Virus record (IMG/VR): IMGVR_UViG_3300042321_001681
Span: 1-20,566 of that record
Reading direction: 5' to 3' (one strand)
Length of the DNA stretch: 20,566 nt
Source of the DNA: a virus
Positions 1 through 20,566 of the stretch are shown piece by piece. Each line of letters begins with the position of its first letter. The stretch's first letter is position 1. The notes beneath the pieces were generated by a model. That model was not told the origin of the DNA, did no database searches, and was given only the letters and a program-made list of their open reading frames with translations. The position numbers and the translations under genes are program-made.

Positions 1-973
1 AGCCGAGCTGCCGCAGGCGGTCGATGACGCCAGCGCCTGCCCCGGCGTCGATGAACACAGCGTCCGGGTCGCGGTCCTCGATGACGTTGGCGATGGCTGC
101 GGCGAGCGCCATGTTGTCGATGCCGTGGTGGACGATGGGCGGCTCCATGCGGAGCCCCTGGCGCAGGACGATCACGCTGCGGTCATCCCCGAACCGTGCC
201 GGGTCCACGCCGACGATGAGCGGCTGGTCGATGATGTCGCCGTCCTGGTACTGGCGCTGCGCGGCGTTCTCTGCGTCGGCGAGCGCAATGAGCTGATCGT
301 CGCCAGCTGCGCTGAAGTCGCACAGGTATTCGCGTGCGAACGCAGCCTCGGGCATGTCGCGCTCGAGGCGCTTGACCTCGTCGGGCGCGAGCGCATCGGT
401 GTCGTAGACCGTGTACTTCGCCGCATACCAGTCCTCGAGGGAGCCGCTTGCGGCGCGGTAGTAGAGCTCGCTGAACAGGTTGATCCCGGCGGGGGTGCCG
501 ATGAACAGCGCCCATCCGCGGCGGTCGGACAGGGCGGGCTGGATGATGGCCTCCCATACCTCGGGCTTGATCTGCGCGACCTCGTCGATGACGCAGCCGT
601 CGAGGCGCACGCCACGGAGGGCGTCCGGGTTGTCGCCGCCGAACAGTCGGATCGTGGCCTTGTTCGACTTGAACGTGACGGCGAGGTCGGCCTCGTTCAC
701 GTCCACGGACCCGGTGCGGATGAATGGGTCGATCTTCTGCTTCAGTCGCGCCCAAGCGATGGCCTTGGCTTGCTTTAAGAACGGGGCCACGTACACGAAG
801 AACCCGAGATCCGACTGGCACTTCACCGCCCGGTGGAGGAGTTCCATGAGGGCGAGTTCGGTCTTGCCGGCGCGTCGGTGCAGGGCGAGGACGGTGAACC
901 GCCGGCGCTCGAGGTGGCACCGCCGCTGCCAGTCCCGAGGCTCGTATCCGAGGCGGATGGTCTTATTCGCCAT
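1..973 (-). CDS. terL: Terminase large subunit (TerL), C-terminus cut by window edge
   Basis: This is the motor ATPase and nuclease that cuts and packages phage DNA into the prohead. About 324 residues are visible from ATG at 973. The ATPase domain has Walker A HRRAGKTE near residues 32-39 and Walker B CVIDE near 127-131. A GTPAG stretch follows. The start of the RuvC-like nuclease domain is also present: GVDPARFGDD carries the first catalytic Asp, and VFIDAGAGAG near the edge carries the second acidic residue. The frame runs off base 1, so the end of the nuclease domain is missing. The start overlaps the TerS stop by 11 bp, the usual TerS-TerL arrangement. The identification is secure from motifs and context; the packaging type (cos, pac or terminal repeat) cannot be read here. 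Confidence 0.93.
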   Translation of the reverse strand, partial: MANKTIRLGYEPRDWQRRCHLERRRFTVLALHRRAGKTELALMELLHRAVKCQSDLGFFVYVAPFLKQAKAIAWARLKQKIDPFIRTGSVDVNEADLAVTFKSNKATIRLFGGDNPDALRGVRLDGCVIDEVAQIKPEVWEAIIQPALSDRRGWALFIGTPAGINLFSELYYRAASGSLEDWYAAKYTVYDTDALAPDEVKRLERDMPEAAFAREYLCDFSAAGDDQLIALADAENAAQRQYQDGDIIDQPLIVGVDPARFGDDRSVIVLRQGLRMEPPIVHHGIDNMALAAAIANVIEDRDPDAVFIDAGAGAGVIDRLRQLG

Positions 974-1538
974 CCGGGACGCCGGTGATGACGTTGAGGG
1001 TGATTCCGCCGCCGTGGTCTACGGCGACCTTCTCGCCATACTTGGCCGGGTTTGCCATGCGGAGGATCTTGAGCTTGGTGTCGATCTGGTATCGACGCCA
1101 CGCGGCCTGGACGGGCGTTTCCGGCTCGATATCTGCGATCTCCCCGCACTGCTCAAACATGGCCTCGAAGCCTGTCTCGCGTGCGGCCTTGTAGTGACTG
1201 AAAAACTCTGGATCAAGGTCAAACCACCCGGTGATCGTTTGCCTTGCTGGCTTGCCCTTCTGTTCGCAATACGCGAGCAAGGTCTTGCCTTGGGAGATCC
1301 ACGCAAGTACTTCGCTGGCAAATGGTTCAGGTGCCTTGGTCAGGGCTGGCCGGCCTATCTTTCGCTTGACGAGGGCGTTTCCAGTCGGCGGGGAGAGAGG
1401 CGCGGCGCTGGTAGCGGCAGATCTTGCTGACGGTGGTCCAGCGGAGTCCGAGGGCTTTGGCGATGCGACGATAGCCCCATCGGTGCTCTTCGTGGAGCTC
1501 TCGGATCTCTTGGATGACTTCGTCGGGGATCGTGGCAT
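963..1538 (-). CDS. terS: Terminase small subunit (TerS), start uncertain
   Basis: The small terminase recognises the packaging site and loads TerL. The convincing part begins near base 1367 with KRKIGRPALTK and runs about 134 residues to GVPDGE. It has an N-terminal helix-turn-helix (ISQGKTLLAYCEQKGKPARQTITGWF), then DPEFFSHYKAARETG and a helical oligomerisation region, the usual small-terminase layout. The gene directly precedes and overlaps TerL. The start is a problem: no ATG, GTG or TTG lies in frame near 1367. The nearest upstream ones are ATG 1538 and GTG 1574, neither with a Shine-Dalgarno, and both lie deep inside the preceding HTH gene. The upstream residues look like an alternate-frame reading of that gene. 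A CTG at 1343, a frameshift or a sequence indel are alternatives. Confidence 0.8.
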   Translation of the reverse strand: MPRSPTKSSKRSESSTKSTDGAIVASPKPSDSAGPPSARSAATSAAPLSPPTGNALVKRKIGRPALTKAPEPFASEVLAWISQGKTLLAYCEQKGKPARQTITGWFDLDPEFFSHYKAARETGFEAMFEQCGEIADIEPETPVQAAWRRYQIDTKLKILRMANPAKYGEKVAVDHGGGITLNVITGVPDGE

Positions 1539-1596
1539 TGTGGTGTGTTTCGCCGACGCGGCGGCCGTTCTCACCGTAGGCCGCGAGTTTGGTCAC
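1327..1596 (-). CDS. Small helix-turn-helix protein upstream of TerS
   Basis: An 89-residue protein starting at GTG 1596, which overlaps the TGA of the upstream 48-aa gene (GTGA junction). The core IPDEVIQEIRELHEEHRWG followed by YRRIAKALGLRWTTVSKICR is a clear helix-turn-helix, with a recognition helix around WTTVSKICRYQRR. The N-terminus (YGENGRRVGETHHNA) resembles a common class of small phage HTH proteins that keep the motif G-x-x-HHxA before the HTH. A role in DNA binding, as a regulator or packaging accessory, is inferred; the target is unknown. Its last 40 bases overlap the conserved part of TerS in another frame. Confidence 0.75.
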   Translation of the reverse strand: MTKLAAYGENGRRVGETHHNATIPDEVIQEIRELHEEHRWGYRRIAKALGLRWTTVSKICRYQRRASLPADWKRPRQAKDRPASPDQGT

Positions 1597-1739
1597 TTGC
1601 GCTTCTTGCCCTTTGCCTTCACGTCTGCGCGGTTGAACTTCTTGGCGACGGACATGGGGACGCCGACCTTCTTGGCGAAGCTGCGACTGTGGGCAGCGGC
1701 TGCCATGAGCCGTCGCTGGGCAGGTGACTTGCTGGGCAT
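1593..1739 (-). CDS. Small basic phage protein (MPSKSPAQ type)
   Basis: A 48-residue, Lys/Arg-rich protein that begins MPSKSPAQRRLMAAAAHS and ends KAKGKKRK. Very similar short proteins (MPSKS..Q..LM.A.AH...FAKKVG) recur in many tailed phages, often near packaging or head genes. The function is not established; the charge suggests nucleic-acid or virion association. ATG 1739 overlaps the TAA of the upstream gene by one base (TAATG), so it is translationally coupled. A longer reading from 1856 in the same frame is Arg/His-rich noise overlapping the neighbour, and I reject it. Confidence 0.75.
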   Translation of the reverse strand: MPSKSPAQRRLMAAAAHSRSFAKKVGVPMSVAKKFNRADVKAKGKKRK

Positions 1740-1984
1740 TAGGCGGATTCCTTCGGGGTGAGGGTGATGCGGAGTCCTGCGGCATCGGCGAGTGTGATGG
1801 CGGAGTCGAAGGTGGCGGTTCGCTTCCCGATGACGGGCGCGGTGGACAGCAGGCACATCACGGTATGTGCGCGGAGTCTGCCTTGCTGTTCGAGGTCGCG
1901 TGCGACCTGGCTACGGGTGCGTCCCTGCGACACCACGGCCGTGGTGACGGCCGCCTTGAAATCGTCATACGAATGGATATCCAT
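1739..1984 (-). CDS. Hypothetical protein, possible XRE-like HTH
   Basis: An 81-residue protein with no confident family. The segment VSQGRTRSQVARDLEQQG, followed later by FDSAITLADAAGLRITL, has the spacing and closing leucine-rich helix of XRE/Cro-type DNA-binding proteins (compare the ALADALGL ending of that family), so a regulator or antitoxin-like role is possible but weakly supported. No Shine-Dalgarno precedes ATG 1984. Instead a TGATATACT extended -10 element ends 7 nt upstream, which would place the RNA start at or next to the ATG (leaderless mRNA). The stop overlaps the next gene's start. Confidence 0.6.
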   Translation of the reverse strand: MDIHSYDDFKAAVTTAVVSQGRTRSQVARDLEQQGRLRAHTVMCLLSTAPVIGKRTATFDSAITLADAAGLRITLTPKESA

Positions 1985-1991
1985 TGCCCGC

Positions 1992-2000
1992 AGTATATCA
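1992..2000 (-). promoter_or_regulatory. Extended -10 promoter element (TGATATACT)
   Basis: On the minus strand the sequence reads CTGATATACTGC: a TGN extended -10 followed by TATACT (5 of 6 matches to TATAAT). No good -35 is visible 16-18 bp upstream. The hexamer ends 7 nt before ATG 1984. The same TGRTATACTGC string recurs at 3724-3735 and 4120-4131. Promoter function is inferred. Confidence 0.45.
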
Positions 2001-2276
2001 GGCTTTGCACACGGGCTCGCCGAAATCTTCGCTCGTTGCGGCCCAGATCAGGCGCGGGGTGCCGGGTCCGAGTTCGTTGGTTTCGATGTTGTCGGTGACG
2101 AAGGTGCGTGCTTCGCCGATGGACATGTCGTGCTGGTCGCGCAGGCGGGCCGCGATCATGTCTGCCGAGTATACGGCGACGGGTATTCCTGCTCGGTCGG
2201 TGGCCTTGGGGTACATGACGCCGAGGAGGCAGTCATCCATGTTGGCGAGGAGGATGGGGTGTCGCCGCCGTCGCAT
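1998..2276 (-). CDS. Hypothetical phage protein
   Basis: A 92-residue protein, not recognised. It starts with an MRRRR basic patch. It contains GIPVAVYSADMIAARLRDQHDMSIGEARTFVTDNI, which looks like a compact alpha/beta fold, then a conserved-looking PGTPRLIW. No membrane segment or signal peptide is visible. ATG 2276 has no Shine-Dalgarno. A weaker -10-like TAAACT (GGTAAACTGC on the minus strand) ends 6 nt upstream, repeating the leaderless-like layout of the next gene downstream. Its stop codon is embedded in the promoter-like element at 1992-2000. Confidence 0.65.
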   Translation of the reverse strand: MRRRRHPILLANMDDCLLGVMYPKATDRAGIPVAVYSADMIAARLRDQHDMSIGEARTFVTDNIETNELGPGTPRLIWAATSEDFGEPVCKA

Positions 2277-2353
2277 GGCGGCAGTTTACCTTGCCGTGCT
2301 ACGTTCTCTGCGGGTTCTTACGGACGCGCATGGTTGATGAGTTGGAGTGCTGG

Positions 2354-2464
2354 TCAGGCGTTGCGGAAGTTGGTGATGATGTAAGCGGCGGCGTGGACGG
2401 CAAACGCGGTCAGGCACAGGGCGAGGGTGGCGAAGACGGTGCAGAGGGCGATGGTGGCGAGCAT
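2354..2464 (-). CDS. Small single-span membrane protein
   Basis: A 36-residue protein, MLATIALCTVFATLALCL followed by TAFAVHAAAYIITNFRNA. It is essentially one hydrophobic helix (residues about 2-31) with a short polar tail ending NFRNA. The start at 2464 is chosen over the longer in-frame reading from 2620 because AAGGAG lies 6 nt upstream of the ATG and a TTGACA promoter sits about 60 bp further up. The function is unknown; single-span microproteins in phages can be holin-like, superinfection-exclusion or host-takeover factors. Confidence 0.65.
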   Translation of the reverse strand: MLATIALCTVFATLALCLTAFAVHAAAYIITNFRNA

Positions 2465-2519
2465 GGCTGTCTCCTTGTTGTGTCGCGCTTCCGCAACGTG
2501 CGTTCCTGCGACACGGTGA

Positions 2520-2547
2520 ATCTTATACTTCATCGTATAGTTGTCAA
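2520..2547 (-). promoter_or_regulatory. Sigma70-like promoter for the 36-aa membrane protein
   Basis: Reading the minus strand, a perfect -35 TTGACA (2547-2542) is followed after 16 bp by TAAGAT (2525-2520, 4 of 6). A TATAAG two bases upstream is an alternative -10 with a shorter spacer. It lies in an AT-rich stretch unlike its surroundings and faces the 2354-2464 gene, giving a leader of about 50 nt with a good Shine-Dalgarno. Confidence 0.6.
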
Positions 2548-2591
2548 GTGGGTGAAGCAGATATTTCTCAGAATTATTTTGCGACCACAGG

Positions 2592-2621
2592 ATTGCCCCT
2601 GCGGCGCAGGGGGCGGGCAAT
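2592..2621. repeat. Inverted repeat downstream of the 2666-3136 gene
   Basis: ATTGCC...GGCAAT arms enclose a tighter CCCTGC-GGC-GCAGGG hairpin. It lies 45 bp past the stop of the minus-strand gene 2666-3136 and could act as a transcript 3' end. No U-tract follows on the minus strand, so a standard intrinsic terminator is not supported. Confidence 0.45.
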
Positions 2622-2665
2622 GCCCTTCTGGCCGTCTAGGCTGGCCGAATGCGGCCTGGCGCAAC

Positions 2666-3136
2666 CTAGGCCGTCTGTGGCGTCGCAGGATTCTTGCGGC
2701 AATACTCAATGGCAATGGCGGTGACGCGGCGCTGCCCTGGCGTGTCGGTTTGGAGTGACAGCAGGCCAAGCCGCTCGCGGCAGTGTGCCAGTTCTGTCGC
2801 CGTCGCCGTCGCCAGCAGTTCATCGGCCCACTCCTGCCAGTCTGCGACCTCCTGTTCGGTCGGTCCCTGCTCGAGCGCATAGCGGCGCGGTTGCGGGGTC
2901 GGAACATCCGCGTAGTTCCCGCCGGTGATGCGGCAGTACGCCTTGTGGATCGCGGTCACGTCGGGGATGGTGTTGCGGTCGAATCGGTGGGATCGGATGC
3001 ACTCGCGGAGTTTGTCTTGGTCGAGGTGCAGCCATCGGCTGTTGAGAAGCGACGCCAGCTCATCGTCGGCTTTCCACTTCGGCCAGAGTCGGTGCATGAG
3101 CTTCTTGGTTTCAAGGAACGCTTCGTGGTCAGGCAT
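2666..3136 (-). CDS. Hypothetical protein in helicase-loader position
   Basis: A 156-residue protein. The first 70 residues (LMHRLWPKWKADDELASLL, then DQDKLRECIRSHRFDRNTIPDVTAI) form a helical domain. It resembles, by pattern only, the small N-terminal domain of phage helicase loader/inhibitor proteins, where a W-x-D/E-L start is followed by a helix and a 'how many residues apart to sample' segment. The C-terminal half (TEQEVADWQEWADELLATATATELAHCRERL) is also helical. It lies directly downstream of the DUF1376 replication gene on the same strand, where lambda P or DnaC-like loaders usually sit. Shine-Dalgarno AGGAG lies 8 nt before ATG 3136. The loader role is an inference from position. Confidence 0.6.
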   Translation of the reverse strand: MPDHEAFLETKKLMHRLWPKWKADDELASLLNSRWLHLDQDKLRECIRSHRFDRNTIPDVTAIHKAYCRITGGNYADVPTPQPRRYALEQGPTEQEVADWQEWADELLATATATELAHCRERLGLLSLQTDTPGQRRVTAIAIEYCRKNPATPQTA

Positions 3137-3147
3137 GGTGGGTTCTC

Positions 3148-3624
3148 CTAGAACGGGAGTGAATCATTCCCTCTCCTCCTCCCCCCCTTCCTCGAAGGGG
3201 GGGTAGGGGGGGATTGAGATATGTGACTATGACTATGACTCTGACTAGCATTGCCGTCGCTTTGCGACTGCATTGCGGTCGCATTGCGGTCGCTATGCGC
3301 TCGCTTCTCCCATGAAGCGGCCGCCGCTCGCTTCGCGTTGTCAGAGCGTGACTTACACACACCCCGGCATTCTTCGAGCCGAAGGTTCCGCATTCGGTCG
3401 CCATCGACGGCAAACTTGACGCGCACCGCATCCCAATCTTCGTCCTGCATCGGGTGTGCGCCCGCAATGCGAGCGCATTGCTCGCGCATAGCGGGTGCAT
3501 ATCCGTTCGCCCACTGGTAGGCGAGGAGCGAGATGTAAATCCCGCGCTGGGTGGCATTCATCCCGACCACGGACAGCGTCCAGTCGGCCGCATAGAACGG
3601 GAACCACGGGTAATTCGTCGCCAT
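3148..3624 (-). CDS. YdaU/DUF1376-family replication-associated protein
   Basis: A 158-residue protein beginning MATNYPWFPFYAADWTLSVVG, with MNATQRGIYISLLAYQWANG at 22-41. This is the DUF1376 (YdaU) signature of a W-x-FY-x-x-DW start and G-x-Y-x-x-LL helix. The family sits where replication initiators such as lambda O sit in many prophages. The C-terminal half is low complexity (SQSHSHSHIS, then a Pro/Gly/Arg stretch) and ends GNDSLPF, like the acidic tip of single-strand-binding protein. ATG 3624 is chosen because family members begin at MATNYPWF; it has GAGG upstream. The frame stays open to 3786, giving a Cys-rich extension that I do not believe. The C-terminal coding region contains the repeat cluster described separately. 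Confidence 0.8.
   Translation of the reverse strand: MATNYPWFPFYAADWTLSVVGMNATQRGIYISLLAYQWANGYAPAMREQCARIAGAHPMQDEDWDAVRVKFAVDGDRMRNLRLEECRGVCKSRSDNAKRAAAASWEKRAHSDRNATAMQSQSDGNASQSHSHSHISQSPPTPPSRKGGRRRGNDSLPF
3181..3203. repeat. Perfect 10-bp GC hairpin in the 3' end of the DUF1376 gene
   Basis: Seven C plus TTC, a 3-nt loop CTC, then GAA plus seven G: a perfect 10-bp stem. It lies inside the coding region (Pro/Gly/Arg-rich tail) and next to the hexamer and 11-bp repeats. No U-tract follows on either strand, so it is not a classical terminator. Confidence 0.6.
3225..3248. repeat. Four tandem hexamers (GACTAT type)
   Basis: GACTAT, GACTAT, GACTCT, GACTAG in tandem. They encode the Ser-His/Gln alternation of the DUF1376 protein on the minus strand. 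The stretch is lower in GC than its flanks and directly abuts the 11-bp repeats, the position an unwinding element would take in an iteron origin. Confidence 0.7.
3248..3302. repeat. Five tandem 11-bp repeats, candidate iterons of a replication origin
   Basis: Units start at 3248, 3259, 3270, 3281 and 3292: GCATTGCCGTC, GCTTTGCGACT, GCATTGCGGTC, GCATTGCGGTC, GCTATGCGCTC. The period is 11 bp, about one helical turn, and is not a multiple of three, so the protein sequence does not explain it. Position inside a replication-type gene parallels the lambda ori within gene O. Origin function is inferred. Confidence 0.6.
3464..3507. repeat. Second, degenerate cluster of 11-bp-phased GCAT repeats
   Basis: GCAATGCGAGC (3464), GCATTGCTCGC (3475), GCATAGCGGGT (3486) and GCATATCCGTT (3497) keep the same 11-bp phase and orientation as the cluster at 3248-3302. 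GCAATGCG/CGCATTGC also forms an 8-bp palindrome at 3464-3481. These units are less conserved and lie in a better-conserved part of the coding region. Confidence 0.4.
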
Positions 3625-3644
3625 AAGCGCCTCGAAACGACCGG

Positions 3645-3683
3645 GGTGGGGCGGGGAGCGGCTGCACACTGACCCGCCCCACC
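3645..3683. repeat. Perfect 11-bp stem in the leader of the DUF1376 gene
   Basis: GGTGGGGCGGG (3645-3655) and CCCGCCCCACC (3673-3683) are exact reverse complements around a 17-nt loop. The stem ends about 20 bp upstream of ATG 3624 and downstream of the -10 element at 3726-3734, so it would form in the 5' leader of that transcript. It may affect translation or transcript stability; there is no U-tract. Confidence 0.5.
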
Positions 3684-3725
3684 GTCGGCCTTGAGTTGTC
3701 GAGCAGTTGCAGCCGCTCTGCCGGC

Positions 3726-3734
3726 AGTATACCA
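3726..3734 (-). promoter_or_regulatory. Extended -10 element upstream of the DUF1376 gene
   Basis: The minus strand reads ATGGTATACTGC, that is TGG plus TATACT, an extended -10. No consensus -35 is visible. The predicted RNA start near 3719 gives a leader of about 95 nt that contains the 11-bp stem at 3645-3683. The identical 12-mer occurs at 4120-4131. Confidence 0.45.
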
Positions 3735-3897
3735 TGTTCTCGTCGGGCGTGCCTCTCTGACGAGGCGAGGCGGTTGGAGCCGCCAAGCGCGGCGCGACCC
3801 GACAAATTAGCCCCCGGAAGCGCGGCCTGGTTGACGCAAGTCCCGGGCCGCGTTTGTTCTTACCGCAGCTCCATCCGCCCCCAAAAGTTGTATGCGT

Positions 3898-4131
3898 TCA
3901 CCGAAACGCATACAGATGTGCGGATCTGTAGCACTTCCGCTCCGGCGACCGAGGTTTCGTCACATGAGACAGCACCCGGACTTCGCCTGGTCTGTCCCTC
4001 GGCGGCAGGTTGTCATTACCCCAAAGGTTGCGCTGGATCGCGTCGTACCTCGCGGCCTTCTGGCGATCCCCTTGCGGGTCATAGGGCTCCGACTCCCGCA
4101 CTCCCGCATCTCCGCACTTGCAGTATACCAT
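3898..4131 (-). CDS. Possible small hypothetical protein
   Basis: A 77-codon reading starting MVYCKCGDAGVRESEPYDPQ and continuing GDRQKAARYDAIQRNLWGND. Codon third positions are GC-rich like real neighbours and the middle looks protein-like, but there is no recognisable domain and no Shine-Dalgarno. Its ATG lies inside the repeated 12-mer that I read as a promoter element, so promoter and start would collide. If it is not a gene, 3625-4138 (514 bp) is a non-coding stretch holding only the leader hairpin and the two -10-like 12-mers. Confidence 0.35.
   Translation of the reverse strand: MVYCKCGDAGVRESEPYDPQGDRQKAARYDAIQRNLWGNDNLPPRDRPGEVRVLSHVTKPRSPERKCYRSAHLYAFR
4122..4130 (-). promoter_or_regulatory. 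Second TGGTATACT element between divergent genes
   Basis: An exact copy of the 12-mer found at 3724-3735 (ATGGTATACTGC on the minus strand). It lies 8 bp upstream of the plus-strand gene start at 4139. The core GTATAC is palindromic, so it could serve as a -10 on the minus strand or as an operator acting on both directions. Confidence 0.4.
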
Positions 4132-4138
4132 CGTGAAT

Positions 4139-4933
4139 ATGAATTCCTTCCGTATTCAGCCACCCTTCTTGCTGTCCTTCAGCGGCGGGCGCACAAGCGG
4201 GATGATGCTTCAGCGCGTGCTTGACTCCTGGGGCGGAACGATGCCTGCCGATGGCCACGTGGTGTTCGCCAACACGGGCCGGGAACATGCCGCCACATAT
4301 GAATTCTTGGAAGACGTCGAGCGGCATTGGTGCCACGTCACGTGGTTGGAGTATCGACCGGGTGGGTTTGCCGTCGTGACGGCCGACACGGCCAGTCGAG
4401 ATGGGAAGCCGTTTGCGGAACTGATTGCCAAGCGCAAGTACCTACCTAATCCCATTACGCGGTTCTGTACATCCGATCTAAAGGTGATCCCTATGCGGAA
4501 GTACATGGCCTCGCTGGGGAAGGAAGACTTTACCTCCATCATCGGGCTTCGCGCCGACGAGCCGCGCCGCGTTGCCCGCCTCCGGTCGGACCCAACCCGC
4601 GACATCGCCATGCCATTAGCCGACGCTGGAGTCACGGCCGACGATGTTCGCGCATTCTGGCGCGAGCAGCCATTCGACCTACGTCTGCCTAACGATGACC
4701 CTGCGTTCGGAAACTGCGACTTGTGTTTCCTCAAGGGCGCAGCTCGAGTTGAGCGCGTCATCCGCGCCGAGCCAGAACGCGCTGCATGGTGGGTGGAGCA
4801 GGAACGCCTACGCGACGCGAGGTTCCGAAAGGACCGCCCAACCTACGCGCAGTTGCTCACACAGATTACTGTGCAAGGCGAGCTCTTCGGCGACAAAGAC
4901 GATACAACCATTCCATGTGATTGCACGGAGTAA
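4139..4933 (+). CDS. PAPS-reductase-like PP-loop protein
   Basis: A 264-residue protein of the phosphoadenosine-phosphosulfate reductase / adenine-nucleotide alpha-hydrolase superfamily. The PP-loop SGGRTS is at 15-20, FANTGRE at 43-49, RFCTSDLK at 108-115 (the family R-x-C-T-x-x-LK motif) and GLRADEPRR at 137-144. Cysteines in CDLC (193, 196) and CDC (260, 262) could bind metal or an Fe-S cluster. The family activates or transfers sulfur via ATP or PAPS and includes DndC-type DNA-sulfur proteins; true sulfate assimilation is less likely in a phage. The in-frame TTG 4118 and GTG 4133 are alternative starts; ATG 4139 lacks a clear Shine-Dalgarno. With the next gene it forms a plus-strand pair within an otherwise minus-strand block. 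Confidence 0.8.
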   Translation: MNSFRIQPPFLLSFSGGRTSGMMLQRVLDSWGGTMPADGHVVFANTGREHAATYEFLEDVERHWCHVTWLEYRPGGFAVVTADTASRDGKPFAELIAKRKYLPNPITRFCTSDLKVIPMRKYMASLGKEDFTSIIGLRADEPRRVARLRSDPTRDIAMPLADAGVTADDVRAFWREQPFDLRLPNDDPAFGNCDLCFLKGAARVERVIRAEPERAAWWVEQERLRDARFRKDRPTYAQLLTQITVQGELFGDKDDTTIPCDCTE

Positions 4934-4937
4934 CCAT

Positions 4938-5507
4938 ATGCCTCGCCACGCGAATCTCCCGTTTCACCTGTATGTGCATGTGTGCAACACCGCGCTCGGG
5001 CCGACGATGCCCGCCGGCACAACACGCGGCATTTGGCACGCCGTCTACGCCCGCCCCGGCCAGATCGTGATGGCGCACGTCCTGCTCGAGACGGGCGCAG
5101 AATGGTGCGGCGTCCCGTTGCACAAGCTCGCGCACGACCCCAAGGCGTTTGAGCGCAGCCCGCTGCCGGGGTTCTGCGAGCCGTCACACCTCCAGCCATG
5201 GGGCGCAATGGGCGACCATGTTGAGGCGATTCACCTTGAGTACCTCGAGGGAATCAATGTGATGGGCACGAGCGCCGAGCGCGGGTTCTGCGGCCGGCAT
5301 ACCGGGATCGTCATCGACTGGAGTGACGGGTTTAGTCGTTACCCGCAGGAACACAAGCCGCTCAACCTCATTGAGCGCGTGGACGGCAGGTTCATCCTGT
5401 TCCCCAACAACTACTGCCGATTCCTCGACAAGCACTTCACGTCGCACAAGCGCGACGCAGACCTCGCCAAGTACCGCCGTGGCGAGGATGTGTACTGGGA
5501 GGAATAG
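4938..5507 (+). CDS. Hypothetical protein paired with the PAPS-reductase-like gene
   Basis: A 189-residue soluble protein, not recognised. ATG 4938 is 4 bp after the previous stop, with GGAG overlapping that stop region, so the two genes are cotranscribed and probably coupled. The sequence is rich in His, Trp and aromatic residues (IWHAVYARPGQIVMAHVLLE, then HVEAIHLEYLEG and FILFPNNYCRFLDKHF) and has no signal peptide or membrane segment. Several His/Cys could bind metal, but no known motif is clear. A function linked to its neighbour (substrate preparation or DNA/RNA modification) is only an inference from pairing. Confidence 0.75.
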   Translation: MPRHANLPFHLYVHVCNTALGPTMPAGTTRGIWHAVYARPGQIVMAHVLLETGAEWCGVPLHKLAHDPKAFERSPLPGFCEPSHLQPWGAMGDHVEAIHLEYLEGINVMGTSAERGFCGRHTGIVIDWSDGFSRYPQEHKPLNLIERVDGRFILFPNNYCRFLDKHFTSHKRDADLAKYRRGEDVYWEE

Positions 5508-5515
5508 TGATCGAA

Positions 5516-5540
5516 CGTACACGTCGCAATAACGTGTACG
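5516..5540. repeat. Perfect 9-bp inverted repeat between convergent genes
   Basis: CGTACACGT, a 7-nt spacer CGCAATA, then ACGTGTACG. It lies between the stop of the plus-strand gene (5507) and the stop of the minus-strand gene (5562). It could end transcription in both directions or bind a dimeric protein. No U-tract follows on either strand. Confidence 0.6.
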
Positions 5541-5561
5541 CAACTTCCACTTTCTTGAACA

Positions 5562-5825
5562 TCACTGCTCGCGCCTGTACCCGAGCTTCCACAGCAAGCG
5601 CGACAGATCGTTGGCGAGGTCGGTCACGGCCTGCTCGTCAAGCTCTGGCCGGCAGCAGTGAATCGCCTCGTGGAGCGTGGTATCTAAACGCTCCTCTTCG
5701 CTCTGCCATGTGGCAACGCGCAGCATGCGCCCAGCGGCCTTGCCGGGATCGACCATGTTCCCGTAGTCGTGCAGGTTCGGGCTAAACCGCAGCGTCCAGT
5801 ACTTGCCGCCGAGTCGGACGCGCAT
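5562..5825 (-). CDS. Small protein with HExxH zinc-protease motif
   Basis: An 87-residue protein. LHEAIHCC in the second half is an HExxH zincin motif preceded by a hydrophobic helix (LDTTLHEAIH). It is followed 8-9 residues later by DEQAVTDLANDLSRLLWKLGYR, whose acidic residues could give the third zinc ligand. The N-terminus MRVRLGGKYWTLRFSPNL is a beta-hairpin-like segment, giving a minimal metallopeptidase layout. Similar short proteins occur in other phages without assigned function. Catalytic activity, target and zinc binding are inferred from the motif. ATG 5825 is 7 bp from the preceding gene on the same strand. Confidence 0.65.
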   Translation of the reverse strand: MRVRLGGKYWTLRFSPNLHDYGNMVDPGKAAGRMLRVATWQSEEERLDTTLHEAIHCCRPELDEQAVTDLANDLSRLLWKLGYRREQ

Positions 5826-5832
5826 AGGTGCC

Positions 5833-5967
5833 TCACTTGAATCCGCGCTTCATCGCCTTGTATGCCGAAGGGCTCACGGTTGACTTCGACTTCGGGCGAC
5901 TGGTGCCAGCCGCACGTCGTGCGTTGATGTTTGCGTACAGGCCGCGCTTTGCTGTCTTCTTTGCCAT
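5833..5967 (-). CDS. Small basic phage protein (MAKKTAKRGLYANI type)
   Basis: A 44-residue protein: MAKKTAKRGLYANINARRAA, then GTSRPKSKSTVSPSAYKAMK and RGFK. Strongly basic. Short proteins with the same KKGLYANINAKR start are widespread in tailed phages with unknown role. AGAGGA lies about 9 nt before ATG 5967. It is in line with the neighbouring small minus-strand genes (5 bp from 5973-6239, 7 bp from 5562-5825), so probably one operon. Confidence 0.7.
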   Translation of the reverse strand: MAKKTAKRGLYANINARRAAGTSRPKSKSTVSPSAYKAMKRGFK

Positions 5968-5972
5968 GATGT

Positions 5973-6239
5973 TTATCCTCTCGAGGTCTTGCCGCTGCAC
6001 TTCCACTTCGCACGCGAGAGCCGAAGCGGGCTGTTCGGGTTGCGTGCCGCCGCAGGGTGCGACTTCATCTGCGCGAAGCTGCGAGCACAGTATGCGTCGC
6101 CCTTCGCGGTCCCTGGCTTGATGCGGTCGCCGCCGCTCTTGGCCTTCCCGGCCTGACCGTAGGAAACCTTGCGAGTGCGGCCCGTCTCCGGGTTCCGTAC
6201 CACCTTCACGAATCGCTTGCCCTTGGCTGGCGTTGGCAT
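5973..6239 (-). CDS. Small basic phage protein with conserved Cys residues
   Basis: An 88-residue basic protein: MPTPAKGKRFVKVVRNPETG, then RTRKVSYGQAGKAKSGGDRI and KPGTAKGDAYCARSFAQ. It ends RAKWKCSGKTSRG. The VVRNPETGRTRKVSYGQAG block and the YCARS / WKC pair recur in small phage proteins often annotated as a DUF; I am not certain of the number. Two cysteines and many Lys/Arg could form a small nucleic-acid-binding fold. AGGAG lies 5 nt before ATG 6239. Confidence 0.72.
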   Translation of the reverse strand: MPTPAKGKRFVKVVRNPETGRTRKVSYGQAGKAKSGGDRIKPGTAKGDAYCARSFAQMKSHPAAARNPNSPLRLSRAKWKCSGKTSRG

Positions 6240-6274
6240 GGATGCTCCTGAATCTGTCCTTCTGAAACGGTCAG

Positions 6275-7177
6275 TTACTGCGCTTCACGGACCTCGCAGC
6301 GCAGCGTACGGCTAGCGACCCCGTTCTTGCGAAGGTTGTCCATCCAGAACCGCAGCCACAGCGCACCCTTCGGCTTCGGTGGCATGCCCTTCTCAACGGC
6401 CCACCCGTTCTGCTCGCTGAACTCGTCCTTGTACCCAGGGCTTCGGACGTGCAGCACGCGGTCGAGGTAGGGTCGCCCTTGCAGGGTCAGTCGCGCCCGT
6501 TGGATCGGCATGATCCACTCGTCGTGGGTGTGGCCCGTCCAGATCACGTCGGCGTCCGGCAGATAGACCGCCATGCGTGAGGTCTGGATCGTGCCACGGG
6601 TGACGGGGCCGCCGCCGCCGTAGCCGTGGTGCATGTACATCACGACGCTGTTCCCGAAGATTTGCCGGCGTTCCTTGCCCCTGACGAGGAACCGCACCCA
6701 GTTTGCATAACTGCCTGCATATGCACGGCAGTCCTTGTTCCGGGCCTTGAGCGCCTCGACCAGGCGCTCGTTCATGTCCGTGTCGTGGCGCTTCTTGACC
6801 GAAGTCTCGTGGTTGCCAGGGGCGAACAGCAACGCCATGTCGGCGTGCGGCGCGACGTAGTCGGCGGTCGTGTTGATGACCGCATCGAGGTAGCGCCCTT
6901 CGCGGTGCTCTGGCCGGCATGCCGAGGTGTCCTTGCGAAAATCCCAGGAACCCTGCATTAGACAGAGAAAATCCCCGTTCGAGAGCCACTTGGCCCCGCG
7001 CTCGCGGCACTGGCGCATGTGGCGCTCAAACATCTGCCGATCCGCGTGGGCGTTATCGATGTGAGCGTCGGAGATCAGCAGGTATTCCTGCGACCAATTG
7101 GCGGATGGCACGGCTCCGTCGAAGTCCATTTCGACCGTGAACGATCCGGGCTGATGCTGCGTGATCGTCGCGCCCAT
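6275..7177 (-). CDS. Calcineurin-like metallophosphoesterase
   Basis: A 300-residue phage phosphoesterase. The metal-binding motifs appear in order: DAHID at 37-41 (D-x-H), NGDFLC at 67-72 (GD), GNHE at 121-124, MHHG at 182-185 and TGHTH at 214-218 (GHxH). Position 72, often Asp in GDxxD, is Cys here. The GDFLCLMQGSWDFRK and PEHREGRYLD stretches look like the phage subfamily. The substrate is unknown; possibilities are nucleic acid, a nucleotide or a phosphoprotein. ATG 7177 is preferred over TTG 7195. It reads leftward away from the divergent control region at 7178-7338 and heads the small-gene cluster 5562-6239. Confidence 0.85.
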   Translation of the reverse strand: MGATITQHQPGSFTVEMDFDGAVPSANWSQEYLLISDAHIDNAHADRQMFERHMRQCRERGAKWLSNGDFLCLMQGSWDFRKDTSACRPEHREGRYLDAVINTTADYVAPHADMALLFAPGNHETSVKKRHDTDMNERLVEALKARNKDCRAYAGSYANWVRFLVRGKERRQIFGNSVVMYMHHGYGGGGPVTRGTIQTSRMAVYLPDADVIWTGHTHDEWIMPIQRARLTLQGRPYLDRVLHVRSPGYKDEFSEQNGWAVEKGMPPKPKGALWLRFWMDNLRKNGVASRTLRCEVREAQ

Positions 7178-7210
7178 CCAGCCGCACCATAGCAACCGAT
7201 CCGCCTATTT

Positions 7211-7247
7211 CCCGTTGTAAGAAAAAATTGTTGGATTTTCTCACGGG
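7211..7247. repeat. Imperfect inverted repeat in the divergent control region
   Basis: CCCGT...ACGGG outer arms and AGAAAA...TTTTCT inner arms around an AATTGTTGGA loop. It is the most AT-rich spot between the divergent genes at 7177 and 7339. This is a plausible operator or hairpin; no regulator gene is adjacent. Confidence 0.4.
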
Positions 7248-7254
7248 TTCCCTC

Positions 7255-7283
7255 TTGACCGCCGATATACGCATCAGTACAAC
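7255..7283 (+). promoter_or_regulatory. Candidate promoter of the early plus-strand operon
   Basis: TTGACC (5 of 6) at 7255-7260, a 17-bp spacer, then TACAAC (4 of 6) at 7278-7283. The leader of about 50 nt contains a perfect 6-bp palindrome ACGGCA-CGT-TGCCGT at 7297-7311 just after the predicted RNA start, which could be an operator. GAGGAG follows before ATG 7339. Confidence 0.5.
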
Positions 7284-7338
7284 ACGCGAGCGGGTTACGG
7301 CACGTTGCCGTGGACCGCACGTCATCGAGGAGAGACCG

Positions 7339-7587
7339 ATGAAGATTCGAGACACCGTCACCAACCTGATCGAACGCCCAGACCTTCGCAAGCGGCACAA
7401 CGACGTGCTGCTCGCGTGCGCGATGGAGCTCGGCGACACCTACAGCATGGAAGTCGTGCAGGCGCACCAGCGCCTCGGCGAGATCCCGTTCGACGCCGAG
7501 CACGAGTTCGACGCCGCCGTCATCGAGATGGACATCGCCGAGCGCCGATTCCTGTCCGTCCACGCCGAGACGGAGGTGACCCTGTGA
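7339..7587 (+). CDS. Hypothetical early protein
   Basis: An 82-residue acidic, helical protein (MKIRDTVTNLIERPDLRKRH, then NDVLLACAMELGDTYSMEVV). It is the first gene of the early operon, with a strong GAGGAG Shine-Dalgarno before ATG 7339. No domain is recognised. The alternating charged helices suggest a small protein-protein interaction or regulatory role, which cannot be specified. Its TGA overlaps the next gene's GTG (GTGA). Confidence 0.7.
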   Translation: MKIRDTVTNLIERPDLRKRHNDVLLACAMELGDTYSMEVVQAHQRLGEIPFDAEHEFDAAVIEMDIAERRFLSVHAETEVTL

Positions 7588-7832
7588 GGCTCGACCAAAC
7601 GCAATACGTGCGCCGCATCCTGTGGCTGGTCGCGGCACTCGACCGGAGACCCATCACTCGCAAGGAACTTGCGTCGAGGTGGGATGTGACGCCTCGCGCC
7701 GTGAATCATTTGCTCGGCAGCGCCCGAGCCATGTTCAAGGTCCGCATCGAGCACGTGCCGCACACGGGGTACACGCTGCGCGACCCAGGCGTCCTGAACG
7801 TACGCGCTCTATCAGGACGGAGGGCCGCATGA
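7584..7832 (+). CDS. Winged-helix/HTH domain protein
   Basis: An 82-residue protein from GTG 7584, overlapping the previous stop. RRPITRKELASRWDVTPRAV followed by NHLLGSARAMF is a helix-turn-helix, and FKVRIEHVPHTGYTLRDPG reads as the wing strands of a DeoR-like winged helix. A DNA-binding regulator within the early operon is likely; the target is unknown. The stop overlaps the next ATG (ATGA), so expression is coupled. Confidence 0.7.
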   Translation: MRLDQTQYVRRILWLVAALDRRPITRKELASRWDVTPRAVNHLLGSARAMFKVRIEHVPHTGYTLRDPGVLNVRALSGRRAA

Positions 7833-8134
7833 CGCTCTTCGACCCCATCGAGGCCGACCGCCGCAAGGTGATCGGCAAGGCGCTCGCGGCCGACCGCCGC
7901 AGCGAACTGCTCGCCGCCGCCCGCGGGTTCGCTGCATTCATCGCACGCGACGGCGATACCGTGACGAGCGACGAGGTCGCAAACCTCATGGCCCACAATG
8001 GCCTTGACTACAACGACCTCGGAAACGCTCGTGGCAGCATCTTCGACGAGAAGTTCGTGTGGACCGGGCAGGTCGTGCCGTCGCGCCGGCCATCGTCGCA
8101 CGGTCGCCTCATTCGCGTGTGGAGGCTCCGATGA
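7829..8134 (+). CDS. Hypothetical phage protein
   Basis: A 101-residue protein starting MTLFDPIEADRRKVIGKALA. The middle (AARGFAAFIARDGDTVTSDE, then VANLMAHNGLDYNDLGNARG) and the closing SSHGRLIRVWRLR match the layout of a common class of small phage proteins that begin with FDP and end with a VWR/VWY strand, probably a winged-helix-like fold. No function is known. It is coupled at both ends by ATGA overlaps. Confidence 0.7.
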   Translation: MTLFDPIEADRRKVIGKALAADRRSELLAAARGFAAFIARDGDTVTSDEVANLMAHNGLDYNDLGNARGSIFDEKFVWTGQVVPSRRPSSHGRLIRVWRLR

Positions 8135-8463
8135 GAACCGTCGAAATCAAGATGACCCTGCACGCAGGGCTGTTTCCGCACGCGCCCGAGGTCGCCGACT
8201 ACTGCGACCGCCACGAGGTCGAGGCGTCCATCGACGCACGCTGGATGGCCGAGCAGCGCGAGGACTTCCACTACCACGGCAGCCGCGTGCGGACGATCTG
8301 GACGCTGCTTTCCTGGAACGTGGTCGCGCTGCACGTGGATGGGAAGCAGCTCCTAACCGCCGACTCGGTGCCGGAAGGATTCCCGATGCTCGAGGTGATG
8401 CGCGTACTTCAGACCGAGATCGGCGAGGACATCCGCGCCATCGGGCCGGGGGCGACGCCATGA
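8131..8463 (+). CDS. Hypothetical phage protein
   Basis: A 110-residue protein with no recognised domain. The N-terminus MRTVEIKMTLHAGLFP and the RVRTIWTLLSWNVVALHVDGKQLL segment predict beta strands; HAPEVADYCDRHEVEASIDARWMAEQREDF is helical. ATGA overlaps at both ends. It is typical high-GC sequence for this operon, in contrast to the following gene. Confidence 0.68.
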   Translation: MRTVEIKMTLHAGLFPHAPEVADYCDRHEVEASIDARWMAEQREDFHYHGSRVRTIWTLLSWNVVALHVDGKQLLTADSVPEGFPMLEVMRVLQTEIGEDIRAIGPGATP

Positions 8464-9572
8464 GATACCTGTCAGTATGCAGCGGCATTGAAGCGGCCAC
8501 CGTATGCGTGCAGGTAGATCAAACGGTCCGGGAGCTATCTTCCATGTTTGACTACGCATTCGATGGAACAAGTATTTTCACTCCACCTCAACTTCCATCT
8601 TTGCCAGCGGACTACGGAATTGGCTTGATTGTTGGTCCATCGGGAACAGGAAAGTCAACCATTCTCCGTAAATTTGGTGAAGAGCAGAAGATTGAGTGGA
8701 ATCCAGCGCTTGCAGTCTGTTCTCATTTCAAAGATGCGGTGGATGCTCGTGAGCGTTTGTCTGCAGTTGGCTTTAACTCCATTCCCGCATGGATGCGTCC
8801 ATATCACGTCCTCTCCACTGGAGAGAAGTTTCGTGCTGATTTGGCTCGACAACTACATGGCGGTGCTGTAATTGATGAGTTCACGTCCGTAGTAGACAGA
8901 ACCGTTGCCAAGTCGTGTGCTCATTCCACTCGCCGTTATGTTGATCAGAACAACATTAAGGGTTTGGTATTTGCTTCATGTCATTACGACATCATTGAAT
9001 GGCTGCGTCCAGATTGGGTGTTCGACACTAGCAGCGGTAGTTTGACCGCAAGGGGGTTTGAAAGGCGACCCGAGATTGTCTTGGAAATGCTTCCTTGCTC
9101 GACCGAAGCGTGGGCAATGTTCCGCAACCATCACTATCTCGACGGAAACATCAATAAAAGCGCACGATGCTGGATTGTTTCTTGGGACGGAACCCCAGTT
9201 GGATTCTCTTCTGCCCTTTCGTTTCCTAACGGGAATTTGAAAAACGCTTGGCGTGAACATAGGACGGTGGTGCTTCCCGACTACCAAGGTTTGGGTTTAG
9301 GAGTGCGAATCTCTGATGCCACGGCTGAATTGTTTGTGCGTCAGAGCTGTCGATACTTCTCAAAAACCGCACATCCGCGCATGGGCGAATACAGAAATCG
9401 TTCGCCGCTGTGGAAACCAACAAGCAAAAACAATCGCGCTCGGACTGATTACAACATCAGCAGATGCACCAAAGAAGATGGACATAAAATGAAACACGCA
9501 AATCGGTTGTGTTATTCGCATGAATACATCGGACGAGAAATTCCCGCTGTAGAGGAACACCATGAACGCTGA
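8460..9572 (+). CDS. ABC-type ATPase fused to GNAT acetyltransferase, with a Dcm-like N-terminal tag
   Basis: A 370-residue protein with two domains. The ABC-type ATPase has Walker A GPSGTGKS (59-66), signature LSTGEKFR (118-125), Walker B AVIDE (136-140), D-loop SVVDR (143-147) and H-loop His175. The GNAT domain runs from about 205 to 320, with acetyl-CoA motif VVLPDYQGLGLG (270-281) and family-like HHYLDGNIN, KNAWREHR and HPRM segments. This ATPase-GNAT fusion occurs in phages; a nucleic-acid-modifying role by analogy with the GNAT-fold Mom protein is inference. The first 15 residues, MRYLSVCSGIEAATV, match the start of phage cytosine-C5 methyltransferases and do not belong to this fold. 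Composition shifts sharply just after them: 20 of 60 bases are G/C at 8941-9000, against 41 of 60 at 8221-8280. ATG 8460 is coupled to the previous stop (ATGA); ATG 8544 is an alternative. Confidence 0.82.
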   Translation: MRYLSVCSGIEAATVCVQVDQTVRELSSMFDYAFDGTSIFTPPQLPSLPADYGIGLIVGPSGTGKSTILRKFGEEQKIEWNPALAVCSHFKDAVDARERLSAVGFNSIPAWMRPYHVLSTGEKFRADLARQLHGGAVIDEFTSVVDRTVAKSCAHSTRRYVDQNNIKGLVFASCHYDIIEWLRPDWVFDTSSGSLTARGFERRPEIVLEMLPCSTEAWAMFRNHHYLDGNINKSARCWIVSWDGTPVGFSSALSFPNGNLKNAWREHRTVVLPDYQGLGLGVRISDATAELFVRQSCRYFSKTAHPRMGEYRNRSPLWKPTSKNNRARTDYNISRCTKEDGHKMKHANRLCYSHEYIGREIPAVEEHHER

Positions 9573-9819
9573 CTACGCCACCTACCTCCTCCGCCGGCGT
9601 GCCGACGAGCGTGCCGCTGCTGCCGAGCGCACGCCCACGAGGCACCACGAGTTTGCCGAACACTGTCGCGCCGAGGCGCGGTTCTTTGACGGCGTCGCTG
9701 ACTGCATCGAGCAGCTCCAGCGCGAGGCCGCCGAGGAACGAACGAGCCGTGTATTGGAGAAGGCGGGGGCCGGGGGCGTTCCTCGGCCCCTGCCCGCCAT
9801 CTTGAAGGAGCTGCTATGA
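9562..9819 (+). CDS. Hypothetical helical protein
   Basis: An 85-residue, Ala/Arg/Glu-rich helical protein (MNADYATYLLRRRADERAAA, then HCRAEARFFDGVADCIEQLQ), with a likely coiled coil over most of its length. AGAGGA precedes ATG 9562, which overlaps the end of the ATPase-GNAT gene by 11 bp. Composition returns to the high-GC style of the operon here. Function unknown. Confidence 0.68.
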   Translation: MNADYATYLLRRRADERAAAAERTPTRHHEFAEHCRAEARFFDGVADCIEQLQREAAEERTSRVLEKAGAGGVPRPLPAILKELL

Positions 9820-10085
9820 CCCGGGACATCGTGAACCGCCTGCGGACGAACCGCGACTGCCTTGCGCCGTGCCTGATGGACGAGGCCGCCGATGAGATTG
9901 TGCGGCTTGAGCAGGTTGTGCTAGCCCTCACCGCCGAGCGCGACGAGGCGCGTTGGGATTACTGTTTGGGCTTTACAGACTTCTGCCCCAATCCGGCGCA
10001 TGACGATTTGCCGCTTGATGAGGCAGCTGCGGAGGTTGCCAAGGCGTTCGGCTGGAGTTACTTGGTTGAGGAGGGCAAATCATGA
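9816..10085 (+). CDS. Hypothetical protein
   Basis: An 89-residue protein (MTRDIVNRLRTNRDCLAPCL, then MDEAADEIVRLEQVVLALTA). Short phage proteins with a DIVxRLR...DEAADEIxRL heptad pattern are common in early operons, without known role. Its helical N-terminal half looks like a coiled coil; the second half is acidic. ATGA overlap with both neighbours. Confidence 0.7.
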   Translation: MTRDIVNRLRTNRDCLAPCLMDEAADEIVRLEQVVLALTAERDEARWDYCLGFTDFCPNPAHDDLPLDEAAAEVAKAFGWSYLVEEGKS

Positions 10086-10438
10086 CTGACGGAATCACGT
10101 TTGAAATCAAAGATCAGGACGTTGCGGTGCTTGAGGACACGACCGCGAATGAGCGGACGAGCAACCGGCACCGCGTTCGGCTTGACATCGCGGTGTATAA
10201 GCGGTTGATGGAACAGGCACTGCGAGAGCAAGTGGAGTTCCTTGTTGAGCAGGAGAACTACAGGGACAAGATCAAGCCATCCATAGAGCGCATGATGGAT
10301 ATTGCTGTGAAGTCCGTCCATGGACGCATGGACAAACTCGTAGCTGACGAGGTTGAACGGCTGGTCAAGGAACGAGTATCTGCGATGGTCGCGGAGTTGC
10401 CAATCAAGGTCCAAGTGAATGTGGGGCCTCATTCATGA
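10082..10438 (+). CDS. Hypothetical coiled-coil protein
   Basis: A 118-residue protein. The N-terminal 40 residues predict beta strands (GITFEIKDQDVAVLED). The rest is a long charged helix (YKRLMEQALREQVEFLVEQE, then further Lys/Glu-rich heptads) ending in a short strand KVQVNVGPHS. No known domain. Joined by ATGA overlaps to both neighbours. Confidence 0.68.
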   Translation: MTDGITFEIKDQDVAVLEDTTANERTSNRHRVRLDIAVYKRLMEQALREQVEFLVEQENYRDKIKPSIERMMDIAVKSVHGRMDKLVADEVERLVKERVSAMVAELPIKVQVNVGPHS

Positions 10439-10584
10439 CTCGGTTCCTGCTCGAGGAGCCGCCGCCGGAGGACGCCGACCCGATGGTCATGCTGGTACTT
10501 GCGGCAATCAAGGCGATGAACCAGCGACAGCAGGACGAACTCGCACAACGGCTAGCGCAGGCCGACAAGGAGGACGGCAAGTGA
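10435..10584 (+). CDS. Small hypothetical protein
   Basis: A 49-residue protein: MTRFLLEEPPPEDADPMVML, then VLAAIKAMNQRQQDELAQRL and AQADKEDGK. It is acidic at the start and helical at the end. ATG 10435 overlaps the previous stop, and its TGA overlaps the GTG of the next gene. The last codons (AAGGAGGACGGCAAG) double as the Shine-Dalgarno of the next gene. No function recognised. Confidence 0.65.
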   Translation: MTRFLLEEPPPEDADPMVMLVLAAIKAMNQRQQDELAQRLAQADKEDGK

Positions 10585-10585
10585 A
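10564..10585 (+). repeat. Gene-junction direct repeat, copy 1
   Basis: A 22-bp sequence that reads GA(C/T)AAGGAGGACGGCAAGTGAA, with one mismatch to copy 2 at 10803-10824. It encodes the C-terminus DKEDGK, the Shine-Dalgarno AGGAGG and the overlapping stop/start GTGA of the next gene. Confidence 0.75.
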
Positions 10586-10823
10586 ATACTGCGATCAAAT
10601 CGAACAGGACGCGATTCTCAAGGAATGCGGCCGGGAGTTAGACAACGCGGCGACCTACCTGAAGCTGGCGCATGAGCACGTACTTGCGGCAGCGAGGTTC
10701 GCCGCGCCGTGCAGGCCCGGTGCTGGTGGCCGTCAGATGACGAGATGGGCTAGCAAGATTTCCAACCTGCAAATGAGCATCGGCGGCCAAGCCAAGTTCT
10801 GGGATAAGGAGGACGGCAAGTGA
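10581..10823 (+). CDS. Small hypothetical protein
   Basis: An 80-residue protein from GTG 10581, preceded by AGGAGG inside the previous gene's last codons. It begins VKYCDQIEQDAILKECGREL, continues with a helical middle and a GGRQMTRWASKISNLQMSIG segment, and ends WDKEDGK, repeating the end of the previous gene. No domain recognised. Confidence 0.66.
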   Translation: MKYCDQIEQDAILKECGRELDNAATYLKLAHEHVLAAARFAAPCRPGAGGRQMTRWASKISNLQMSIGGQAKFWDKEDGK

Positions 10824-10824
10824 A
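10803..10824 (+). repeat. Gene-junction direct repeat, copy 2
   Basis: The second copy of the 22-bp junction (one mismatch). It again supplies a C-terminal DKEDGK, an AGGAGG ribosome-binding site and a GTGA start/stop overlap, this time for the gene at 10820. Confidence 0.75.
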
Positions 10825-11020
10825 CGACCCCGGCGACGAGCACAAGCACCGCGACATCCTCGAGCGCCTCGACCTGCTGTGGCCTGGGATGGGCGAGATG
10901 GCGAACGACGAGCGCCGCGAGGCCGCACGCGAGATCCGCTCCCTGCGCGATGAGGTACGCAAACTGCGGGCCGTGTTGCCACATCGCATCAGCCGCATCC
11001 TGTACGAAGGCGAGGGATGA
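10820..11020 (+). CDS. Small coiled-coil hypothetical protein
   Basis: A 66-residue protein from GTG 10820 with AGGAGG upstream. The central helix (DERREAAREIRSLRDEVRKL) is a charged coiled coil. The LxxLW-x-G-MGE..ANDERREAAREI pattern is seen in other small phage proteins of unknown role. Confidence 0.66.
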   Translation: MNDPGDEHKHRDILERLDLLWPGMGEMANDERREAAREIRSLRDEVRKLRAVLPHRISRILYEGEG

Positions 11021-11021
11021 G

Positions 11022-11207
11022 ATGCAACCGGGGAGAGGAGAGCACGAGGAGGACGTAGTGGACCGCGTCCGCGTGAGCGGGACCGATGATCCACTCACTA
11101 TCGAACTGATGCAGGAGGTCGTGTACCTGCGTCTTGAACTGGCGAAGGCAATGAAACAAGTGAACTCGTTCATCCTGCGGGAGACGAACCACAGGAGGCG
11201 AGAGTGA
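11022..11207 (+). CDS. Small hypothetical protein, start uncertain
   Basis: A 61-residue reading from ATG 11022, one base after the previous stop. GTG 11058 is a good alternative start (49 residues): it has AGGAGG 5 nt upstream and repeats the AGGAGGACG-to-GTG layout of the two genes before it. The shared part, with TIELMQEVVYLRLELAKAMK, is a helix of coiled-coil type. No function recognised. Confidence 0.6.
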   Translation: MQPGRGEHEEDVVDRVRVSGTDDPLTIELMQEVVYLRLELAKAMKQVNSFILRETNHRRRE

Positions 11208-11208
11208 C

Positions 11209-12117
11209 ATGGCGCGGGTCGAAATAGAGCAGATCGTCCAGGCGTATCGGCAGCTCGGGTCGGTATGGAAGGTCGGCAAGATGCTCGGCATTCCCGGCCA
11301 AGCGGTCCACGAACGCCTGCGAAAGCACGGCGTGCCGATGACGGGCATCACCCAGTGGACCGATGAGGAGATCGATGAACTGCGCCGGATGGTGGATTCC
11401 AGCGTTGCCATCAACGAGATGGCCGCGAGACTCAATCGGACGTATGCGGCCGTGGCCTGCAAGCTGAACGAGATCGGACTGAAGAACTACCGGCGCGCAC
11501 GCATCAAGAACGTGAAGAAGGGAACCGGGTACGACAAGGCCAGCATGAAGAAGCACCTAGCGTTCCTCGTCGCCAACCCCGCAACCAAGATCACGCCGTA
11601 TTCGCGCAAGCATGGGCTGCGTGTCGATTCGCTAGTAACCGCCATGCAGAATTATTTCCCGGAGAGGTTTGCCGCGTACCTGGCGGATCATCACGGTGAT
11701 ATTGAGCGCAGGGAATGTCCTGGCTGCGGCGCGAAGTTCATTCCGGCCAATGGCAAGCAGACGTACTGCACGCGGAAGTGCAATGCCAACCATTTGAAGG
11801 ATCTGCAGTATTTCGGAGGCCGTCGCCTCGAGGCTGCTGGCGCTCGGGAGCGGATATGCCAGGTGTGTTCCCGAAACGATCCGCCGATTTTGCACGTGCA
11901 TCACGTGATCGGCAAGGTGAACGATCCCGATAACAAGCACATGGTGGCACTGTGCGCTGGTTGCCATCGGGTCATCGGGGCCGTGGCACGGATCAAGGGT
12001 CTGGTCGATTCCTCGGCTGCGTGGAAGCGATTCATCAGGCTGGCGTGGTTCGAGGCGCACGGCGCAGAGTTTGCCGGCGCGGAGACGCTGCCGGATCTTG
12101 ACGATTTGGCATCTTGA
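11209..12117 (+). CDS. HTH / zinc-ribbon / HNH nuclease-like protein
   Basis: A 302-residue modular protein. Residues 1-45 hold a helix-turn-helix (SVWKVGKMLGIPGQAVHERL). Residues 48-92 hold a Myb/GcrA-like helical DNA-binding unit (WTDEEIDELRRMV, then INEMAARLNRTYAAVACKL). A zinc ribbon is formed by C170, C173, C187 and C191. The C-terminal HNH core has CQVC (217-220), HVHH (229-232), N242, HMVALCAGCH (244-253). This could be a free-standing homing endonuclease or a nuclease/regulator used by the phage. AGGAGG lies 10 nt before ATG 11209. Its end overlaps the -35 of the promoter for the recombination genes. Confidence 0.78.
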   Translation: MARVEIEQIVQAYRQLGSVWKVGKMLGIPGQAVHERLRKHGVPMTGITQWTDEEIDELRRMVDSSVAINEMAARLNRTYAAVACKLNEIGLKNYRRARIKNVKKGTGYDKASMKKHLAFLVANPATKITPYSRKHGLRVDSLVTAMQNYFPERFAAYLADHHGDIERRECPGCGAKFIPANGKQTYCTRKCNANHLKDLQYFGGRRLEAAGARERICQVCSRNDPPILHVHHVIGKVNDPDNKHMVALCAGCHRVIGAVARIKGLVDSSAAWKRFIRLAWFEAHGAEFAGAETLPDLDDLAS

Positions 12118-12142
12118 CACGGCCTCTACCCTCCCGTATAGT
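12114..12142 (+). promoter_or_regulatory. Near-consensus sigma70 promoter for the recombination genes
   Basis: TTGACA (perfect -35) at 12114-12119, a 17-bp spacer, and TATAGT (5 of 6) at 12137-12142. The -35 overlaps the stop of the HNH gene. The predicted leader is about 50 nt and carries GAGGAG before ATG 12198. This is the strongest promoter in the window and matches high-level early expression of the annealing-protein operon. Confidence 0.85.
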
Positions 12143-12197
12143 GTGCGTGTCGTGATCGGGCGCGTGCCCGAGGCGACGCATACGAGAGGAGACTCAT

Positions 12198-13166
12198 ATG
12201 GAACTTGCACGAATTGGTCAGGCGCAGCTTGACCCCATGACGGTGGCACAGGTGTTCAAGGCATCGGGAATGTTTCCCGATATCCAGTCCGAGGCGGCGG
12301 CGTGCGCCAAGATCATCATCGGTCGCGGGCTTGGTCTGTCCGACTACGACGCCATGACTGGGCTGCACATCATCAAGGGCAAGGCGGTCCTGGCCGCCAA
12401 CCTGATGGCAGCGTCGATCAAGCGGGCCGGGAAGTACGACTACCGCGCCACGTGCTCCGACACCGAGTGCAGCATCGTGTTCTTCGGGCGCACGATGGAG
12501 GGCAAGTGGGAGGAGATCGGCACCACCGAGTTCACGCTCGAGGACGCACGGCGGGCGCAGCTCGGCGGCGACAACTGGCGCAAGTGGCCGAAGGCGATGC
12601 TGTTCGCCCGCTGCATCTCGAGCGGCTATAAGCAGCACTGCCCCGACGCCCTCGGCGCAGCCCCGGTATATGTCGAGGCACACGGCGAGACGGAGATCAT
12701 GGAGGACGCTCCGCGCAGCCGCGCCGCCCTGCCCGCCCCGGAGGTCGTGGAAGCCACCACGATGCCCCAGGACGCGCCCATCGCCGAGGACGCCCCGAAG
12801 CCCGTCCGCAAGCGCACGACGCGGCAGGCGCTCGCTGCGCCCGCCCCCGAGGCCGCGGCCGCTCCCGTGGCTCCCGCGCCCGCTGACTCCTACCCCGAGG
12901 AGTACGAGGGGCTGTTCCTGATCCAGCGCGTGGTCCGCCGCCCCGGCAAGCCCATCGCCGTGCAGGCCGCCGGCGAGCACGGCACCGCCTGGATCGCCAC
13001 TACCGTCGCCGAGTACGCCGACCTGTGCGAGCAGGCCATCGACAGCGAGCTGCGGCTTGATATCGCCCGCGTCGGGGGTGCGCTCACCATCATGCGCGTG
13101 ATCCGCACCGCTCCCGCACCGGCACCCGTCCCAGCCACCGTGCCGGCCGACGATCTGCCCTTCTGA
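12198..13166 (+). CDS. RecT-like single-strand annealing protein with SSB-like tail
   Basis: A 322-residue protein. Residues 1-165 match the RecT-like phage family: IIIGRGLGLSDYDAMTGLHI followed by IKGKAVLAANLMAASIKRAG, TEFTLEDARRAQL, NWRKWPKAMLFARCISSG and CPDALGAAPVY. It anneals single strands in phage recombination and replication. A Pro/Ala-rich linker (about 166-232) leads to a second small domain (about 235-310, beta-rich: GLFLIQRVVRRPGKPIAVQA), then another Pro/Ala linker and the terminal tip PADDLPF. That tip resembles the bacterial SSB C-terminus that recruits host repair and replication proteins. GAGGAG lies before ATG 12198, and the gene is driven by the promoter at 12114-12142. 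No exonuclease partner is visible here. Confidence 0.82.
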   Translation: MELARIGQAQLDPMTVAQVFKASGMFPDIQSEAAACAKIIIGRGLGLSDYDAMTGLHIIKGKAVLAANLMAASIKRAGKYDYRATCSDTECSIVFFGRTMEGKWEEIGTTEFTLEDARRAQLGGDNWRKWPKAMLFARCISSGYKQHCPDALGAAPVYVEAHGETEIMEDAPRSRAALPAPEVVEATTMPQDAPIAEDAPKPVRKRTTRQALAAPAPEAAAAPVAPAPADSYPEEYEGLFLIQRVVRRPGKPIAVQAAGEHGTAWIATTVAEYADLCEQAIDSELRLDIARVGGALTIMRVIRTAPAPAPVPATVPADDLPF

Positions 13167-13185
13167 CCATACGAGGAGACATACC

Positions 13186-13692
13186 ATGAACCTGTACGCC
13201 ATCCAGACCGAAATCGCCACCCTCGTCGAGGCCATCCTCGACGGGGCGGGCGAAACCACCGAGGCACAGACCGCACTCGACGAAATGCTCGCCGGCCTCG
13301 ACGAGGAGCTCGAGGCCAAGGCCGATGACTACGCGGCCCTGATCCAGTCGCTCCGCAGCCGCGCTGACAGCCGCGCCGAGGAGGCCAAGCGCATGCGCGA
13401 ACTGGCCGCCGCCGACGAGGCGCTCGCCGACCGCCTCAAGCAGCGCCTGAAGGACGCGATGGAGGCCACCGGGAAGGGCAAGATCGAGACGGCCCGGTTC
13501 CGCCTGTCGGTGCAGGCCAACGGCGGAGCGCAGCCGCTTGAGGTCACCGTGCCGCCCGAGCAGCTCCCGCCGCAGTACCAGGCCGTGCGCGTCGAGGCCG
13601 ACAAGGCCGCGCTACGCGAGGCGCTGGCAGCGGGTGCTACGATCCCCGGTGTGACGCTCCTGCCACGGGGCACGAGCCTGCGAATCCGCTAA
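13186..13692 (+). CDS. Gp157-like coiled-coil protein
   Basis: A 168-residue protein. A long coiled coil (about 30-100: EELEAKADDYAALIQSLRSR, then RMRELAAADEALADRLKQRL) is followed by KDAMEATGKGKIETARFRLSVQANG and a PPEQLPPQY segment. This is the layout of the Siphovirus Gp157 family (helical repeats, then L-x-x-AMExTGKxKI and a P-x-x-Y end). Members usually neighbour annealing proteins, as here, and are thought to assist recombination or resist host factors; the mechanism is not settled. GAGGAG precedes ATG 13186, 19 bp after the RecT-like gene. It is the last gene before the terminator. Confidence 0.8.
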   Translation: MNLYAIQTEIATLVEAILDGAGETTEAQTALDEMLAGLDEELEAKADDYAALIQSLRSRADSRAEEAKRMRELAAADEALADRLKQRLKDAMEATGKGKIETARFRLSVQANGGAQPLEVTVPPEQLPPQYQAVRVEADKAALREALAAGATIPGVTLLPRGTSLRIR

Positions 13693-13709
13693 ATCGCCAT
13701 CCTCTCCTC

Positions 13710-13752
13710 CCCCCGCTCGGCTCCTCACGACGGAGATCCGGGCGGGGGTTTT
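13710..13752 (+). terminator. Intrinsic terminator ending the recombination operon
   Basis: CCCCCGCTCGG (13710-13720) pairs with CCGGGCGGGGG (13738-13748) with one G-U wobble, and CTCC/GGAG extends the stem inward around a TCACGAC loop. TTTT follows at 13749-13752. It lies 18 bp past the Gp157-like stop. Confidence 0.85.
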
Positions 13753-13756
13753 CATT

Positions 13757-13802
13757 TGGCACAGCGGGCGCAGCCCGTAGGCCACGCCCGCTCGCAGTGC
13801 CA
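13757..13802. repeat. Large inverted repeat between converging operons
   Basis: TGGCAC plus AGCGGGCG (13757-13770) pairs with CGCCCGCT (13785-13792) and GTGCCA (13797-13802), with a 4-nt bulge. It lies between the plus-strand terminator and the stop of the minus-strand 36-aa gene. It may be the 3' end structure of the minus-strand late transcript, but no U-tract follows in that direction. Confidence 0.5.
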
Positions 13803-13826
13803 TTGGCGCGAACGCCGCTGGGCTGG

Positions 13827-13937
13827 TCAGCGGAGCTTGTGCCCATACTTCTTGTGGAGCCACGCGCCGGCGAGGATGCCAGCCACGGCCACGAGAGCGA
13901 TGAACCAAGTCGTACCGAGGAAGTCAGCGAGAATCAT
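13827..13937 (-). CDS. Small single-span membrane protein
   Basis: A 36-residue protein: MILADFLGTTWFIALVAVAG, then ILAGAWLHKKYGHKLR. One membrane helix (about 9-26) is followed by a basic tail, so the C-terminus probably faces the cytoplasm. ATG 13937 overlaps the end of the lipoprotein gene by 14 bp, so the two are coupled. It is the last gene of the minus-strand late block; a holin-like or lysis accessory role is possible from position only. Confidence 0.6.
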   Translation of the reverse strand: MILADFLGTTWFIALVAVAGILAGAWLHKKYGHKLR

Positions 13938-14415
13938 CCTGTGTCTTTCTGCGCCCCTTGGCGCGTTTGAACGCCGCGTCGAACTCCGGGTCCGCCCGGA
14001 GCAGCGTGACGAGTTCCCTGTCCCCCTCGGGACGGGAGGGGTCTAGTGTACTGACGGCGAGCTCGGCGGCTGCCACCTTCCGGCGAGGCAGCCACCCTAT
14101 GGCGATGCGGACAGCGGTAAACGCCCCGCTCTGCCATAGGACGAACGCCACGCCGGCGACCGCCAGCGCGATGCCCCACCACTTCAGGGTGGACAGCCAC
14201 GCCGGGGTGATCGCCTGCACGTTCGGGATGTCGCCGTGGATCGCGGCTGCGTGTTCGTCGATGCGGGTTGCGCCCTGCACCACGACCTGGTCACCGATGG
14301 CGTTTCCGTGGTCGATGAGCGCCCCGGCCTCGTTGCGGATGGCGGTCGCGTTGGAGGAGATCCGTGCGACCGGGTTGCACCCGGCTAGGAACAAGACGAG
14401 GACAATCGCCCTCAC
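13924..14415 (-). CDS. Membrane lipoprotein, candidate u-spanin-like
   Basis: A 163-residue protein from GTG 14415, overlapping the previous stop. The first 13 residues are a lipoprotein signal, VLVLFLAGC, with lipobox LAGC and Cys13. Residues 14-75 form a helical, probably periplasmic segment with heptad character (SSNATAIRNEAGALIDHGNA). A membrane span follows (about 79-108), then a basic, then charged cytoplasmic tail of about 55 residues (KVAAAELAVSTL...). An outer-membrane lipid anchor plus an inner-membrane span is the plan of unimolecular spanins that fuse the membranes at lysis, although those usually lack so long a tail. A superinfection-exclusion lipoprotein is an alternative. No endolysin is visible in this window. 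Confidence 0.6.
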   Translation of the reverse strand: MRAIVLVLFLAGCNPVARISSNATAIRNEAGALIDHGNAIGDQVVVQGATRIDEHAAAIHGDIPNVQAITPAWLSTLKWWGIALAVAGVAFVLWQSGAFTAVRIAIGWLPRRKVAAAELAVSTLDPSRPEGDRELVTLLRADPEFDAAFKRAKGRRKTQDDSR

Positions 14416-14717
14416 GCGAACACCCGGTACGGGATGCCAGGCTCGGGCGTGAACGTCGGCAGCGCCTCGATCTGCTCGGGCGTGAGCTCGAACGTGACGC
14501 GGATGTTGGCGTGGAACCGGGTGTCGCTCGGCCGGATCACCTCGCCCTCGGGGTCGAGTTTCGCGGGGATCGCCCCGATGCGGTCCACATAGCAGCCAGC
14601 GACAGGCATGAGGACCAGTTCGCCGTCGCCCTGATCAATCTCGACCAGCAGTCCTGCGGCTTCCAGCGCATCGTCCATCTGCGCCTCGGTGTCGGTGCGG
14701 AGCATGTAGTCGGTCAT
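14412..14717 (-). CDS. Hypothetical protein downstream of tail fibre
   Basis: A 101-residue protein starting MTDYMLRTDTEAQMDDALEA. The plan is a short helix with many acidic residues, then GELVLMPVAGCYVDRIGAIP, a central HANIRVTFELT strand and a closing PGIPYRVFA. The same plan (DRIGxI, WHANLR, PxxPxRVFA) is common in small phage proteins encoded just after tail fibres; a chaperone or structural accessory is possible but unproved. ATG 14717 overlaps the tail-fibre stop (ATGA), and its own stop overlaps the lipoprotein GTG. Confidence 0.72.
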   Translation of the reverse strand: MTDYMLRTDTEAQMDDALEAAGLLVEIDQGDGELVLMPVAGCYVDRIGAIPAKLDPEGEVIRPSDTRFHANIRVTFELTPEQIEALPTFTPEPGIPYRVFA

Positions 14718-16066
14718 GTGGTGAGGCTCTGAAGTTGGGCGTTGGGGAGAGTCGTGGGCCAGTACTTCACTTGTGCGATGGTTCCGCTTGGATAGAACAG
14801 TTCGTATCCGGCCCTTCCGAGTGCGAAGATCGTCGGTGCGTATGTGGCCGTCAACCCGGTCGCGGATGAACCCAAGACCGTGCCGCCATTCAGACAAATG
14901 GTGACCTCGTTGCTTGCGAGGCTTGCGTCGAATGCCGTCGCAAACTTGATGCTTGAGTTCGTGGTAATTGTGGTACTACGCTCCGGGTTGGCAGGCGCGC
15001 TACGAGCCGCCGAGAAGATCAATGATCCATTCGTGAATATCTCGAAACCCGGATTGTTTCCGCCAGCCTGTTGGAATCCGGCGCGAGTCGGGAAAGAAGA
15101 AGAGTTGATCTGCGTGAATCGCCCGACATACAGCATCGTCCCGTTGGTGGTGCTGTAGTTCAGCGCGGTGATGTCGTTCATCGTGCAGATATCCGCATTC
15201 CTCGTCGCCTGACTCGCGCCCGTGGGGATGTACGAGGAGGCACCGGAGCCCTGCTCGACCTGACAGCCCCACAGCGCAAGTCCGTTGCTCGTTGATCCGG
15301 CGAAGGTGTCGTCGGATGCCGTGGTGCTGCTGGCGCGGTTGATCTGTAGGTACATCGTCTGGTTGGTCACATAGGTGCCAACAAGCGTCACGCGATACCA
15401 GTTGTTCGGGTACTTAACCCATGTCCCGGCGCGATTCGCTGCTGTTCCCGATGTCGCCACGGCCGAGCCGCTTGCTCCAGTTTGGACGGCAGGGTCGAGA
15501 TCAAACAATGCGCCTGCGCCCATGTAGTTGAGTGCGTTGACATACAGCCGGCGAGGCGCGTTGGTATCCAGCACCTTTGCCCATACGCTGATTGAAATCG
15601 CTCCGGCCGACCCTGTCACCGACGTGCTGATACGGTGAATCTGGTTGTCCGTGGTTTCGTTGAACTGGTATGCGGAGGTGCCGCCATCCGGCCCCGTGAT
15701 TTGCGTGGCATTGCGGGTGACATAGGTGTTGTAGTTCCATAGGGTTCCGCTGCCGCTCGTCGCAAACGACTCGCTCCAGTTGACGCTATTGACACTCTGC
15801 CCCTCCACCAGCAGCCCTCGCGGTGCCAGCGTGGTCGGGTCGTGGTCGAAGCGGGGGACGTTCGTGCCTGCCGTCGTGACGTATCCGCTCGAATTGATGT
15901 ACGTCGCCGTCGTACTCGCCCGCGTGAACGTCAGGCGCGAGTCGAGGACGCCCGTGGTGAAGTCCAGCGTGAGCGTGGAGCCGTCGCCGAGAGAAATCAG
16001 CGACACCATCTGCTCCATCACACCACGCCGCATCGGGCGACGGAATCTGCCTACGTCATACCGCAT
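14714..16066 (-). CDS. Tail fibre / carbohydrate-binding minor structural protein
   Basis: A 450-residue beta-rich protein. The N-terminal block LDFTTGVLDSRLTFTRASTT followed by NVPRFDHDPTTLAPRGLLVEGQSVN is a signature of phage head or tail-fibre proteins that precedes a carbohydrate-binding-module-like jelly roll (about 95-260: SGTLWNYNTYVTRNATQITG, ISISVWAKV). The C-terminal half (about 290-450) resembles a LamG/concanavalin-like sandwich ending VKYWPTTLPNAQLQSLTT. It probably binds surface sugars of the host. CGGAG lies 6 nt before ATG 16066. Confidence 0.75.
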   Translation of the reverse strand: MRYDVGRFRRPMRRGVMEQMVSLISLGDGSTLTLDFTTGVLDSRLTFTRASTTATYINSSGYVTTAGTNVPRFDHDPTTLAPRGLLVEGQSVNSVNWSESFATSGSGTLWNYNTYVTRNATQITGPDGGTSAYQFNETTDNQIHRISTSVTGSAGAISISVWAKVLDTNAPRRLYVNALNYMGAGALFDLDPAVQTGASGSAVATSGTAANRAGTWVKYPNNWYRVTLVGTYVTNQTMYLQINRASSTTASDDTFAGSTSNGLALWGCQVEQGSGASSYIPTGASQATRNADICTMNDITALNYSTTNGTMLYVGRFTQINSSSFPTRAGFQQAGGNNPGFEIFTNGSLIFSAARSAPANPERSTTITTNSSIKFATAFDASLASNEVTICLNGGTVLGSSATGLTATYAPTIFALGRAGYELFYPSGTIAQVKYWPTTLPNAQLQSLTT

Positions 16067-16078
16067 CGCGGACTCCGA

Positions 16079-16621
16079 TCAGAGGAAGGCGTAGAAGCAA
16101 CCCATCGTGCCGGTGCTCGACTCAACCTGCACGGTCACGTACTGCACTCCGATGGTGTCGAGCACAACGCAGGCAGGAGGCGTGCCGGCGGCAGCTGACG
16201 TACCAGGCGTGTAGATGTTCACCGTGGGGACGCCCGTGCCAACAACGATCTGGTGGAAGAAGTACTGCGTGGTCCCGTTCACCGACAGGCTCGGGATGTT
16301 GCCAGCAGTGGCGTTGTAAGAGCAAGCGCAGTCGGCGAGCATCGTCGGGACGTAGATCGGCGTTCCGCTCGTCTGCACGTAGGTCGTCCACCCGATCACA
16401 CGGAAGCTCGGCGTGGTCGCGTTGTTCGCGCTGTGGAACGGAACGAGGCGCAGGAGGCTCGGCTTGTCGCCGAGATTCGTCGGAACCAAGAAGGTCTGCC
16501 CGGTCGTGGACGGAAGCGTGGCGGTCGGGACGGCCGTGTCGTACGTGCCGCTGCTGGCGGTGACCAGCCCGGTGGTCAGGTAGTTGGGCTTGTCCGTGGC
16601 GATGATGATGTCGGTAGGCAT
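16079..16621 (-). CDS. Hypothetical structural protein
   Basis: A 180-residue, Thr/Ser/Val-rich beta protein (MPTDIIIATDKPNYLTTGLV) with no recognised domain. It lacks a signal peptide and membrane segment. It lies between the holin-like gene and the tail-fibre gene in the same operon and has AAGGA upstream of ATG 16621. A virion or tail-decoration role is inferred from position and composition. Confidence 0.65.
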   Translation of the reverse strand: MPTDIIIATDKPNYLTTGLVTASSGTYDTAVPTATLPSTTGQTFLVPTNLGDKPSLLRLVPFHSANNATTPSFRVIGWTTYVQTSGTPIYVPTMLADCACSYNATAGNIPSLSVNGTTQYFFHQIVVGTGVPTVNIYTPGTSAAAGTPPACVVLDTIGVQYVTVQVESSTGTMGCFYAFL

Positions 16622-16630
16622 GGTGTGTCC

Positions 16631-16855
16631 TTACGAGAGATGCTTGATGAGGTAGTTGGCGGCGAAGCTGAACATGGCCCCGATGGCCGCCGCCCAGCCG
16701 AGCATGTATCCACGCGAGTGCTCGAGCGAGCGCAGGCGAATGTCGTGGTCCTTGAGCTCCTCCTGCGTCCGCTGCTGCATGGCGAGCAGCGAATCGACCT
16801 TGCCCTCAAGGCGGCCGATGGCGAGGAACAGCTCGTCGTGGTGGGGGGTAGTCAT
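16631..16855 (-). CDS. Holin / XhlA-like membrane protein
   Basis: A 74-residue protein. The N-terminal coiled coil (LAIGRLEGKVDSLLAMQQRT, then QEELKDHDIRLRSLEHSRGY) is followed by one membrane helix (about 51-70: MLGWAAAIGAMFSFAANYLI) and KHLS. This coiled-coil-plus-C-terminal-span plan is that of XhlA/haemolysin-type phage proteins that act with holins at lysis. Its first 12 codons occur again, truncated, at 18725-18763. No Shine-Dalgarno is evident; the start lies 4 bp after the tailspike stop, so translation may be reinitiated. Confidence 0.72.
   Translation of the reverse strand: MTTPHHDELFLAIGRLEGKVDSLLAMQQRTQEELKDHDIRLRSLEHSRGYMLGWAAAIGAMFSFAANYLIKHLS
16820..16855. repeat. 36-bp imperfect direct repeat, copy 1
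   Basis: Matches 18728-18763 at 32 of 36 positions; all four differences are transitions. This copy is the 5' end (first 12 codons) of the intact holin/XhlA-like gene. With copy 2 it brackets the HNH + tailspike segment. Confidence 0.85.
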
Positions 16856-16859
16856 AATG

Positions 16860-18209
16860 TCACTTGATACAGCGGCTCACTTCAACCCACTGGTTCGAGA
16901 TTCCGGGAGGAATCTTCATCATTGTCACGACCGATGACGTGGTCGGTGTCACGTTCGTCGATCCAGCAAGTCTGAACGCGGCAGAATCCTGAAGCGTCGT
17001 ATTTCCGTTGCTGAAATACAGATGCACGAACTGACCTTCGGAACCACCGGCAAATCCTGTGATTGTCGTGGCGGAACCGTTCTGCACGGAAAGCACGCTC
17101 ACTCCGTCTACGTTTGGGGTCGCCCCGGTCGATGCGTTGCTCGTAAATGTGAGAACGACCTCGCGTGGCTTGAAGCCATCTGCATCGCTGAACTGTGCAA
17201 TCGCAGTTGCGGAATCACTCCGCATGATGTTTAGCACGCCGTTTGCATCAGCCAGCAGATACGGCGCGGAGATGCTTGTCCCACCTGCGTTTGTTGGCCG
17301 CAATTGCAACGCCGAGTATTTTGATGCTCCGCGTGCTTCGCCGCGGAACACGAACTCGCCTTGCGTGTCAACCTCTGACACACGAAATGTCATGGAAGCA
17401 TTGGCAGCACCGCTATTCCATGCGATTCGTCCGTCCTCACGCAATCCCATGAGCGTCCGGTCAGCGGAATCGACCCACGTCCAGTTCACGCCGCCGTCGC
17501 TGACCGTTCCGCTGGTGTGCGTTGGCCCGGTTGCTCCGGTGGTTCCAGCGGTCGCGGAAACGTATACCTGGGATGTCGGCCCGACACGATATGTACCAAT
17601 CGTGATGACCTGACCAGCAGCCCAGTATTCCCAGTTGTTTGCGATGGCAACCCACGGAGCAAGCGAACGCCATGTTCGCTCCCACATGTCTATGCTAGAA
17701 ATCTTGCGATAGCCTTCAAAGGCAGCACCCCGGAATCCACCACCTGCAACTTCGCCGGTATTCCACTGTATTGCCGCCTGCCGAGCTGCGGCAGACGCCG
17801 TCCCTGCGGTTCCGAAGTTGTTCAACGTCAGGACTGGGAAGTGTCCGCTGTTGATCGCAAACGTCGTGTCATCGGCAGCGGTGTCACGCGATGAAATTCC
17901 GATGTGCTTGGTATACGAAAAGTCATTGATTACGGAGTAATCAACCAACACGACATCGACAGGGAATGTTGCGTTGGCAAGCAACGCGGCACGATCAAAC
18001 TTGACGTTATAAGGGATTTCAATCAACTTCTGGCCGCTGTTGATTGCCATGCTCAAAATGGCAGCGGTGTTGTCTGTCACTCCATCGGCTACCGCCCCAA
18101 AGTCCTTGACGCTCACGACATCGCGGAGCTTGTCGAGCGCAGTGCGCTGGGTCGCGCCGGCGCCGGCGGCGAGGAAGGTGACCTGTTCAGAGGTTGGTTT
18201 GGTCATCAT
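16860..18209 (-). CDS. Tailspike protein (pectate-lyase-like N-terminus)
   Basis: A 449-residue protein. Residues 1-35 (KPTSEQVTFLAAGAGATQRT, then LDKLRDVVSVKDFGA) form the usual head-binding/neck segment of tailspikes. VSVKDFGAVADGVTDNTAAI is the start of a right-handed beta-helix of the pectate-lyase superfamily. The middle contains aromatic- and Thr-rich repeats (WEYWAAGQVITIGTYRVGPT) and the C-terminus is beta-rich, ending VSRCIK. It probably binds or cuts host surface polysaccharide. ATG 18209 (with ATG 18206 in frame next to it) overlaps the HNH stop (ATGA). Composition is lower in GC than most of the window. Confidence 0.8.
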   Translation of the reverse strand: MMTKPTSEQVTFLAAGAGATQRTALDKLRDVVSVKDFGAVADGVTDNTAAILSMAINSGQKLIEIPYNVKFDRAALLANATFPVDVVLVDYSVINDFSYTKHIGISSRDTAADDTTFAINSGHFPVLTLNNFGTAGTASAAARQAAIQWNTGEVAGGGFRGAAFEGYRKISSIDMWERTWRSLAPWVAIANNWEYWAAGQVITIGTYRVGPTSQVYVSATAGTTGATGPTHTSGTVSDGGVNWTWVDSADRTLMGLREDGRIAWNSGAANASMTFRVSEVDTQGEFVFRGEARGASKYSALQLRPTNAGGTSISAPYLLADANGVLNIMRSDSATAIAQFSDADGFKPREVVLTFTSNASTGATPNVDGVSVLSVQNGSATTITGFAGGSEGQFVHLYFSNGNTTLQDSAAFRLAGSTNVTPTTSSVVTMMKIPPGISNQWVEVSRCIK

Positions 18210-18694
18210 GGTTGTGGAAGAAAAGGGGTTTTTGCGGCGAGATATGCAGACCTAGCAGCTTCAGCGGTAACAAAACGGCCAAGATATTTGGTTGCGCCAT
18301 TGACCTGGATTTGCGCAACCCATTTGCGGCGATCCCGGCTCCACGACACACCAGTCAATCCAGACTTGTTGTCGCATCGCGTTCCGCAATTGTGCAAATT
18401 CACAGTTCTGGTAACTACCCGAAGATTGACAAGACGGTTGTCGCTTGGGTTTCTGTTGATGTGATCAATTTCGCCGTCAGGAAATGATCCATGAACAATG
18501 AGCCAAGCCAAACGGTGTGCGCGATAGAAACGACCATCTACTGAAATCTGCACATATCCATGACTAGTGCGTGTTCCGGCCACCGACCCAGCAGCAATTC
18601 CACGGCGACTGGCGCGCCATGTAATCAGCCCGGTCTGCGGGTCATAGGCCAAAAGGCTTCGTACTCGTTCAGCAGTGATTACAGGAGTGCTCAT
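18206..18694 (-). CDS. HNH homing endonuclease with AP2 domain
   Basis: A 162-residue protein. The HNH core is RAHRLAWLIVHGSFPDGEID followed by HINRNPSDNRLVNLRVVTRT, VNLHN (H of the first motif, the D-H-I-N-R-N pair, and the final N). An AP2 DNA-binding unit follows: SGLTGVSWSRDRRKWVAQIQ, then YLGRFVTAEAARSAYL. This is the classic free-standing phage homing endonuclease that cuts uninfected or related genomes and spreads itself and linked DNA. It lies inside the tail-fibre block, right after a truncated copy of the holin-like gene. No Shine-Dalgarno is apparent. Confidence 0.88.
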   Translation of the reverse strand: MSTPVITAERVRSLLAYDPQTGLITWRASRRGIAAGSVAGTRTSHGYVQISVDGRFYRAHRLAWLIVHGSFPDGEIDHINRNPSDNRLVNLRVVTRTVNLHNCGTRCDNKSGLTGVSWSRDRRKWVAQIQVNGATKYLGRFVTAEAARSAYLAAKTPFLPQP

Positions 18695-18724
18695 GGCGTG
18701 AAGTTCTAGACAAAGGTAAGTCCG

Positions 18725-18763
18725 TTAGGCGAGAAACAGTTCGTCGTGGTGGGGGGCGGTCAT
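18725..18763 (-). pseudogene. Truncated 12-codon relic of the holin/XhlA-like gene
   Basis: The minus strand reads MTAPHHDELFLA then TAA. The intact gene at 16631-16855 begins MTTPHHDELFLAIGRLEG, so this is its 5' end broken off after codon 12. Two differences are synonymous third-base changes (GAA/GAG, TTT/TTC) and the others fall in codons 2-3. It lies 8 bp after the stop of the upstream tailspike, the same position the intact gene holds after the other tailspike. Confidence 0.8.
18728..18763. repeat. 36-bp imperfect direct repeat, copy 2
   Basis: Matches 16820-16855 at 32 of 36 positions. It makes up the truncated relic of the holin-like gene and marks the right edge of the HNH + tailspike segment. 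Confidence 0.85.
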
Positions 18764-18771
18764 GGCGTGTA

Positions 18772-20566
18772 TCACTTGGCGATCCATCCGGTATTACCGG
18801 TGCCGCTTTCCTTGACGTACAGGCACGTTCCGGCGCTGCCGTCCTTGCGAAGGTACAACGATCCTGGCTGTGCGGAATACACGGTTTCAGGAGATCCATT
18901 GCCTACGAAGATGCCGGCAAACGCTGATCCAGAAACCGACGTGGAAATCACACGCCCTTCCGCAGAACGAATGCAGTTGACGCTTGGGCGCGTCACCGTT
19001 GTCGAGGCAGTCGTGATTGCAATGCCATCACCATCCGCCGTGTTGTTGAATGTCGCCGCATTGTCCCCTGCGAGCGATCCTGACTGCACGACTTTCGTAC
19101 ATGTCACTTGATTGCAAAGCACTTCTCCATCTGACGCAGCAGTTCCAGCACCAGTCTTTCCAATTCGGAACTGCGTTGCGGTCCCAGACCCAGTCATAGC
19201 AAACTCGGCAGTTGCAGCCGCAAGCACCGTCTTTGAGGACGATGACCAGCCGCCGCCGAATCGAACGCCATGAAGAACGCACCCATCAGTATTGGCACCA
19301 AACTCAATCGCATAGTTCGATGCTGTGCTCGCAGAATCAAGCGTGAGTCCATACATCGAAACGGTTGATGAGCCAGCTCCAAGAGTGCTGTTTACCAGCA
19401 CTCCGCGAACCGCAGCGTTTGCCCCTTCCATTCCTTCGATGTATCCGCCAACGACAGTAATGGTTCCAGCGGAGTCGAAGAACATCCCATAGATGCCATT
19501 GCCCTGGCCGTTGAAGTCAAAACTGTGAATGTCGGTCCCGTTGATGATGTTCGTAGCTGTTCCGGTGAAGTGAAATCCGTACACGCATCCAATCGTCCGG
19601 CAGTTCATGAACTGGTTGTAATACGTGGTCGCGCTTGGGACCGAGGATTCGTTCGCAAACGCCTTCTCGAAATTGGATGCGTTTGCAGAAACGACACTTC
19701 CGTAGAACCCAGTGACATCAACCGCAATAGATCCGGCAACCCTAGCATTCGTTGCGACAATCGAGAATTGCCCGAGGATGTGGTTCGGGTTCGACGTTCC
19801 TTGGCTTGCACGCTTGATTGCCGCGCCAGCATTCCCGCTTGACTGGAGATATCCGAGATACCCCATCAAGTTTGCGGCTGCTCCAAGACTGAACACGGTT
19901 GTCACTGTTGGCGCATACACAAGCGCATTGCTGAAATCAACGGTGATGCTCGACGGAACATTCAGAGTCGCTGTAATTCGATACGCCTTGCCAGGAGTGA
20001 ATCGAACATAGCCACGAGCATTTGCAGTGACTGCCGCATTCATTGCTGCCTGAACAGCGACCGTATCGTCGTTTCCATCAAGTCCTGTGGTCGTGTTCCC
20101 GACAGCACCGTAATCATCAACGCAGATGATCTGGCGCATCTTCTGCTGTGCGCTCATCGCAACCGCGCCGACTCCGCTCGGCGTGTAGGTGACGAGGTCC
20201 GCGCTCGTCGAACCGATACTGCTCGTCAGGTAGTTCACGAACTCGATGTTGTCGGTCCCGGCCACCGGAGCCGCCGAGAACGTCAGCGTCGTGCCGGCAA
20301 TCGTGTACGTGCTGCGCTGCTGGTACACGCCGCCGATGTAGACCTGGGCGCTGTTGCCGAGCGCGCCCGGATCACTCGCCAGCGTGAACACCGTCTGCGA
20401 CCCCGTGCCGCTGAACACCTGACGAGTGATCGTCGTGGGCGCTCCGCTTGAGCCGGACACCACCGCCGTAGGGACGCCGTTGGCGTCGAACGCCAAGAAC
20501 GAGTTCGCCCGCTGCGCGGCGGTCGGCAGCTCCATGTTCAGGTTTCCGTCCGAGATCGGCCCCTTC
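18772..20566 (-). CDS. Tailspike / tail fibre, N-terminus cut by window edge
   Basis: About 598 residues are visible and the frame stays open to the window edge, so the true start lies outside; the internal Met at 20535 is not the start. The N-terminal part has TTITRQVFSGTGSQTVFTLA and VYIGGVYQQRSTYTIAGTTL, a tail-fibre attachment domain found in T7-like and other phages. Then VDDYGAVGNTTTGLDGNDDT begins a beta-helix of the pectate-lyase type (about residues 145-480), followed by a C-terminal beta domain ending SGTGNTGWIAK. This is a second receptor-binding or depolymerising spike. The coding sequence is lower in GC than the early operon. Confidence 0.8.
   Translation of the reverse strand, partial: KGPISDGNLNMELPTAAQRANSFLAFDANGVPTAVVSGSSGAPTTITRQVFSGTGSQTVFTLASDPGALGNSAQVYIGGVYQQRSTYTIAGTTLTFSAAPVAGTDNIEFVNYLTSSIGSTSADLVTYTPSGVGAVAMSAQQKMRQIICVDDYGAVGNTTTGLDGNDDTVAVQAAMNAAVTANARGYVRFTPGKAYRITATLNVPSSITVDFSNALVYAPTVTTVFSLGAAANLMGYLGYLQSSGNAGAAIKRASQGTSNPNHILGQFSIVATNARVAGSIAVDVTGFYGSVVSANASNFEKAFANESSVPSATTYYNQFMNCRTIGCVYGFHFTGTATNIINGTDIHSFDFNGQGNGIYGMFFDSAGTITVVGGYIEGMEGANAAVRGVLVNSTLGAGSSTVSMYGLTLDSASTASNYAIEFGANTDGCVLHGVRFGGGWSSSSKTVLAAATAEFAMTGSGTATQFRIGKTGAGTAASDGEVLCNQVTCTKVVQSGSLAGDNAATFNNTADGDGIAITTASTTVTRPSVNCIRSAEGRVISTSVSGSAFAGIFVGNGSPETVYSAQPGSLYLRKDGSAGTCLYVKESGTGNTGWIAK

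Follow-up and report, generated by a model that had tools for sequence, protein, structure and literature searches.

Known and probable replication origins within initiator genes

In-gene iteron origins are already known. Lambda O, SPP1 gp38 and pSK41 Rep each bind repeats within their own gene and initiate replication there (PMC7466680, PMC6316719, PMC5703833). The lambda ori lies in gene O, where tandem iterons in the initiator gene are followed by a melting tract (PMC7466680), and oriL of phage SPP1 is likewise located in gene 38, with origin repeats in the initiator gene and an unwinding element (PMC6316719). In pSK41, the winged-helix N-terminal domain of Rep, a RepA_N protein, binds boxes at the centre of its own gene, and the linker encoded by these boxes is dispensable (PMC5703833). 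In lambda, the next gene encodes the helicase loader. For the Rac prophage of E. coli, an active origin named oriJ was reported (PMC3945230); Rac encodes the DUF1376 protein YdaU and, next to it, YdaV, whose counterpart in a relative is DnaC-like.

The window analysed here is the whole stretch of 20,566 nucleotides of a 20.6-kb virus record, read as a tailed phage in our best explanation. The gene at 3148..3624 on its minus strand encodes a 158-residue protein of the DUF1376 family (PF07120; E 7.4e-8, 33.1 bits against a gathering score of 30.1), and hosts all the array elements described below, as a preliminary description of this DNA had claimed. The best-matching PHROG is annotated as 'primosomal protein' (E 1.2e-12). 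The DUF1376 domain was modelled as a winged helix with a pLDDT of 93.9, and the protein is a candidate winged-helix initiator. Its structural matches to ORC2, DnaD and a RepA_N Rep are weak and generic (Z 4.0-5.4); Z values of 4-5 speak for a generic winged helix and nothing more specific, and a Foldseek search of it against the PDB gave no match with E < 0.001. Pfam assigned DUF1376 alone to the protein, with no match to PF06970 (RepA_N domain) or PF09681 (Phage_rep_org_N). The next gene downstream (2666..3136, minus strand, 156 residues) is conserved together with the DUF1376 gene and might occupy the position of a helicase loader. No family was found for its product and the fold prediction is poor (pLDDT 63.6), so that a G39P-like loader stays a guess.

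Replication of the phage genome most likely starts at the array in the DUF1376 gene. By analogy with the lambda, SPP1 and RepA_N systems, we consider it probable that the gene contains a replication origin bound by its own winged-helix DUF1376 initiator. The likeness to the lambda iterons within gene O, which had already been pointed out, is a good one, since in both the initiator gene contains tandem iterons and then a further tract; however, lambda has a single mid-gene iteron cluster, whereas the window has two, one of them inside the domain sequence, with cores spaced 11-12 bp apart and a tract of 5/6-bp repeats (the lambda O sequence was compared via Pfam and PHROGs only). Compared to SPP1, the window gene belongs to PF07120 rather than PF09681 and uses another core, and a second distant origin was not found; a PF09681 replisome organizer gene (L311) carries 11-bp arrays of GACWGTC. 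RepA_N structures are among the weak fold matches of the window domain (Z 4.4), but PF06970 is absent, the unit length and core differ, and the in-domain cluster has no counterpart in what the available part of PMC5703833 describes for pSK41 Rep. In the ydaU gene of E. coli K-12 (L527:4620-5477), an ACAGAT-type hexamer tract precedes C7-TAAAT-C7-G5, which resembles the window hairpin; unlike the window gene, ydaU possesses no GCAWTGC array.

Phased repeats in the DUF1376 gene

On the coding strand, the gene successively presents the in-domain cores, the end of the domain, the 11-bp units, the hexamers, the hairpin and the stop codon. The in-domain cluster (set B, 3464..3492, minus strand) lies within the coding sequence of the DNA-binding domain and consists of three cores in 11-bp phase, GCATTGC, GCAATGC and GCTATGC, at 3464, 3475 and 3486. 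Directly past the domain, set A (3248..3302, minus strand) comprises five 11-bp units starting at 3248, 3259, 3270, 3281 and 3292, each a GCAWTGC core plus N4, with the coding-strand unit GACCGCAATGC; three of the five cores are exactly GCAATGC and two have one mismatch. TRF detected a period of 11 with 5.2 copies, and the lag-11 identity of 74% is the window-wide maximum over all lags. When the window gene was shuffled synonymously with the protein fixed, none of 5000 shuffles matched the lag-11 identity of set A, and two of 5000 reached its six core pairs spaced at 11 bp. Set B is weaker than set A, its lag-11 value being reached by 1.2% of synonymous shuffles (P = 0.012).

Set A is followed by four AGTCAT-type hexamers on the coding strand (3225..3248, minus strand), which are kept in relatives. 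This tract shows no marked AT-richness and is a candidate unwinding or strand-specific element. The subsequent hairpin element, C7-TA-C7-TTC..GAA-G7 (3181..3212, minus strand), includes a second C-run beyond 3181-3203, and its single-strand folding is modest (z -1.6). A promoter/terminator scan of the window gave no signal at the array. The preliminary description had listed the five tandem units, four GACTAT-type hexamers at 3225-3248 and a hairpin at 3181-3203 in the order of iterons, hexamers and hairpin; all are present, in this order on the coding strand, and the units are borne out by their positions, TRF, the lag-11 maximum and the codon shuffles. It also placed a second phased set at 3464-3507, of which the three cores of set B stand and a fourth unit at 3497 is only marginal.

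In close relatives with proteins of 62-71% identity, the cores, hexamers (AGTCAC, AGTCAT or AGTCAG) and hairpin are kept and the encoded peptide is altered, partly due to units gained or lost; the expectation that the repeats stay in phase while the peptide drifts thus holds among relatives. A more divergent member of the same lineage with the same synteny (L141) has an initiator of 34% identity and a homologous next gene. There, GCAWTGC is absent and four copies of CCAATGG occur at 12-bp spacing, together with an ACAACC tract and the same hairpin as in the window, which indicates that the core and the initiator domain switch together. Reduced synonymous divergence at set B within the window's clade was considered and rejected, as the signal is weak and inconsistent and the numbers are too small; it is the larger gene sets that carry the case for set B.

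Selection on the DNA of related genes

Gene sets gathered by protein similarity alone comprised 24 Lin1244_N-like and 57 viral DUF1376 genes, in addition to 27 bacterial DUF1376 genes; they were drawn from the best 80 matches to one query, and the Lin1244_N query itself has a cluster within its domain. In these best-80 sets, the cores numbered 87 against 16.7 under synonymous shuffling for Lin1244_N, 135 against 30.9 for viral DUF1376 and 22 against 5.7 for bacterial DUF1376, which is about 4-5 times commoner than under shuffling in the two viral sets. The excess of core pairs at 11 bp is larger (12 vs 0.4, 22 vs 0.6 and 6 vs 0.2, respectively), and pairs at 10 or 13 bp are lacking in all three best-80 sets. 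Gaps between neighbouring cores in these sets are 11, 12, 22, 23 or 24 bp with nearly no exceptions, and the cores occupy all three codon frames in both orientations. In the Lin1244_N set, the site in the middle of a 22-bp gap matches the core at 5-6 of 7 bases, compared to 0-3 off phase; the apparent gap holds a degenerate core.

The cores sit at two places, within the domain sequence and directly past the domain, and both clusters exceed every shuffle in both viral sets. Shuffling of the two viral sets lowers the in-domain cluster from 38 to 5.7 and from 24 to 5.2, and Lin1244_N and DUF1376 homologues share its position. A tract of 5/6-bp repeats usually trails the array and is AT-rich in some families, not in all; for Lin1244_N, 70% of the genes in the set show a 5-bp period in this tract, compared to 3% of shuffles. 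Neither period, 11 or 5, is divisible by three. Among the bacterial DUF1376 genes, 3 of 27 have a GCAWTGC pair at 11 bp and most have no pairs; most bacterial DUF1376 genes are without the core, which limits the rule to a subfamily, and DUF1376 genes outside it may use other cores.

Since widely different phages have the same repeats in their related genes, it is the DNA as such for which the repeats are maintained. They are real and beyond chance, and the DNA is selected beyond the protein. The array, the selection on DNA, the phase, the co-occurrence of the elements and the winged-helix model are established by computation.

Distribution of the phased cores

A blind scan of all viral contigs for three phased GCAATGC cores at 11 bp yielded at least 120 loci. 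Among the 120 matches listed, DUF1376-like ORFs account for 93; a further 9 fall in ORFs of another kind with 150 residues or more, and the remaining 18 are non-coding. With 10-bp spacing as a control, the whole viral collection gave 8 loci, none within DUF1376-like genes, and with 12-bp spacing it gave 80 loci, 38 of them within such genes. The same pattern was found at 62 places in bacterial genomes, from hosts of several phyla, with 20 places within DUF1376-like genes. Selection by ORFs of at least 150 residues left 69 non-redundant carriers among the matches listed, in which PF07120 was assigned to 36 and PF14297 (Lin1244_N) to 19; PHROGs names the carriers as primosomal or replication-initiation proteins. 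The DUF1376 and Lin1244_N profiles are homologous (hhalign 97%). The N4 spacers differ between units in 98 of the 113 arrays within DUF1376-like genes among the matches listed, whereas 26 of the 42 bacterial arrays outside such genes are identical copies; these perfect tandem copies look like slippage and were left uncounted.

The 12-bp GCAATGC arrays in DUF1376-like genes (L212-L291) are read in differing frames, as SNAx or AMPx repeats, so that one DNA core yields different peptides. In L292-L313 (e.g. L311:103-999, L298, L297 and L310), we observed 11-bp arrays of the near-palindrome GACWGTC plus N4, encoding the peptide VTGQSRDSHGTV, in Phage_rep_org_N, DnaD-like and other initiation genes. 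GACWGTC appears to be a second core for other initiator families. GACAGTC, tried as a negative-control core, was rejected because it matched these 11-bp arrays in other initiator families.

Some phages carry the array outside the gene. In four records (L078, L099, L110 and L029), the DUF1376 gene has no cores and a phased GCAWTGC array lies in non-coding DNA of the same record; in L019, the gene has one core and two non-coding arrays are located directly downstream of it. The DUF1376 genes of L078, L099 and L110 are short as well as free of cores. In L011, L078, L099, L110 and L118, the non-coding GCAWTGC array is situated between a small cro-like HTH gene and a gene on the opposite strand. 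Another phage group (L010, L028, L054, L089, L094 and L098) has its non-coding array flanked by a terminase or methyltransferase side and by structural genes on the other side, followed in L089 by an AAAAG-type tract; no initiator gene was found on the records of this group, which are fragments.

In 3.6 Mb of loci, 25 distinct hairpins of the type C5+..C5+..G4+ were counted, and DUF1376-like ORFs, including a Rac ydaU of E. coli, contain 16 of these; as the loci were collected around DUF1376-like genes, this enrichment is suggestive only.

A putative origin and alternative explanations

From the examples of lambda O, SPP1 gp38 and pSK41 Rep, we infer that the initiator binds the repeats in the window gene, that the DNA melts and a helicase is loaded, and that the origin is active there. 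The DUF1376 initiator would bind GCAWTGC cores that recur every 11-12 bp along the same side of the helix, covering the two clusters in its own gene, one in the domain and one just past it. The bound array may wrap or bend the DNA and thereby destabilize the neighbouring 5/6-bp repeat tract, upon which the initiator could recruit a loader or helicase, whose gene is mostly downstream; the hairpin possibly aids strand entry or priming. In cultured isolates, DnaC-like, P-like or DnaB genes come after the DUF1376 gene, which corresponds to the lambda O-P order. Isolates with the array include Acinetobacter phage phiAC-1 (gp06) and Leptolyngbya phage Lbo-JY16. A count of Walker-A motifs downstream of the initiator genes (10 of 20 and 11 of 52) was too crude to be relied on.

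Some observations count against an origin. Certain arrays lie near cro-like or structural genes. The cumulative GC skew had been expected to switch near 3.2 kb; it does change there, yet in a 41-kb relative the array coincides with a local maximum rather than a minimum. This sign is wrong for a standard bidirectional origin, and the skew is uninformative. The claim of a DNA-level iteron array in an initiator gene is well sustained, by the synonymous shuffles, the phase, the codon frames, the relocation to non-coding DNA and the recurrence in unrelated phages; the earlier interpretation as a whole is partly supported.

The near-palindromic cores also resemble operator half-sites, and some arrays are intergenic beside cro-like genes, so the array might instead be autoregulatory, with a repressor or the initiator controlling the replication operon and replication beginning elsewhere. 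We regard this as unlikely: the usual array is found mid-gene, far from its promoter, with a repeat tract and in some cases also a hairpin directly behind it; moreover, no promoter-like site lies near the window array and the carriers are replication proteins. The same core in elements from hosts of many phyla could point to a host nucleoid or replication factor, rather than the phage initiator, as the binding protein. Nevertheless, the core follows the initiator family and not the host: the homologous DUF1376 and Lin1244_N domains (hhalign 97%) share GCAWTGC, whereas GACWGTC is the core in the Phage_rep_org_N and DnaD-like carriers and CCAATGG that of the divergent L141, which leaves a host factor with a very slim chance.

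Two further explanations were considered. Set A marks the transition from the DNA-binding domain to variable C-terminal parts in unrelated phages, where shared DNA might promote the recombination of initiator modules; this is highly improbable, for it explains neither the in-domain cluster and the helical phase, nor the N4 spacers, which diverge in 98 of 113 arrays among the matches listed, nor the non-coding arrays. Slippage, or selection for an 11-residue repeat in a disordered linker, could underlie the pattern in the DNA: an 11-bp DNA repeat necessarily gives an 11-residue repeat, and the perfect tandem copies outside DUF1376-like genes do resemble slippage. This explanation is already contradicted by the signal vanishing under synonymous shuffles, and it fits poorly with 12-bp arrays that encode SNAx or AMPx depending on the frame, with 22-24-bp gaps that hold the phase, and with arrays in non-coding DNA; we give it scarcely any weight.

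Returning to an in-gene origin bound by its own initiator, a broader proposal seems to us somewhat better than an even bet: DUF1376 and Lin1244_N proteins would be origin-binding initiators that obey one rule, recognition of a near-palindrome of 7 bp, centred on A/T and placed once per helical turn, and would act on a bipartite origin half-written in the codons of the domain, in phages of many bacterial phyla. With half of the origin within the domain codons, the DNA-binding fold would be partly encoded by its own binding site. As far as the literature searched shows, what is new is the assignment to DUF1376 and Lin1244_N, the phased 7-bp core across phages and the cluster in the codons of the domain. 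Titles and abstracts of the literature naming DUF1376 make no link to an origin, though a 2006 review of phage replication modules might hold related remarks; Lin1244 is unmentioned in the literature searched. If true, the proposal would give an origin-recognition function to two widespread families of unknown function, and for a great many uncultured phages and prophages the origin could be read directly from the sequence. Whether initiator and site coevolve would become testable, given the shared core in homologous domains and the switched core upon divergence. It would also be an unusually clear two-code case, in which one DNA stretch specifies both a protein and its binding site within a folded domain.

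Other features of the window

The ORF at 7998-9572 includes the first part of a phage cytosine methyltransferase (MRYLSVCSGIEAAT) and continues with an ABC-type ATPase-like part. A drop of the GC content to 49% at 8.5-9.5 kb points to a recent insertion. Between 14714 and 20565, several large minus-strand genes are of the tail-fibre or beta-helix type by appearance.

What the first reader, a model, noticed from the sequence alone, without database searches (positions are those of the whole stretch)
8460..9572. ATPase-GNAT gene starts with a methyltransferase N-terminus: one modification-type gene swapped into another's slot
Seen: the first 15 codons read MRYLSVCSGIEAATV, the hallmark start of phage cytosine-C5 methyltransferases (SxCSGIEAAT includes motif I). 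The next residues belong to an unrelated ABC-ATPase/GNAT protein, in frame, and the DNA turns sharply AT-rich (20/60 G+C at 8941-9000 versus 41/60 at 8221-8280). The upstream ATGA coupling is kept. Known: phages often carry Dcm-like genes in early operons, and GNAT-fold proteins such as Mom can modify DNA bases. Inference: recombination near base 8505 replaced a methyltransferase gene with an ATPase-GNAT cassette and left a 45-bp scar, and both proteins may serve the same anti-restriction purpose. A chimeric N-terminus of this kind would show how defence-evasion genes exchange in place.
Basis: partly seen in the sequence, partly recalled or inferred. Interest (0 to 1): 0.82.

Follow-up and report, generated by a model that had tools for sequence, protein, structure and literature searches.

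The report
DNA-modification gene swapped inside another gene
In two related lineages of uncultured phages, one spot in the genome holds different DNA-modifying genes in different individuals; here the body of one enzyme has been exchanged for another while the first 15 codons (and traces of the last ones) of the old gene were left in place, showing how phages may trade protection genes.

Summary
ORF 8460-9572 starts MRYLSVCSGIEAATV, then becomes an ABC-ATPase-GNAT protein. Twelve near relatives share the flanks. At this slot they hold a full C5 methyltransferase (dcm; 7), an in-frame dcm stub (1), nothing (3) or this gene (1). Window 8419-8503 is identical base for base to dcm relative L098. 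The body is homologous to ATPase-GNAT genes L003-L005 (77% DNA), whose exact identity with the window begins at 8486. The exchange point therefore lies in the 18-bp word CATTGAAGCGGCCACCGT (8486-8503).

Three things go beyond it. (1) L003-L005 occupy the same slot in a diverged sister lineage (upstream gene 32% identical) and already carry a decayed dcm leader. (2) There is also a 3' scar: a dcm-like tail absent from other ATPase-GNAT proteins and also present on Mom-family genes in the slot. (3) Across 31 sister loci the slot holds dcm, ATPase-GNAT, Mom (PF25680), another methyltransferase family, HNH or nothing. In the model the leader and tail lie outside the fold. A RecT-like gene sits nearby.

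That the ATPase-GNAT protein modifies DNA is a published prediction, supported by slot company but untested.

The parts
8131..8463 (+). Gene upstream of the slot (P0002, 110 aa, no known family); its stop overlaps the slot gene's start (ATGA). Marks the slot in both lineages.
8460..8503 (+). 5' scar: first codons of a resident dcm gene (MRYLSVCSGIEAATV), identical to L098 dcm; identity continues upstream to 8419
8486..8503 (+). 18-bp word CATTGAAGCGGCCACCGT shared by local dcm genes and by the sister-lineage ATPase-GNAT genes; interval of the exchange
8505..9533 (+). Body of the ABC-ATPase-GNAT protein (residues 16-358), G+C-poor, under purifying selection
8634..8660 (+). Walker A motif GPSGTGKST of the ABC-ATPase part
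9090..9362 (+). GNAT domain (PF00583, E 1.4e-7)
9534..9572 (+). 3' scar: added tail REIPAVEEHHER*; the I-AV part resembles the sister-lineage dcm tail, the HER* part is the local slot end
9562..9819 (+). Gene downstream of the slot (P0003, 85 aa); its start overlaps the slot gene's end
12198..13166 (+). RecT-like single-strand annealing protein (phrog_561, E 6.5e-9), candidate recombinase for the exchange

Best explanation
The gene is a chimera left by an in-place exchange of gene bodies. The slot between the 8131-8463 gene and the 9562-9819 gene normally holds a C5-cytosine methyltransferase gene (dcm) in this phage lineage. An ABC-ATPase-GNAT gene from a lower-G+C relative replaced the dcm body. 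The donor already had dcm-derived ends (as L003-L005 do in the same slot of a sister lineage), so homologous exchange could take place inside the 18-bp shared word of the leader and near the shared 3' end. The result kept the local dcm start codons, the local start/stop overlaps and an intact frame. The protein most likely works as its family is predicted to: it modifies bases of phage DNA by acyl transfer with an ATPase partner domain, and so can stand in for methylation against host restriction. Shown: slot contents, identity blocks, scars, conserved catalytic motifs, purifying selection. Inferred: order and direction of transfers, the role of the RecT-like protein, the chemistry and the anti-restriction role.
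For: Same flanks with different contents: dcm in L092-L094, L096-L098, L101; in-frame dcm stub in L095; empty in L090, L099, L100; ATPase-GNAT in window/L091. Junction: window versus L098 26/26 and 18/18, then 11/36; versus L003 26/110 upstream, 12/26, then 18/18 and continuing homology 22/36, 40/60, 77/120; exact limits 8486 and 8503. L003-L005 lie in the same slot of a sister lineage (upstream protein 32% identical, E 6e-11), while the cassette is 81% identical, which points to transfer. Tail: L115 and the Mom genes match dcm tails at mostly 19-26 of 32 nt, native ATPase-GNAT controls at 6-10. Third-position G+C 0.46 against 0.80-0.88. dN 0.08-0.13 with dS about 1.1 by NG86 against L002 and L005. 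Model: residues 1-10 mean pLDDT 49 and 361-370 mean 39, so the scars lie outside the fold. RecT-like gene. The family is predicted to acyl-modify DNA bases (PMC7824862). Slot company: PF00145, Mom PF25680, phrog_757. In 15 records no dcm and ATPase-GNAT co-occur.
Against: The body tree does not put the window and L003-L005 together first (window is nearest L002 by identity), although their grouping is not rejected (p-AU 0.18 and 0.30), so two separate leader acquisitions remain possible. 18 bp is below the roughly 30 bp minimum quoted for Red-beta (PMC3945230), though flanking partial identity may help. Slots also hold an HNH gene or nothing, so the slot is not only for DNA modification. No enzyme activity is shown.
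Confidence: 0.84

Rival explanations
1. Two independent replacements: the ATPase-GNAT body entered dcm genes separately in the window lineage and in the sister lineage, each leaving a dcm leader and tail.
For: In the body tree the window and L003-L005 are not nearest to each other, and L002/L006-L009 without a dcm leader fall in the same group.
Against: Both have the junction after the same codon 15, the same following residues (C/S-V-Q), and a tail starting at the same place. Such double coincidence is unlikely unless guided by microhomology. A single origin is not rejected.
Confidence: 0.25
2. The leader is kept because it is useful, for example for translation start and coupling to the upstream gene, rather than being a passive scar.
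For: All slot genes keep the ATGA overlap and end with a ribosome-site-like GGAGG or similar before the next start.
Against: In L003-L005 the leader has lost motif I residues (SVCSG to FECSN) and differs at 8 of 26 bases from the closest dcm leaders; ATPase-GNAT relatives in other phages have unrelated leaders; residues 1-10 are disordered in the model.
Confidence: 0.2
3. The leader is not translated; the protein starts at an internal codon such as GTG 8508.
For: The family's conserved region starts at residue 17, which is a GTG codon in window and L003.
Against: No ribosome site was seen before 8508 by eye; in L003-L005 the ATG at the leader is preceded by GGAGGACGC; the start/stop overlap with the upstream gene is the same as in dcm alleles.
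Confidence: 0.07
4. The slot is a general site for accessory genes, and the ATPase-GNAT protein has another role (for example modifying a host protein).
For: The slot also holds HNH genes or nothing; phage GNATs can acetylate host RNA polymerase (PMC7824862).
Against: 22 of the 24 filled slots in the sister lineage hold a known or predicted DNA-modification gene: dcm 13, phrog_757 methyltransferase 4, Mom 2, ATPase-GNAT itself 3.
Confidence: 0.3

Closest known systems
Phage ABC-ATPase-GNAT DNA-modification proteins (predicted; e.g. Tenacibaculum phage pT24; PMC7824862)
   Same: Same fused architecture; pT24 gene is a hit at 39% identity over 84% of the protein; phrog_11143 E 2.6e-110.
   Different: This member has a dcm-derived leader and tail; the others read here have neither.
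Phage mosaicism by relaxed homologous recombination (Red/RecT-type; PMC2327257, PMC3945230)
   Same: Sharp identity switch at a short shared sequence, and a RecT-like gene in the genome.
   Different: The exchange falls inside a coding frame at both ends, and unrelated enzymes trade bodies between retained ends of one gene.
Phage C5-cytosine methyltransferases (PF00145, phrog_116)
   Same: First 15 residues and 44 bp.
   Different: All of the catalytic domain is missing.
Mom family (PF25680)
   Same: Shares the slot and the dcm-like tail in L132 and L143; both are GNAT-fold in the literature.
   Different: No detectable sequence relation to the ATPase-GNAT protein.

Membership tests
phrog_11143 / predicted ABC-ATPase-GNAT DNA-modification family | ABC-ATPase with Walker A, signature and Walker B motifs | tested here: met
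   G59, S61, G62, G64, K65, L118, S119, G121, E122, D139 and E140 invariant in 39 proteins; fold search returns ABC ATPases
phrog_11143 / predicted ABC-ATPase-GNAT DNA-modification family | C-terminal GNAT domain | tested here: met
   PF00583 residues 211-301, E 1.4e-7, above the curated cut-off
phrog_11143 / predicted ABC-ATPase-GNAT DNA-modification family | Modifies DNA bases | not testable with these tools
   Published prediction only
C5-cytosine DNA methyltransferase (PF00145) | Catalytic methyltransferase domain | tested here: not met
   No PF00145 match in P0001 or in the window record
Mom (PF25680) | Match to the Mom profile | tested here: not met
   No Pfam match; hhalign against slot Mom proteins probability 0.2
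Exchange by homologous recombination at short identity | Identity with one parent on the left, the other on the right, with an overlapping shared word | tested here: met
   L098 to 8503, L003/L005 from 8486
Exchange by homologous recombination at short identity | Carried out by the phage annealing protein | not testable with these tools
   RecT-like gene is present; its activity is unknown

The most novel reading that the evidence does not exclude
The conserved ends of dcm act as a socket: DNA-modification enzymes of unrelated chemistries (C5 methylation, momylation, ATPase-GNAT acylation) are traded as gene bodies between retained dcm start and end codons, and cassettes that have picked up dcm ends can be exchanged with any dcm-bearing relative.
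Probability: 0.35. Interest if true: 0.8.

Novelty: new variant of a known kind. Interest (0 to 1): 0.66.

Why it matters
It catches, at base resolution and with both parental types in hand, how one phage DNA-modification gene replaces another in place without breaking operon coupling. It gives independent contextual support for the untested prediction that the ATPase-GNAT family modifies DNA, because dcm, Mom and another methyltransferase family occupy the same slot. It also suggests a way to find unknown modification or anti-restriction genes: look for bodies between retained dcm ends.

Tried and rejected
Assembly artefact: rejected as unlikely, since a second record with 5 mismatches has the same gene. 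Chance leader: rejected. A native dcm-like leader of the ATPase-GNAT family: rejected, the other relatives read have unrelated starts. Match of the upstream region in named phages: none. A third lineage with this slot: none found with a profile of the upstream gene. Relation of the GNAT part to Mom: none by profile. Solved structures by sequence: only weak ABC P-loop matches. PADLOC: only weak P-loop matches. General co-location of ATPase-GNAT and dcm in other phages: in 80 loci only 1 dcm, 5 Mom and 2 HNH within about 4 kb, so equivalence rests on this slot.

Full report
What is there. The window is a 20,566-bp virus record. ORF 8460-9572 encodes 370 aa. Residues 1-15 are MRYLSVCSGIEAATV. Residues 17-361 match phrog_11143 (E 2.6e-110) and residues 211-301 match the GNAT domain PF00583. 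ATPase-GNAT relatives occur in 55 phage records, all below 60% identity, and in at least 253 stretches of viral contigs. The closest terminases in named phages belong to two podovirus genomes from a Florida spring, which carry exonuclease and RecT genes.

The slot. Searching with the upstream protein (8131-8463) gave 12 near relatives. What follows that gene differs: dcm in L092, L093, L094, L096, L097, L098 and, after an extra 132-aa ORF, in L101; a 44-aa in-frame dcm stub in L095; nothing in L090, L099 and L100; the ATPase-GNAT gene in L091, which is the same contig as L015. The surrounding DNA is mostly 88-98% identical. P0002 is 100% identical at protein level in L090 (empty), L092 (dcm) and L091 (ATPase-GNAT), so the contents have changed recently.

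The 5' junction. Window and L098 are identical from 8419 to 8503, then diverge (11/36 next). L003 and L005 share only background identity upstream (26/110 and 22/110), 12-13 of 26 bases in the start of the leader, then exactly 8486-8503, then continuing homology through the body. The two parental identities overlap only in CATTGAAGCGGCCACCGT. In all viral contigs this word occurs in 17 stretches: 11 in dcm genes, 4 in ATPase-GNAT chimeras, 2 elsewhere.

The sister lineage. L003-L005 are not unrelated phages: their upstream gene is a distant homologue of P0002 (32%, E 6e-11) in the same position. A search with that gene gave 33 loci, 31 with a readable slot: dcm 13, empty 7, phrog_757 DNA methyltransferase 4, ATPase-GNAT 3, Mom family 2 (PF25680 E 4.8e-17), HNH 2 (one followed by dcm). 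Some of these loci are near duplicates. The ATPase-GNAT leaders there (M[NK]YLFECSNIEAATV) are nearer in their first 26 bases to the sister dcm leaders (18/26 for L005) than to L098 (13/26), and have lost motif I residues. The cassette is 81% identical across lineages whereas the neighbouring protein is 32% identical, so the cassette has moved between lineages. The window gene's low third-position G+C (0.46, with neighbours at 0.80-0.88) agrees with a lower-G+C source; L003's is 0.34.

The 3' junction. ATPase-GNAT proteins without the dcm leader mostly end soon after YSHEYIG. L003-L005 add NHIAAVKAKEIA, close to the dcm tail ERIAAVDAKEDA, and the Mom genes of the slot end KPIAAIKAVEDK or KPIAAIEAREDA. 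In 32 nt before the stop overlap the ATPase-GNAT and Mom tails mostly match dcm tails at 19-26 positions, controls at 6-10; the dcm of L137 has a shifted end and matches less (the nominal binomial values assume 25% chance identity). The window ends REIPAVEEHHER: a sister-type part followed by the local end, which overlaps the start of the downstream gene. In the sister lineage GGAGGACGCATGA occurs on both sides of many inserts; such repeats could allow clean loss.

Function. Catalytic motifs of both domains are conserved, and the body is under purifying selection. In the predicted structure (mean pLDDT 83) residues 1-10 and 361-370 are disordered, so both scars lie outside the fold. Aravind and colleagues predicted that GNATs coupled to ABC ATPases, as in phage pT24, acyl-modify DNA bases (PMC7824862). 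The slot company (dcm, Mom, phrog_757) and the absence of co-occurrence in 15 records fit that view. It remains an inference.

Mechanism. A RecT-like protein is encoded at 12198-13166. Red-type proteins recombine diverged DNA efficiently (PMC2327257), with about 30 bp quoted as the minimum for Red-beta (PMC3945230). The 44-bp leader is long enough for exchange between cassettes that carry dcm ends; the exact shared word is 18 bp. Whether the chimera arose once or twice is open: joining window with L003-L005 costs little (p-AU 0.18 DNA, 0.30 protein).

Verdict. The event is one of several in a slot where modification genes replace one another. It is a new variant of known phage mosaicism, and useful because both parental types and several alternative alleles are in hand.

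Noticed in passing
L101:5336-5734: An extra 132-aa ORF of no known family ends with a copy of the upstream gene's last residues (TEIGEDIRAIGPGATP), another chimera with a retained end, placed before dcm.
   Followed up: partly
L095:5330-5464: A 44-aa in-frame dcm stub that keeps only the first 27 and last 17 residues, a possible step between filled and empty slots.
   Followed up: partly
L118:5315-5863 and L125:3555-4151: HNH-type ORFs carry the C-terminal tail (LPIPTTLFGRTA / LPIPTTLFERTA) of the gene normally downstream of the slot, so body replacement with retained ends is not limited to dcm.
   Followed up: partly
window 4118-4933: PAPS-reductase-like gene (phrog_424) within a roughly 790-bp stretch present in window and L097 but missing from the other relatives compared across this point: another variable slot.
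   Followed up: no
window 11209-12117: HNH endonuclease-like gene in a stretch that is shorter or different in the relatives.
   Followed up: no
L053-L055, L057, L058: Mom-like genes lie within about 4 kb of ATPase-GNAT genes in other phage contigs.
   Followed up: no
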